Below, one piece after another: positions 1-52,629 of a stretch of DNA of 52,629 nucleotides. Under the pieces are notes generated by a model. The model was not told the DNA's origin. It saw only the letters and a program-made list of their open reading frames with translations, and ran no database searches. This DNA is from Lactiplantibacillus xiangfangensis (GTDB lineage Bacteria; Bacillota; Bacilli; Lactobacillales; Lactobacillaceae). The DNA lies in the NCBI RefSeq assembly GCF_001438845.1, contig NZ_JQCL01000001.1, positions 1 to 52,629 of the forward strand. Reading direction: 5' to 3'. A program made the position numbers and the translations under genes. Each line of letters opens with the position of its first letter. Within the stretch, counting starts at the first letter, position 1.

Positions 1-55
1 AAAATGAACTGGTTTCCTCATAAAGTTCCTCATCAACAGCCGTTGACAAAGAGCC

Positions 56-94
56 AAAAAAACCGGCAACGGAAATTACTTTCCATTGCCGGTT
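56..94 (-). terminator. Intrinsic terminator of the cold-shock gene
   Basis: Read on the minus strand, arms at 80-94 and 61-75 form a 15-bp stem with one mismatch around a 4-nt loop, followed by a run of U residues (A run at 56-62 on the plus strand). It lies 26 bases past the csp stop codon and so ends that monocistronic transcript. Confidence 0.85.
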
Positions 95-119
95 CGATTT
101 AGCCATTTAAGCTTTTAAA

Positions 120-320
120 TTACGCTTTAGTAACGTTAACAGCTTGTGGGCCACGATCGCTTTCTTCAACGTCGAAGTTTACAGCTTGGCCTTCGTCAAG
201 TGACTTGAAGCCGTCTTCTTGGATAGCTGAGAAATGTACGAATACATCGCTACCGTTTTCGCGAGTGATAAAACCAAAACCTTTATCGGCGTTAAACCAT
301 TTAACTGTTCCATGTTCCAT
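120..320 (-). CDS. CspA-family cold-shock protein (66 aa)
   Basis: Small nucleic-acid-binding OB-fold protein, a cytoplasmic RNA chaperone that melts mRNA structure at low temperature or during growth transitions. The whole protein is one cold-shock domain: it starts [18 protein letters not shown] and carries both RNA-binding motifs, KGFGFI (RNP1, about residues 13-18) and VFVHF (RNP2, about 27-31). Length matches the family (65-67 aa). The reading frame is open further upstream, but I chose the ATG at 320 because a strong AGGAGG site lies just before it and homology begins there. It has its own leader and terminator. Which Csp paralogue it is (lactobacilli carry several) cannot be told from sequence alone. 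Confidence 0.95.
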
Positions 321-574
321 AATAAAAAATCCTCCTAGTGCTTTTTGCACGTATAAAATAATGTAAATCATGATTCGGTGCAAATGGGGATAGTTTATTG
401 AAACGATCTGACCAAAATTACCTAACCAAGCTACATGAGTAATTGTAGCATAATGTCCTTAAAAAAGGTACCCAATCCCCAGTATTTCCTAAAATACTTT
501 ATGTCGTGATAAATAAAACAGAATAACTAGCGCCGTCATGAAAATTTTGTTCAGGACGATGCGAATATTTCATT
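321..574 (-). promoter_or_regulatory. csp promoter region and long 5' leader
   Basis: The 254-bp gap upstream of csp holds no ORF. On the minus strand an extended -10 (TG-N-TACAAT; hexamer at 442-447, TG at 449-450) would start transcription near 435, giving a leader of about 115 nt before the AGGAGG site. Long untranslated leaders are characteristic of cold-inducible csp genes, where they act as thermosensors. The promoter call rests on the -10 alone; I found no convincing -35. Confidence 0.45.
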
Positions 575-1222
575 TTATTTTACGAACACGTTATGGGCTG
601 CTTTATAACTAACTGGAATCTGCTGACCAGTCGCTTTAACTTCAATCGTGACGGGGCCTTCAAAGGGATCGTGCTTTACAACCGTGACTTGCTGACCAAT
701 TTGCAACGCAATGTCGTGCAAATACATCAATAAGTCATGGTTATCAATAAAGCGTTCAATCGACACTTCTGCGCCGTCTTCCGTGTCAGCCAAGCTCGTA
801 TGACTGTCTTCTTGGTAATGGCCATCTTTATCTGGAATGGCCCCACCGTGCGGACAATGCTTGGGGTTACCCAAAAAGGCTTCTAAGGAATCCACCAAAC
901 GTTCACTCGTGACGTGTTCCAAGACTTCCGCTTCCGAATGGACATCGGGTAGACCATAGTTCAACTTATCAACTAAGAAGTCTTCCCAGATTCGGTGCTT
1001 GCGGACAAGGGTCTCCGCGTACCGGATGCCCTTTTTAGTCAGCGAGATACCAGCGTAAGGCGTATGCTTAGCCAAGCCTTCCTGCACTAATTTGCCAACC
1101 ATTTCCGTCACGGAACCGGCTGCGATGTCTAAGCTCAGTGCAATCTGCTTGTTGGACACCTTTTTCTTCGTACCACCAAGTTCGAAAATAATTTTTAAGT
1201 AATCTTCCTTCATGGGGGTCAT
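575..1222 (-). CDS. DtxR/MntR-family metal-dependent transcriptional repressor
   Basis: Iron- or manganese-responsive DNA-binding repressor that typically controls metal uptake genes. Residues about 1-70 form the winged HTH (MKEDYLKIIFELGG, then an HTH around NKQIALSLDIAAGSVTEMV). Residues about 70-135 are the dimerisation and metal-binding domain, with the HSEAEVLEH metal motif and the family's CPHGG-IP segment. Residues about 145-215 are the C-terminal FeoA/SH3-like domain. The 215-aa length fits the three-domain SirR/MntR type rather than the short Bacillus MntR. The ATG at 1222 follows a GAGGTGA site; a second in-frame ATG at 1213 is possible. It is monocistronic, and no target operator could be assigned. 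Mn rather than Fe specificity is likely in a lactobacillus, but this is inference. Confidence 0.9.
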   Translation of the reverse strand: MTPMKEDYLKIIFELGGTKKKVSNKQIALSLDIAAGSVTEMVGKLVQEGLAKHTPYAGISLTKKGIRYAETLVRKHRIWEDFLVDKLNYGLPDVHSEAEVLEHVTSERLVDSLEAFLGNPKHCPHGGAIPDKDGHYQEDSHTSLADTEDGAEVSIERFIDNHDLLMYLHDIALQIGQQVTVVKHDPFEGPVTIEVKATGQQIPVSYKAAHNVFVK

Positions 1223-1352
1223 GAATATACTTCACCTCAACTAAATATTTACGTCTCGACTCTTATCTTCAACGCTAATTCCACTATGTTACTACAACCA
1301 ATACGAACCTACCACTAGTAGCTCAAATAAGGTCCGGCAAAATTTTGTAAAT

Positions 1353-1366
1353 CACGACTAATCGTG
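1353..1366. promoter_or_regulatory. Inverted repeat CACGA-N4-TCGTG in the intergenic region
   Basis: A perfect 5-bp inverted repeat separated by 4 bases lies in the divergent gap between the DtxR-type repressor and the 114-aa protein. It could be a protein-binding site or chance; arms this short are weak evidence. Confidence 0.25.
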
Positions 1367-1459
1367 TCATAATTAAATTGTAGCGCAAACCAATCAATTT
1401 GGTTACACTTACCGCAATTTATTTGGGACCGTGCTTCAATACTAAGGAGGAACCGCATC

Positions 1460-1804
1460 GTGAACAATGATGCTCAATTATCAATTACCCAACTTAATGA
1501 GAGTTTACAGCGTAAGGCCGTAGAAGATTTCGCTAAATTCTACATGGGACTTTTCGATGTTAACAACCTCGAACTGATGTCCAACTATGACGTGGTCAAA
1601 TACATGACCGACATCAACGAACATCTGACCTATGGCCGTTACATGACCAAGAAGCAGCGACTAGCCGATAGCGTCAGCTTTTCGTTTACCGATTACCGCA
1701 GCATGATTGATCAGCTTGATCAAAAGTACTTCGAAAACGGTAATCCGGCCACTGCCTGGAATGAATGGTATGCCACTCACTTCTTACAGCTCGCTAATTC
1801 ATAA
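1460..1804 (+). CDS. Conserved-looking hypothetical protein, 114 aa
   Basis: I do not recognise this protein. It starts at GTG (1460), well placed behind AAGGAGG at 1444-1450, and ends just before a terminator hairpin, so it is very probably expressed. It is soluble, with no signal peptide or membrane segment, and looks largely helical, rich in Asp, Tyr and Met (for example NYDVVKYMTDINEHLTYGRY). The C-terminus contains an aromatic stretch, WNEWYATHFLQL. It is divergent from the DtxR-type repressor gene, so metal-linked control is possible but unproven. Confidence 0.8.
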   Translation: MNNDAQLSITQLNESLQRKAVEDFAKFYMGLFDVNNLELMSNYDVVKYMTDINEHLTYGRYMTKKQRLADSVSFSFTDYRSMIDQLDQKYFENGNPATAWNEWYATHFLQLANS

Positions 1805-1830
1805 TTAACCACATTATATTGATCAATTGA

Positions 1831-1857
1831 GCCTCGGCCAACGCCGAAGCTTTTTTT
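1831..1857 (+). terminator. Intrinsic terminator after the 114-aa gene
   Basis: An 8-bp stem with one mismatch (1831-1838 with 1843-1850), a 4-nt loop and then seven T residues, 26 bases past the stop codon. Confidence 0.8.
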
Positions 1858-2231
1858 GTGGTCTCATCCACCAACACAGCCGCTATACGCCCTATAACAA
1901 AGGACCCAAGCTTTCCCGCATCACTTGGGCCCCACTGGTAAGTATCATCACCGGGCGATTGAATACTACTACTAGTTTCAATTACACGTTGTTTTTATGC
2001 ACGATTTCTACCCGGTTAAACCGGGTTTCTTCAGCGCTGCTTCGCGCTCTGTTGTAAATCCTCTTACAAAGTTAAACTTCAAAACACGACCAACATGACA
2101 ACGGTCAATCCAGCCATAAGATCGATTGACGAGCGGGAAACTTGAATGCCCAAGTGACTGACCGACACTTACCGACTTAAATCTACCATTAATTAACCGT
2201 TTTCACAAGTTAGAAGTCGGGCACGCCCAAC
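1858..2231. other. Gene-free 374 bp containing several hairpins
   Basis: No credible gene; the open frames have unnatural composition and lack ribosome sites. Visible dyads are a 9-bp hairpin around GGACCCAAG / CTTGGGCCC (about 1903-1934), ATTGAA / TTCAAT flanking a CTACTACTA stretch (about 1959-1982), a perfect 17-bp palindrome ACCCGGTT-A-AACCGGGT at 2010-2026, and AGCGC / GCGCT just after it. This may be a decayed relative of the multi-hairpin elements described elsewhere in the window. Confidence 0.35.
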
Positions 2232-2684
2232 TTATTTCACTGGATATACCCGATAATGGGGCTTTTCATCCTTAATGAAACAATACAATTCCTGCTGGTG
2301 GTCTTCATCAAAATACCCCAATTTGATCATATGATGACCGTCGCGCTCTTCCATCCCCTGAAACGCACTCATCACAAAAATCCGCATCATTTCCATCTGC
2401 GCCCCGTGTTCATCAGCCCGCTGTGCAGCGGCAGCCAGCGTAAAGCCTTCATCCAGCATCATTTTAATGAAATGAACTCGCATCAGCGTCCCGTACGAAT
2501 ACCGGTGAACGACATTTTTTTCGCTTACTTCAATACTATGAATGTAAGCTTTTTGTTCCCAGTAACGAAGTTGGGTCTGCGAAACGCCCGTCATCTTGGC
2601 AAGATCACTAATGCCAACCGTAAACTGATGTTTATAAATTTGGGCTTTAAACTTCTTAAAAAAAGCTGCGTCTTGATTGTTCAC
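2232..2684 (-). CDS. MerR-family transcriptional regulator
   Basis: Predicted DNA-binding regulator of the divergent exporter. The N-terminal winged HTH spans about residues 22-60 (ISDLAKMTGVSQTQLRYWEQK), typical of the MerR/GlnR type; a helical segment follows and the C-terminus is short. No cysteine cluster for metals is seen. It starts at GTG (2684) behind a G-rich ribosome site. The promoter faces that of the MFS gene, and their -35 boxes share a perfect 17-bp dyad (2740-2756), so auto-repression coupled to exporter control is likely. The inducer is unknown. Confidence 0.88.
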   Translation of the reverse strand: MNNQDAAFFKKFKAQIYKHQFTVGISDLAKMTGVSQTQLRYWEQKAYIHSIEVSEKNVVHRYSYGTLMRVHFIKMMLDEGFTLAAAAQRADEHGAQMEMMRIFVMSAFQGMEERDGHHMIKLGYFDEDHQQELYCFIKDEKPHYRVYPVK

Positions 2685-2717
2685 ATCTTTACCCCTTTTC
2701 TAATAATTTCAATATTC

Positions 2718-2779
2718 AGTATATATTTTTTAGCATTAATGTCAAGCTTGTTGACAAAGGTGCAAAATCCGATTATATT
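2718..2779. promoter_or_regulatory. Face-to-face promoters sharing a 17-bp palindromic operator
   Basis: Rightward promoter: TTGACA at 2751-2756, 17-bp spacer, TATATT at 2774-2779. Leftward promoter: TTGACA (plus-strand 2740-2745), 16-bp spacer, TATACT (plus-strand 2718-2723). The two -35 hexamers form the exact inverted repeat TGTCAA-GCTTG-TTGACA. One protein bound there would cover both -35 boxes, so the site is the obvious candidate operator for the MerR-type regulator. Confidence 0.75.
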
Positions 2780-2813
2780 AGACAACGTACATTTTTAGAG
2801 AGAAGGGATCTAT

Positions 2814-4286
2814 TTGTCAACAACTGTTGATACGCACGGCAAACCCTACAAGCGCGGTTTGCTGATTGCAATTTTACTGATTGGTACTTTTTGTACCGTT
2901 CTTAATCAAACGATTTTAACGACGGCCTTTCCAACTTTAATGAAGGCATTCGACATTACAACATCGACCGTCCAATGGTTAACGACCGGCTTCATGCTGG
3001 TCAACGGGATCATGATTCCCGTTAGTGCCTGGCTTAGTTCCCGTTTTTCCACGAAATGGCTTTACTTATCAGCCATGACGATCTTCGAAATCGGGACTGT
3101 GATTGCTTGGACCGCCCCTAGCTTTGCTTTCTTATTAGCTGGCCGGTTAATCCAAGCCGTTGGGGTCGGGGTCACCATGCCACTGCTACAAACCATTATG
3201 TTAACGATTTTCCCCGCCGATAAACGTGGCGCTGCCATGGGGACGGCCGGAATCGTTATCGGGCTTGCACCAGCGATTGGCCCAACTTTGTCCGGATGGG
3301 TCATCGATAACTTATCTTGGCGTGACTTATTTGGCCTAATCGTTCCCATCGTTGGCTTAGTCCTTATCTTAGGATTCTTCTTTATGGCTGACGTTTTGGA
3401 GACTGCTAAACCCAAATTAGATTTCTGGTCACTCGTGCTCTCCACCATTGGATTTGGGAGCCTATTATACGGGTTCTCATCCGTTGGGGATAATGGCTGG
3501 ACTTCCACTATCGTGCTTTCCACCCTTATCATCGGGGTCATTTTCATTGCTCTGTTCATCTGGCGTCAATTAACAATGAAAAACCCATTTCTTGAGTTAC
3601 GGGTCTTTAAACACTCTGAATTTACGATTGCGGCTATTTTGAGTTCCGTTGCTAACATGGCAATGGTTGGTGCCGAAATGGTCATTCCACTTTACTTACA
3701 AATTATTCACGGCTTTTCTGCCTTTGAATCCGGCCTCTCACTATTAGCCGGTGCCTTAATGATGGGGATTATGAGTCCGATTACTGGTCGCGCCTTTGAC
3801 CGTTTTGGGGCCCGGCGCTTAGCCATCTTAGGGATGTTCCTGTTAACGGTCGGAACGCTACCATTCGTCTTTATTACGCGTGATACTGCGACGATCTACA
3901 TTGTCTTCCTGTACGCCTTACGGATGTTTGGGATTGCAATGGTGATGATGCCTGCAACGACCGCCGGGATGAACGCCCTTCCCGTTGACTTAATGGGTCA
4001 CGGAACCGCCGTTAACAACACGACGCGTCAAATCGCCAGCTCCATTGGGACGGCTATCTTGACCTCCGTCTTATCCAACGTCACCACCAGTGCCAAACCA
4101 GCGCACAGTCTACTCAAGAGCAACCCGCTTGGTTACAAGGATAGCTACTTTAACGCAACGTTAGGTGGTTACCACGCTGCTTTCTGGGTTGCGGTGGCCT
4201 TCTGTGTCATCGGACTCGTTGTCGCCTTCTTCATGAAGGACAAGCAACATTCCGTTAAACCAATAACTGAGGAGGTGCACGATTAA
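2814..4286 (+). CDS. DHA2-family (EmrB/QacA-type) MFS multidrug exporter
   Basis: Proton-driven drug/H+ antiporter in the cell membrane. The 490-aa length and about 14 hydrophobic segments fit DHA2 transporters. Recognisable parts are the first-helix segment LNQTILTTAFPTLMKAF, GRLIQAVGVGVTMPL (motif-A/B region of TMS 4) and GLAPAIGPTLSGWVID (the antiporter motif C, G-x8-G-x3-GP-x2-GG type). It starts at TTG 2814 behind AAGGGA, which suits low expression. The stop overlaps the start of the DUF4811 gene by one base, so the two are co-translated. Expression is probably controlled by the divergent MerR protein. The substrate is unknown. Confidence 0.93.
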   Translation: MSTTVDTHGKPYKRGLLIAILLIGTFCTVLNQTILTTAFPTLMKAFDITTSTVQWLTTGFMLVNGIMIPVSAWLSSRFSTKWLYLSAMTIFEIGTVIAWTAPSFAFLLAGRLIQAVGVGVTMPLLQTIMLTIFPADKRGAAMGTAGIVIGLAPAIGPTLSGWVIDNLSWRDLFGLIVPIVGLVLILGFFFMADVLETAKPKLDFWSLVLSTIGFGSLLYGFSSVGDNGWTSTIVLSTLIIGVIFIALFIWRQLTMKNPFLELRVFKHSEFTIAAILSSVANMAMVGAEMVIPLYLQIIHGFSAFESGLSLLAGALMMGIMSPITGRAFDRFGARRLAILGMFLLTVGTLPFVFITRDTATIYIVFLYALRMFGIAMVMMPATTAGMNALPVDLMGHGTAVNNTTRQIASSIGTAILTSVLSNVTTSAKPAHSLLKSNPLGYKDSYFNATLGGYHAAFWVAVAFCVIGLVVAFFMKDKQHSVKPITEEVHD

Positions 4287-5008
4287 TGATTTTAGTTCTC
4301 TTAGTTTTTAGTACGATTGCGCTATTCCTGTCATTTATTTACGTTCATCGCAATTCGTTACGGCTAACTTTAACCGTCATCTTTGGTCTGTTGCTTCTGA
4401 CGTCGTTAGTCTTCATTTCCAAAAATGACGGCCAGCACTACGGTATGGTTCAGACGACGACAACCAAGACGACCACGTTAGCCTCCGCAGGTAGTAGCAA
4501 ACAAATGGACTTATTACTCTATCAATCCGTTGGAACGGCCGACAAACACCGTGTTTACATTTACAAGAACACGGCGAGCCAAAAGAAGGTTCAGCACACT
4601 AAGGCTGATACCAAGGTTGCCAACCACGTTAAGACCACGACTGGCACACCAAAACTGGTCACCAAAACGACGCGTTGGACTTATCAAAGTAATGCTTCGA
4701 AGTTCTGGTTCGGGCTTGCCGACAACGATAGCCAACTCGTTAAACGAACCAATTACTTTTACGTCAATAAAAACTGGGTCGTTCTTAGCACGACTCAAGC
4801 TAAAGCCTTCAGTAAGCTGATGAAACAACAACAAACAACGCTTAAAGCGCGCGCTAAGGTTTACGTTCAAAATCAGGTCAAGGCCGCAATGGTCAAAAAC
4901 CCGACAATGAGCCAAGCGCAAATTGCTAAGATCAGCAAGGCAGCTGCCGCGCAATACCAGGCTAACGCCATTCAAAGTATGCTTGCCACGGTCAAACAGA
5001 ACCAATAA
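4286..5008 (+). CDS. DUF4811-like membrane protein coupled to the exporter
   Basis: Protein of 240 aa with two N-terminal membrane helices (about residues 1-19 and 27-46), then a long extracytoplasmic region rich in Thr, Lys, Gln and Ala, ending in a charged helix (about 170-240). I recognise the arrangement as the DUF4811 type found next to MFS exporters in lactobacilli; its function is unknown. The ATG at 4286 overlaps the exporter stop (TAATG), with a GAGGTG site inside the upstream gene. Translational coupling suggests an accessory or stabilising subunit of the exporter, which is inference. Confidence 0.8.
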   Translation: MILVLLVFSTIALFLSFIYVHRNSLRLTLTVIFGLLLLTSLVFISKNDGQHYGMVQTTTTKTTTLASAGSSKQMDLLLYQSVGTADKHRVYIYKNTASQKKVQHTKADTKVANHVKTTTGTPKLVTKTTRWTYQSNASKFWFGLADNDSQLVKRTNYFYVNKNWVVLSTTQAKAFSKLMKQQQTTLKARAKVYVQNQVKAAMVKNPTMSQAQIAKISKAAAAQYQANAIQSMLATVKQNQ

Positions 5009-5020
5009 TCACACCTTATT

Positions 5021-5059
5021 AAAAGAACCGCCCATCGTTATTGAATGGGCGGTTCTTTT
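5021..5059. terminator. Bidirectional terminator after the exporter operon
   Basis: A perfect 15-bp stem (5021-5035 with 5045-5059) with A/T ends on both sides, 12 bases past the DUF4811 stop. Confidence 0.85.
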
Positions 5060-5250
5060 AGTACCAACTAACAATCAAACAACAAAGTGAATTAATCAAC
5101 TAAAGGTTTCAAATCATTAAAAACCTGATACCAACAAATTCAGTAACTTTGTTGCTTCCGGCCGTCCATGATTTCACCTGTCACGGCGACCTCCAGCTAA
5201 GGTGATTGCTCAATGAAAATTGATTTAGCTTATTTTTAACCAATCCTAGC

Positions 5251-5420
5251 GCAGCCGGCAGAACCAGTGGGCAGTGTCGGCCACGTTGCCTGGCGTTGTG
5301 TACCAAGCAACGTGACGGGGCGCCTTGAAAGACTTGGGCTTTAGGGCTTTCAAGCGAGGCGGAAGCCCGCACCTTGGCTGTAGCCGACCCCCACAGCCCA
5401 CTGATTCTGTCCGGCGGGGC
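5251..5420 (-). repeat. Multi-branched hairpin element, copy A
   Basis: GC-rich non-coding element in a gap without genes (5060-5506). The outer arms 5254-5272 and 5396-5415 pair at 18 of 19 positions with one bulge; a second helix pairs 5276-5281 with 5383-5388. Inside are hairpins CACGTTGC/GCAACGTG (5282-5289 with 5307-5314) and CTTGAAAG/CTTTCAAG (5324-5331 with 5347-5354), plus a weaker small one near 5357-5372. Read on the minus strand it shares CCGCCGGACAG, TGGGGG, CCTCG, GCCCCG and GCCGACAC in the same order with copy B at 16109-16276, while the stems differ. An ORF of 93 codons across it looks spurious. Confidence 0.7.
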
Positions 5421-5506
5421 AATGCAGAATCCTGTTTTTGTCACTAACCTTCGATATGACAACGATTGTGCCTATTTTAATATCCTCAGCTTCTAGTTAA
5501 CCAATC

Positions 5507-5552
5507 AAAAACGGTTTTTCCGGAAGTAAACCTTCCAGAAAAACCGTTTTTT
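5507..5552 (-). terminator. Strong terminator after the mini-MerR gene
   Basis: A 20-bp nearly perfect stem (about 5507-5526 with 5532-5552) with a 5-nt loop and T/A tracts on both sides, directly downstream of the gene at 5566-5784. It could act on both strands. Confidence 0.8.
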
Positions 5553-5565
5553 GATAACGTTAAAA

Positions 5566-5784
5566 TTAGTTGGCTGCACACTGTTCGCACAGTGGCATTA
5601 AATCCTTTAAGTCCTCGACGGAGGAGCCATTTTCTAAGAAGCAATTGACCATATCTAGCCAATATTGATCGTCCTCACTAAAAACTGCGTGAGTATCCTT
5701 GCATGGCAGTAATCCCGCTTGCGTATAAGTAACGATTTTATCAGCAGCGACCCCGCTTTGGGCTGCTAATTGTTCCAGAGTCAT
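5566..5784 (-). CDS. Small MerR-like HTH protein (72 aa)
   Basis: Residues 1-40 resemble only the N-terminal winged HTH of MerR proteins (MTLEQLAAQSGVAADKIVTY, then a short wing). The rest is one helix and a C-terminal CEQC pair. The usual long coiled coil is missing, so it may be a stand-alone DNA-binding or anti-regulator module, with the two cysteines possibly sensing a metal or redox state. It has its own strong terminator. It is divergent from azlCD, so control of that exporter is conceivable but not shown. Confidence 0.7.
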   Translation of the reverse strand: MTLEQLAAQSGVAADKIVTYTQAGLLPCKDTHAVFSEDDQYWLDMVNCFLENGSSVEDLKDLMPLCEQCAAN

Positions 5785-5968
5785 TTTCCCGTACCATTTG
5801 TCCTTTCAAAAAATCAATGTGCTTATGTTACGCCCGCTGGTTTTGAAATGCAAGCAACAATTTCATGACGGCTAAATTAAATTTCAATGATAACAATCTT
5901 CATTATTTTCACCAATAAGTGTAAACTATAATCTATTAACTTTTTTATTGGTCGTTTGGAGGTACGTT

Positions 5969-6670
5969 ATGGATTCAAGTCTCACGTTTAAAAGCGGGAT
6001 AAAAGACGTCATTCCCACCGTGTTCGGATACATTGGGGTTGGCCTGGCAATGGGCATCGTGGCCAATACAAGCCACCTTTCCGTACTGGCCGTCCTAATA
6101 ATGTCTCTGATCGTATACGCCGGTTCCGCACAATTTATTATCATTAGTATGCTACTTGCGGGTAGCCCAGTTTCAGCCATCGTTCTCTCAACCTTTCTAA
6201 TTAATTCACGCATGATTCTCATGAGTATGTCGATCGCGCAATATTTCAAAAAGGATTCATTGATGCAAAACATCGGGCTGGGTTTCTTGCTGACTGACGA
6301 GACCTTCGCGCTCAGCATGAACAAGCTCAATTTAACCCACCAACGGCTCAAACCAACCTGGTTGCACGCCGCTAACGTTGTTGCCTACCTCGTGTGGGCG
6401 GCTGCGACGGTCGTCGGTTGTTTGTTAGGAAACCTAATTACCGACCCCAACCAGTTCGGACTCGATTTTGCGGTCGTTGGCATGTTTATCGGGTTACTCT
6501 ACCTCCAAATCATTACGGACCGTAGCAAGCCCCTGACGACCCAACTATTGGTCGTTTTATTCGTCGCAATTGCCATGTACTTTTTGATGCGCTTTTTCCC
6601 GGGAAATATTGCATTATTACTGGCCACCTTACTCGGCTGTAGTTTTGGAATGGTGGTGAGTCCGAAGTGA
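5969..6670 (+). CDS. azlC: AzlC-family branched-chain amino-acid exporter, large subunit
   Basis: Integral membrane subunit of the AzlCD (YgaZH-type) exporter for branched-chain amino acids and analogues. The 233-aa length and early segments match the family (FGYIGVGLAMGIVA, then the YAGSAQFI signature near residue 50). Six or more hydrophobic segments are visible. I chose the ATG at 5969 because GGAGG sits 6 bases upstream; an in-frame upstream GTG lacks a ribosome site. A TATAAT hexamer at 5927-5932 is the likely -10. The gene overlaps azlD by 4 bases. Confidence 0.93.
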   Translation: MDSSLTFKSGIKDVIPTVFGYIGVGLAMGIVANTSHLSVLAVLIMSLIVYAGSAQFIIISMLLAGSPVSAIVLSTFLINSRMILMSMSIAQYFKKDSLMQNIGLGFLLTDETFALSMNKLNLTHQRLKPTWLHAANVVAYLVWAAATVVGCLLGNLITDPNQFGLDFAVVGMFIGLLYLQIITDRSKPLTTQLLVVLFVAIAMYFLMRFFPGNIALLLATLLGCSFGMVVSPK

Positions 6671-6993
6671 GTTCCTACATTCTAGTTACGATCCTACTCT
6701 GCGGACTGGTGACGTGGCTATCCCGCGTCGTTCCGTTTGCCGTCATTAAAAACATGGCGATCCCGCACTGGTTGATCAGCTTTCTCTCCTTCGTTCCGGT
6801 CGCCATCATGACGGCCATCTTCGTTGAAAGCCTATTAACGTACCATGCCGGACACTGGCCGGGATTCAACTTACCCAACATTTACGCGTCAATCCCAGCC
6901 ATCCTAGCCGGCGTTCTCACTAAGAGTTTACTCGCCGTCGTCATTACTGGCGTCGTTGCCATGGCGCTGATGCGTTTAATTGGTTGGGCTTAA
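6667..6993 (+). CDS. azlD: AzlD-family branched-chain amino-acid exporter, small subunit
   Basis: Small membrane partner of AzlC; 108 aa, four hydrophobic segments, with the family's early TWLSRVVPFAV motif. It starts at GTG overlapping the azlC stop (GTGA), a classic coupled arrangement for a 1:1 complex. A strong bidirectional terminator follows. Confidence 0.92.
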   Translation: MSSYILVTILLCGLVTWLSRVVPFAVIKNMAIPHWLISFLSFVPVAIMTAIFVESLLTYHAGHWPGFNLPNIYASIPAILAGVLTKSLLAVVITGVVAMALMRLIGWA

Positions 6994-7003
6994 CAAACAA
7001 TAT

Positions 7004-7060
7004 ATAATCATAAAAGCCGGTATTTCATTTGCTGAAATACCGGCTTTTATGATTATTTTT
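7004..7060. terminator. Bidirectional terminator between azlD and the APC permease
   Basis: A long, nearly perfect stem (about 7004-7027 with 7033-7056) with T tracts on both sides. It serves the convergent azlD and permease genes. Confidence 0.88.
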
Positions 7061-7074
7061 GTATATCAAGCTAA

Positions 7075-8382
7075 TTAATCTTGTTGATCGACCCGTTTTG
7101 AATGGTTGAAGTGCCGGTTTAAAAAGTAAAACGGCACGGCGATAACTAGACATCCCAGTCCCATGATCAACTGGAACGCGGAAGCTTTTGACAAGAGCCA
7201 TAAGCTCACCACGACCGCGACAATTGGCAGTACCGGTCCAAATGGCACCCGGAAACGGCTGCCACCTGGCGTCATCTTGCGGCGCCGGAAGACTAGTACG
7301 GCTAAAATCGTCGGAATGTACTGGGCAAATCGTGAAACCACTGAAATGGCCGCCAACGTTTGAAACGTCCCTGAAATGGCCAGTGGCACGGCGATTACAA
7401 ATGAAACTAACATTGCGACGGCTGGAACACCACGGCGGTTTCGATACCCAACAACCTTAGGCATAACCCCGTTATCCGCCATCGACGACCCGATTCGGGG
7501 CAGGTAGAATGACTGTGCAGTCGCAATCCCCAAGATGGAAACTAACGTACCGACCGCTACGATGGTCTTTCCGACGGGGCCAATCATTTTTTCAAGCCCA
7601 GCTTGAATCGGCGCAGGATTGCCTGCTAAGTGGGACCCTAAGACCCCAATCGACACGACTTGAATCAGAATATAAAGTAGCGCGACCACGCTGAGAACGA
7701 CCACAATGGCGAGTGGAATCGTTCGCTGTGGATTATGAAATTCCTGTGCGGCAATCGCAATCGCCTCAAAACCAGTGAACGCGTAAAAAATTAAAATTGC
7801 TGCGGAACCAAATGCGCTATTGAAGTTCGTCGTCGTGACCACAAACGGCGTAAAGTGTGCGCCGTTAACAAAGAATAATCCCACGATGACAAATAAGACT
7901 AGTGGAACGAGTTTGGCAATCGTCACCACGTTATTGACTAACTTAGTTAACGACACCCCTGAAATATTGATCAAAGTCAGTGTGCCTAACAAGACAAAAA
8001 TCGTGACCGCTTTCCACACCGGCTGTTGGATGACCGGAAAGATTGCACCTAACGCCGTCGCAAAGGCCGTCGACATCGTGGCCCACGCAATAATACTGAT
8101 GGCCCAAACGCTGAATCCGACCTCGTAACCAACAAAGTCGCCAAACGCTGATTTAGCGTAAAGGTACGGTCCCCCGTTAGCCTTAAAATACGTCGCGTCT
8201 TCCGCGTAACATAACGCGATCGAAATAATGAGCAACATATCAAAAATAAAAACTAAAATACTTGCGGGACCAATCAGGCCTTCCGCTTGTCCGGGCAGGA
8301 GAAAAATTCCTGACCCAATAATTGAATTAATTCCTAACAAAATAACACTTAACATGCCAAACTTGGCTTTCACCGTTATCAT
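7075..8382 (-). CDS. APC-family amino-acid permease
   Basis: Secondary transporter of the amino acid/polyamine/organocation superfamily in the cell membrane. The first helix has the family motif NSIIGSGIFLLPG (substrate-backbone-binding GSG turn). About 12 membrane segments are visible, and residues about 195-215 carry the FYAFTGFEAIAIAAQE segment typical of helix 6. Length (435 aa) is usual. The ATG at 8382 has only a weak AGAGAG site very close by; the GTG nine bases downstream (8373) is an alternative. Substrate cannot be deduced. Confidence 0.88.
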   Translation of the reverse strand: MITVKAKFGMLSVILLGINSIIGSGIFLLPGQAEGLIGPASILVFIFDMLLIISIALCYAEDATYFKANGGPYLYAKSAFGDFVGYEVGFSVWAISIIAWATMSTAFATALGAIFPVIQQPVWKAVTIFVLLGTLTLINISGVSLTKLVNNVVTIAKLVPLVLFVIVGLFFVNGAHFTPFVVTTTNFNSAFGSAAILIFYAFTGFEAIAIAAQEFHNPQRTIPLAIVVVLSVVALLYILIQVVSIGVLGSHLAGNPAPIQAGLEKMIGPVGKTIVAVGTLVSILGIATAQSFYLPRIGSSMADNGVMPKVVGYRNRRGVPAVAMLVSFVIAVPLAISGTFQTLAAISVVSRFAQYIPTILAVLVFRRRKMTPGGSRFRVPFGPVLPIVAVVVSLWLLSKASAFQLIMGLGCLVIAVPFYFLNRHFNHSKRVDQQD

Positions 8383-8469
8383 CTCTCTCTTTTTTTACCA
8401 CGATTCTATTATTAACGAATCTTCGTTAGCTGGCAAATTTAACGAACGCACTTCGCCCTACTGGAAGGG

Positions 8470-9330
8470 TTACTTTTGTCCTTTACCCCACAAAAACTTA
8501 ATCAGGGTCCGATCAACCTGCGGATTTTCGTGCAGCTTGCTATGGCGCGCCAACTTACCGGTAAACCGTTTCTCCCGATAAGACTTGGCCCGCGGCGCCA
8601 CCAAATATTTCAACGCTAATGACGACACGTTCGGCACCGTCCCGTCCGTATGTCCACCAATGTCACCATACAAGTTCAGCACAGCGACCTGATGCGCCGG
8701 TAATACTTGGCGCAGCTTAGTCATCTGCCGGTACGTGGCGTTCATTTTATTAGGACGCCCGTTTGCAGCCAGTTTTAGTCCCGCTGGTTGTTGGACGCTT
8801 TTCGGCACCCCTTTGAAGTCCAGTCCCGCAAAGTGGCCCGCAATGTTGACCTGCTTTCGCAACTTAGGTAACCGGCGATTCTGACTATTTTGTAGTGAAT
8901 AGTAAATCAACGAAATGTTACCCAGTGAGTGCCCGACCATGTTGAAGGATGTGAAGTGATACTGTTTTTGCAGTGCCACAACAACATTTTTAGCCCACCG
9001 GTCGTGTTGATTAAAGTTCAATTCCCGATTATTGGCGTAATTCACTTCCACGATCGGGTTAACAGCGCCTTTTTTGATTCGGCCCACTAATTTCACCTGA
9101 CCGTTCTTCGCAACCATCGCGCGGATGACCGTATTAGTCGCACCGGCCTTTTTTGCCGCATCCACCATGTGTTCTTCGGCATGGTAGCTACTGCCCCCAC
9201 CGTGGAAAAATAGCGTCGGGCTATTCGTATGGACCACGTTACTAGCCACTGGTTGACGACCACAACCGCTCAGACCTACCGCTACTAATAAGAGTAGTCC
9301 GAGCCAACCTACTTTCATCTTCAAACGCAT
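8470..9330 (-). CDS. DUF915-type alpha/beta-hydrolase lipoprotein
   Basis: Predicted exported, lipid-anchored hydrolase. The N-terminus is a lipoprotein signal peptide ending in the lipobox LSGC (about residue 23). The mature part carries FFHGGG (oxyanion strand) and GHSLGN (nucleophile elbow, Ser near residue 136); an Asp in NLYGDIGGHTDG and a His near the C-terminus (ARHSK) are acid and base candidates. This is the DUF915 arrangement, common in lactobacilli as surface hydrolases of unknown substrate. The ATG at 9330 follows AGAGGAGG. Confidence 0.88.
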   Translation of the reverse strand: MRLKMKVGWLGLLLLVAVGLSGCGRQPVASNVVHTNSPTLFFHGGGSSYHAEEHMVDAAKKAGATNTVIRAMVAKNGQVKLVGRIKKGAVNPIVEVNYANNRELNFNQHDRWAKNVVVALQKQYHFTSFNMVGHSLGNISLIYYSLQNSQNRRLPKLRKQVNIAGHFAGLDFKGVPKSVQQPAGLKLAANGRPNKMNATYRQMTKLRQVLPAHQVAVLNLYGDIGGHTDGTVPNVSSLALKYLVAPRAKSYREKRFTGKLARHSKLHENPQVDRTLIKFLWGKGQK

Positions 9331-9531
9331 TAACGTTCCTCCTCTGATTAACTGTCCTTAACTATACAGCCTTCAAGTAAGTCGAACACAATCCTAAATT
9401 TCAAAAAAGTTGAAATCGTTAGTAGCGGTGTACGATGGAGCAACAAGTTAATAAGCCTTTCAATTAAATAGCCATAGTTGCAGCGACTGGTTGCTCGCCC
9501 TAAGATGCTATCCAAAAAGGAAGCGCGGTCT

Positions 9532-10041
9532 ATGAAAATCCTAAAATCGTTTCTAAGTAGTTACTTTCGCGTTTTGATATTTTACATTGTCGCGATGTAT
9601 TTAGTCACCGCCCCGCCAACGGGGCCCTTCACATTCAAGTGGACGCTCTTCAACATTTTACTGACCGCTTCTTACAGCCTATTTTACCCGGTGTTAATTT
9701 ATCTTTTCCCGCACTTCAAGAAACCACGACTAGTATTAACTTCAGTAGGCACTAAAGCGTTGCGTCAAGGAATCCAAGACGATCGTGACAGCGGCCGCGG
9801 TTACCGCAACAGTATCAACCCAGTCGCTAGTCGTGAACGTCTGTTGATGGAAAAAGAAACCAAGGACGGCCTGATGACTTTGGAACTCTCATTTTTCATC
9901 CAAGGGGGTCTATTGTTAGTTGCCATTCCAGTTTTAGTCGGCGCCCTCTTGTTTCATTTAATAAAAAAACATACTAAAAACGGTTCAAAAAACCACCAGT
10001 CCAAAATTGAACTGGTGGTTCGTCTGTTTAATTTAAATTAG
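9532..10041 (+). CDS. Small membrane protein of unknown function
   Basis: Not recognised. A 169-aa protein with two N-terminal membrane helices (about residues 8-25 and 35-58), a hydrophilic middle with basic and Asp residues, and a third helix (about 123-147) followed by a Lys/Asn-rich tail. The ATG at 9532 has AAAGG about 11 bases upstream, a long spacing; an ATG at 9505 is open but lacks a site. The last codons run through the terminator hairpin of the convergent LysM gene (9987-10020), so the tail beyond about residue 152 is encoded by that hairpin. Confidence 0.6.
   Translation: MKILKSFLSSYFRVLIFYIVAMYLVTAPPTGPFTFKWTLFNILLTASYSLFYPVLIYLFPHFKKPRLVLTSVGTKALRQGIQDDRDSGRGYRNSINPVASRERLLMEKETKDGLMTLELSFFIQGGLLLVAIPVLVGALLFHLIKKHTKNGSKNHQSKIELVVRLFNLN
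9987..10020 (-). terminator. Terminator of the LysM gene, inside the convergent ORF
   Basis: A perfect 10-bp stem, AACCACCAGT / ACTGGTGGTT (9991-10000 with 10011-10020). On the minus strand a run of six Ts follows, as expected for the LysM gene stopping at 10054. The element lies within the last codons of the plus-strand membrane protein. Confidence 0.85.
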
Positions 10042-10053
10042 TTGGCTAGAATC

Positions 10054-10716
10054 TTAATACCAGCCGTTTGATTGCCAGAAGCTTTGTGCTGCGGACCATG
10101 AGCCGTAACGACTGGCCACATAGTTTTCAGCAACACGTTCTTGGTTAGCAGCAGAGTAGTCACCGTTCAAGTATGATGAACTTAATTGGTACTTTCCGAT
10201 GTATTGCCCATTACGAGCAGTATATGAACCGCCGGATTCCTTGTTGGCAATCCATGCTTTAGCGGCACTGTCGCCATTATTGTTTGCTACTGGCGCAGCG
10301 GGTGCAGCCGGTGCTTGTTGTACCGTTGCAGCTGATTGTACGGGCGCAGCTGCAGATTGTGGTGCTTGGCTTTGAACAGGTGCCTGTGATGCGGCAGCTG
10401 ATTGTGGTGCTTGGCTTTGAACGGGTGCTTGTGAAGCAGCAGCTGATTGTGGTGCTGCGGATTGCGCTTGTACGTTGGCAGTTGAAGTTGGCGTTACACC
10501 ATTGATTTCTAATTGTTGACCAACGTAAATCAAGTTAACGTTCTTTAACGCGTTAGCTTTTTCGATGGCAGAAATCGTCGTGTTATGAGTTTCAGCAAGG
10601 GCACTTACCGTGTCGCCAGCTTTAACCGTGATGGTGTCGGCATTTGCAGCGGTTGCCCCTAAAACTAGCAAACTAGCTGCGGCGGCAGTTGATAATAATA
10701 AACTCTTGATCTTCAT
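10054..10716 (-). CDS. Secreted LysM protein with transglycosylase/Apf-like C-terminal domain
   Basis: Exported cell-wall protein of 220 aa. Residues 1-26 are a signal peptide (cut near ANA-D). Residues about 28-71 form one LysM peptidoglycan-binding domain (ITVKAGDTVSALAETHNTT through NLIYVGQQLEI). Residues about 75-145 are a low-complexity Ala/Gln/Ser/Pro linker with a near-exact 15-residue repeat (QSAAASQAPVQSQAP, twice and partial). Residues about 150-220 are a small domain starting WIANKESGGSY, with the Glu and the GKYQLS segment seen in lytic-transglycosylase-like Apf/Rpf domains, ending FWQSNGWY. Probably remodels peptidoglycan during growth. SD and ATG at 10716 are clear. Confidence 0.9.
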   Translation of the reverse strand: MKIKSLLLSTAAAASLLVLGATAANADTITVKAGDTVSALAETHNTTISAIEKANALKNVNLIYVGQQLEINGVTPTSTANVQAQSAAPQSAAASQAPVQSQAPQSAAASQAPVQSQAPQSAAAPVQSAATVQQAPAAPAAPVANNNGDSAAKAWIANKESGGSYTARNGQYIGKYQLSSSYLNGDYSAANQERVAENYVASRYGSWSAAQSFWQSNGWY

Positions 10717-11217
10717 AATATAAATTCTTCACTCCTGTGATTTTGTATTTAGTAATCTGTAGCACTGCACCCCGTGGGTTGCAGTACTTAACAACACGAG
10801 TTAGTATACCGACCGAATGTAACAGGCCAATAGCAACCGGATTACTATTTGGGCCAATTTCTGTAATATATCGGGGATTTCGTAATATTTTGTAACATTA
10901 AGCCCGGAATTGGTTGGGTATGTTAGTTTAAGTTAACCTATTCAATCTGCATTCTTTCCCATGAAACCGCTCTAAATTGGCGCCCGTAGCTTTATCTTAT
11001 GCCCTAAAGCAAGTATAATGATGGAAGCATATTTAGTTTTCGTTAGCCTCAATGTTTAATTGAATTAACACAATTTAATTCGGTAAGAAACCATTACAAT
11101 TCTCTAAACCACTTTACTTAAAGATTGTAATTAGGTAAATTGACAGCGGACCACTAAGTATTCTATAAGATAAGTATTTTAACCATTCAAACTTTAAAGA
11201 TTGAGAGATGAACATAC
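10717..11217. promoter_or_regulatory. 501-bp divergent regulatory gap, LysM gene / asnB
   Basis: No gene seen. On the LysM side a hairpin of about 10 bp (about 10761-10788, ACTGCA-type arms around an ACGG loop) would sit at the head of the LysM mRNA and could stabilise it. On the asnB side there is a good promoter: TTGACA at 11140-11145, 18-bp spacer, TATAAG at 11164-11169, 43 bp before the asnB start. There is no T-box motif here, unlike upstream of asnA. Confidence 0.6.
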
Positions 11218-13116
11218 ATGTGCGGTTTTGCTGGTTGCTTAACTGATCGGACGAAGACGGATAACGCCGCTTACGATCAGACCATCCACGAAATGACGAA
11301 AATGATTGTCCATCGGGGACCCGATGACGATGGTTACTTTGCCGACGACAACATTACCATGGGGTTTCGGCGTTTAAGTATCATTGACTTGGCCGGTGGA
11401 CATCAACCATTGTCTTACGATAATGAACGTTACTGGATGACATTTAATGGGGAAATTTATAACTACGTTGAATTGCGCGCGCAATTAAAACAAGAAGGTT
11501 ATGAATTCAAGACCAACTCCGACTCTGAGGTTATTCTTGGCATGTATGCCAAATACAAGGAAAACGCCACGAAGTATCTCCGTGGGATGTTTGCCTTTGT
11601 TATTTGGGATAAACAGGAAAAGACCCTGTTTGCGGCTCGGGACCAATTCGGAATCAAGCCGTTTTACTACGCCGTCTCTGGTGACGACTTCTACTACGCT
11701 TCTGAAAGCAAGAGTATCTACAAGATCTTAAAGGATAAAACGTTTGATAAGAACGCCTTGCAAGATTACATGACCTTCCAGTTCGTGCCAGAACCAGAAA
11801 CACTGACTAAACAAATTAAAATGCTCGAACCGGGCTGCTCACTAACTAAGAAGTTAGGGTCAGCACCACGGATTGAACGCTACTATCACCGTGAATTTCA
11901 TCCCGTTAAACGTTCCGAGGACGAATACGCCCAAAAGATCAAGGACGCTTTGATTGATTCCGTTAAGATTCACATGCGTTCCGACGTCCCAGTTGGTTCC
12001 TTCCTATCTGGTGGGATCGATTCCTCGATCATCGTGGCCATTGCTAAAAACTTTAACCCGAATCTTCAAACCATCTCCGTCGGCTTTGAACGCGAAGGCT
12101 ACAGCGAATTAGACGTCGCCCAAGAAACCGCTGAAAAGCTCGGCGTGGAAAACTTCAGTATGACGATTACGCCAGAAGCCTTCATGAAGGCCTTCCCGCA
12201 CTTCGTTTGGAGTATGGATGATCCGTTAGCTGACCCGGCCGCTGTGCCGCAGTACTTCTTAGCTAAAGAAGCTGTTAAGCACGTTAAGGTTGCTTTGACC
12301 GGTGAAGGCGCCGATGAATTATTCGGTGGTTATACGATTTACCACGAACCCGAATCATTGAAACCATTCCGTTACACGAAACCAATCAACGGTGCGCTGA
12401 AACGGATTGCCACGATGATGCCAGAAGGAATGCGCGGTCGCTCATTCTTAATGCGCGGGACCACGCCATTGGAAAACCGCTACGTTGGTAACGCCTTTAT
12501 CTTTGGTGAACAGGAAAAACAATTGTTCATGAAAGACTACAATCGCAACCATCCTTTCCAGTCAATTACGCACCCATTCTACGACGAATCAGTGGATTAC
12601 GATCCAATTAGCCGGATGCAATTTATCGATATGCATACTTGGCTTAACGGTGACTTGTTGCACAACGCTGACCGGACAACGATGGCGCACAGCTTGGAAT
12701 TACGGACACCATTTGTGGACCGTGAAGTCTACAACCTGGCCGCTGAAATTCCAGCTGATTTACGGATCAGCCACGGCACAACTAAGTACATTTTACGAAA
12801 AGCCGTTGAGGACATTGTTCCCGCCCACGTCTTGCACCGTAAGAAGTTAGGCTTCCCAGTGCCAATTCGTTTCTGGCTTAAAGATGAAATGTACGATTGG
12901 GCTAAGCAAATTATTAACGACTCACAAACGGACCAGTACTTTGATAAATCTTACTTCTTGAAGTTATTAGACGATCACAAAGCTGGTCTTCGCGATAACT
13001 CCCGGAAGCTCTGGACCGTTTTGACGTTCATGATGTGGCACAAGATTTACGTTGAAAGTGACCACTTAATGGATAGTCCTGAAGCCAACGCCTTAGCATC
13101 AAAAGTCGAGGAGTAA
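11218..13116 (+). CDS. asnB: AsnB-type glutamine-dependent amidotransferase
   Basis: Two-domain enzyme of 632 aa: an N-terminal class II glutamine amidotransferase (Cys2 nucleophile, MCGFAGC; HRGPDD; FNGEIYNY) that releases ammonia from Gln, and a C-terminal ATP-pyrophosphatase synthetase (SGGIDSS at residues 264-270; GEGADELFGGY). Annotated families make Asn from Asp, but in L. plantarum an AsnB paralogue is known to amidate mDAP of peptidoglycan precursors. Here it is followed 6 bp later by aspartokinase and then by mDAP-type murE, and it lacks the Asn T-box seen on asnA, so the cell-wall role is more likely (inference). ATG 11218 puts Cys at position 2, as catalysis requires. Confidence 0.93.
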   Translation: MCGFAGCLTDRTKTDNAAYDQTIHEMTKMIVHRGPDDDGYFADDNITMGFRRLSIIDLAGGHQPLSYDNERYWMTFNGEIYNYVELRAQLKQEGYEFKTNSDSEVILGMYAKYKENATKYLRGMFAFVIWDKQEKTLFAARDQFGIKPFYYAVSGDDFYYASESKSIYKILKDKTFDKNALQDYMTFQFVPEPETLTKQIKMLEPGCSLTKKLGSAPRIERYYHREFHPVKRSEDEYAQKIKDALIDSVKIHMRSDVPVGSFLSGGIDSSIIVAIAKNFNPNLQTISVGFEREGYSELDVAQETAEKLGVENFSMTITPEAFMKAFPHFVWSMDDPLADPAAVPQYFLAKEAVKHVKVALTGEGADELFGGYTIYHEPESLKPFRYTKPINGALKRIATMMPEGMRGRSFLMRGTTPLENRYVGNAFIFGEQEKQLFMKDYNRNHPFQSITHPFYDESVDYDPISRMQFIDMHTWLNGDLLHNADRTTMAHSLELRTPFVDREVYNLAAEIPADLRISHGTTKYILRKAVEDIVPAHVLHRKKLGFPVPIRFWLKDEMYDWAKQIINDSQTDQYFDKSYFLKLLDDHKAGLRDNSRKLWTVLTFMMWHKIYVESDHLMDSPEANALASKVEE

Positions 13117-13122
13117 CACCCG

Positions 13123-14325
13123 ATGGAAATTATTGTACAAAAATTCGGCGGCACTTCCGTTAAGGACATGGCCGCACGTAAACAAGCCTTGAAACACGTC
13201 CAGTACGCGGTCGACCAAGGTGATAAAGTAATCGTCGTTGTTTCCGCCATTGGCCGTAAAGGAGCGCCCTACGCGACCGACTCATTACTTGGTTTAGTCG
13301 GCGCGGACCAGTCTCGGCTCACTAATCGAGAATTAGACATGCTCGTTTCCGTTGGTGAAACCATTTCAACGGCAGTCTTTACCGAACTCGCCCGTGAACA
13401 AGGCCTCAACGTGACGGCCATGACCGGACACGACGCGGGAATTGTCACTAATGATGATTATCAAAACGCAAAGATTTTGCGCGTTGACCCTAAACCGATT
13501 AAAGACGCCTTCGTCGATGCCGACGTGGTTGTCGTAACTGGTTTTCAAGGCGCAACCGAAAATGGTCGCATCACAACGATTGGTCGCGGCGGTTCCGATA
13601 CTTCCGCTGCCATTCTTGGTGCGGCTTTACACGCTAAACGGGTCGACATCTTTACCGACGTTAACGGCATGATGACGGCTGACCCCCGCTTGGTCACCCA
13701 CGCGCGCTTCATTAAGAGTATCAGTTATGAAGAACTCGCCAACATGGCCCACGAAGGTGCAAAAGTTATTCATCCCCGCGCGGTTGAAATTGCTGAACAA
13801 GCCCACGTTCCAATGCGGATTCGGTCTACTTATCAAGAACCGGACGCCCTTGGAACGTTGGTCAGTGACCGCACAACAACGAAGATCGAACACTACCGGA
13901 CCGTTACCGGGATCGCGCACCAAACTGATTTAACCCAGTTTACCGTGCCAACCGATACATTAAGTTCGAGCGAAATCTTCCAGTTGATGGCGCAACACGG
14001 GTTAAGCGTTGATTTTATCAACATTACGCAACACCAAGTTGTCTTCAACTTAGTGGACGGCGACGCAACCGTTGCCAAAGACTTACTCACCAACGCCCAC
14101 GTTACCTGTCAGGCCATTGGTCACTGTGCCAAGGTTTCAGTCGTTGGTGCCGGAATCACTGGGACGCCCGGTGTTACGGCCCGGATCGTAACGGCCTTGA
14201 GTACGCAAAACATTGACATTTTACAATCGACTGACAGTTACACCACAATTTGGGTGTTAGTCAAAGAAGCCGATTTAAAACCAGCCATGAACGCGTTACA
14301 TGACGAATTTTTAGGCATTGAATAA
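13123..14325 (+). CDS. Aspartokinase
   Basis: Phosphorylates L-aspartate, the first step towards Lys/mDAP, Thr and Met. The amino-acid kinase domain begins with KFGGTSVKD (residues 6-14), has the GRGGSDTSA motif (about 154-162) and FTDVNG-MTADPR. Two C-terminal ACT domains (about 270-400) give feedback control by end products. The 400-aa length suits a monofunctional single-start enzyme. It starts 6 bp after asnB behind GAGGAG, so the two are co-transcribed, and a terminator follows. Which isozyme (Lys-, Thr- or DAP-sensitive) is uncertain; the neighbours argue for supply of mDAP. Confidence 0.94.
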   Translation: MEIIVQKFGGTSVKDMAARKQALKHVQYAVDQGDKVIVVVSAIGRKGAPYATDSLLGLVGADQSRLTNRELDMLVSVGETISTAVFTELAREQGLNVTAMTGHDAGIVTNDDYQNAKILRVDPKPIKDAFVDADVVVVTGFQGATENGRITTIGRGGSDTSAAILGAALHAKRVDIFTDVNGMMTADPRLVTHARFIKSISYEELANMAHEGAKVIHPRAVEIAEQAHVPMRIRSTYQEPDALGTLVSDRTTTKIEHYRTVTGIAHQTDLTQFTVPTDTLSSSEIFQLMAQHGLSVDFINITQHQVVFNLVDGDATVAKDLLTNAHVTCQAIGHCAKVSVVGAGITGTPGVTARIVTALSTQNIDILQSTDSYTTIWVLVKEADLKPAMNALHDEFLGIE

Positions 14326-14334
14326 ATTCATACT

Positions 14335-14390
14335 AATGAAGCGTAGCCGCATCTTACTGAATCAGTAATGTGCGGCTACGCTTCATTTTT
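14335..14390 (+). terminator. Terminator of the asnB-aspartokinase operon
   Basis: A perfect stem of about 17 bp (arms around GAAGCGTAGCCGCA and its complement) with a 19-nt loop, followed by a T tract. Confidence 0.88.
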
Positions 14391-14516
14391 ATCCAACTGA
14401 CTTAACAAACCACTGCTTTAAATCTGGCCCTTTACGCCCTACCTCGACAATTCGCTTATTTGCATGTATTCTAGAAACAGTTATTTACGGATTCTATTGA
14501 AAAGGACGTAACTAAA

Positions 14517-15998
14517 ATGAAAGCAAGCGTATTAATTAATAGTTTAAAATTTAAGCAAGTTAAACCCGCCTTGCAAGATGACTTTGACGTCACCATGCTG
14601 ACACAGGATACCCGGGAAGTTAAACCCGGCACCATGTTCATCTGTGTTGACGGATACCACGTTGACGGCCACGATTTAGCTGGTCAAGCCGTGGAAAAAG
14701 GCGCGAAGATTCTCGTCGCACAAAAGCCCATCGATGTGAACGTCCCCGTTATCTATGTGCAAAATACGGAACGGGCCATGGCTATCTTAGCGGACGTCTT
14801 CTACGACGCACCGAGCCAAAAGATGCGGATGATTGGGGTCACCGGGACTAACGGAAAGACCACCGTCACCCACCTGATTGAACAAATCTACCGGGACCAA
14901 CAACAGGCTACCGGTTTAATTGGAACGATGTACCGCAAGATCAAGGATGAAAAGTTACCAACGGCAAATACGACCCCGGATGCTATTACTACCCAACGGA
15001 CACTTGCCGCAATGCGTGACGCTAACGTGGAGACCGTTGCCATGGAAGTATCCTCAATCGCCCTCGTGCTTGGACGGGTTTGGGGCATCGACTACGACAT
15101 TGCCGTCTTCACCAACCTCACCCAAGATCACTTGGACTTCCATAAAACCATGGCTAACTACGCCGAAGCTAAGGCCATGTTATTTGCCCAATTAGGTAAC
15201 AAGTACGGCGCTAATGGGACCAACAAAGTTGCCGTCCTCAACACTGACGATCCAGTGGGCCGCGAATTTGAACAGTACACCGCCGCGCACGTCTTAACGT
15301 TTGGGCTCAAACCAGACGCCATGATTAACGCGCAAAACGTTCAAATTCAGAGTCACGGTACTGAATTTGACCTTTCCGTCTTCGGTCACGTCACCCACGT
15401 CACCATGAAGCTCATCGGGCAATTCAACGTCTACAACATGTTGGCCGCCTTTTCAGCCGCATACGCGAGTGGGATTCCCGAAGAACAAATCATCGCTTCC
15501 CTTGAAAAAGTCACCGGGGTCAAGGGCCGTTTTCAAGCCGTGCCTTCACATACCGGCGTCAGTGTCATTGTGGATTACTCACACACACCAGATGGCCTGT
15601 TAAACGCACTTGAAACCATTCAAGACTTCGCTAAAAAAGATATTTACTGCGTTGTGGGTTGTGGTGGTGACCGTGACAAGGGCAAACGACCGAAGATGGC
15701 TAAAATTGCCGTTCAACGTAGCACTAAACCAATCTTCACTTCGGATAACCCCCGGACAGAAGACCCAACGGCCATTCTTCACGACATGGTCGCCGGCGTT
15801 CCGGATGCTGGTGTTCCCGTCTATGAAGACCGTCACGTGGCGATTGCAAAGGCCATCGAAGCGGCCCAACCAGGCGACGTTGTCTTAATTGCTGGTAAGG
15901 GTCACGAAGATTACCAGATCATCGGTCGCACTAAGCACCACTTCGACGACTACGAAGAAGCTGCAAAGGCGTTGGCATTGAAGCCAACCATCAACTAG
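14517..15998 (+). CDS. murE: UDP-MurNAc-dipeptide:meso-diaminopimelate ligase (MurE)
   Basis: Cytoplasmic ATP-dependent ligase adding the third amino acid of the peptidoglycan stem peptide. Mur ligase features: GVTGTNGKTT (ATP P-loop, near residue 108), NLTQDHLDFH, NYAEAK (the carbamylated Lys region), and VDYSHTPDG. DNPR at residues 410-413 is the signature of mDAP-adding enzymes as opposed to Lys-adding ones. The 493-aa length is normal. SD AAAAGGACG precedes the ATG. It has its own promoter region and terminator, and lies just past asnB and aspartokinase, consistent with an mDAP wall. Some lactobacilli carry a second murE, so it may not be the only copy. Confidence 0.95.
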   Translation: MKASVLINSLKFKQVKPALQDDFDVTMLTQDTREVKPGTMFICVDGYHVDGHDLAGQAVEKGAKILVAQKPIDVNVPVIYVQNTERAMAILADVFYDAPSQKMRMIGVTGTNGKTTVTHLIEQIYRDQQQATGLIGTMYRKIKDEKLPTANTTPDAITTQRTLAAMRDANVETVAMEVSSIALVLGRVWGIDYDIAVFTNLTQDHLDFHKTMANYAEAKAMLFAQLGNKYGANGTNKVAVLNTDDPVGREFEQYTAAHVLTFGLKPDAMINAQNVQIQSHGTEFDLSVFGHVTHVTMKLIGQFNVYNMLAAFSAAYASGIPEEQIIASLEKVTGVKGRFQAVPSHTGVSVIVDYSHTPDGLLNALETIQDFAKKDIYCVVGCGGDRDKGKRPKMAKIAVQRSTKPIFTSDNPRTEDPTAILHDMVAGVPDAGVPVYEDRHVAIAKAIEAAQPGDVVLIAGKGHEDYQIIGRTKHHFDDYEEAAKALALKPTIN

Positions 15999-16019
15999 TA
16001 ATAATAATTCCAATCATAT

Positions 16020-16070
16020 AAAATAGTCCCAGTTCGAAGCCAAGTCTGACTTTGAACTGGGACTATTTTT
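16020..16070 (+). terminator. murE terminator
   Basis: Arms AAAATAGTCCCAGTTC and GAACTGGGACTATTTT pair perfectly over about 16 bp, followed by Ts, 22 bases past the murE stop. Confidence 0.88.
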
Positions 16071-16108
16071 AATTATATTCACAGTACTAATTATGCTTAA
16101 ACTATCCG

Positions 16109-16276
16109 CTCCGCCGGACAGGGTTGGGTGCTATGGGGGACAGTTCCAGCCACAGGACGGTCTGGAACCTCGAGTCAAAGCCGACAATTCACGTCTTTGA
16201 CTCGCCCCGCAAGATTGGCGCAAAATTCCCCCGCCAATCTTGCCGACACAGCACACCAGCCCTGTCCGACTCCGCT
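16109..16276 (+). repeat. Multi-branched hairpin element, copy B
   Basis: GC-rich non-coding element. The outer arms 16115-16132 and 16250-16268 pair with few defects. Three perfect inner hairpins: 7 bp (16143-16149 with 16162-16168, loop 12), 10 bp (16171-16180 with 16195-16204, loop 14) and 12 bp (16209-16220 with 16232-16243, loop 11). The single-stranded joints CCGCCGGACAG, TGGGGG, CCTCG, GCCCCG and GCCGACAC recur in the same order in copy A (5251-5420, opposite strand), whereas stem sequences differ but stay complementary. That pattern points to selection on structure. Overlapping open frames here look spurious. Confidence 0.75.
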
Positions 16277-16301
16277 AAAACTAACTATATTGTTGTTAGT
16301 T

Positions 16302-16500
16302 CAGTCGGGTACTCGGAGGGTGACGCTGATGACATCGGTCGTGACGGTGGTGTTAGCGCGGCGCTTTTTTCTGCCGAGCTTAAACCACGGACAGTCCGGG
16401 ATAGTTGCGTTTTTTGCAGCTATTCCGGGCGAGGGGCTAGACCGCTCTCCAGGCTAGCCCCGGTCCCACGACCGTATGTTATCAGCGCCAACCGGACTGG
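16302..16500. other. Second large multi-branched structure (element C)
   Basis: Begins about 25 bp after copy B. The outer stem pairs 16322-16343 with 16467-16489 (about 20 bp, one bulge, one or two non-Watson-Crick pairs), and CAGTC/GACTG pair beyond that. Inner hairpins: an imperfect one at about 16352-16385 with a T-run loop; 13 bp including two G-U pairs (16397-16409 with 16417-16429), loop GTTTTTT; and a perfect 8 bp (GGGGCTAG/CTAGCCCC, 16433-16440 with 16454-16461). A TTTTT run follows the outer stem at 16500. It shares the architecture of copies A and B but not their joint sequences. Strand of action is unknown. Confidence 0.55.
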
Positions 16501-16519
16501 TTTTTAGTCATCTACCCGA

Positions 16520-17176
16520 CTACAAGTAACTGGTTTCGTTCCAGCGCTTAATCGTGAAGTTTTGGTTATCGTACGTTTCTAAGACCGTTAAACTATCGTT
16601 GTCAACGATTCCCGTTCCGACTGTCTGACCGTTTACGACGAACGGCTGACGCAGGTCTTTGACCGCAACGTTCAACAATGCTTTAATGCCAAAAGTAGTG
16701 GTTAAGCCGTGTGAAACGATCAAAATCGGTAAGGGACTGTCCAAGCCGACCGTTGCGACGGCATCGTGAATCGCTGCCGTCACCCGGTTTAAAAATTCTG
16801 GGTAGCTCTCACCACCAGTAGATAACTCAGGTTGATACTTTTCTGGTTGATTAACACATACGTCATACTGCTCATGTGGCTCAACCGTCGCCTCAATTTG
16901 ACCTTCCCACTTGCCAAAATCCATTTCTTTCAGCCGTGAATCCAGTGTAATTTCATCCTGCCAGCGATTAGGCGCTACCACGTACTTGGCCGTGTTTAAT
17001 GCCCGTAGCTGGGGACTACTGTACACTCTGGCAAAGCGAACGTCCTTTAAATACGCTCCGGCCCGCTTGGCACCATCAATGCCACTTGCAAGCAATGGCG
17101 AATCACAGCCACCGCCCTGAAAGCGGTGCTCGACGTTATACTTCGTCTGACCATGGCGAATAAAATAAAGTTCCAT
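16520..17176 (-). CDS. Histidine phosphatase family protein (phosphoglycerate mutase-like), copy 1
   Basis: Branch-1 histidine phosphatase of 218 aa. The N-terminal FIRHGQT holds the phosphorylated His (residue 8); the second RH-type site is SHG (about residue 155) and the acid/base Glu lies in LKEMDFGKWEG. It shares the segment VEHRFQGGG-DSPLL and overall layout with the next gene (17198-17866), so the pair is a tandem duplication. Such proteins in lactobacilli dephosphorylate small metabolites; the substrate is not known and true glycolytic mutase activity is unlikely. SD GGAGG precedes the ATG; the gap to the upstream paralogue is 21 bp. Confidence 0.92.
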   Translation of the reverse strand: MELYFIRHGQTKYNVEHRFQGGGCDSPLLASGIDGAKRAGAYLKDVRFARVYSSPQLRALNTAKYVVAPNRWQDEITLDSRLKEMDFGKWEGQIEATVEPHEQYDVCVNQPEKYQPELSTGGESYPEFLNRVTAAIHDAVATVGLDSPLPILIVSHGLTTTFGIKALLNVAVKDLRQPFVVNGQTVGTGIVDNDSLTVLETYDNQNFTIKRWNETSYL

Positions 17177-17197
17177 TTCATTTCCTCCGTTCAGAGG

Positions 17198-17866
17198 TTA
17201 CTTCAGAAAACTAGTTTCGTTCCATTTTTTCAAACTAAAATGTTCGTTATCTGTCGTTTCAATGACCGTTACACTGCCATTATCCACAATGCCGTTGCCA
17301 ATCGTCTTCATTAACTGGCCATTCATATAAAACGGATCACGTAGCTGTGCGACCGGCACGCCGAGCAAAGTCTTGACCGTCATCGTCGTGACTAACCCAT
17401 GTGCAACGACTAGTAAGGGGAGCGGGTTATCAGTTCCAGCCGCGGCCACGATTTTACGAACCGCCGCCGTTGTCCGGGCTACAAACGCCGCGTAACTTTC
17501 GCCACCACCAGCTTGGCTAGGGTCGTATTTCCCCGGTTGTTTTAACAGAACTTGCGCGTAAGCCCGTGGTTGTACCTCATTTTCGGCCTGTCCGTCCCAG
17601 GCGCCAAAGTCGAACTCTTTAAAACCAGGTTCGACGGTAATCTCCGGTTGCCACTGATTTGCAGCCACCACGTATTTCGCCGTATCCATTGCCCGCTTTT
17701 GCGGACTGCTATAAACTTTGGCGAAACGCGTATCAGCTAGATACTTGCCAGCAGCTTGTGCATCAACGATTCCGTCCGGTAGTAACGGTGAATCGGAACG
17801 ACCACCCTGAAAACGGTGTTCCAGGTTGAACTGCGTCCGGCCGTGCCGAACAAAATAAATTTGCAT
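17198..17866 (-). CDS. Histidine phosphatase family protein, copy 2
   Basis: Paralogue of the downstream gene; 222 aa. The catalytic FVRHGRT starts at residue 5, acid/base Glu in FKEFDFGAWDG, second His in VAHGL near residue 157. The two proteins keep the same joints (EHRFQGG, DSPLL, YSSPQ, NTAKYV versus DTAKYV) but differ widely elsewhere, so the duplication is old or the copies have specialised. It is the first gene of the two-gene unit, with SD GGAAGGA. Confidence 0.92.
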   Translation of the reverse strand: MQIYFVRHGRTQFNLEHRFQGGRSDSPLLPDGIVDAQAAGKYLADTRFAKVYSSPQKRAMDTAKYVVAANQWQPEITVEPGFKEFDFGAWDGQAENEVQPRAYAQVLLKQPGKYDPSQAGGGESYAAFVARTTAAVRKIVAAAGTDNPLPLLVVAHGLVTTMTVKTLLGVPVAQLRDPFYMNGQLMKTIGNGIVDNGSVTVIETTDNEHFSLKKWNETSFLK

Positions 17867-18034
17867 GGGACTTCATCCTTCCAACGATCATTATTCTTCT
17901 CTATTCTACCCGTGTTCCTTAAATTGATAAAGTATCCGCTTACGCGTGGCCCGTAAAAATTACTGAATAACAAATAAGGGCAGTCCCACGTATTGATCGT
18001 AAGACTGCTCTGATAATAGTTTCAACTTAAAAAT

Positions 18035-18625
18035 TTAGGCTTCGGTAGCCCCTTCAGTAATCGGTTTGACCATGTGTTCATACGGATGCACGCCAATCAT
18101 TAGCTGACCGTCAACGGTGAACCCTTGACGGTGGTATAACTTGGCTGCACGAGGATTGCCGTCGTCAACGTTCAAACTGAGTTTGGCAGCACCCAAACCA
18201 CTAACCAGCTTCGGTAACGCCGTTAATAACTGACTGCCGACACCGTGACCCTGCACTTTGGGGTCCACGGCCAACATGCTTAGGTACCATTCTCCAGGAC
18301 GTGCTTCACCACCTAATTCCAGTGGCGCCGTAAAACCGGATTGTTCGCCAGAGACATGCTTTAACAAGTTGTTGACCGCAACCTCATTATGAGCTGGGTG
18401 ACCAAACACGACCCCAACGACCTTATCTTTAAGGGTCGCCACGAACGTTTGCGCTAACCCATCGAGATTTTCCGGCAACGAATAGAGCTTGGTTAACATG
18501 TCTAGCAAGTCAGCCTCACTAACATCCTTTAACACCGGCATCTCCATGTCCCGATAAATCATTGCAATCAACGGTGCAATCTGTGCGCCATCTTGTGGTT
18601 GTGCTTTGCGAATCTGCATACTCAT
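18035..18625 (-). CDS. GNAT-family N-acetyltransferase
   Basis: Acetyl-CoA-dependent acyltransferase of 196 aa. The acetyl-CoA-binding motif A is clear at LAVDPKVQGHGVGSQLLTAL (about residues 128-147), preceded by the beta-4 strand and followed by the motif B segment AKLYHRQGFTV. N-terminal motifs C/D are visible around residues 5-30. The acceptor may be an amine or protein; no neighbour suggests which. Start ATG 18625 behind GGAGG. Confidence 0.9.
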   Translation of the reverse strand: MSMQIRKAQPQDGAQIAPLIAMIYRDMEMPVLKDVSEADLLDMLTKLYSLPENLDGLAQTFVATLKDKVVGVVFGHPAHNEVAVNNLLKHVSGEQSGFTAPLELGGEARPGEWYLSMLAVDPKVQGHGVGSQLLTALPKLVSGLGAAKLSLNVDDGNPRAAKLYHRQGFTVDGQLMIGVHPYEHMVKPITEGATEA

Positions 18626-18674
18626 TATTAACCTCCGTCGTTTTTTCTACCCTAACAAACCTTTCGATGCATCG

Positions 18675-19442
18675 TCAATCTTTTAGCTTGCCCTGATTGC
18701 GGCGATGCTCGACCGTCATCACCCAGGTCGTCACTGGTACGGTCAAAATAACCCCCATCAGAGAAAACAAAACCATGATGACTTCCGCGACAAAAATCTT
18801 ATTATTGATCACACTACCAAAGGAGTAATGTAACCCTGAAAACCAAATAAAAAGCGCCAAAAAGCCCCCGAAGAAGCCGAAGAACAACGTGTTAAACGTC
18901 GTCCCAATAATTTGCTTACCAACACTAATCCCATCAATATAGAGGCGCTTAGTTGTCACCTGCGGATGTTGTTCGATAATTTCACTCAATCCAGCCGCAA
19001 TGGCAATGCTGGCTTCCGCAATCGCACCGAGTGTGCTCAGAATGGCTTCTGTCACCGCGACCCCGACAAACGAAACACCGATCGTTAGCGACATGCCTTC
19101 CAAATCTTCACTGTCTTCTAAGCTAAAGCCCTGCGCCATGATCCAGTGCTCGACCGGAAAAATAATGAGAATTAACACGACCATTACGATGAGTGCGGCG
19201 ATATAAGCCGTTTTGGCTGCCAGTTCATTGTCTTCGCCAAAGAAGATCGTGAAGGCCAAGATAATCGTGCCGATGACTAGTGAGACGCCCATCGCTGGAA
19301 AGCCCCACGAGATCAGGACGACCGCTAGAAATAGCAGGCCAAAGTTAAAAATCAAACTGAGAAAGGCGGTCGCGCCGGTTTTGCCACCGATGATCGTCAT
19401 CAAAATAAATAATACCAAGCCTAAAACCGTAATCGTACTCAT
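18675..19442 (-). CDS. YibE/F-family membrane protein, short partner
   Basis: Integral membrane protein of 255 aa with about seven hydrophobic segments. It belongs to the YibE/F family, recognisable from the segments GVAVTEAILSTLGAIAEASI and NTLFFGFFGGFLALF. Function in the family is unknown. Its ATG overlaps the stop of the longer YibE/F gene by 4 bases (ATGA), so the two are translationally coupled and probably form one complex. Confidence 0.85.
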   Translation of the reverse strand: MSTITVLGLVLFILMTIIGGKTGATAFLSLIFNFGLLFLAVVLISWGFPAMGVSLVIGTIILAFTIFFGEDNELAAKTAYIAALIVMVVLILIIFPVEHWIMAQGFSLEDSEDLEGMSLTIGVSFVGVAVTEAILSTLGAIAEASIAIAAGLSEIIEQHPQVTTKRLYIDGISVGKQIIGTTFNTLFFGFFGGFLALFIWFSGLHYSFGSVINNKIFVAEVIMVLFSLMGVILTVPVTTWVMTVEHRRNQGKLKD

Positions 19443-20554
19443 GATGGCTTCACTTCCTCCCCTGGCATCAGCCGACTAGCCAGCCAGCTTGCCACCGGAA
19501 TCGCCAAAACAATCCCAATCCCAGAAATCAAACTCTGGACCATTCCAAGGGACATGTTCATCGTGAAAGTGTAGCCCCAATTATTGCCGTTTCGCAAATA
19601 GAGCAACGTCATCGCAAACGTATCCGCCATAAAAATTAGGAACAAAACGTTGATGAGCGGTCCCATGATTGAATGGCCAATTTGCAACCCAGATTTAAAG
19701 ATCTGGTTAGGTTCAATGTCTGGTCGTTCCGTCTTCAACTGAAAGAGCGAGGCCACGATATCCGTCGACTCGTCCATCACGGCACCCAGCGACCCTAAAA
19801 TCGTTTCAACTAAAAATAGGGGACGCGGAACTTGGGTGACGTACTGCATCGATTCATAAGTCACGCCGCGTTCATGCGTCACCGCAAACACGGTCAGACT
19901 AATCACGACAGCCAGGCCGGTTCCAGCTAAGGTTGCGCCAAAGGTGACCCACATTTGCCGGCCCCATCCCAGGACGAGCCACAAGGTCAACGCCGCAAAA
20001 ATAACGGCGAGAATCCCGAATAGCGTATAGACGTGCCCACCGTTCGTCGCCAAATCAATTTGGATGGCGGCGTAGAATAGCGCCGCGTTTAAGGCCACGC
20101 TCAAAAAGGCCATAAAACCACTAAATCGCATAATTAATAGTAATAAGGCAAACGCTATCCAGACGACAAACGCTAACGCCGTATCCCGTTTTAAGCCCTG
20201 AATCGTGACCGCGCTGTGCCGATTGGCCGGAATCCGAACGAAGACCTGATCCCCGCGCCGGTAAGCTTGGTCCATCGCACCGGATTGCGTATAACTGTTT
20301 TTGATCCGGTAAGTTTGTCCCTGATGCTTGTGGTTCAAGATGCGCACCGTGACGGTCTGGACAGCATCCACATCCTTATTTTCAAACTCATCGGTCGTTT
20401 TCGTCCGGCTACTAGCCGTGACGTGCGTAACCTGGGCGACCGTCTGCCGGTAGAAGCCGGCGTTAAAGCGCGTTAGACCCACGCCAATTAGGCCGACCAC
20501 CACGATAATGATGGTCAGCCACAGGCCCCCGCGTTGTTTTATCCGCTGTTTCAA
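19439..20554 (-). CDS. YibE/F-family membrane protein, long partner
   Basis: Membrane protein of 371 aa: a membrane anchor near the N-terminus (residues about 12-30), an extracytoplasmic beta-rich domain (about 35-120, with VRIPANRHSAVTIQG), then about seven membrane helices carrying the YibE/F core (ETILGSLGAVMDESTDIVASL; GHSIMGPLINVLFLIF). It starts at TTG (20554) with AGGGTG upstream. It overlaps its shorter paralogue; the soluble domain is unique to this partner. Confidence 0.85.
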   Translation of the reverse strand: MKQRIKQRGGLWLTIIIVVVGLIGVGLTRFNAGFYRQTVAQVTHVTASSRTKTTDEFENKDVDAVQTVTVRILNHKHQGQTYRIKNSYTQSGAMDQAYRRGDQVFVRIPANRHSAVTIQGLKRDTALAFVVWIAFALLLLIMRFSGFMAFLSVALNAALFYAAIQIDLATNGGHVYTLFGILAVIFAALTLWLVLGWGRQMWVTFGATLAGTGLAVVISLTVFAVTHERGVTYESMQYVTQVPRPLFLVETILGSLGAVMDESTDIVASLFQLKTERPDIEPNQIFKSGLQIGHSIMGPLINVLFLIFMADTFAMTLLYLRNGNNWGYTFTMNMSLGMVQSLISGIGIVLAIPVASWLASRLMPGEEVKPS

Positions 20555-20643
20555 AATTTCACCCTTTTTCGTTCTATGCTAACTTTAAGCTTAGCACTTC
20601 ACTACTATCAGCAGTGTTCTAGTCAACCATTCTTTACCAGAAA

Positions 20644-21645
20644 CTAAGCTTCTACTCGAACTCTTAAGGCTTTTAACCAAACTAACTCTTCACTGGCATT
20701 GCTCCGTTGCGCAAACTTTAAGCCAGCATCAATCAGTTCAAGCGCGCGCTTAGACTGATGATTGATTTGCCACTCGTACACGGCTTGTAACTTAAAGTTA
20801 GCCAGTGGCTCATACCGTTTAAGCAATTGCTGAACGCCAAGATCCTGATACCACCCGATAATTTGGGGCGCCGGATGTTCACTGAACAAGTTCCAATAGA
20901 GCGTCGCAGTCATGTAGCGGGCCAAATCGGCTGGCGGCACTAAGTTAAAGCTTGGTTCCAACCGGCTCAACCCCGCTAACAGATCCGGTGTGCTCAGTCC
21001 ATGCTGTAGTCCCCACTCCAGAATTAAAAAGGCTTGGCGAACGACCAAGTAATTCTGGTTGCCACCGTTACGAGGCATCACGATCATTGCGGCATCCAAA
21101 TCAGCAACACTGCCAGTTTGCATTTTTAGAGCGGTTGCGGTAGCCGTGACGTATGCGGCCGTCATTGCAGCCGTCGATTCACGGGCGGCTCGAAACTCCT
21201 GTGCGGCGGTCGGACGGCCATGAAAGTTCATTGGCAACAGCTGACCAACTTTTAACGTATTTGCCCAGACCCAAATAATAAAAATAAATAACCACAGATT
21301 GAAGTCCCAAGTAAACTGCATCATTGTGACTAGACTCAAAACAATTACCAATAAATTAAACAGCCCGCCCCCAAAGCAGTACAGCGCGTGGTTAAATCGT
21401 TTAGGATCGACCGGTGGCATTGCAACTAAGTGTGGGTAAGCCGTCAGCGGGCGTTGAAATTTCCAGTGGCCGTCAACTTTACAGAGTTGATACCGAAACC
21501 CAACTAGGGCGACGACCCGTGCCCCAATGAGACGGTAGCCAACCCACTGCCCGAGATCATAAATCAAGGTGGAAAGTAATTCACTGGCAATTAGCGCCAA
21601 CCCTAACCACCCGATTGTGGCAATAAATGATCCAACAACCTGCAT
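20644..21645 (-). CDS. M50/site-2-protease-like membrane protein without the zinc motif
   Basis: Protein of 333 aa with four or five membrane segments in the first 140 residues and a soluble helical repeat-like domain after that (about 160-333, possibly TPR-like). The layout resembles M50 intramembrane proteases: the place of HExxH is taken by YDLGQWVGY (about residues 29-37), CFGGGLFNLL matches the G-x-N segment, and LLPMNFHGRPT stands where the second motif with the zinc-binding Asp would be. Key His and Glu ligands are absent, so it is probably non-catalytic, or only an analogue. Family assignment is inference. It is monocistronic, with SD GGAGG. Confidence 0.6.
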   Translation of the reverse strand: MQVVGSFIATIGWLGLALIASELLSTLIYDLGQWVGYRLIGARVVALVGFRYQLCKVDGHWKFQRPLTAYPHLVAMPPVDPKRFNHALYCFGGGLFNLLVIVLSLVTMMQFTWDFNLWLFIFIIWVWANTLKVGQLLPMNFHGRPTAAQEFRAARESTAAMTAAYVTATATALKMQTGSVADLDAAMIVMPRNGGNQNYLVVRQAFLILEWGLQHGLSTPDLLAGLSRLEPSFNLVPPADLARYMTATLYWNLFSEHPAPQIIGWYQDLGVQQLLKRYEPLANFKLQAVYEWQINHQSKRALELIDAGLKFAQRSNASEELVWLKALRVRVEA

Positions 21646-21700
21646 TTAAATTCCTCCAACTAAAAATTGATTTTATCGTCATTAATAGGCCCATTATACC

Positions 21701-21742
21701 AAAATAAGGCGGTCCGTTACGGTTACCCGTAGCGAACCACCC
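21701..21742 (-). terminator. Probable terminator of the tRNA transcript
   Basis: Imperfect 15-bp stem (21708-21722 with 21727-21741) with a 4-nt loop and a T-rich tract on the minus strand, about 50 bp past the tRNA 3' end. Confidence 0.6.
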
Positions 21743-21793
21743 ATTCATTTGACCAAACCTTTACTTTTGGCAACGGTCACTGCTCATTAAAAA

Positions 21794-21865
21794 TGCGTCC
21801 CCTCGGAATTGAACCGAGATCGCAAGGACCGAAATCTCGCGTGCTATCCGTTACACTAAGGACGC
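21794..21865 (-). tRNA. tRNA-Arg (anticodon UCG)
   Basis: A 72-nt cloverleaf on the minus strand: acceptor GCGTCCT/GGGACGC (one G-U), D stem GTGT/GCAC, T arm CTCGG-TTCAATT-CCGAG, discriminator A. The anticodon loop reads TT-TCG-GT, giving UCG (Arg, codon CGA/CGG). Position 31-39 of the anticodon stem is an A-C mismatch and 28-42 a G-U pair. CCA is not encoded. Confidence 0.85.
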
Positions 21866-21888
21866 CCGTAATTTCATGTTACCACTTT

Positions 21889-22653
21889 TTAACGTCGACG
21901 ATGCTTGACCACGGTGAAAAAGTGCAAAATACTAGCCAACAAAATGTAAAAGATAACGACAAAGGCGCCGTAGTACGTCCAGAAATTAGTAAGTGGAATC
22001 AGCCGGCCCAAACCAGCTTCAATCCCCATAGTCAGTAACGCCATAACGGCAATCATGAAGAACAGTTCAACGTAACGTTTCATCGTATTATCATCCCTTT
22101 CCACTTTATGAGCCGCCTTTTGGCCCACACGCTCGCCTTCCGCCTGCTTCTTAGGTGTTAACGCCTGCATGCCCCAGGTGTGCGTAATGACGATCTCGCG
22201 CAACTTAATGAGACCGCCCATCGTCAAAAACTTGTCCATGGTTTTAAACGCCGCGTCGGTGACCCCGGTCAGGTAGTTTTCAACACCCCCAGCGTAGCAG
22301 TCGGTAATTGTAACGTAGTGCTTATTTTTAAACTGATCCGGGACGGCTTCGCCAACAGCGTTATAGCGGGCAATTCGACTACGGAAACAGTCCAAAAAGT
22401 TCTTCATGACCCCGGAAAGACCACCTAGATAGGTCGGCGCGGCCAAAACCCACACGTCAGCCGCTTGCAACTTAGCCGCTAATTGGTCTAACTCAGGATT
22501 AGGTAACTTATCATGATCCGGAACTAGCGCGTAGTCGTTTAAATTAACTAGTTCCGTTTCAGCACTGGTCGCCGCACCTTTTAACACGGCTTTCAGCATT
22601 TGACCCGTGACCCCATCCGGATTATGGGTGCCTAGAATTCCAATGACTTTCAC
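21889..22653 (-). CDS. NADPH-dependent FMN reductase-like flavoprotein with C-terminal membrane tail
   Basis: Residues about 1-175 are a flavodoxin-like fold: beta-1 and phosphate loop GILGTHNPDGVTGQML, then APTYLGGLSGVMKNFLD (about 73-89), the conserved FMN-binding loop of iron-sulfur flavoproteins and NAD(P)H-dependent FMN reductases, then TDCYAGG. After a charged linker come two membrane helices (about 194-212 and 225-245) ending in KHRRR, so the reductase would be anchored at the inner face of the membrane. This fusion is unusual for the family. An upstream ATG (22659) is too close to GGAGGG, so I chose GTG 22653. Confidence 0.82.
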   Translation of the reverse strand: MKVIGILGTHNPDGVTGQMLKAVLKGAATSAETELVNLNDYALVPDHDKLPNPELDQLAAKLQAADVWVLAAPTYLGGLSGVMKNFLDCFRSRIARYNAVGEAVPDQFKNKHYVTITDCYAGGVENYLTGVTDAAFKTMDKFLTMGGLIKLREIVITHTWGMQALTPKKQAEGERVGQKAAHKVERDDNTMKRYVELFFMIAVMALLTMGIEAGLGRLIPLTNFWTYYGAFVVIFYILLASILHFFTVVKHRRR

Positions 22654-23043
22654 AACCATCCCTCCTTATTCGTTACTTTTATTTTACCGCACTTTTACGT
22701 TCAAATACGTATACAAAACGAACGCAAACCATTAAAGTGACTAATGATGTTCACTTTTAACAAAAACGATTGACAATCAATTAAGGTCTTGTTTTAATAA
22801 ACGTAAGTACAACTTTACCAATCTTGTACAGTCTGTTCGACAACTTGAAGACTTTAAAATAGCCCACCTATTCCGGACTAATACGCAGACGAATAGGATG
22901 GCTTTATTGCGACGTTTAGGGCCGCAAACGCCGGGATGGCGTAGTTGTTCACTTTGAGAAACTGCATGCCAGTTTGGCGTACGCACCAATGGGGAACCGT
23001 CGTGCAGTCTCTCTAAATTGAAGCCGAAAGGACACAGTTAGAT
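22654..23043 (+). promoter_or_regulatory. 390-bp gap with a structured leader upstream of the ArsR gene
   Basis: No credible gene. On the plus strand, TTGACA at 22771-22776 could be a -35. Downstream are several hairpins: 11 of 13 pairs between 22861-22873 and 22891-22903; CGTTT/AAACG near 22913-22930; and an outer stem GAGAAACTGCA / TGCAGTCTCTC (22956-22966 with 23003-23013, one mismatch) enclosing GCCA/TGGC. The structure ends about 30 nt before the ArsR start, a typical position for a regulatory leader. I could not match it to a known riboswitch class. Confidence 0.45.
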
Positions 23044-23370
23044 ATGGCTAACTATCAAGAATCTGAAGTCGCACTCGCAAAAAGCGCAACTTTAATCAAC
23101 ATTTTTTCTGAGAAGATTCGGCGCCAAATCATCATTGCTCTGGGGAACAGTGACGATGGCCTAAACGTGACGGATATTACCGCCATGGTCAACATTTCGC
23201 GCCCCGCCGTCTCACACCACTTGCGTTTAATGCGCGAAGCGGGTGTGATCGACATGCGGAGTAACGGGGTCGAGCACATTTATTTTCTCACCTTGCGTGA
23301 TCCGTTGAAACAATTGCAAGCAACCTTTGACACTTTAGCGGCCGACACACTCACTGCCGGTGGCAAATAG
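23044..23370 (+). CDS. ArsR-family winged-helix regulator
   Basis: Small homodimeric DNA-binding regulator of 108 aa. The winged HTH is clear: FSEKIRRQIIIAL, then LNVTDITAMVNISRPAVSHHLRLM with the recognition helix SRPAVSHHL (about residues 58-66), then a wing around NGVEHIYFL. No Cys-rich metal site (no ELCVC motif), so it is a non-metal or differently sensing member. It is divergent from the membrane-tailed flavoprotein gene, a likely target. SD AAAGGA before ATG 23044. Confidence 0.88.
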   Translation: MANYQESEVALAKSATLINIFSEKIRRQIIIALGNSDDGLNVTDITAMVNISRPAVSHHLRLMREAGVIDMRSNGVEHIYFLTLRDPLKQLQATFDTLAADTLTAGGK

Positions 23371-23377
23371 GCTTAAT

Positions 23378-23422
23378 AAAAAATGGTGTTTCAGAGAGTT
23401 TTTCTGAAACACCATTTTTTTC
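23378..23422. terminator. Bidirectional terminator between the ArsR gene and rluA-like gene
   Basis: A perfect 15-bp stem (23381-23395 with 23403-23417) flanked by A and T tracts, serving both convergent genes. Confidence 0.88.
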
Positions 23423-23456
23423 TAATTTAAACTTATATTTTAACAGTCTTGACCAG

Positions 23457-24335
23457 CTAAATCGGAAACTGCTTCAAATCATCCGGCAACGGCGCTTCAA
23501 AGTAGACTTGCGTCTGTTCAAACGGGTCGTAAAAACTCAGGGTAGCTGCGTGCAACGCCTGGCGTTGAATCAACTGTTGATTCCCGCCATACAGCGCATC
23601 TCCGAGTAACGGGTGGCCTAGACTCGTCAGGTGGACGCGAATCTGGTGAGTGCGCCCGGTCACCAGTTCTAGCCGGACCCGACTCACATTAGCAGTCGCA
23701 TTAGTCGCAACCACCTCATACTTAGTCACAGCGTGTTTCCCCGTCGCCATGACTTGACGTCGCGGTGACTCATCTGGTCGGCCAATCGGCTGGTCAATAA
23801 CCCCTTTAGCTGGTTGAATGGTTCCCTTAATCCAAGCCAAATAAGTTTTATGCAGCGTGGCTTTCAATTGCGGGTCAGCCAGGATACTCTGGGCGACCCG
23901 GTGCTTTGCAACTAGCACTAGTCCACTCGTGTCCCGATCCAAACGAGTAATCAAATGGGGCCGCTGATTAGGCGCCTGTTGCGCAATTAAGTACCCCTTG
24001 ATCCGGTTGACGAGCGTCGCTTCCCGGTCACTGGGGCCCGGAACACTGGTGAGTCCTGCCGGTTTATTGACAACTAACCAATTATCATCTTCAAAAATAA
24101 CTGCTAAGGGGTCGTTATTAACGGCAATCGCCGGGTCCGGTGCTTCGTTAGCCAGTTGTAAGCCCGCCACGTCGCCGTTACCGACCGTTATGACACCGGT
24201 CACCGGGTGATCATTGACAAGAAACTGCCCCTCACCGTGTTTAACGGCCTTGATGAGCCGCATACTGATCCCGTGAGTCGTTAAAAAATGCTTCATGGAA
24301 ACCGGGGCGCCCCGGTGTTGCCAGACAAATTGCAT
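23457..24335 (-). CDS. RluA-family pseudouridine synthase
   Basis: Converts specific uridines to pseudouridine in rRNA or tRNA. The catalytic motif II is HLITRLDRDTSGLVLVAK (catalytic Asp in RLDRDTSG, about residue 134), with later family segments GRTHQIRVHL and HPLLGDALYG. An S4-like N-terminal segment (about residues 15-55) is present. The 292-aa length is normal. Target position cannot be given; lactobacilli have several paralogues (RluD, YhcT, YlyB types). ATG 24335 behind AAAGGA. Confidence 0.92.
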   Translation of the reverse strand: MQFVWQHRGAPVSMKHFLTTHGISMRLIKAVKHGEGQFLVNDHPVTGVITVGNGDVAGLQLANEAPDPAIAVNNDPLAVIFEDDNWLVVNKPAGLTSVPGPSDREATLVNRIKGYLIAQQAPNQRPHLITRLDRDTSGLVLVAKHRVAQSILADPQLKATLHKTYLAWIKGTIQPAKGVIDQPIGRPDESPRRQVMATGKHAVTKYEVVATNATANVSRVRLELVTGRTHQIRVHLTSLGHPLLGDALYGGNQQLIQRQALHAATLSFYDPFEQTQVYFEAPLPDDLKQFPI

Positions 24336-24468
24336 GTTAAAAATCCTTTCTGAAACTCAGGCTAAAAAATTGCTCTTAGTTGTTGGCGTTTATACCAAAT
24401 CTTAACAATTATGTTTATACAAGCATGGTATAGTTAGGTCATTATAATGCCATAATTTGGGGGAATTA

Positions 24469-25647
24469 ATGATGCATTTTCCACGTCGTTCTGAGTGGTA
24501 TTACCTGACACTCAGCTTGGTCATTCTTGGGGGAATTGGACTGGCCTTCTTCATGATCACCAACCGCTTCAATGCCGATCGCACCGACACTAAGGCATCA
24601 CCAACCACCGTCATTACGCGGGCCAAATCCCGGCAGCACAGGACAAAACATACCGGCAAACCACTGCCAACGGTTGTCAAAAACACCAATATCGATCAAT
24701 ACCTGACTAAGTTACACTTTTCAGGCACCGCCCTAGTCGTTCGCAATCACCAGGTGATTTTACGAAAAGCGTACGGCGAACGCGACCGGACAGCTAAAAC
24801 GCCCAATGAAACCACGACGCCTTACTACATTGGATCAGCTCAAAAAGCCATCATTGCGACCGCAATTTTACAATTACAAGATCATCACAAACTAAAGGTG
24901 ACCGATCCAATTGCAACTTACTTCCCGGACTTTCCTAACGGTCATAAAATCACGTTAAAAAACTTGTTAAACCACACTTCCGGCATCGTCGGCCATCACG
25001 AAACCAGTACGGCGATGACGCCCGCCGCCCTCGTTAAGGATATCGAAAAACAAGGGATTCGCGCTCAACCCGGTCAGTGGCATTACCTTGATAGTAACTA
25101 CACGGTGCTCGCCTACTTGGTGGAGAAGCTGAGTGGCCAATCGTTGATGACTTATTTACAAAAAAACATTTTCCAACCGGCGGGAATGACCGAGACTGGC
25201 ACTTACCAGACCTTTGATCAGATTCCCAACCATTCCGTCGGTTACCAGGTCAAAAACGGCCACTACGTTCATCCCCAACTAGGCGACTTATCGCAGCTGT
25301 TCGGCGTTGGTAATCTTTACATGCCGGTCGACGACATGTACCGGTTCGACCACGCCCTGATGACGGGCCACCTCATTTCAAAGGAAGCGCGTAAGGCCAT
25401 GTTTACGCCCGGCAGCTCGTCGACTTACGGTATGGGCTTTTATTGTAATCCCGGCAGTTATAGCAGCCACGGGATCGTTAGCGGCTGGAACGTCGCTAAT
25501 AGCTTTAGTCCCAGCGGGCTAACGTACGTCGTCATCATGACGAACATTCAAAATAACATTACTTCATTCGGCCACGTCACTGGTAATATTTACGGCCTGT
25601 TGAACCAAGCTGACGCTGATACAGCCAATAACCCCGCCAAAAACTAA
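24469..25647 (+). CDS. Membrane-anchored serine hydrolase (class C beta-lactamase / penicillin-binding-protein-like)
   Basis: Exported hydrolase of 392 aa with one N-terminal membrane helix (about residues 11-31). The catalytic SxxK is SAQK (Ser123, Lys126); the second motif is in YLDSNY, where the usual YSN appears as YxDSN; the third is the HGIVSGW segment near residue 330. Members act as D-Ala carboxypeptidases, esterases or Flp/Pbp-X-type wall enzymes; true beta-lactam hydrolysis is unlikely. Start: TTG 24457 is open but ATG 24469 (or 24472) after GGGGGA fits better. Its stop codon overlaps that of the convergent recQ. Confidence 0.88.
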   Translation: MMHFPRRSEWYYLTLSLVILGGIGLAFFMITNRFNADRTDTKASPTTVITRAKSRQHRTKHTGKPLPTVVKNTNIDQYLTKLHFSGTALVVRNHQVILRKAYGERDRTAKTPNETTTPYYIGSAQKAIIATAILQLQDHHKLKVTDPIATYFPDFPNGHKITLKNLLNHTSGIVGHHETSTAMTPAALVKDIEKQGIRAQPGQWHYLDSNYTVLAYLVEKLSGQSLMTYLQKNIFQPAGMTETGTYQTFDQIPNHSVGYQVKNGHYVHPQLGDLSQLFGVGNLYMPVDDMYRFDHALMTGHLISKEARKAMFTPGSSSTYGMGFYCNPGSYSSHGIVSGWNVANSFSPSGLTYVVIMTNIQNNITSFGHVTGNIYGLLNQADADTANNPAKN

Positions 25648-27437
25648 GCTGGAGTATCGGAAGGCGCTTCGTGCGCCGCAGCCCGAATCGTTGCCATAAA
25701 GGTTTCGCCATACTTTTCGAGCTTGCTTTGACCCACACCCCGGACCGTTAAGAACGCCGCGTCCGTTTCAGGCATCACATCACACATTGAATGTAACGTT
25801 TTATCAGAGAAAATGACAAACGGTGGCACTTGCTGTTTTTCGGCCAACTGGCGACGCAAGGTTCGTAATTGTTCAAATAACGCACTATTTTCCGGCACGG
25901 ACTGTTGAACAGTTCGTGCCGTTTTGCGGTAAACTTGCCCCTTACCTTTTAAAATCGTAACGCCCATTTGGGTCACCGATAGCGTTGGGTACTGACCACC
26001 AACGGCTTGCAAATAACCCGCCGCCGTCAAGAAATCAATCAGTTCACTGACACTCTTTTGCCGTTGATTAGACATCAGCCCATACGTGGATAGCGTACTC
26101 AAGTTGGACTCCCGAATGCGCTGATTATTAGCACCCGTCAAAACTTGGGCGACCACGCCCTTGCCAAACCGTGAGTGCAACCGCACAACGCAGGACAAGA
26201 CTTTTTGCGCATCGGTCGTAATATCTTGCGCTTCCCGGTCGTCGGTACAGTTACTGCACCGGCCGCACGGCTCCGAAGCTTCCCCAAAGTATTTCAAAAT
26301 AAACTGCTGGAGACAGCCCTGGGTATTGGCGTACTGCGTCATGACTTGCAACTTATGGTAAGCGCGGTGTTTATGTTCATCGTCCATTTCGGATTCATCA
26401 ATGAAGAAATGTTGCAGCTGGGTATCGGCCGGCCGAAAAATCAGAATGGCTTCACTCGGCAAGCCGTCTCGACCCGCACGCCCGGCTTCCTGATAATAGG
26501 CTTCCAGCGTTCCGGGCACCTGCGCGTGAATCACGAAGCGCACGTTACTCTTATCAATTCCCATCCCAAACGCATTAGTTGCGACCATCACGTCGACCCG
26601 ATCAAATAAGAAGTCTTCTTGATTTTTACGACGCACATCGTCATCCAACCCCGCATGGTACGGTGCGACCTTAACGTGGTGCTTTTGTAACAAAGTAGTT
26701 AAGCGCATGACTTCTTTCCGCGTGCTGGCATAGATAATCCCCGCTTCACCGTGATTGACTTTCAAATAGTCTAAAATATAGCGGTCCGTATCTTGATCCT
26801 TAACGACCGTTAAATTTAAATTATCTCGGGCAAAGCCCGTATTGACTTCTCCCTTAGGATCAATCGATAACCGTTGACAAATATCTTGCGCCACTTGTTC
26901 CGTAGCCGTTGCGGTCAACGCTAAGACTTGCGGATGGGTCGGTAATTGTTCGATCGCCGTGCTAAGCGCTAAGTAGCTAGGCCGAAAATCGTGGCCCCAC
27001 TGAGAAATACAGTGCGCTTCATCAATCGCCAATAAGTCAATTGGTAGTTGCCCCAGCGCCCGGATAAAGTAATCTGAATCCAGACGTTCCGGTGCAACGT
27101 ACAGTAAGGTATAATCCCCTGCACGTAGTTCCTGTAGTCGCTCATTAATCGCTTGGTTGCTCAGCGAACTGTTAATAAAGGTCGCCGCAATCCCGTTGTC
27201 ATTTAAGGCGTCGACCTGGTCTTTCATTAATGAAATCAGGGGCGAAACGACCACGGTCAATCCCGAAAAAAGTAACGCCGGAATTTGGTAGCACAAAGAC
27301 TTACCGCCACCCGTTGGCATGATGGCCAGTGTATTTTCACCAGCCAAAACTTGCTCGATGACAGCTTTTTGACCAGGCCGAAATTCATCGTACCCAAAGG
27401 TCGTTTTCAATACTTGTTGCGCCGCCGCTAAATCCAT
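25644..27437 (-). CDS. recQ: ATP-dependent DNA helicase RecQ
   Basis: 3'-5' SF2 helicase for recombination and replication-fork repair. Helicase motifs: MPTGGGKS (Walker A, residues about 40-47), IDEAHCISQWGHDFRP (DEAH and the aromatic-rich loop), LTATAT, and AGRAGRDG (motif VI). The zinc-binding domain has Cys residues in CLQQF, CGRCSNC. A winged-helix domain follows, and an HRDC domain is visible at about 515-590. The 597-aa length is standard. Start ATG 27437 behind GAGGAG. Gene ends overlap the convergent serine hydrolase by 3 bp. Confidence 0.96.
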   Translation of the reverse strand: MDLAAAQQVLKTTFGYDEFRPGQKAVIEQVLAGENTLAIMPTGGGKSLCYQIPALLFSGLTVVVSPLISLMKDQVDALNDNGIAATFINSSLSNQAINERLQELRAGDYTLLYVAPERLDSDYFIRALGQLPIDLLAIDEAHCISQWGHDFRPSYLALSTAIEQLPTHPQVLALTATATEQVAQDICQRLSIDPKGEVNTGFARDNLNLTVVKDQDTDRYILDYLKVNHGEAGIIYASTRKEVMRLTTLLQKHHVKVAPYHAGLDDDVRRKNQEDFLFDRVDVMVATNAFGMGIDKSNVRFVIHAQVPGTLEAYYQEAGRAGRDGLPSEAILIFRPADTQLQHFFIDESEMDDEHKHRAYHKLQVMTQYANTQGCLQQFILKYFGEASEPCGRCSNCTDDREAQDITTDAQKVLSCVVRLHSRFGKGVVAQVLTGANNQRIRESNLSTLSTYGLMSNQRQKSVSELIDFLTAAGYLQAVGGQYPTLSVTQMGVTILKGKGQVYRKTARTVQQSVPENSALFEQLRTLRRQLAEKQQVPPFVIFSDKTLHSMCDVMPETDAAFLTVRGVGQSKLEKYGETFMATIRAAAHEAPSDTPA

Positions 27438-27542
27438 CTCCGCACTCCTCTTTCTATGTAATCATTGGTTTCATTTTACAGGGTATCCTAGGCAGATACA
27501 ACTCAGCTTCTCGAACCCACTATTTCCTATTTACGCCAAATG

Positions 27543-27573
27543 AAAAAGGAACCGTGACCAAAATCACGATTCC
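27543..27573 (-). terminator. Terminator after the HTH gene
   Basis: Minus-strand hairpin (about 27548-27557 with 27564-27573, one mismatch) with a TTTTT tract, downstream of the HTH gene and upstream of recQ. Confidence 0.7.
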
Positions 27574-27668
27574 CTTATTATAAAATTGAACACCATCGGC
27601 GCATCGTGTCTTTCGCCGAATAATACGACAATTACCAGCTACTCTGAACACGTTTTTTGTATGTAGCC

Positions 27669-27869
27669 CTACTTAACCTGCTTAGGTCGACCCCGGTGAT
27701 CAACTAAGCCTTCCATGCCGCCTTGACGATACTTGCGAACCCAAGTATAAACTTGCGGGTAGGAGACGTTAAATTGGTCGGCTGCCTGCTGATAGTTGTT
27801 CTCATGGGCCAACGTATACTTTACGATGGCGATTCGTTCTTCTAGCGTTGCGCGTCGTCCACGCTCCAT
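27669..27869 (-). CDS. IS3-type OrfA-like helix-turn-helix protein, short form
   Basis: A 66-aa HTH protein (ERIAIVKYTLAHENNYQQAA, then VSYPQVYTWVRKYRQGG and GLVDHRGRPKQVK). It matches the N-terminal half of IS3-family transposase OrfA (helix_turn_helix_28 type) but stops after the RGRPK segment, where full-length OrfA proteins continue into a coiled coil. No OrfB or inverted repeats lie beside it, so it is either a solitary remnant or a domesticated regulator. I prefer ATG 27869 (behind AAAGGGGG) to the upstream ATG at 27917. Confidence 0.65.
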   Translation of the reverse strand: MERGRRATLEERIAIVKYTLAHENNYQQAADQFNVSYPQVYTWVRKYRQGGMEGLVDHRGRPKQVK

Positions 27870-28035
27870 GGCAAGGCCCCCTTTCATTCGTCCAGATTTT
27901 ATCATACCAAGAGTCACTCAATTTTTATAGCTTTTTTCGCGTAACTTTATCGATTCATTTATTTTTTTAACCAGCACTACCAAACGCTTCGATAACTCAA
28001 CTGCCAAACTTAATTTTTGATAGTCTACTTTTCAG

Positions 28036-28064
28036 TTGCAAATTAGAACGTATGTTCGTATAAT
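28036..28064 (+). promoter_or_regulatory. SOS promoter: LexA box inside TTGCAA-17-TATAAT
   Basis: -35 TTGCAA at 28036-28041, 17-bp spacer, -10 TATAAT at 28059-28064. Within the spacer 28046-28057 reads GAAC-GTAT-GTTC and is followed by G, matching the Gram-positive LexA/DinR consensus CGAAC-N4-GTTCG at all but the first base. A repressor bound here would block the promoter, so the genes downstream are probably damage-inducible. Confidence 0.75.
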
Positions 28065-28082
28065 GTTATCGAGGTGATTTTC

Positions 28083-28346
28083 ATGAATGAACAAAGCTTA
28101 ACGGTTAACTACGCTAATCAATGTAAAATTTTAAAATACGACCCTTTTATGCTCTACCTAAAAGTAACCCCCGTCACTGATCAGACTCAGCCCATTCACT
28201 GCATTGTCGTCAAACACGCCCTAACTTTATTCTACCAATTGCGTCCTGACGCGCGGTTAGCGCTATACGGGCATTACAACCGTCGGCACCAGTTTGTCAT
28301 TACAAAATTTATGGTGCGGACACCAGTGCAATCATTGGCAAGTTAA
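28083..28346 (+). CDS. Small protein of the SOS-boxed unit (87 aa), function unknown
   Basis: Not recognised with certainty. No signal peptide or membrane helix. The C-terminal half alternates short strands (IHCIVVKHALTLFYQLR, ARLALYGHYNRRHQFVITKF), suggesting a compact beta-rich domain of OB-fold or similar type; a nucleic-acid-binding role would fit the context but is inference. ATG 28083 lies 6 bases after GAGGTG and 19 bp after the -10 of the LexA-boxed promoter, so it is the first gene of the unit and its leader is very short. Confidence 0.75.
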   Translation: MNEQSLTVNYANQCKILKYDPFMLYLKVTPVTDQTQPIHCIVVKHALTLFYQLRPDARLALYGHYNRRHQFVITKFMVRTPVQSLAS

Positions 28347-28395
28347 CGGGCAATCTGCGTACAATGAGCTTACCCAGACCAGAGGAGTGATGTAC

Positions 28396-29643
28396 ATGTC
28401 GTCAACTTTGACTATGTTGGAACGTCGAATTTCTAACAACCTCAATTGTCTTTACTTACTGAATCGTCCGGTTTATCAAGTTCAAACTGATAAGCGACTC
28501 ACGCTGGCTAAAGAATATGCCCTAGCCGGTAATGTGACCGCAATCTTTCAGGATGAACAGCAACGGTGTCACATCAGTTTTACGCACCGCAACGAACTCG
28601 TCATTGCTGAAAAGAAAGTACTCACTTGCAGTGACGCCAACATATCACCATCATATCACGATTTCTTGCAATCATTCGGTTACGACTTACCTACTGAAGA
28701 ACCGGTCGGCACCCTCACACCGATCAATCGGCCTAGCATTTTGATGCCTGCAACCATGCTAACTAGCATGCCAGACCACTACATCATTATCGACTGTGAA
28801 TTTGGCAACCTCTTCCGCCGAACTAGCGCTTCTAATACAATTAACTGGCAAGTCTTCAAGTTTTTAGGACTTAAAACCAACATTTTCCAACTAAGCGCCA
28901 TCAGTTTTAAGGACCATCGCCAGACCGCTATTTTCTTCAATCGCTATTTTGACAATCCGAACTTCCTACCCGAAAAGAAACTTACCGGTCTAGCAGAAAC
29001 GGAGCTGGCCCTTCCCGAATATGAACGGCAAGGTGACGCACTCGCAATCATTCAAACGTTTATTTCCCAAGTACTAACGCCACAATTGCCGTTAGTCTTT
29101 TGGGATCAGACCCAAGATATCAAATACTTACGGCGCGCCATTGCGACACACTATGCTGAATTAACCCCCAAAGAACAGGCCGTTGTCACTGCCCCCATTA
29201 CCATCTTCGACGCGCAGGCGTTCACTAATACCATCATCAATCACGGCAACCACAAGTCTGGCTACCACGATCTGCCATTAAACGGTCTCGCCGCGTTATT
29301 TAACATTACGAATCCGAACCAACATAACGCCATCTGGGATGTTCAGACAACTGAACTAGTCATGCGTAAAATGACCCACCTATACGCACAGACACCAGTT
29401 AAAACCGTGCAACCCGCACCCATCTTTGCCCCGACACCTGCCAGCACGCCAGCGATGCGGACCCGCCAGCAAAGCAAACATGCCAAGTACGCACTCGTCC
29501 ACAAGTTACACGCCCGGGGCAAGACTTACCGGGAGATTGCGGCGGTGACCGGTATCAGTATTAGCGGCGTCAATTACATTTTAAAAAAGGCAGTAACGAC
29601 TAGTCCCACAAACGGTGTAACCTCCGGCTTGGAAAGCGTATAA
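28396..29643 (+). CDS. DEDDh 3'-5' exonuclease-like protein with C-terminal HTH, in an SOS unit
   Basis: Protein of 415 aa. Residues about 1-120 are a poorly recognised N-terminal domain. Residues about 128-325 have DEDDh exonuclease motifs: ExoI IIDCEFG (Asp133, Glu135), ExoII FWDQTQDIKYL (Asp237 or Asp241), ExoIII HNAIWDVQTT (His310, Asp315). A Pro/Thr linker leads to an HTH at about 365-405 (ARGKTYREIAAVTGISISGV) like those of resolvases and homeodomain-like regulators. An exonuclease carrying its own HTH is unusual. It starts at ATG 28396 behind AGAGGAG and lies 49 bp after the small SOS gene. A role in repair or proofreading is inference. Confidence 0.82.
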   Translation: MSSTLTMLERRISNNLNCLYLLNRPVYQVQTDKRLTLAKEYALAGNVTAIFQDEQQRCHISFTHRNELVIAEKKVLTCSDANISPSYHDFLQSFGYDLPTEEPVGTLTPINRPSILMPATMLTSMPDHYIIIDCEFGNLFRRTSASNTINWQVFKFLGLKTNIFQLSAISFKDHRQTAIFFNRYFDNPNFLPEKKLTGLAETELALPEYERQGDALAIIQTFISQVLTPQLPLVFWDQTQDIKYLRRAIATHYAELTPKEQAVVTAPITIFDAQAFTNTIINHGNHKSGYHDLPLNGLAALFNITNPNQHNAIWDVQTTELVMRKMTHLYAQTPVKTVQPAPIFAPTPASTPAMRTRQQSKHAKYALVHKLHARGKTYREIAAVTGISISGVNYILKKAVTTSPTNGVTSGLESV

Positions 29644-29679
29644 TAAGTTTAACAGTACACAAAGGAGTGTTATTAAACT

Positions 29680-31086
29680 ATGGAAAAACGTATCAAGGGC
29701 TCTTGCACCACGATTTTAGTCGGTAAAAAGGCCTCAATCGATGGGTCAACCATTATTTCACGCAACGACGACGGGCACGAAGCCCTCGACCCAGAACGGT
29801 TAGTCGTCGTCAATCCTGAAGACCAACCTAAGCACTACCAGTCAGTTATCAGTAAGGTTCAAGTAACGTTACCTGACAACCCACTACGGTATACTTCCAT
29901 TCCTAACTCAATTCTAACCAACGGGACTTGGCCAGCTGCCGGTATCAACAGTGAAAATATCGCAATGTCCGCAACGGAAACCATTACAACCAACTCACGC
30001 ATTCAAGGTGCCGATCCGTTGGTTGCTGGCGGTATCGGTGAAGAAGACCTAGTCACCTTAGTGCTACCTTACATTCACAGCGCTAAAGAAGGGGTCACCC
30101 GTTTAGGCGCCCTCTTAAAAGAATATGGGACTTACGAACCAAACGGGATCGCCTTTTCTGATAAGGACGAAATCTGGTGGTTAGAAACCATTGGTGGGCA
30201 TCACTGGGCTGCTAAACGCATCCCCGATGACGCTTACGTGGTTGCGCCTAATCGCATGAACATCGATGACTTTGACTTCAACGCTGCTGATACAATGGCT
30301 TCTGACGACTTAGAAGACCTGATTGCGACCTATCACTTAAACCCTGACTTTGACCGGGTTAACTTACGCCACATCTTCGGCAGTTCATCCATCAAAGATA
30401 CCGTTTATAACAACCCCCGGGCTTGGTTCGGTCAGAAATACTTTACACCGGACGTTCAACAAGACCCAATGGAACAAGACTTACCATTCATTTGTCACGC
30501 CAACCGCAAGATTTCGATTGAAGACGTGAAGTTTGTCTTGAGTTCCCACTTTGAAAACACGAAGTATGACGTTTATGGGAGTGGCTCTGAAGCCGAAAAG
30601 AAGTTATTCCGGCCAATCGGGATCAACCGGAACCACGATGTCCACATCTTACAAATTCGTAACGATGTGCCTGCCGAAATCGCTGGGATTCACTGGTTAG
30701 CCTTTGGTGCCAACACCTTCAACACGGTCGTTCCTTTCTACGCTAACGTTAACGATACGCCAGCAAGCTACAAGGACGCGAACGGCACGTTTAACTTAAA
30801 CGACATGTACTGGCTAAGTTGCACCACTGCTTTGCTTGGTGACACCGACTACGACTTCTACGTTGACATGCGGAACAGCTACGAACTTGAAGCAATGAGT
30901 GCCTACCGTAAACTCGAAAACGACACCGACGCTGATTTAAGTAACCACGCTGACACCACCGCCTACTTGGAGGCTGCTAACCAACAACTGGCTGACATTG
31001 CCATGAAACTCCAAACCAAATTATTAGGCGAAATGGTCATTGCCGGTTCTGAAAAAATGAAATTACGGTATAATTTGAACGACTAA
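29680..31086 (+). CDS. pepD: Dipeptidase of family C69 (PepD type)
   Basis: Cytoplasmic Ntn-hydrolase dipeptidase of broad specificity, 468 aa. In C69 enzymes a Cys exposed near the N-terminus is the nucleophile; here it is Cys9 in [18 protein letters not shown], after a short propeptide-like MEKRIKGS. Other family segments are RNDDG and [21 protein letters not shown]. Length matches lactobacillar PepD. SD AAGGAGTG lies 36 bp after the exonuclease stop, so co-transcription is possible, though a different function is expected. Confidence 0.93.
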
Positions 31087-31168
31087 TAAACCGCTCAACG
31101 GTGCAGGTTGATCCTGCATTTAAATGGTGATTTCATGAGTGATAATTAATTTAATTTTAATTTTATTG

Positions 31169-31196
31169 TTTACAATCACAGAAATAGTGCTAATAT
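31169..31196 (+). promoter_or_regulatory. asnA promoter
   Basis: TTTACA at 31169-31174, 16-bp spacer, TAATAT at 31191-31196; transcription would begin just before the T-box leader. Confidence 0.55.
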
Positions 31197-31214
31197 AAAT
31201 GGCACAAGATAAAA

Positions 31215-31490
31215 AACGTAGGAAAGAGGAGTACGATTAATCAACCTGCCAGTGAATCGGGGATGAGTGGAAACCCGACCAGTACTTGATTAATCCGAAA
31301 AACACTTTCTTAGTTGCTAACTGAAATAACCACGTTAAAGTAGGATTAGCCGTTAACCGGTACGTTATCATCGGTGGAGTATGTTCGTACTCTATTTAGA
31401 GCTGGTCTACATTTTGGTAGACAACTTGGGTGGTACCGCGAAAGAAGTCTTTCGTCCCTTGATAATTCAAGGGATGGAAGGCTTTTTTCT
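31215..31490 (+). promoter_or_regulatory. T-box riboswitch, Asn (AAC) specifier
   Basis: Leader that senses uncharged tRNA-Asn. Stem I has a perfect 10-bp helix GATTAATCAA / TTGATTAATC, a lower AGGAAAG/CTTTCTT helix and the AGTA element at 31231-31234; the specifier loop on its 3' side reads GAAAAACA, with the AAC codon at 31301-31303. The T-box GGGTGGTACCGCG is at 31428-31440. It ends in the terminator at 31447-31488. Uncharged tRNA-Asn would favour the antiterminator and asnA expression. Confidence 0.93.
31447..31488 (+). terminator. T-box terminator hairpin
   Basis: 16-bp stem with G-U pairs (31447-31462 with 31467-31482), loop TAAT, then six Ts; it overlaps the antiterminator alternative. 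Confidence 0.9.
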
Positions 31491-31545
31491 TTTATCTTGA
31501 AAAATCTACGTTAATCAATAAATTATTTTAAAGGAGTTCCGACTT

Positions 31546-32553
31546 ATGCATTTAATTATTCCAAAGGATTACGATCCAAAATTATCCGTTAAAGAAACCC
31601 AACAAGCGATTCGTTATATTCGTGAAACTTTTCAAGAAGAATTTGGTAAGCAATTAAACCTTTCACGGCTATCCGCTCCCATGTTCGTTGAAAAGAAAAC
31701 TGGTTTAAACGATAACTTAAACGGGATTGAAAAACCGGTCTCCTTTACGATGCAAGATATGGGTGACGAAACGATTGAAATCGTCCACTCTTTAGCTAAA
31801 TGGAAACGGGTCGCTTTGAAACGCTACGGCTTCGACATGCACGAAGGCCTCTACACGAACATGAACGCTATTCGTAAGGATGAAGACTTAGACAACTACC
31901 ATTCAGCTTACGTTGACCAGTGGGACTGGGAAAAAGTGATTGCCAAAGATGAACGCAACGTCCAAACTTTGGAAGACACGGTCAAAACCATTTTCAAAGT
32001 TATCAAACATATGGAACACGAAGTTTGGTACAAGTTCCCTAAAGCCGTTCACCATTTACCAGACGAAATTCACTTCATCACCACTCAAGAACTAGAAGAT
32101 ATGTACCCTGACATGACGCCGCGTGAACGCGAAAACGCCATCTGTAAAAAATTAGGCTGTGTCTTCTTAATGCAAATTGGTTGGAAGTTAAACAGTGGCA
32201 AACGTCACGACGGCCGCGCACCCGACTATGACGACTGGAAATTAAACGGTGATATTCTCTTCTGGTACGAACCATTAAACCAATCCATTGAAATTTCTAG
32301 CATGGGGATTCGGGTTGACGCCGACTCAATGAAGGCCCAATTAAAAGACGCTGACGCTGAAGACCGCTTAAGCTTGCCATACCATAAGATGATTTTGGAC
32401 GCCTCTGTCCCTTACACCATTGGTGGTGGGATCGGTCAATCCCGACTCTGCATGTTATTACTTGGTAAGGCGCACGTCGGTGAAGTCCAAGCTGCACTCT
32501 GGCCACAAGCGATGATCGATAAGTGCGAAGCTAACAACATTCACTTACTTTAA
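31546..32553 (+). CDS. asnA: Aspartate--ammonia ligase (AsnA)
   Basis: Makes asparagine from aspartate, ammonia and ATP. 335 aa; class II aminoacyl-tRNA-synthetase-like fold. Family segments: [54 protein letters not shown], and [16 protein letters not shown] (motif 3). SD AAAGGAG, ATG 31546. It is controlled by the Asn-specific T-box just upstream, so it is the cell's asparagine-supply gene, leaving asnB at 11218 free for another role. Confidence 0.96.
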
Positions 32554-32687
32554 TAATCAATTATAAAAAAATTGAGATTAGTTGCGGCTTCCCGTTGGTT
32601 CGTTAACTTGGCTTAACCGGACCAATGTCACTGAATTCAATCTAAAACCAAACCTAATACGTTTAAAGTGACACAACCATCAAATAT

Positions 32688-32733
32688 CAAAATAGCTCAC
32701 GGAAAATTTGAAATTTTCTGTGAGCTATTTTTT
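32688..32733. terminator. Bidirectional terminator between asnA and an XRE gene
   Basis: A stem of about 20 bp around a GAA loop (32689-32709 with 32712-32732), with T tracts on both sides. Confidence 0.85.
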
Positions 32734-32735
32734 AC

Positions 32736-33479
32736 TTAATGAAAATGTTCATATAATGACTGCCCGCTAATGATTATTGGAATTATGCCCTGTGAATCAC
32801 TAACTTGAATTCCATGACGCGTTAAGTAATCTAGTAATTGCGGCAAGTAATCCCGTACCTGAGCGTTTAAATCAAGCGTCCACGTTCGCTTCGCCGTCAT
32901 TAACATAATTTGAAAATAATCCGGGTTAACATCAAACACTGAAGCACGCTTGCGAGTGCGGTACTGAAGCGCCACACCCCGTAACTGTTCATAGCGAATG
33001 ACCGTTTTAGTAGGTTGCCACATGAGTAGCTCCCTGAATTTAACTAATGTTTTAGTGGAATACTGATTGAGGATAAGGCCTGATTGCGTGATCACCCAAT
33101 AATCGCTAACCGCAACGGGTAAGACGACGATTACACCGAGTCCCATAACCACACCAAAAAGCCACCATGGCTGGTATCCAAATCCTGTGAATAGTAAGCT
33201 AATCAATACCCAAAATAAAATTAGCCCCACAGCTCGTTTCACGTTGAAACGCTTTCCAACCAAATAAGGCTTTTTAAAAAATGGGCTTCCCTGGACAAGT
33301 TCATCTAATGAAATATTGTAAAAATCCGATAAAGCCAACAAGTTATCGATCGACGGTACTGCCCTACCAGTTTCCCATTTAGAGACAGCTTGCGTCGTCA
33401 CAAATAGCTGGCTTGCAAGTTGGGATTGCGTTAACCCCCGCTGTTGCCGTCGTAATTTTAACATTGCCTGTAACCGCAT
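32736..33479 (-). CDS. XRE-family regulator with membrane domain
   Basis: Residues 1-60 are an XRE HTH (LRRQQRGLTQSQLASQLFV, TQAVSKWETGRAVPSIDNLL), followed by two membrane helices (about 83-100 and 106-128) and a C-terminal soluble part (about 130-247) that resembles a PH-like or DUF-type domain and probably faces the cytoplasm. Membrane-bound XRE proteins may sense envelope state. 247 aa, ATG 33479 with a G-rich site. The target is not visible. Confidence 0.85.
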   Translation of the reverse strand: MRLQAMLKLRRQQRGLTQSQLASQLFVTTQAVSKWETGRAVPSIDNLLALSDFYNISLDELVQGSPFFKKPYLVGKRFNVKRAVGLILFWVLISLLFTGFGYQPWWLFGVVMGLGVIVVLPVAVSDYWVITQSGLILNQYSTKTLVKFRELLMWQPTKTVIRYEQLRGVALQYRTRKRASVFDVNPDYFQIMLMTAKRTWTLDLNAQVRDYLPQLLDYLTRHGIQVSDSQGIIPIIISGQSLYEHFH

Positions 33480-33557
33480 CTTCTCGCCCCCTAGTTTTCC
33501 TCCCTAGCATACGTTCGATGCCGCTTAGTCGCAATCAACTCATGGTTGATGGTCACT

Positions 33558-34049
33558 TCACCTAGCATTTAAGTCGTTCAAGATTTGCTGAACTTCCATT
33601 TCTAGATCTGATTGTTGATTAATCAACTGTTCTGAGGACCAGCCCAACACATCATGTGGTAGCCACCACTGTTTCATCTCTTGGGGGCCAAAGTCTCGCG
33701 TTCGCGTCTGATGCCGGGTTAAGGTCGTTTTAAAATCAACATCAAAGTAGTAAGTCAGTGTCTTGGCAAACGGCCCCGCCAACTTTCTTAGCATTCCTTC
33801 ATAGCGTTCGCGCGCCAAGATCCCTTCCACGATAACGACGGGTACTCGGTGATTGCCATAGGTTGCAATCTGCTTAATAAGGTCAATCGCTAAATTTCCC
33901 GGGTTATCACGGCTCATTAACATCTCACGCCGCACCACGTCCTGCTCAACTAGCAACGTATTATGACCTAAGCGTTTTTGTAACGTTTCTGCTAAGGTAG
34001 TTTTGCCGCTACCCGAATTTCCGCGAATAATAACTAACGTTGTCTCCAT
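33558..34049 (-). CDS. P-loop kinase-like protein (AAA_33 / zeta-toxin-like fold)
   Basis: A 163-aa nucleotide-binding protein. Walker A is IIRGNSGSGKTTLAETL (residues about 5-21); EQDVVRREML follows, and VVIVEGIL (about 68-75) resembles Walker B; RHQTRTRDFGPQEM is a lid-like basic segment. Such small kinases phosphorylate small molecules or RNA ends; the substrate is unknown. The reading frame is open far upstream, but ATG 34049 behind AAGGGGAC begins where homology begins. Confidence 0.82.
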   Translation of the reverse strand: METTLVIIRGNSGSGKTTLAETLQKRLGHNTLLVEQDVVRREMLMSRDNPGNLAIDLIKQIATYGNHRVPVVIVEGILARERYEGMLRKLAGPFAKTLTYYFDVDFKTTLTRHQTRTRDFGPQEMKQWWLPHDVLGWSSEQLINQQSDLEMEVQQILNDLNAR

Positions 34050-34103
34050 ACTACAAGTCCCCTTAATAGTGCGACTTAACTTTCTAATAGCTATTATAGG
34101 ACT

Positions 34104-34242
34104 AAAACAGGTGGGTCCGAGACAAACCTCAAAAAACCAATCAGAAGATTTCTGGTTGGCTTTTCCTATCGCTATGGTCGAAATGTGGGCCAAAAGGCAG
34201 TTTTCGAGATTAACCGCCTTTTGGCCCACTCTCACCTGTTTT
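34104..34242. other. Stem-loop-rich element with 10-bp outer stem (element E)
   Basis: Outer arms AAAACAGGTG (34104-34113) and CACCTGTTTT (34233-34242) pair perfectly and enclose two hairpins: 34137-34146 with 34150-34159 (a minus-strand terminator with six Ts) and a perfect 14-bp stem GTGGGCCAAAAGGC / GCCTTTTGGCCCAC (34185-34198 with 34216-34229). The outer stem reaches the stop codon of the 39-residue gene. It resembles the architecture of the elements near 5.3 and 16.2 kb but not their sequence. Confidence 0.5.
34131..34159 (-). terminator. Terminator of the 39-residue gene
   Basis: Minus-strand stem of about 10 bp with one G-U pair, 3-nt loop and TTTTTT (plus-strand A run at 34131-34136). 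Confidence 0.7.
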
Positions 34243-34360
34243 ACTTACTCTTTTGTAAATTGCGTCGATAATCGTGTAACACTTTTAACGCTCGTTTACG
34301 CGACTTTAAGTTCGAACTTCTTAAGCGACGACGGGCACTGGCTAAATCTTGCTTTTCCAT
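34241..34360 (-). CDS. Small basic protein, 39 aa
   Basis: A short frame with good signals: ATG 34360 preceded by AAGGGGAG at a spacing of about 7, and a terminator after the TAA. The peptide starts MEKQDLASARRRLRSSNLK and ends LQKSK; about 14 of 39 residues are Arg or Lys, with a likely single amphipathic helix. It could bind nucleic acid or act at the membrane; no family is recognised. Nothing else on either strand explains the ribosome site. Confidence 0.65.
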   Translation of the reverse strand: MEKQDLASARRRLRSSNLKSRKRALKVLHDYRRNLQKSK

Positions 34361-34440
34361 ATTCAACTCCCCTTATATTTAAATAGTAATTATTACGATT
34401 TAAATATATCATGGGCCATTAAAAAAGCCAAAGCATTTGC

Positions 34441-35010
34441 TTACAGATACCTAACGTAGTTCATAGCAATTAATTGATCGACCCGTTTGGCATTTTCCGG
34501 TGATAACACGATCCCGTTCTTCCGTAAACAAGCCGAGATTTCGATGCCCATCCGTTCAAAAACGTACATGTTCGAACCAGATTGCTGCTGAACCAGCTCA
34601 CGATAATAGTTGCCAATCAGTTCTCGAAACGGCCGTTCCGTCGTTTGATTTAAATTAGCCACTAAATCCATCATAATGGCCGTCGCAGCCTTTGCCCGAG
34701 CTTGCCCGCTACTATACCACTTGACGGAATGATTTTCAGTTGTCCCCATTGTCTCTTTGCTCCCCTTACGAAACCAAACGCGATACCACGGACGTTTCGC
34801 TACTGGCTGCGTCATCCCAAGCAAGTAATCCGCTGAAACACCAAACAACTGTGCAAGCATGACCAGACTTTCCAGGTCGGGATAACTCTTACCCAGTTCC
34901 CACTTAGAAATTGTCTGGCGTGATACCCGCAACTTTTCTGCCAGCACCTGTTGCGACCATTCCCGCTGTTCACGTTGATCCTTGATTTTTGGTCCAATTG
35001 CAATTTTCAC
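34441..35010 (-). CDS. XRE-family transcriptional regulator
   Basis: Residues about 5-62 are an XRE HTH (LAEKLRVSRQTISKWELGK, SYPDLESLVMLAQLFGVSADYLLG). The rest (about 70-189) is an uncharacterised helical region with no membrane segment. An upstream ATG (35055) is in frame, but GTG 35010 sits 7 bases after GGGGGAG and gives the usual N-terminus. It is separated by 610 bp from the divergent adhesin gene, for which it could be a regulator; unproven. Confidence 0.85.
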   Translation of the reverse strand: MKIAIGPKIKDQREQREWSQQVLAEKLRVSRQTISKWELGKSYPDLESLVMLAQLFGVSADYLLGMTQPVAKRPWYRVWFRKGSKETMGTTENHSVKWYSSGQARAKAATAIMMDLVANLNQTTERPFRELIGNYYRELVQQQSGSNMYVFERMGIEISACLRKNGIVLSPENAKRVDQLIAMNYVRYL

Positions 35011-35666
35011 TGTACCGCTCCCCCACTTAAAATAAAATTCTTTTCCCCGCACCAATTCGTTGCTTCATCAAATACTACCCGCAACGTGCCGTTGCACCCT
35101 TGTTAAGTCAACGTTTGTAGGCTTTCCTATCAATTTTATGAAGCCATCGCAATAACTTCACAATACTCCCATTCTACACGTCAGACTAGCAAATGATTAG
35201 TTGAATTTACCAATTCCATATTAGTTAGATGAAAGACAGCTAAACACGCAAAAACACGCGGTTATCAGATTATACATATACAAATATTTCTCACGTTAAC
35301 CCTTATCAATATAAAAATTAGTAATAGATAATTACGATTTCCCATCTAAATAATTCTGTCATCACCATCTTAATTGCAAACCGCCTTCAATACATCTCAA
35401 TATCGTTAGTTCGTTTTATTAATCCTTTATACATAACGATTTCATCCCTGACATTTCGTAAAACGTTGTCTTATCAAGCTGTAATTAACCGACATATTTA
35501 ATATTAATAATTGAGACTATAACCTATATCAAATCACGATAAAATGATATTTTAATTTAATTATCATTAATTAGACTATCAATATAAACGGTGATACACT
35601 CTAACTATTAATCAGGTTATATAATAATTAATTAAAACGATTTTCTTTCTAAAGGAGTGGGGCACT
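35011..35666. promoter_or_regulatory. 656-bp AT-rich gap upstream of the adhesin
   Basis: No gene with a ribosome site is seen. The last 400 bp are strikingly AT-rich with many short A/T tracts. A TATAAT at 35620-35625, 41 bp before the adhesin start, is a plausible -10, but no good -35 is present at normal spacing, so activation by a regulator is possible. Confidence 0.4.
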
Positions 35667-38600
35667 TTGAAAAAATCAGTAAACAAACAGTTAAATAAGC
35701 AATTTAATAACCAGCGGCAATCGCGCTGGCTGATCACTGGGGTTACGACCATGCTTTTAACTGTCACCGCAATTACCAATCAAACCGCATATGCAGACGA
35801 AGCCACGGCAACACCAAAGCCTAGTCAGGATGAAAGTAGCCAGACCGTCACGGCTAGTCCGCTACAACAAAATAGTGTTAATTTAAAAACTGAGCCAACT
35901 AATTCACAGGCGCCAACAACACCCAATTCTGCAAATAATGCTGGTACATCAAATGCCAGTGAAAACACTCAACCCGCATCTGAACAAGCTGCTAAATCCT
36001 CGACCGCACCGACTAGTGAAGCACCGGCAAATAGCGCTACTGCCCCAACGAGCGGTGCAACGTCGTCAGCCGCAAAAGAATCCACTAGCAGCGAACAACC
36101 GACGCAATCGGCTGGCGCAAGATCGGAAGCACCGGCAACTACTACTTCAGCCACAGCTTCACAAGCGCAGACTGAATCCGTTCAAAAGATAACGCCTGAA
36201 AATCAGCTTACAACTAAACAGACGGCTCAGCCCGCAATGGCGCCACGCGCACGGATGACGGCAGTAGCTGATGAGAGTATTGATACTTGGATGCCCAATA
36301 AGCTACTGCAACAAGAAGTCTTACGTCAGCTCCGCGCGCAAAACAAGGATCGCACCTGGAACTCAGCAGCTGATATTACTAAAGACGATATGCTACTGCT
36401 CAAAACTTATTACGGAACCGATACCTACATTGATGGCAAAACGGATTATTCACTCGCAGGTTTACAATACGCTACTAACTTAACCAGTGTTACCCTCAAT
36501 AAGGCGCTAAATAGTAACATTCCCGTTCACTATTACGGTGACGTAGCTGACATTACCCCGATCGCCGGATTGACAAACCTAACATCCGTCGATATTCAGG
36601 ACAATCGGGTCACGGATATTTCACCTTTGAAAAATCTCGTTAATTTGGAAAAGCTGACCGCAGATTTCAACCACATTTCTGACTTTTCTAGCCTAAAAGA
36701 CTTAACCAACCTAACTACCTTGTCATATGGTAACCAAGTCGTCGTCAACCTCGATCCAATTTTCATCGATAAAAACAATCCCAACTACACGCTGCCTAGT
36801 CAGTTCCGCAATAAAGACGGTTCAACCGTTACTTTAAGTGGTGCTAACGGGATTGCCGAACCAATAACATTTAACAGCAATAATAGCCAATTTTCTTACA
36901 AATTTTATTTCAACGGTGCTGGTGCTGCCAACACCACCCAGGATGGCAAGGGTGGCCTGACCTTTACTGGTTTACAACAACAACCCGTTAGCTGGTGGGC
37001 CGGCGATGCTAATGGCCAATATAATGGTGCTACCGTCGTTCCAGTCAAAGATTTTTACTACATGGTAGGTGCTTACTCGGTCGGTACCGTTTACTTTGCC
37101 GTTGTTCAAGCGTATGAGCTAACTGATAGTGCCCAACCCGTCACCGTCAAATACCAAGACGCTGACGGCAACACGTTAGCGCCTGACCAAGTTTTAACTG
37201 GCCTCATCGGCGAGGATTACACGGCCCCCAGCAAGTCGTTTACCAACTACCAATTGGTCAACACTAGCGGTAACCCAACTGGGACCTTTACGGACGCTGC
37301 CCAAACGGTAATCTTCACTTATGCCCGGATGGACGCCGGCGATATAACTTTCAAATTCCAAGACAAAAACGGAAACACCCTAGCGCCTGACCAAACAGTC
37401 CCTGGTAAAGGCCTGCTGGGACTCAACTTCGATATTCCAGCACCCGCGATCAAAGACTACATCTCACCCGCTAACGCCACCGGGACACTGACCACTGAAA
37501 GTCAGACCTACATCTTTGTTTACACTCGTAAAGATGCCGCTGACGTCACCATCAAATACCAAGACGCCGACGGTAACTCGTTAGCGCCTGACAAGGTTTT
37601 AAGCGGTAAAGAACAGCTCAACACCGCTGTAGCAGATCAAACCATTGATATCTCGAACCATACCTTTGATCAAGTTATTGGTGACCAAACCTTTACTGAC
37701 TCCGCGCACGACATCATTTACGTTTACAAACGGAGCGACGCCGGCGATGTGACCATCAAGTATCAAGACGAGAACGGCAATAAACTCGCTGACAACTTGA
37801 ACTTATCCGGACAAGGTAAGATGGGGATGGAAATTCCAGATCAACAGCTGACCATTCCGGGTTATACGTATAAAGAACTTCAGACCCGTGCCATCGGAAT
37901 ATTCACTGACCAACCTCAAACCATCATTTACGTTTATACCCGCAACGCTGGTCAAGCTGTCACCGTTCAATACCAAGACGAAAATGGCAAAGCGTTACAT
38001 GACGATATCGTTTTGAACGGCTATGAAGGTGACCCGTACGCAAGCGAACAATTGGCTATTAAAGGCTATACGTTTAAGAGCGTTCAAGGTAACGCCAATG
38101 GTCTCTTTACCGATAAGCCACAAACCATCACTTATGTTTACACCCGTACGGCTGGTCAAGCCGTCACTGTTCAATACCAGGATGAAAATGGCAAATCATT
38201 ACATGACGACGTGACGTTAACCGGCTACGAAGGTGACGCCTATACCACTGAACAATTAGCCATCGACGGCTACACGTTCAAAACTATTCAAGGTAACGCA
38301 ACGGGAACCTTTACAGATGCGCCACAAACCATTACCTACATTTACACTCGCAACAACGGTAAAGCTGTCACCGTTCAATACCAAGATAAAAATGGCAAAA
38401 CCATTCACCCCGACGTGACGCTAAATGGTTTCCTTGGCGACACTTACCAGAGTGATCAATTAACAATCGATGGCTACACGTTTAAGGCTGTCCAAGGCAA
38501 CGCAGCGGGAACCTTTACAGATACACCACAAACCGTCACCTACATTTACACGCGCAACACCGGCAAAGCTGTCACCGTTCAGTATCAGGATGAGAACGGC

Positions 38601-39530
38601 AAAGCCCTTCACCCTAACGTAATCTTAAATGGTTTCCTTGGTGACGCTTACCAGAGTGAACAATTAGCAATCGACGGCTACACGTTTAAGGCTGTTCAAG
38701 GTAACGTAACGGGGACCTTTACTGACGAACCACAAACCGTTACCTACATTTACACTCGCAACAGCGGTAAGGCTGTCACCGTTCAGTATCAGGATGAGAA
38801 CGGTAAAACCATTCATCCAGAAACCGTTTTAAATGGTTTTCTCGGCGACACTTACAAGACTGAACAATTAGTCATCGACGGCTACACGTTTAAAACTGTC
38901 CAAGGTAATCCTACCGGGACATTCAGTACCAATGCTCAGACGGTCACTTACGTTTACACTCAGGATCAACCAGTTGACCCTGACACCACGGGAACCGTCA
39001 CGGTACACTATGTCACCGCTGACGGGAAGACTTTGAAGACAACCACCCTCAGTGGGAATACCGGTACAGCTTACCAAACGACAGCTTTAACCTTTGATGG
39101 TTATCAACTCGTCACTTCTCCAAATAACGCTAACGGACAATTTGCTGAAGGCAACCAAGACGTGACTTACGTTTACAAGGCCTTACCAACAACGGATGGT
39201 GGCGACGGTGATCACGTGGATCCTGAAAATCCAACGACACCCGAAAAGCCAACTGAACCGGAACAACCAACGAATCCAGAACAGCCAGCTCAACCAGAAC
39301 AGCCTGGCAAACCAGGACAAATCACCACGGTTGACCGTGACCAAGTCACACCATCAAAGACTGCTGTTAAACCAGCTAAGGTTCAGCCTGCCCAAGCAAA
39401 GGCAACGGCCCAAAAAGATACGACCGCATTACCACAAACTGACGAACAGGCCTCGACGCTTAGCTTACTTTGGATGGGCGTTCTCTCCCTCTTAGCAACC
39501 CTTGTCGGTCTAAAAAAACGTAAAGATTAA
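35667..39530 (+). CDS. LPxTG-anchored LRR and MucBP-repeat surface adhesin
   Basis: Cell-wall-anchored protein of 1287 aa. Residues 1-44 are a signal peptide with a basic lead, cut near AYA-DE. Residues about 45-200 are a Thr/Ser/Ala/Pro/Gln-rich stalk. Residues about 265-375 hold leucine-rich repeats of internalin type (ITPIAGLTNLTSVDIQDN; ISPLKNLVNLEKL). From about residue 490 come ten MucBP-like repeats (TVQYQDENGK ... YTFK ... GTFTD.PQTVTYIYTR), five nearly identical at 68 residues each. A Pro/Glu/Gln spacer precedes LPQTDE (1255-1260), a hydrophobic helix and KKRKD for sortase. Likely binds mucus or host glycans. Start TTG 35667 behind AAAGGAG. Confidence 0.95.
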   Translation: MKKSVNKQLNKQFNNQRQSRWLITGVTTMLLTVTAITNQTAYADEATATPKPSQDESSQTVTASPLQQNSVNLKTEPTNSQAPTTPNSANNAGTSNASENTQPASEQAAKSSTAPTSEAPANSATAPTSGATSSAAKESTSSEQPTQSAGARSEAPATTTSATASQAQTESVQKITPENQLTTKQTAQPAMAPRARMTAVADESIDTWMPNKLLQQEVLRQLRAQNKDRTWNSAADITKDDMLLLKTYYGTDTYIDGKTDYSLAGLQYATNLTSVTLNKALNSNIPVHYYGDVADITPIAGLTNLTSVDIQDNRVTDISPLKNLVNLEKLTADFNHISDFSSLKDLTNLTTLSYGNQVVVNLDPIFIDKNNPNYTLPSQFRNKDGSTVTLSGANGIAEPITFNSNNSQFSYKFYFNGAGAANTTQDGKGGLTFTGLQQQPVSWWAGDANGQYNGATVVPVKDFYYMVGAYSVGTVYFAVVQAYELTDSAQPVTVKYQDADGNTLAPDQVLTGLIGEDYTAPSKSFTNYQLVNTSGNPTGTFTDAAQTVIFTYARMDAGDITFKFQDKNGNTLAPDQTVPGKGLLGLNFDIPAPAIKDYISPANATGTLTTESQTYIFVYTRKDAADVTIKYQDADGNSLAPDKVLSGKEQLNTAVADQTIDISNHTFDQVIGDQTFTDSAHDIIYVYKRSDAGDVTIKYQDENGNKLADNLNLSGQGKMGMEIPDQQLTIPGYTYKELQTRAIGIFTDQPQTIIYVYTRNAGQAVTVQYQDENGKALHDDIVLNGYEGDPYASEQLAIKGYTFKSVQGNANGLFTDKPQTITYVYTRTAGQAVTVQYQDENGKSLHDDVTLTGYEGDAYTTEQLAIDGYTFKTIQGNATGTFTDAPQTITYIYTRNNGKAVTVQYQDKNGKTIHPDVTLNGFLGDTYQSDQLTIDGYTFKAVQGNAAGTFTDTPQTVTYIYTRNTGKAVTVQYQDENGKALHPNVILNGFLGDAYQSEQLAIDGYTFKAVQGNVTGTFTDEPQTVTYIYTRNSGKAVTVQYQDENGKTIHPETVLNGFLGDTYKTEQLVIDGYTFKTVQGNPTGTFSTNAQTVTYVYTQDQPVDPDTTGTVTVHYVTADGKTLKTTTLSGNTGTAYQTTALTFDGYQLVTSPNNANGQFAEGNQDVTYVYKALPTTDGGDGDHVDPENPTTPEKPTEPEQPTNPEQPAQPEQPGKPGQITTVDRDQVTPSKTAVKPAKVQPAQAKATAQKDTTALPQTDEQASTLSLLWMGVLSLLATLVGLKKRKD
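37956..38975 (+). repeat. Five tandem 204-bp MucBP repeats
   Basis: Within the adhesin gene, units starting at 37956, 38160, 38364, 38568 and 38772 are each exactly 204 bp (68 codons) and begin with Ala-Val-Thr-Val-Gln-Tyr-Gln-Asp. Units 3 to 5 are closest to each other. Identity at this level makes copy number changes by slippage or recombination likely. Confidence 0.92.
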
Positions 39531-39551
39531 CCCTTGATTTCAAGACATTCC

Positions 39552-39604
39552 AAAAGCGTTCCGTTAACCACTGATAGTAATGGTTAACGAAACGCTTTTC
39601 TTTT
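39552..39604 (+). terminator. Adhesin terminator
   Basis: A stem of about 19 bp with one mismatch (39552-39570 with 39581-39599) followed by a T-rich tract. Confidence 0.85.
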
Positions 39605-39674
39605 CCCGATAACACCCGTCACCGGAGTATACTTGGGTTAACAAAAATAAACCTAATTCTAAGGAGTTTTGATC

Positions 39675-40205
39675 ATGAAAGTCTATTTAATTCGACACTC
39701 TGAACCTTCGTACGACCAAGTCGCCGCTGCGGGATTACGTGGTTACGGTCGCGAGCTACGGCCACTGACCGACCGGGGCATTCAAATTGCACGGGAACGG
39801 GCAAAAGATCCGCTTTTCCAAGAAGTCCAACTAATACTTGCGTCGCCGTATACCCGTGCGCTCCAAACCGCTCTAGAGTTCGTCCGCTATCATGATATTC
39901 CGCTCAAAGTTGAATTAGGTTTACGCGAATGGCAACCTGACAACACTGGTGCGCGAATCGACAATGATGAGTCGGCAGAAGCCGCCTATCAAACCTTTTT
40001 AAAGTATCCCCATGAACGCCCAGAAAACTGTCCTTACCATTACGATACGATTGAAGACATGCAAGACCGCTTCATGGCCGTTTTAAAACGCTACGCCAAT
40101 CAATATGACTGCATCGCCTGTGTCAGTCACGGCACGATTATTAGTCAAATGGGCCCCGGGGGTGGCTTGGATTACTGCGACGTTCGAAAGATGACTGTGA
40201 ACTAG
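39675..40205 (+). CDS. Histidine phosphatase family protein, third copy
   Basis: A 176-aa branch-1 histidine phosphatase. LIRHSEPSYD carries the catalytic His (residue 7; Ser replaces the usual Gly), ASPYTRALQTA follows, LREW holds the acid/base Glu and VSHGTII the second His. It lacks the FQGG segment of the two copies at 16.5-17.9 kb and is a different subfamily. SD AAGGAG sits 8 bases before ATG 39675. Monocistronic, between terminators. Confidence 0.88.
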   Translation: MKVYLIRHSEPSYDQVAAAGLRGYGRELRPLTDRGIQIARERAKDPLFQEVQLILASPYTRALQTALEFVRYHDIPLKVELGLREWQPDNTGARIDNDESAEAAYQTFLKYPHERPENCPYHYDTIEDMQDRFMAVLKRYANQYDCIACVSHGTIISQMGPGGGLDYCDVRKMTVN

Positions 40206-40236
40206 CCACCATTATTCGATCTCATTAATTCCGTTC

Positions 40237-40285
40237 AAAAAGGCACACTAGCAAAGCCAGATACCTAACTTTGCTAGTGTGCCTT
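40237..40285. terminator. Bidirectional terminator at the left edge of the AT-rich island
   Basis: Perfect 17-bp stem (AAGGCACACTAGCAAAG and its complement) with a 12-nt loop; A and T tracts on the flanks. Confidence 0.85.
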
Positions 40286-40288
40286 AGG

Positions 40289-43207
40289 TTATTTCTCAAA
40301 CAGCAAATATTTATCATACTGAGCAGACCTTTTCAAATGCAGTGCCATTTTAACAATTGGCTCAGTTGTATCATTAACCCTGAAACTTTCTTCTTTTAGT
40401 GAGTTCTTATCTACTTTCACTTCACCAAAATAGTAAAAATCACTACCTTCGTCATCATTCTTTTTGATAAATAATTGGATTGTTGTCTGAGGTGCCAATA
40501 TAGCTTGAACCTCTTTAGAACCGATTTTAACATTGTGGCGCGTAAACCATTGGAAAGTATCAGCATTTATAAAACGATCTTGATAATTGATGCTTTGATC
40601 AATCTTACCTGATTTAGCATAGGTTACAAAAATTGGACAAGTATTTTGCCGAATACGATACCCATAAACTGTTGAACTCACATCTTTTTCCCAGCCTAGT
40701 AATCTGCAGACATCTTTTCGAGTATAGCGTTCATATAATGTAAACTGCTGATTCACATTATATCTATTTGCTCTCATTATCCCGGCAAACAGCGCATCCT
40801 CTACCAACTGTTGAAATAATTTCTGTGAAACAAGATATTTTTGAATCGCTTCATTCAATTGATATCCACCTTCATAAATCATGATAAGTGGTTTGTCACC
40901 ATACTTTTCTTGGCTTGCCTTTACAAAAAAAGACAAAGTTAATACTCTTTCAACTGAATGTTCAACATTTTCATTATAAAATATTGATTGATCACGCATC
41001 AGTTTTCTAAAATCGCTTTTTTTTACAAATCCCTTGCTTTCAATTAACTCTCTCAATAACAACAATTCTACAATTCGTTTTCCATTCATCAATTCTATTG
41101 AAATAAAACTTAGAATTGCTTCCTGGTTAGCCGTTAAATGAACGTCTTCTTTCATTTTAACTAAGAATTGATAATAGTTTTTATACCGATTAGCAAACAC
41201 AGTGCAATCTACCGTTCCAAACTTTTGAAAATCAACTAGCAGCGGCACCCGTCCCAACCGATTCTTTAAGTTTTGATAATCATCTCGTAAAACTTTTAAG
41301 CTATCTAACGAGGTGTTGTTAATAGATTGATATATTTTCTCTTTGGCAATTTCTGAAAAACTGACAGTAGAAAGTCCCGAAATTTGCCGTGACTCTAAAT
41401 CATCCCGTGCAGAGTTTTTATTACGTGATCTATCACCCGTTAATGCAATTGGAATAAGATAGTTATTCTTGTAGTTACCTATAAAGTCAATCACTGTTAC
41501 ATAGTCTTTTCCTGCAAACTTTCGCAGACCACGGCCTAATTGTTGTATAAATACAATACTAGATTGTGTACTTCTTAACATCACAATCTGGTTGACACAC
41601 GGAATATCTACCCCTTCGTTGAAGACATCCACAGTAACAATGTAGTTGATATCTCCATTCTCTAACTCTTTAACAATTTCACGACGCTCACTCTGCGGCG
41701 TATTTCCTGTAATTTTTTTACTAGTATATCCCCGCCGAGTCAATGCATCCGCCAACTCTTCAGCCTCTGCTGATAAACTACAGAAAATTAATCCATGTAA
41801 TACATCACCTGAGTAGCCATAATATTTTGTTTGCTTAATTACATAATCGACTCTCTCCTCAGAAACCAACCATTTCAACTTACTCGTGTCGTCAGTGATT
41901 TGTCCATCGTATTGATAATCAGTAATCCCAATATAACGAAATGGACAAAGCATTTTCTCATCAAGTGCTTTTTGCAATCGAATCTCATAAGCAATATTGT
42001 AATCGAACATTTCATATAAATTAAAGCCATCCATTCGGTCCGGTGTTGCCGTCATCCCTAACAAAAAATCAGGTTGGAAATATTTTATTACCTTCTGATA
42101 GGAACTGGCTCCAGCTCGATGAACCTCATCAATTAGTATGTAATCAAATTGAGTTGGTTCAAGAAGGGATAACCGCTCATCTTTCGCCAACGTTTGAATT
42201 GTTGCAAATAGGTATTTAGCCTTAAAATTTTTACTATCTCCAGATATAACGCCAAATTGTTCATCAAATTTAGTTTCTGTTTGATCACCATATTTATCTT
42301 GAAACTGATTATAAAAATCACTACGTAAGACATTCTTGAAACTTTCCATCGTCTTATTTAAGATTTGCTCTCTATGAACGATATAAAGAAAACGCTGTGG
42401 TTGATACTGGCTAACATCAAGCGCACCCAAGTACGTCTTTCCTGTTCCTGTCGCAGAAATAATCAAGGATCGATGCGCACCCGCTTTGCGAATATCAGCC
42501 AAACTACTAAGTGCCTCATTTTGCATTTTATTAGGTTCGATCACATGCTTATTTATTGCATACTTTGGTGAAACGTCTTCTAATTCTTCATCCATACGTT
42601 GTCTTGGTACTGAATCATAAAGTTTCCTATACTGTTCAATCCAATGTCTAGTTAATGGCTCAGCCTTTGTCCATTCTTCTTCTACTTCACTAATTAATTT
42701 TTCGGTTAAAGCACCATTATCATGCGAAGTAAACTTAATATTCCACTCATAATTTTTCAGTAGGGCACCTGATGTCATATTAGAACTGCCAATAATGACG
42801 GATTGATAATTTCCCATCTCATGATCAAAAACATATCCTTTTGCATGAAATGCTTTGTTATTAGAAATTTTCACTTCAACTTTGGACAGCTTCAATAATT
42901 CCTGAAAAGCTTTTGGTTTATTAAATGCCAAATAATTTGATGTCAAAATCCTTCCCTGTATCCCTTTAGCTGCTAAGTCAGCCAATTTAACTTTTAATGC
43001 TGCTAAGGCACTTTCTGTAACAAAAGCAATAACAAATGTAAAAGACGAACAACAATCTAACTCTCGTTCAATATGCATCAACATGGAATCGCCTTTATTA
43101 TTATAGATAAATCGCGGCACTAACTCTTCAGCACCATCAAAGCGCTGATCTACGAATCCATTTGACAGTGCACTAACCAACTTTGTCTGTGTACTAGTTA
43201 ATTTCAT
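40289..43207 (-). CDS. PLD-nuclease / SF2 helicase / DUF3427 protein
   Basis: Large protein of 972 aa. N-terminal phospholipase-D-type nuclease domain with HAKGYVFD (HxKx4D; His121, Lys123, Asp128) and GSSN at 140-143. SF2 helicase core: SATGTGKT (251-258), DEVH (360-363), GMTATPDR, and QQLGRGLRK (motif VI). The C-terminal part (about 620-972) corresponds to DUF3427. Such PLD-helicase proteins are linked to phage defence or DNA repair. It overlaps the upstream NUDIX gene by 14 bp, so the pair is one operon. The region is clearly richer in A/T than its neighbours, suggesting transfer. One PLD motif is visible, so dimerisation would be needed for activity. Confidence 0.88.
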   Translation of the reverse strand: MKLTSTQTKLVSALSNGFVDQRFDGAEELVPRFIYNNKGDSMLMHIERELDCCSSFTFVIAFVTESALAALKVKLADLAAKGIQGRILTSNYLAFNKPKAFQELLKLSKVEVKISNNKAFHAKGYVFDHEMGNYQSVIIGSSNMTSGALLKNYEWNIKFTSHDNGALTEKLISEVEEEWTKAEPLTRHWIEQYRKLYDSVPRQRMDEELEDVSPKYAINKHVIEPNKMQNEALSSLADIRKAGAHRSLIISATGTGKTYLGALDVSQYQPQRFLYIVHREQILNKTMESFKNVLRSDFYNQFQDKYGDQTETKFDEQFGVISGDSKNFKAKYLFATIQTLAKDERLSLLEPTQFDYILIDEVHRAGASSYQKVIKYFQPDFLLGMTATPDRMDGFNLYEMFDYNIAYEIRLQKALDEKMLCPFRYIGITDYQYDGQITDDTSKLKWLVSEERVDYVIKQTKYYGYSGDVLHGLIFCSLSAEAEELADALTRRGYTSKKITGNTPQSERREIVKELENGDINYIVTVDVFNEGVDIPCVNQIVMLRSTQSSIVFIQQLGRGLRKFAGKDYVTVIDFIGNYKNNYLIPIALTGDRSRNKNSARDDLESRQISGLSTVSFSEIAKEKIYQSINNTSLDSLKVLRDDYQNLKNRLGRVPLLVDFQKFGTVDCTVFANRYKNYYQFLVKMKEDVHLTANQEAILSFISIELMNGKRIVELLLLRELIESKGFVKKSDFRKLMRDQSIFYNENVEHSVERVLTLSFFVKASQEKYGDKPLIMIYEGGYQLNEAIQKYLVSQKLFQQLVEDALFAGIMRANRYNVNQQFTLYERYTRKDVCRLLGWEKDVSSTVYGYRIRQNTCPIFVTYAKSGKIDQSINYQDRFINADTFQWFTRHNVKIGSKEVQAILAPQTTIQLFIKKNDDEGSDFYYFGEVKVDKNSLKEESFRVNDTTEPIVKMALHLKRSAQYDKYLLFEK

Positions 43208-43616
43208 TGAATTTTACCTTTGCTAGATCAACGGACTTCAGTGTCTCTGCGATCTTCTCATCAGCCGCCGCCCACGATAAAGTTCCTAACTGTTGTTGTG
43301 TAATCCATTCAACTTTGCTATGGGCTACTAAATCAAAATTATGAGTGATAAATTTTGCATAGTATGCTGTTAGATGAATTGTACCAAAATCATATTCATG
43401 AACACTAGTACCTACTTTAGTTCCGACCATAATTTCATCATCAAACTCTTCCACTAATTCCCGTGTAAGAGCTTCTTGCGGGGTTTCACCTTTCTCAACC
43501 TTTCCACCTGGAAATTCCCATAATGTTCCTAATATCCGATCGTCATTTCGTTTTGTTGCTAATATCTTGCCATTTTCGAGTAGAACTGCTCCTACAACGA
43601 TAATCTGTTTTTTCAT
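43194..43616 (-). CDS. NUDIX hydrolase (MutT-like) paired with the PLD-helicase
   Basis: A 140-aa nucleoside-triphosphate pyrophosphohydrolase-like protein. The Nudix box GGKVEKGETPQEALTRELVEEF (residues about 37-58) matches GX5EX7REUXEEXGU except that the last Gly position is Asp. N-terminal IIVVGAVLLENGKILATKR is typical of MutT (8-oxo-dGTP cleavage) proteins. SD AGGAGGG, ATG 43616. It overlaps and precedes the PLD-helicase gene; the pairing suggests nucleotide-signal cleavage or pool sanitation as part of that system (inference). Confidence 0.88.
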   Translation of the reverse strand: MKKQIIVVGAVLLENGKILATKRNDDRILGTLWEFPGGKVEKGETPQEALTRELVEEFDDEIMVGTKVGTSVHEYDFGTIHLTAYYAKFITHNFDLVAHSKVEWITQQQLGTLSWAAADEKIAETLKSVDLAKVKFNEIN

Positions 43617-43718
43617 TAGTAAAACCCTCCTTTAAACAAATTTCAAAAACACTTTTTCTAGTCATGCGTTCACTTAAAACTATTATAACCAAAAAAGATA
43701 ATCTCGAAAGGCCCTATA

Positions 43719-43757
43719 ATAAAAAGACAAGGCTAACCATTACAGTTAATCTTGTCT
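43719..43757 (-). terminator. pepN terminator
   Basis: A 13-bp stem (43725-43737 with 43745-43757) and, on the minus strand, TTTTT; it lies 30 bp past the pepN stop. Confidence 0.8.
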
Positions 43758-43786
43758 CTATACCTTATACTCTCACTAATTAGTAA

Positions 43787-46321
43787 TTATTTAATTACTG
43801 CCTTAATCGCGTCGTTGACAGCCGCTTTTTCGGCTTCGACCAAGTCAACCCGGCTTGAGATGACCTTGGTGTCCATCTTAATTTCACGGGTTAAACCAGG
43901 GGTGTTGATCTTTGGTTCAAAGAAGGCCTTAAATTCAGCCAACCGTTCCTTGGTATGGAAGAGCCGTGAAATGACCGTAATGTACGTGGTGAATTCCATG
44001 TCACCACCGACCGTTGCTTCCAACCAGTTCCAGTCGTTCCGAATCCAATCCCAAGCTAACTGTTCGCCAGCGTGGTTGGCCAGAACGCCGCGGAACCAAG
44101 CCCGCAAATCTTGTGGCTTGATCGTAGCAGCGTCTTCGAACGCATCAATCAATTGACCTAATAACTTCGTATCCGGCGTTGCGGTCAATGCATCGCAGAT
44201 ATCCGCTTTATAGCTGGCGTCGGAGGTCTTTCGGTACGTGTTTAGTAACTGGTTAAAGAGGGCCGCGTTACCAAAGTTCTTCACTTCGTTCCGTAACACG
44301 AAGACCCGGATATCAGCTGGTAAACTAGGTAATTGTGCTTGGTTACCTTCAAACAATTCGTGTGCAGCTAGAATCGCCGCTTTGTTTTTAGCAAACAGCG
44401 CCGCACTTAAAACGTATGGCCGGGTCAACTGATCATCGTTGGATTCGCCTGCTTTAGGCATCCAGCCTAACCGTTGAACTTGACCCGCGCTTAATTGATC
44501 GTAAAGTGCTTGTAAATGTTGTTCTTCATCGGAATCCGGCGTCACAAACTTGCGCAAGTTACCGGCTAATTGGTACAACGCCGCGTTAACAACCGTTGAA
44601 TGACTGTCCGCGAACCGGTCCAACAAAGGAACGACGCTCGCGTAAGACATTTGCCGACCTTCAGCTAACAAACGGTAGTCTTGCAACAACTGTAGTTGAT
44701 CAATCGGTGTTAAGTCGTCAACGTGTGCCAAGATGTCGTCCATCAAAGTTTGGTCGTATTTCACGATAAAGTGTGAATTATTCCCAACGTTTAAACGGAA
44801 TGGTTGGCCATTCGTCTGCCGCAATGCTTGGTAGTCACCGAGCACTGCCGTATGATCACTAAGAATGGCAGGAGCTGCCTTGTAGTTACTGTTAAGTGGT
44901 AACTTCCATTGCCGACCTGCTTCGTGACCTTCACCAATAAAGAACTGTTGCTGCGTAATCGTCAATTGGCCATCTTTTACCGCAGCCGTCAAGACTGGAT
45001 ACCCAGGTTGTTCCAGCCAAGTATTCATGATGTCGCCAACTTGAATGCCTGACGCATCCCCAAGCGCTTGCCACAGGTCATCCCCAGTCGCATTACCGTA
45101 TTTATGATTAATAAAGTACTGTTTCAAGCCCTTACGTAAAGCGTCGTCGCCAATCATACCGCGGACCATAACTAACATCCGGGCACCCTTGGCGTAGACG
45201 ATTGCACTATCGAAAATCGAATCGATTTCGGCGGGGTCTTCCACTTGAACGTGCACGGATTGAACACCGTCCGTCGCATCCCGTTGTAGCGCCATAGAAG
45301 CTTCGGAAGTCTGGAAGGTTTCCCAAATGTGCCAGTCTGGTTCAAGCGCATCAATGGCCACGTATTCCATCATGTTAGCGAAACTTTCGTTAAGCCATAG
45401 GTTATCCCACCACTTCATCGTTACTAAGTCACCAAACCATTGGTGCGCAAGTTCGTGGGCAATTACCGTGGCAACCCGCTGTTTAATTTCAAGCGCCGTA
45501 TTATCAGGATCTAACAGTAAGTAGGCTTCCCGGTAAGTGACGAGCCCCCAGTTTTCCATCGCGCCGGCTGAAAAGTCTGGTAATGCCAACTGCCATGAAT
45601 GTGGTAATGGATATGGCGTCTGGTAAAAGTCTTCGTAAAATTCAATTGAGCGCTTTGCAATGTCTAACGCAAAATCAAGCTCATTTGCTTGGTGCGCCTT
45701 AGTTCCAAATACGCCGACCGTCACGCCGCTCTTCGTCTTCGTTTCCTTACCTTGTAATTCCCCAAAGGCAAAGGCAATCAAGTACGTTGACATCCGAACC
45801 GTCGTATCAAAGTAGTGCACGCCGTCTGCTTCACGTTTTTCAGGCATGTTGCTTAAAATCATTTCGCCGGCATGTTCGTCATACTTAATAGCTAAATCAA
45901 AGGTCGCCTTAGCTTCCGGTTCGTCGACACATGGGAAGGCCTGACGGGCAGCTGTGGTTTCGAACTGGGTCCCGATGATTTGTTTAGGTTCACCGTTAAC
46001 TTCGTAGTAAGACGGGTAGATCCCCATCATGCTATCAGTTAGCTTGGCACTATAAGCAATTGCCAGCGTCACTTTACCGGTCTTCGCCAGGTCAATCCGA
46101 ATTCCTTGAATATCGTTATCAACGGCAAACGGCACATCCTTGCCATCAGCCTGTACGGATGCAATTGATAAGAAGTTTTGATGAATTAAAACTTCTTTCG
46201 CTTGGGCCTCACCAGTAATGGTGGATTTACCGGAAAACTGTTTCTTTTCACGGTTAATGTCAATATAAATGTCGTAATGTTCTGGTTTGAAAGTTTCGTA
46301 AAAATGCGTTGTCTCTGCCAT
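43787..46321 (-). CDS. pepN: Aminopeptidase N (PepN)
   Basis: Cytoplasmic zinc metallopeptidase of family M1 that removes N-terminal residues from peptides, central to peptide use in lactobacilli. 844 aa, the usual PepN length. GAMENWG (near residue 255) binds the substrate N-terminus; HELAHQWFGDLVT with WLNESFA (near 290-315) is HExxH-x18-E, the zinc site. The C-terminal helical ERAP1-like domain follows. The upstream reading frame adds 11 codons, but ATG 46321 follows GAGGAG and matches the family N-terminus. Confidence 0.96.
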   Translation of the reverse strand: MAETTHFYETFKPEHYDIYIDINREKKQFSGKSTITGEAQAKEVLIHQNFLSIASVQADGKDVPFAVDNDIQGIRIDLAKTGKVTLAIAYSAKLTDSMMGIYPSYYEVNGEPKQIIGTQFETTAARQAFPCVDEPEAKATFDLAIKYDEHAGEMILSNMPEKREADGVHYFDTTVRMSTYLIAFAFGELQGKETKTKSGVTVGVFGTKAHQANELDFALDIAKRSIEFYEDFYQTPYPLPHSWQLALPDFSAGAMENWGLVTYREAYLLLDPDNTALEIKQRVATVIAHELAHQWFGDLVTMKWWDNLWLNESFANMMEYVAIDALEPDWHIWETFQTSEASMALQRDATDGVQSVHVQVEDPAEIDSIFDSAIVYAKGARMLVMVRGMIGDDALRKGLKQYFINHKYGNATGDDLWQALGDASGIQVGDIMNTWLEQPGYPVLTAAVKDGQLTITQQQFFIGEGHEAGRQWKLPLNSNYKAAPAILSDHTAVLGDYQALRQTNGQPFRLNVGNNSHFIVKYDQTLMDDILAHVDDLTPIDQLQLLQDYRLLAEGRQMSYASVVPLLDRFADSHSTVVNAALYQLAGNLRKFVTPDSDEEQHLQALYDQLSAGQVQRLGWMPKAGESNDDQLTRPYVLSAALFAKNKAAILAAHELFEGNQAQLPSLPADIRVFVLRNEVKNFGNAALFNQLLNTYRKTSDASYKADICDALTATPDTKLLGQLIDAFEDAATIKPQDLRAWFRGVLANHAGEQLAWDWIRNDWNWLEATVGGDMEFTTYITVISRLFHTKERLAEFKAFFEPKINTPGLTREIKMDTKVISSRVDLVEAEKAAVNDAIKAVIK

Positions 46322-46437
46322 GTTTTTCTCCTCGTTTTTTAAGAATACTTTCATTATACGACATCTCTATCCAGAATGCGCTATTACCGGTTTAATAACG
46401 CGGAAATCACTACTGTAATAACTACTTAGAACTTTTT

Positions 46438-47316
46438 TCATTCAAAGAATTTCGCACGCATTTGCTTCAATTCACACGGCCAATCAGTATTGATCATTTT
46501 GACACCTAATTGGGCGATTCGCCCCCAGCCATTCGTCATTGGATCACCAAATAATGATTGCTGATCATCAAACGCCCCAAACAATTCAATTTCTTTGCCA
46601 CCGGATGCGCCTAGGTTTAACCCATTCCCTAATGGTGCCAAGTGTTCATCAAAAATCCGCTGGAAAAAGGCCGCGGTCATAATCGTTTGGTGCCGCTTTT
46701 CAATAACCGTTTCTAACCCAACAAAGTTGATGGGTGCGTCTAGCTGCGTAAAAGTACGGGCTAAATCATCGGCGTTTCTGACGATTGGAATAATCATATA
46801 TTTGCGTGGATGACTCGCTAATAATTCATAGTTTTCCGTCGTGGGTGCCACTTTGATCATAATCTGTGATAGTTGGTCTGGATAGTGGTCCAATTTGGCC
46901 AGTAGCAACGGCAAGTGCTTTTCATTACGGTCAAAATGAATCAACATGTCCTGTGGAATATTTCGCATAAAGTTATCAAGCGTATCGACGTGCTGAGTCG
47001 TCTCCGCCCCGACACCGTTATACAAATATAGCGCCTGCAACTGCTTCAAGTCCATTTCTGAGACGTTGATTTCACGGTTAAATAACTGGCGTTCACGATT
47101 AGGATGGATCATCACCAACTCGTTATCAAAAGTTGGCGTGGTGTCCGTTTCCATAATGTCGGCACCCAATAACCGAGCTAGCCGCATCGCATCAACCGTA
47201 TTCTCGATAATGTTAGCGTGAGCAAACCCACGGTGACACGCAATTAGAAACGGCAGTGCCTGTAGACGTTGGTTAAACAATTGATTGATGGCTTGATATT
47301 CTGGTTTTCCATACAT
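46438..47316 (-). CDS. Glycerophosphodiester phosphodiesterase-like protein
   Basis: TIM-barrel GDPD of 292 aa without a signal peptide, so cytoplasmic. IACHRGFAHANIIENT carries the catalytic His-Arg pair (about residues 24-25) and the first Glu; GADIMETDTTPTFDNELVMIHP carries Glu and a second His where canonical enzymes have HD. It would split glycerophosphodiesters into glycerol 3-phosphate and an alcohol. It is the last gene of an operon with a complete ABC importer, suggesting that the importer brings in its substrate. SD GGGGGAC before ATG 47316. Confidence 0.85.
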   Translation of the reverse strand: MYGKPEYQAINQLFNQRLQALPFLIACHRGFAHANIIENTVDAMRLARLLGADIMETDTTPTFDNELVMIHPNRERQLFNREINVSEMDLKQLQALYLYNGVGAETTQHVDTLDNFMRNIPQDMLIHFDRNEKHLPLLLAKLDHYPDQLSQIMIKVAPTTENYELLASHPRKYMIIPIVRNADDLARTFTQLDAPINFVGLETVIEKRHQTIMTAAFFQRIFDEHLAPLGNGLNLGASGGKEIELFGAFDDQQSLFGDPMTNGWGRIAQLGVKMINTDWPCELKQMRAKFFE

Positions 47317-47328
47317 TAAGTTGTCCCC

Positions 47329-49053
47329 CTACATCATGATCGTGGTATCTTTGGCATGCTTACGTACTGCATAAAGTAACAAACTTCCAATTCCCACTAG
47401 TAAAACTGAATAAATTAGATTGGCAGCCAGTCCGTTAACACCAAAACTAGACGTACCACTATTTGGATCAGTGTTATCCCGAATAACGACACCCAGTGGT
47501 ATAAACGAAGGACTATATAGAAAGACCGTCATATCGTATTCCGCCAAGTGTGCCAGCGTGTTCATACTAAACACTGCCAGCGAACTATCGCGAATAGCCG
47601 GTAAGCCAACGTCAAAGAACGCGCGCGTTGAAGAAGCCCCCAACATGACTGCCGCTTCTTCTAAGGCCCGGTTCTGGCCACGAAAGGCGGCTTCCATAAA
47701 TCGAATGGAGTACGGCAACCTTGAAACCACGTAGGCAACCAGCAATAGTACTAATCCCCCGGTCAAAATCTGATTTCCAACGAGCCACTGGGGCTGACCA
47801 TACGTGGTCACTAACGCCAGCGCAATTAGCGGTGCCGGTAACAACCACGGTAAGTACATTACCGCAATTTCGCTACGTTCTAGCAGACTCGGACGCCGTT
47901 TTAAAACGGCGATTCGTCCCAAAAACATCCCCATAATCAGGGCAATTCCCGCACTCAGTAACGCATAACTCAAACTCGTCACAATTGGCATGATCGTGTC
48001 TGGCGTGGTCAAAACATTCATATAATTTTCCAGCGTGAAACTGTAAATTCGCCCCATAGAAATCGAATGATCATCCGTAAACGAAAAGATAACGACTAAT
48101 ACGAACGGAAAGATTAAGATAAATCCAATCAAATAGGCGATAAAATGAACGATAACGTTGATTACTGGATTAATGATTTGTTGCCTTTTCATTGGCGTTG
48201 CTACTTTGGTCCGAAACGCCACGTTGCGCCGCCGGTCGATAATCATCCCGACCCCGAAGATGACTAGTTGCATCAAACCTAGGATAATCGACAACGCCAC
48301 TGCTAAATGCCGTGAATAAGTATCCATGGCAAAGGTTAGAATGGTCGGCGCAATGGTCTGAAATTTCGTGCCGCCAAAGATCAGTGGCGCAGAAAACGCG
48401 CCAATACCGGTTTGAAACAAGAAAATCGTCAAAGTGGTCAAAGTTGGGGTCAACATCGGTAAGACGACTTGACGCAAAACTTGAAACTGACTTGCGCCCA
48501 TCAACTTAGCGGCCTCTAACATTTGATAATCCAAGTTAGCTAGGGCGCCCTTCAAAAACATCATGTGATTTGCCGTACAGGTGAACGTCATAATAAACAG
48601 AACCGCTGGCAACCCTTGAAACCAGTTAGCCACTAACGTCGGAAAGACGTGGCGTAATAATTGCGTCACAAAGCCACTTTCCCCATAAATAAACAGGTAA
48701 CCACTTGCCACCACGATTCCGGAATACACGATGGTCGACATGTAAATGAGATTGAGCCACTTTGCTCCCCGAATTTTAAAATAGCTAACGGTTAAGACCA
48801 TGAAAACACCCACCACGTTACTCGTGATACTCAGCAGCAATCCCAATAACAGGCTGTTTCCTAAGCTGGCCAACGCAGCGTGGGCCGTAAAGATTTGACT
48901 AAACGAGGCCATCGATACCGTTCCCGCATGCCAAAAAGCTGATAAAAAGATTTGCAGATTGGGGAATAAGACAAACGCAATAATCAGCCAGGCCAAAAAT
49001 ACGATTATCAATCCGTACCAGAACTTCTCAAGACTACCGCGCTTGACGCTCAT
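47329..49053 (-). CDS. ABC transporter permease, fused two-domain type
   Basis: 574 aa, about 12 membrane helices, two permease halves in one chain as in iron (FbpB), thiamine (ThiP) and phosphonate-type systems. Each half carries an EAA loop for the ATPase: LEAAKLMGASQFQVL (near residue 185) and EEAAVMLGASSTRAF (near 470). ATG 49053 overlaps the ATPase stop (ATGA), so the subunits are translationally coupled. Substrate is not set by the permease alone; the GDPD neighbour favours an organophosphate. Confidence 0.9.
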   Translation of the reverse strand: MSVKRGSLEKFWYGLIIVFLAWLIIAFVLFPNLQIFLSAFWHAGTVSMASFSQIFTAHAALASLGNSLLLGLLLSITSNVVGVFMVLTVSYFKIRGAKWLNLIYMSTIVYSGIVVASGYLFIYGESGFVTQLLRHVFPTLVANWFQGLPAVLFIMTFTCTANHMMFLKGALANLDYQMLEAAKLMGASQFQVLRQVVLPMLTPTLTTLTIFLFQTGIGAFSAPLIFGGTKFQTIAPTILTFAMDTYSRHLAVALSIILGLMQLVIFGVGMIIDRRRNVAFRTKVATPMKRQQIINPVINVIVHFIAYLIGFILIFPFVLVVIFSFTDDHSISMGRIYSFTLENYMNVLTTPDTIMPIVTSLSYALLSAGIALIMGMFLGRIAVLKRRPSLLERSEIAVMYLPWLLPAPLIALALVTTYGQPQWLVGNQILTGGLVLLLVAYVVSRLPYSIRFMEAAFRGQNRALEEAAVMLGASSTRAFFDVGLPAIRDSSLAVFSMNTLAHLAEYDMTVFLYSPSFIPLGVVIRDNTDPNSGTSSFGVNGLAANLIYSVLLVGIGSLLLYAVRKHAKDTTIMM

Positions 49054-50060
49054 ACTAAGGCCCCCTCACGGTAACTTAGGATGGATTTCGTCGGTAAAAC
49101 CAAGTTCACCTGGTCTCCAACCTTGAACTCTGATCGCGAGTGCTTATTAATCACTGTTAGTGGACCGTAATCAGTTGTCACCGTGTAGCTAAAATAAAAG
49201 CCTAAAAAGTTTGCCGCCGCAATGCGACCACTTACCATCAACTGCTCAGCACTAGCTGATACTGGTTCTGCCGTAATGGTAATTTTTTCCGGCCGAATAT
49301 AGTGATGCGTCCCGTTAGCCGGTTCGCTTGACATCACCGCATCAATTTGGTTGGCCTCCCCAACGAACTGGCTGACAAACTCAGTTTGAGGCCGTTTATA
49401 AATCGCTTCTGGTTCGCCCAACTGTTCCAAATGCCCGATGTTGAATACGGCAACGTGATCAGACATCATCAACGCTTCACTCTGATCATGGGTCACGTAA
49501 ATCATGGTAATCCCAGCGTCACGTTGCAGTTGCTTCAATTCGTTTCGTAATTGTTCCCGCAACTTAGCATCTAAGTTGGATAAGGGCTCATCCAGCAATA
49601 ACAATGGTGGTTGGGGTGCCAGCGCACGGGCGATTGCTACGCGTTGCTGCTGCCCTCCGGATAATTCCGCCACACCCTTCTTCAACTCAGCACTCGTCAA
49701 GTGGACTAAGTCAGCAACTTGATGGACTTTTTGTTGAATTTCAGGTTTGGATTGCTTGGCAAGCTTTAACCCGTAGCCAATATTGTCAAAAACAGTCATA
49801 TTTGGAAATAACGCATAGTTTTGAAACACCATCCCGATATGCCGGTTACTCGCTGGTGCCTTAGTGATATCTTCCCCATTTAAAATCACTTGGCCTTCAC
49901 TAACCGGGTTCAAGCCTGCAATCGCACGCAACGTCGTCGACTTACCACAGCCAGATGGTCCCAATAACGTAAAAAACTCATGTTCCTGCACATTAAAACT
50001 GACCTTTTCAACCGCCGTAAAATCATTGTATTTCACAGCAAGGTTCTTTACTTCCAACAA
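49050..50060 (-). CDS. ABC transporter ATP-binding protein
   Basis: Importer ATPase of the FbpC/PotA/UgpC class. GPSGCGKST (Walker A, near residue 33), Q-loop MVFQNYALFPNMTV, signature LSGGQQQRVAIARA, Walker B LLLLDEPLSNLD, H-loop YVTHDQSEA. A TOBE-like C-terminal domain follows (about 240-335). The long frame includes an upstream TTG (50075), but GGGGGAG lies in front of TTG 50060/50057, which I take as the start. Second gene of the SBP-ATPase-permease-GDPD operon. Confidence 0.9.
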   Translation of the reverse strand: MLEVKNLAVKYNDFTAVEKVSFNVQEHEFFTLLGPSGCGKSTTLRAIAGLNPVSEGQVILNGEDITKAPASNRHIGMVFQNYALFPNMTVFDNIGYGLKLAKQSKPEIQQKVHQVADLVHLTSAELKKGVAELSGGQQQRVAIARALAPQPPLLLLDEPLSNLDAKLREQLRNELKQLQRDAGITMIYVTHDQSEALMMSDHVAVFNIGHLEQLGEPEAIYKRPQTEFVSQFVGEANQIDAVMSSEPANGTHHYIRPEKITITAEPVSASAEQLMVSGRIAAANFLGFYFSYTVTTDYGPLTVINKHSRSEFKVGDQVNLVLPTKSILSYREGALV

Positions 50061-50083
50061 ATTAAACTCCCCCAAGACTAGGA

Positions 50084-51154
50084 CTAATTAAAGTAATTTA
50101 GTGAAATCTTTTGAATCCACTTGTTAATGTTTTTGTTGTACCATTTCATATCAAGATTGGTTACTTTGATATCTTTCAACATTTCCTTTTCCTTTGGATC
50201 AATCGCTGAAGCCGCTTTTTTATTTAATGGCCAAGTGTGGAACTGCTTAGCAATCTTCTTTTGCGTGCTAGCACTTCCCAGCCACTGGGCAAAGCGTTCC
50301 GCATTCTTGGTGTCACCAGATTTTTTCACGACCCCCACCTGTTCAATCACTTGGGGACTGCCATCCGTAGAGTTAATAATCTGTGGATCAAAATTAGAAA
50401 CTTTTTTAATGCCTAAAAGGTCACTGGAGAACGTGTAACTGATTGTTGATTCTTTCTTAGCAATCGGATTTGAGAAGAGTTGCGGGTTACCGAACTGTTT
50501 CCCATTTTTAAAGAAGTTCTTGATTGCCGGCCAAGCTTTTGGTGAAACACCATCTTTTGCGCTGTCATCTTTATATTTTGTAAGGATGTTAGCAATCACC
50601 ATTTGATTTGTTTGCCCGTTGATCCCGGTTTTATTAGGCACCATATACTTATATTTGGCCGTGCTAGTCGTTAAATCAGACCAAGCAGTTGGCAAATCTT
50701 GTTTGGCCGTCTTACTGTCAGCAATCTGAATGATCAGCTGGCGCGTTAACGGGTAAAAGTAACCGTTACCTTGATTGTCGCTGGATGCCAAGTCTTTTTG
50801 CCAATCCACACTGAATTTTTTCAAAATCCCCTGTTGTTGTAATTTTGTGAAACCGAATTGTGATGAGCCGTAGACCACATCCGCAACCGGTTTATTCTTT
50901 TCTGAGACCAAGCGGTTAATCACATCGCCACCGCCAAGGCTAACCGGGGTAATGGTAAAACCAGCTTTAGCAGCTTCCTTTTTAAGCCACGCACCCCGTC
51001 CTCCCGATAACGAATTTGAATAGAGCACGATCTTATGTGACTGGTTGGATTTACTGCTTCCCTTACTTTGTTGCGAGCAACCTGCAAACAGAACAACTAA
51101 CGAACTTAATGCTAACCAACGTAACCCGATACTAATGCGCTTGTTCATTTTCAT
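50084..51154 (-). CDS. ABC transporter substrate-binding lipoprotein
   Basis: Membrane-anchored receptor of 356 aa. Lipoprotein signal ending in LFAGC (Cys near residue 25). The body is a bilobed binding protein of the iron/2-aminoethylphosphonate/polyamine type (IVLYSNSLSGGRGAWLKKEAAK; PVADVVYGSSQFGF; SDLTTSTAKYKYMVPNKTG). First gene of the operon. An upstream TTG would overlap the SD; ATG 51154 follows GGGAG with normal spacing. Ligand uncertain: phosphonate, glycerophosphodiester or metal; the GDPD downstream favours a phosphate ester. Confidence 0.88.
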   Translation of the reverse strand: MKMNKRISIGLRWLALSSLVVLFAGCSQQSKGSSKSNQSHKIVLYSNSLSGGRGAWLKKEAAKAGFTITPVSLGGGDVINRLVSEKNKPVADVVYGSSQFGFTKLQQQGILKKFSVDWQKDLASSDNQGNGYFYPLTRQLIIQIADSKTAKQDLPTAWSDLTTSTAKYKYMVPNKTGINGQTNQMVIANILTKYKDDSAKDGVSPKAWPAIKNFFKNGKQFGNPQLFSNPIAKKESTISYTFSSDLLGIKKVSNFDPQIINSTDGSPQVIEQVGVVKKSGDTKNAERFAQWLGSASTQKKIAKQFHTWPLNKKAASAIDPKEKEMLKDIKVTNLDMKWYNKNINKWIQKISLNYFN

Positions 51155-51406
51155 AATAGCCAACTCCCTAAAAATTTAATTAAGTCACACAAGCATTATT
51201 CCATTCCTACTAGGCACCAATAATCATGGGTTAGTAAAATCTTCGTAAAGAGTCAGTAAAACGTCAGCTTATAATAAAATAATTTTTGTATTTACATTAA
51301 TTAATTTTCAGAAAATAGTTGCCCTGATTTTCAGATAATGAATGACAAATATGGGTACTAGCGGTCAATCACCATACCGTCAAATCTATAGCTTTCTTTC
51401 TAAAAT
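51155..51406 (-). promoter_or_regulatory. Gap with probable promoter for the importer operon
   Basis: On the minus strand a weak -35 TGTAAA and a TATAAG -10 at 17-bp spacing lie in the AT-rich stretch near 51269-51298. Nothing else recognised. Confidence 0.35.
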
Positions 51407-51440
51407 TAAAAAACGACCCAGTCATAGACTGAGTCGCTTT
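51407..51440 (-). terminator. Terminator of the MsmX-type ATPase gene
   Basis: Stem GACCCAGTC/GACTGAGTC type (51414-51423 with 51427-51436) with a T run on the minus strand, downstream of the stop at 51454. Confidence 0.8.
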
Positions 51441-51453
51441 TAGACCACTAGTA

Positions 51454-52557
51454 TTATTCAATCGTTGCCCTGCTCTTTTTATCAAAGAAGTGGGCCTTAC
51501 TCATTTCAAATGCCATTTGCACGCTTTCACCCGGCTTGTGGAAATCACGAGCGTTGACCTGCGCAACAAATTCGGTATCGCCCGTCTTCGAATAGAGGTT
51601 TGAATCCGTTCCTAAGAATTCGGAAACGACAACTTTGGCATTCACAACGGCATTGGGGAACGTGGTCAACGCCACTTGTTCCGTATGAATATCTTCCGGC
51701 CGCATCCCTAAAGTCACGTCCTTATCCTGATAACCTTGCTCCCGCAAAATCTTTAGTCGCCCTTCCGGAACCTCGACATCGAACCCCTTATCGTTGGCGA
51801 CGCGGTTACCATGCAGATGGACGTCAAAGAAATTCATTGCGGGCGAGCCAATGAACCCGGCCACGAACTGATTGACCGGTTTATTATAAAGCTCGTCCGG
51901 CGTCCCAATTTGTTGAACCTTACCGTCGTCCATGATGACGATTCGATCCGCCATCGTCATCGCTTCAACTTGGTCATGGGTCACGTAAATCATGTTCGTT
52001 TTCAGGCGCTGATGTAACTGCGCAATCTGCGTCCGCATGTCGACCCGCAACTTGGCGTCCAAGTTGGACAACGGTTCGTCCAATAGAAACAGGCTCGCAT
52101 CACGGACAATGGCCCGGCCTAACGCCACCCGTTGCCGTTGCCCACCGGATAACGCCCCCGGTTTACGTCCCAAGTAGTCGCTGAGGCCTAAGATCTCCGC
52201 GGCGTCGGACACCCGTTTCTTGATCTCGTCACGCGGCGTCTTACGAATCTTCAGCCCGAAGCCCATGTTATCAGCAACCGTCATGTTCGGGTACAGGGCG
52301 TAGTTTTGAAAAACCATCGCAATATCGCGGTCCTTAGGCTGAACCTTATTCACCACTTGCCCATTCATGTAGAGGTTGCCTTTAGTGATGGTTTCTAGTC
52401 CTGCCACCATCCGCAAAGTCGTCGACTTCCCGCAACCGGACGGGCCCACGAACACCACGAACTCCTCGTTTGGAATCGACATGTTAAAGTCCGTGACCGA
52501 GTAATCCTCATTCCCTTTATATTTCTTATAAATGTGATCTAATTTAATTTCAACCAT
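51454..52557 (-). CDS. MsmX/UgpC-type carbohydrate ABC transporter ATP-binding protein
   Basis: 367-aa ATPase that energises CUT1 sugar importers, sometimes serving several. GPSGCGKST (Walker A), Q-loop MVFQNYALYPNMTV, signature LSGGQRQRVALGRA, Walker B LFLLDEPLSNLD, H-loop YVTHDQVEA, then a C-terminal OB/TOBE regulatory domain (about 240-367; GMRPEDIHTE). It is encoded alone: downstream is a terminator, with no permease in the window. It could be a shared multitask ATPase or the first gene of a unit continuing outside. ATG 52557 after AAGGGTGA. Confidence 0.9.
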   Translation of the reverse strand: MVEIKLDHIYKKYKGNEDYSVTDFNMSIPNEEFVVFVGPSGCGKSTTLRMVAGLETITKGNLYMNGQVVNKVQPKDRDIAMVFQNYALYPNMTVADNMGFGLKIRKTPRDEIKKRVSDAAEILGLSDYLGRKPGALSGGQRQRVALGRAIVRDASLFLLDEPLSNLDAKLRVDMRTQIAQLHQRLKTNMIYVTHDQVEAMTMADRIVIMDDGKVQQIGTPDELYNKPVNQFVAGFIGSPAMNFFDVHLHGNRVANDKGFDVEVPEGRLKILREQGYQDKDVTLGMRPEDIHTEQVALTTFPNAVVNAKVVVSEFLGTDSNLYSKTGDTEFVAQVNARDFHKPGESVQMAFEMSKAHFFDKKSRATIE

Positions 52558-52586
52558 TTTGAGTCACCCTTTTAGTGCACTAGTCC

Positions 52587-52614
52587 CTGTCAAGTTGACA
52601 GATGAAATATTATA
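52587..52614 (-). promoter_or_regulatory. Promoter and palindromic operator of the MsmX-type gene
   Basis: On the minus strand a TATAAT -10 (plus-strand 52609-52614) is followed after about 7 bases by the perfect 15-bp palindrome CTGTCAA-G-TTGACAG (52587-52601), where transcription would start. The position suits a repressor operator. The window ends before the -35 can be judged fully. Confidence 0.6.
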
Positions 52615-52629
52615 AAGTTAAATCTGTCT

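Follow-up and report, generated by a model that had tools for sequence, protein, structure and literature searches.

The two structured copies in the window, that is, the whole analyzed stretch of 52,629 nucleotides from Lactiplantibacillus xiangfangensis, are probably non-autonomous transposable elements (MITEs) with a fold that is apparently kept as DNA. The preliminary description had offered mobile structured DNA of the MITE/REP-like kind as one reading, and this reading is supported by terminal inverted repeats (TIRs), target duplications of 7 to 9 bp, absences at the corresponding places in L. garii, and an element whose ends are alike and which carries a transposase. It had also offered a structured RNA, discussed below, and a protein-bound cruciform, which the elements may form.

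Elements A and B and their family

Sequence reading showed that copies A and B have five joints in common, in unchanged order, and the coordinates and strands first given for them were re-read as stated. These coordinates delimit one domain only of a larger element. Element A spans 5100 to 5496 on the minus strand (397 bp); it starts with CTAAAGGTTTCAA at 5100 and finishes with ..CTTCTAG at 5496, both ends being decayed. Its domain D1, equal to copy A, lies at 5245 to 5422 on the minus strand (model R1, 153.4 bits, positions 1 to 177), and a remnant of a second domain, D2, with the interior missing, lies at about 5150 to 5200 on the minus strand. The remnant was recognized by comparison with the close relative L128, which has 127 bp extra at this place and a model match at L128:445-623.

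In element B, D1 (copy B) occupies 16106 to 16279 on the plus strand (model R1, 180.7 bits) and consists of a closing stem, an inner stem with two hairpins, and one further hairpin placed at the outer junction; it is cleanly absent in L128, where the gap falls between short repeats. Beyond copy B, D2 extends from 16313 to 16495 on the minus strand; it is homologous to D1 in inverted orientation and has hairpins and a long closing stem of its own. The minus-strand match of model R1 to this D2 gives 40.8 bits, which in B alone is no proof, because D1 of B read in reverse also gives 40.8 bits; D2 domains of other elements score up to 82 bits. A left remnant of subterminal sequence was found by eye against other copies at about 16080 to 16105 (plus strand), and a search for terminal repeats of element B found none. 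Comparing strains for presence, absence and target duplications had been proposed at the outset, and both elements proved to be absent at the corresponding places in L. garii (locus L129 for A). The flanks of element A, TTAATCAA (5092 to 5099) and TTAACCAA (5497 to 5504), agree in 7 of 8 letters, which can be read as a decayed target duplication.

The covariance model yielded 107 matches in the window's genome, a number that may include D1, D2 and reverse-strand echoes as separate counts, with 45 distinct strong places among the matches listed. It also matched 16 of 21 congeneric genomes (4 of these weakly) and 36 of 251 family genomes, which belong to 8 of 40 genera, one of them (g15) by a match at E 3e-9 only. 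The genome contains 11 exact occurrences of CCGCCGGACAG and none of the reversed pattern. The preliminary description had made itself dependent on further copies, on covariation and on the lack of a named family: copies are many, covariation is strong, and Rfam gave no match above the gathering score for the examined stretches (best weak ones, E 0.17 and 0.71). In plasmid and phage records, blastn with 16090 to 16520 of the window gave no match. An exact 15-mer is shared by 43 stretches of viral contigs, probably by chance, since the covariance model matched none of these stretches at E up to 1. No published description of the D1/D2 repeat family was found in the literature searched, a body with most subscription papers outside its coverage.

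Within Lactiplantibacillus, D1 and the inverted homologous D2 lie together inside an element of 200 to 570 bp, which is gene-free (without a transposase gene) and present in high copy number. The TIRs are 13 bp long (CTAAAGGTTGAAA) and bound 58 elements of 200 to 569 bp. Perfect target duplications flank 28 of the 58 (15 of 7 bp, 11 of 8 bp and 2 of 9 bp) and the remaining 30 have none, while mispaired flanks, used as the control, gave 0.14% at 7 bp and none at 8 or 9. Neighboring domains at most 400 bp apart follow the plus-then-minus order in 25 of 25 cases among the best 150 matches; a same-orientation pair in L110 is an exception to the inverted order. Domains have been gained or lost between close relatives. 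A presumed empty site (G000, locus L224) is actually an element with its interior missing, and at a spot common to L229 and L034 the element stands in opposite orientation, either by inversion in place or by a second insertion.

Pairing kept without the G-U excess of an RNA

In the 23 own-genome copies, 91.7% of stem cells pair and both partners have changed in 34 of 56 base pairs; none of 500 shuffles reached the observed pairing, and slid-structure controls paired at 32 to 43% only. With one copy per genome from 36 genomes, 53 of 56 base pairs had been exchanged with the partner kept, and D2 shows compensatory change in 31 of 44 predicted pairs (62 relatives). The 36-genome count, like the fixed-structure G-U count and the column comparisons below, comes from model-fitted alignments, which lean towards the structure. 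The earlier claim that all arms pair is right for hairpins 2 and 3 in both copies and for hairpin 1 in B, but hairpin 1 of A does not pair well. Likewise, stems differ almost entirely between subfamilies but not between any two copies, as A-like copies are alike throughout, with 80 to 95% identity to one another over their whole length (blastn).

Strong covariation, conserved loops and stable predicted folds would also suit a structured noncoding or cis-acting RNA family that spread as a repeat and is selected for its RNA fold. The ratio of G-U to A-C cells in the stems separates the two levels, with RNase P from this genus as the control: its sense strand gave 339:4 cells (35:4 columns) and its antisense, the nonfunctional strand, gave 194:29. 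On the D1 strand read, the ratio was 73:189 cells (36:38 columns), or 31:65 with one copy per genome, and random sets gave 17:36, 12:22 and 23:16, so that G-U exceeded A-C in the third only. Antisense D1 does lean to G-U, at 189:73 on the fixed structure and 326:54 when refolded, and three random sets of 20 behaved likewise (86:15, 78:14 and 123:13, the last exceeding the RNase P antisense). D2 gave 108:66 and 243:82. The refolded antisense ratio and both D2 ratios are near that of the RNase P antisense or lower, and none of these three is near the sense value. The structured-RNA reading thus fails against the RNase P control, the antisense G-U lean resembling that of a nonfunctional strand; together with an orientation that is not clearly biased with respect to genes (24:20) and the lack of anything over the Rfam gathering score, this makes selection for an RNA fold most unlikely. 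The stems keep Watson-Crick pairing without the G-U excess of a true RNA, and the pairing is apparently kept at the DNA rather than the RNA level.

It is possible, if somewhat unlikely, that these are ordinary MITEs whose arms are complementary without selection, one arm having been copied onto the other by template switching or gene conversion. Several observations accord with such copying: changes are Watson-Crick with few intermediates, the entire hairpin 3 differs between L244 and L015 at an orthologous place, copies with more diverged loops pair no worse (r = -0.07), and within the genus the unpaired columns do not exceed the paired ones in mean constancy (entropy, 0.556 versus 0.538; columns constant to 95% or more, 31 of 65 versus 48 of 112). 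However, across 36 genomes of 6 genera, at least 90% constancy is reached by 19 of 65 unpaired columns versus 22 of 112 paired ones, and the loop AGCC..CGGTCT and the joint CAC.GC are near-invariant. Because loop letters are fixed, arm copying alone is insufficient, and selection and arm copying may act together.

Ends, transposase, and placement

The ends CTAAAGGTTGAAA also bound a 1567-bp insertion sequence (L409/L411) with a 7-bp duplication, ATAGGAG. Matching ends occur on L412, L413 and L415, with the duplication GACTTTA at L413, one of 5 bp only at L412, and no perfect one at L415. The L409 product has 457 amino acids, in which the YREK motif YARRWQIEGYFKIAK was read by the spacing rule for this motif. 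It scores as an IS4 transposase (NCBIfam, 460 bits against a cut-off of 250; Pfam DDE_5 and DDE_Tnp_1). The ISPepr1 subgroup is described in De Palmenaer et al. 2008 (PMC2266710) as 1500 to 1600 bp long, with ends YT-AA-YTT---A, 7- to 8-bp duplications and AT-rich targets; of the 8 letters that this end consensus specifies, CTAAAGGTTGAAA has 7, the exception being position 7, with G instead of C/T. The transposase resembles that of the ISPepr1 subgroup of the IS4 family.

The insertion sequences and the MITEs have only their ends in common, about 13 to 16 bp. The L409-type transposase was matched in 7 of 21 congeneric genomes, several by fragments; it had no match in the window's genome, nor in G009 despite many copies there with clean duplications. 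The TIR-plus-start-codon pattern gave 2 matches in four genomes. Other candidates for the mobility gene or an autonomous copy were rejected. A Phage_integrase gene beside L005/L012, an element with a truncated left end, has polysaccharide-type genes next to it and was taken as a chance neighbor, and no tyrosine recombinase gene was seen inside the other elements read. The hydrolase-like gene between two domains in L138 is an ordinary gene flanked by separate elements, as are the genes within a 3.7-kb TIR pair in G009 (L317); a 1.4-kb TIR pair (L320) holds ordinary genes, and the IS256 transposases of 10 genomes have no TIR pair around them.

Among 98 placed elements, 51 lie between convergent genes, 44 between tandem and 3 between divergent genes, and the tandem ones show no clear strand bias (24 with the genes' direction, 20 against). 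Within 40 bp, the left flank contains T5 in 29 of 58 elements and A5 in 3, and the right flank A5 in 23 of 58 and T5 in 5. In 42 of 58 cases a terminator-like hairpin with a T-run points to the element from one side or both, but in 31 of 58 one points away from it, so that the targeting of terminators rests on the T-tracts. The placement relative to genes could also mean that the elements are useful to the host and retained as insulators or terminators; purging of harmful insertions yields identical placement, closely related genomes differ in the domains they have, and no clear strand bias is seen, and we consider such retention very unlikely.

Outside Lactiplantibacillus, a crude scan of 17 entries (15 distinct places, two entered twice) in four other genera found no IS4-type ends with a duplication, and GCCGCCT-type inverted motifs at other-genus copies were seen by eye only. 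The D1-D2 core might be its own mobile or functional unit, a protein-recognized folded single-stranded DNA or cruciform merely carried by IS4-type ends in Lactiplantibacillus. Its presence in 8 genera, the 15 places without such ends and the near-invariant loop and joint agree with this, as does the intactness of copies without ends (broken pairing, 8.5% without detectable ends versus 8.9% with both ends; 83/86 copies classed). On the other side, one element of another genus (G245, L261:1896-2326) does have IS4-type ends, CTAAAAGTTGCAA..TTGCAACCTTTAA, with an 8-bp duplication (one mismatch) around a weak model match of 43 bits, no partner protein was found, and the scan of ends was crude; we think a separate unit unlikely. 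The related proposal, that the paired inverted core is an ancient Lactobacillaceae unit selected as folded DNA, with loops recognized by protein, and was captured by IS4-type ends in Lactiplantibacillus, is unlikely to a like degree, its probability being lowered by the G245 element with IS4-type ends; if true, the mobile element would carry a DNA shape as its cargo instead of a gene.

For MITEs with a fold kept as DNA, the reading that we prefer, an ISPepr1-like transposase would probably cut and paste the elements in trans, inserting them next to the T-tract where a gene ends, as damage is least there. Selection would act on the folded DNA, as hairpin or cruciform, in lineages still copying the element, the fold being perhaps bound by a protein or aiding excision or re-replication. 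Pieces such as D1, or the interior of D2, would later be lost by deletion between short repeats.

Relation to known repeats

Seen in 8 genera and with dozens of copies in each genome, the repeat would show how DNA secondary structure is constrained in nature, for which such records are rare. Such repeats are easily mistaken for candidate RNAs, and the RNase P-calibrated count of G-U versus A-C is a simple test of RNA fold against DNA fold. As the elements vary from one close relative to the next, they shape the intergenic regions of food lactobacilli.

REPINs, which are mobile, high in copy number and built of two inverted hairpin units, are similar to the D1-D2 elements. REP units are single short hairpins with a Y1 (RAYT) transposase and no duplications; unlike the REPIN/RAYT system, the elements here have duplications, large branched domains and a DDE transposase with common ends. 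The L409-type insertion sequence is like the ISPepr1 subgroup (PMC2266710) in size, transposase type, AT-rich targets and duplications of 7 to 8 bp, and in most letters of its ends, whereas the interior of the MITEs is not a shortened insertion sequence of this type.

The stem-loop repeats bcr1, BOX, RUP and Efa-1 (PMC2267715, accessible part) are likewise intergenic, of similar size and with common predicted folds; the likeness to Efa-1, a 163-bp repeat of E. faecalis, is by description. Lac-1 of L. johnsonii, the only lactobacillus family in that part of the paper, lies within genes, unlike the repeats here. The MITEs of Anabaena sp. 90, whose genome also has an ISPepr1-type insertion sequence, are alike in size (up to 541 bp) and in predicted folds with several inverted repeats, but according to the authors (PMC3542288) they do not evidently resemble the ends of the insertion sequences in that genome; the accessible part of the paper contains no covariation test for them. 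Bacterial MITEs in general, as portrayed in a review (PMC10969869) whose main text does not mention lactobacilli, are also short, gene-free and intergenic, with ends, duplications and stable predicted folds. The present elements differ from these in having two multi-branched domains, homologous and inverted, whose compensatory changes are apparently at the level of DNA.

Copies A and B and the architecture of the repeat

Two copies of a branched repeat with five common joints and covarying stems had been claimed in the preliminary description, and both parts of the claim held. R1, the covariance model of the structured domain D1, matches copy A at 5245-5422 (minus strand) and copy B at 16106-16279 (plus strand), and the joints are present in both. 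The 2.99-Mb genome has 11 exact occurrences of CCGCCGGACAG (reversed control, 0) and 44 of CCGCTCCGTCGG with one mismatch or none (control, 3), some of the 44 being inside genes or tRNAs. From 41 loci found in these searches, 23 copies were aligned; the 18 omitted were A-like near-duplicates of used copies, truncated or gapped copies, one by a contig end, and unrelated places. Under a 56-pair structure, 91.7% of the cells in this alignment are paired, a level reached by none of 500 shuffles, with slid versions of the structure giving 32-43%, and 34 of the 56 pairs carry two-sided changes. The window also holds Rfam matches to a T-box leader (31210-31462, plus strand) and the cspA thermoregulator (60-452, minus strand).

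D1 is closed by a stem of about 20 pairs, carries hairpins 1 and 2 on an inner GGGG/CCCC stem, and has hairpin 3 at the outer junction. In A-like copies, hairpin 1 is weak. Among the unpaired letters that stay constant are those of the hairpin-1 loop (AGCC..CGGTCT), the CCTC joint and the hairpin-2 loop, as well as CGACAC ahead of the closing strand. Within the genus, unpaired columns do not exceed paired ones in average constancy (mean entropy, 0.556 versus 0.538); over 36 genomes, they are slightly more constant (mean top frequency, 0.706 versus 0.644). In many copies, a second branched domain, D2, lies downstream of D1 and is matched by R1 on the opposite strand with up to 82 bits. Because the reverse complement of a domain itself scores up to 55 bits, a weak D2 such as that of B (40.8 bits) is unproven by score. 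Among the best 150 R1 matches, all 25 neighboring domain pairs within 400 bp, a few of which could be two separate elements, follow a plus-then-minus order; in another R1 scan, the stretch L110 is an exception, with two R1 matches on the same strand. The hairpin-1 loop is, by eye, common to D1 and D2, and 31 of the 44 predicted D2 pairs show compensatory change (62 copies).

Level of the fold and forces on the stems

In a selected RNA strand, single changes yield many more G-U than A-C pairs, whereas at the DNA level both are alike. For the control, RNase P of the same genus (20 of 21 genomes, refolded), the G-U to A-C ratio was 339:4 cells and 35:4 columns on the sense strand, and 194:29 cells and 19:14 columns on the antisense strand. 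D1 on its fixed structure gave 73:189 cells and 36:38 columns (86 copies), and hence 189:73 cells antisense; in the per-pair list this lean comes mostly from the closing stem and hairpin 1, with hairpins 2 and 3 about even. Refolded D1 gave 68:97 on one strand and 326:54 on the antisense, random sets of 20 gave 17:36, 12:22, and 23:16 (antisense, 86:15, 78:14, and 123:13), and the two strands of refolded D2 gave 108:66 and 243:82. In a cross-genus alignment fitted to the model (one copy from each of 36 genomes in 6 genera, four weak-match genomes omitted), D1 was 89.9% Watson-Crick, with compensatory change in 53 of 56 pairs and a ratio of 31:65. No D1 or D2 strand comes close to the RNase P sense ratio; D1 antisense is at about the level of the nonfunctional RNase P strand, and above it in one random set. 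The constraint reads as acting at the DNA level, and an antisense RNA may have a minor role. Of the three readings offered earlier, a structured RNA lost ground, since G-U is not in excess as in RNase P sense, and mobile structured DNA gained from the ends and duplications described below.

It had also been proposed that the structure is selected. In 66 B-like copies, stem columns depart from the consensus by 15%, with only 7.4% of pairs broken versus 28% expected if the two sides changed independently, and pairing declines neither with loop divergence nor with the loss of element ends. Loop letters common to several genera argue that the folded form is selected. Copying of arms through template switching may add to that selection or may predominate in shaping the stems. 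At L244:9210-9900, the left part of a second element is seemingly nested within another element, and hairpin 3 is wholly unlike that of the same-place copy in the window's genome, as if the whole hairpin had been swapped.

Ends, placement, and spread

Within the genus, CTAAAGGTTGAAA and its reverse mark the element boundaries. A set of 58 such elements, 200-569 bp long, allowed no more than two mismatches in the ends, and several of its members were fetched through their ends. Perfect target-site duplications flank 28 of the 58 (7 bp in 15, 8 bp in 11, and 9 bp in 2) and 30 have none, while mispaired flanks gave 0.14% at 7 bp and none at 8 to 9 bp. Both window places lack an element in L. garii, but the spacers there differ too strongly for an empty site to be recognized. 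In the closest relative, the D1 of B is cleanly absent and the D2 of A is whole. By MurE, the window's Lactiplantibacillus stands close to a MAG (99% identity) and to L. garii (96%).

Within 40 bp, T5 occurs in the left flank of 29 of the 58 elements and A5 in that of 3; in the right flank, 23 elements have A5 and 5 have T5. Terminator-like hairpins with a T-run are directed at the element in 42 cases and away from it in 31. By crude ORF calls, 51 of 98 placed elements are in convergent gaps, 44 in tandem, and 3 in divergent ones, versus 88, 286, and 117, respectively, for 491 element-free gaps of at least 60 bp. Following one terminator, two close relatives have an element at the corresponding position but in opposite orientations (L229:3560-4060 and L034:1058-1628), by either in-place inversion or repeated insertion. 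In another stretch (L012:5450-6040, minus strand), a gene for a 196-aa tyrosine recombinase, adjoined by a polysaccharide-type cluster, directly follows an A-like element reduced to a truncated left part.

The search of relatives with R1 returned further copies, with matches (E up to 0.001) in 16 of 21 congeneric genomes, weak in four of them (G008, G013, G015, and G017; best E, 1e-7 to 2e-4). With 130 candidates scored per genome, the window's own genome has at least 107 matches and the highest congeneric genome at least 129; these are not copy numbers, as D1, D2, and reverse-strand echoes of up to 55 bits may count apart, and the own-genome matches listed cover at least 45 distinct strong places. 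In a family-wide draw with 10 candidates scored per genome, at least 36 of 251 genomes and at least 8 of 40 genera have matches, one genus (g15) at E 3e-9 only. Plasmid and phage records gave no blastn match.

An insertion sequence with the same ends

The partner search covered DDE_Tnp_1 genes in six genomes, with the flanks of 30 loci checked. L409, an insertion sequence of 1567 bp in the congeneric genome G001, has ends exactly as in the MITEs, encodes a 457-aa IS4-family transposase, and is flanked on both sides by ATAGGAG. The same ends delimit L412, L413 (one mismatch in the left end), and L415; GACTTTA stands on both sides of L413, the L412 duplication is 5 bp only, and none was found in the flanks of L415. 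In a protein search, the transposase had matches in 7 of 21 genomes, several as fragments, and none in the window's genome or G009; what remains in G012, a near relative of the window, is a 22-residue fragment that has the same left end. L409 and the MITEs have only their ends in common, and R1 matched at none of 10 loci with IS4-type transposases. A terminator-like hairpin lies at L409:785-825, just inside the left end and ahead of the transposase gene.

In four other genera, a scan of 15 distinct places found no such ends with duplication, and the mutual likeness of the copies in one genome, G245, is confined to the core. An element of G245, itself of another genus, speaks the other way: at L261:1896-2326 it has IS4-type ends with an 8-bp duplication (one mismatch) and a weak R1 match inside. 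The branched core may thus predate its IS4-type wrapping or be independent of it.

No description of the A/B repeat family was found in the literature searched; the accessible portion of PMC2267715, on stem-loop families of many bacteria, gives only a genic one for lactobacilli. By Table 1 of PMC2266710, L409 agrees with the ISPepr1 subgroup in size, in duplication length, and in 7 of 8 end letters.
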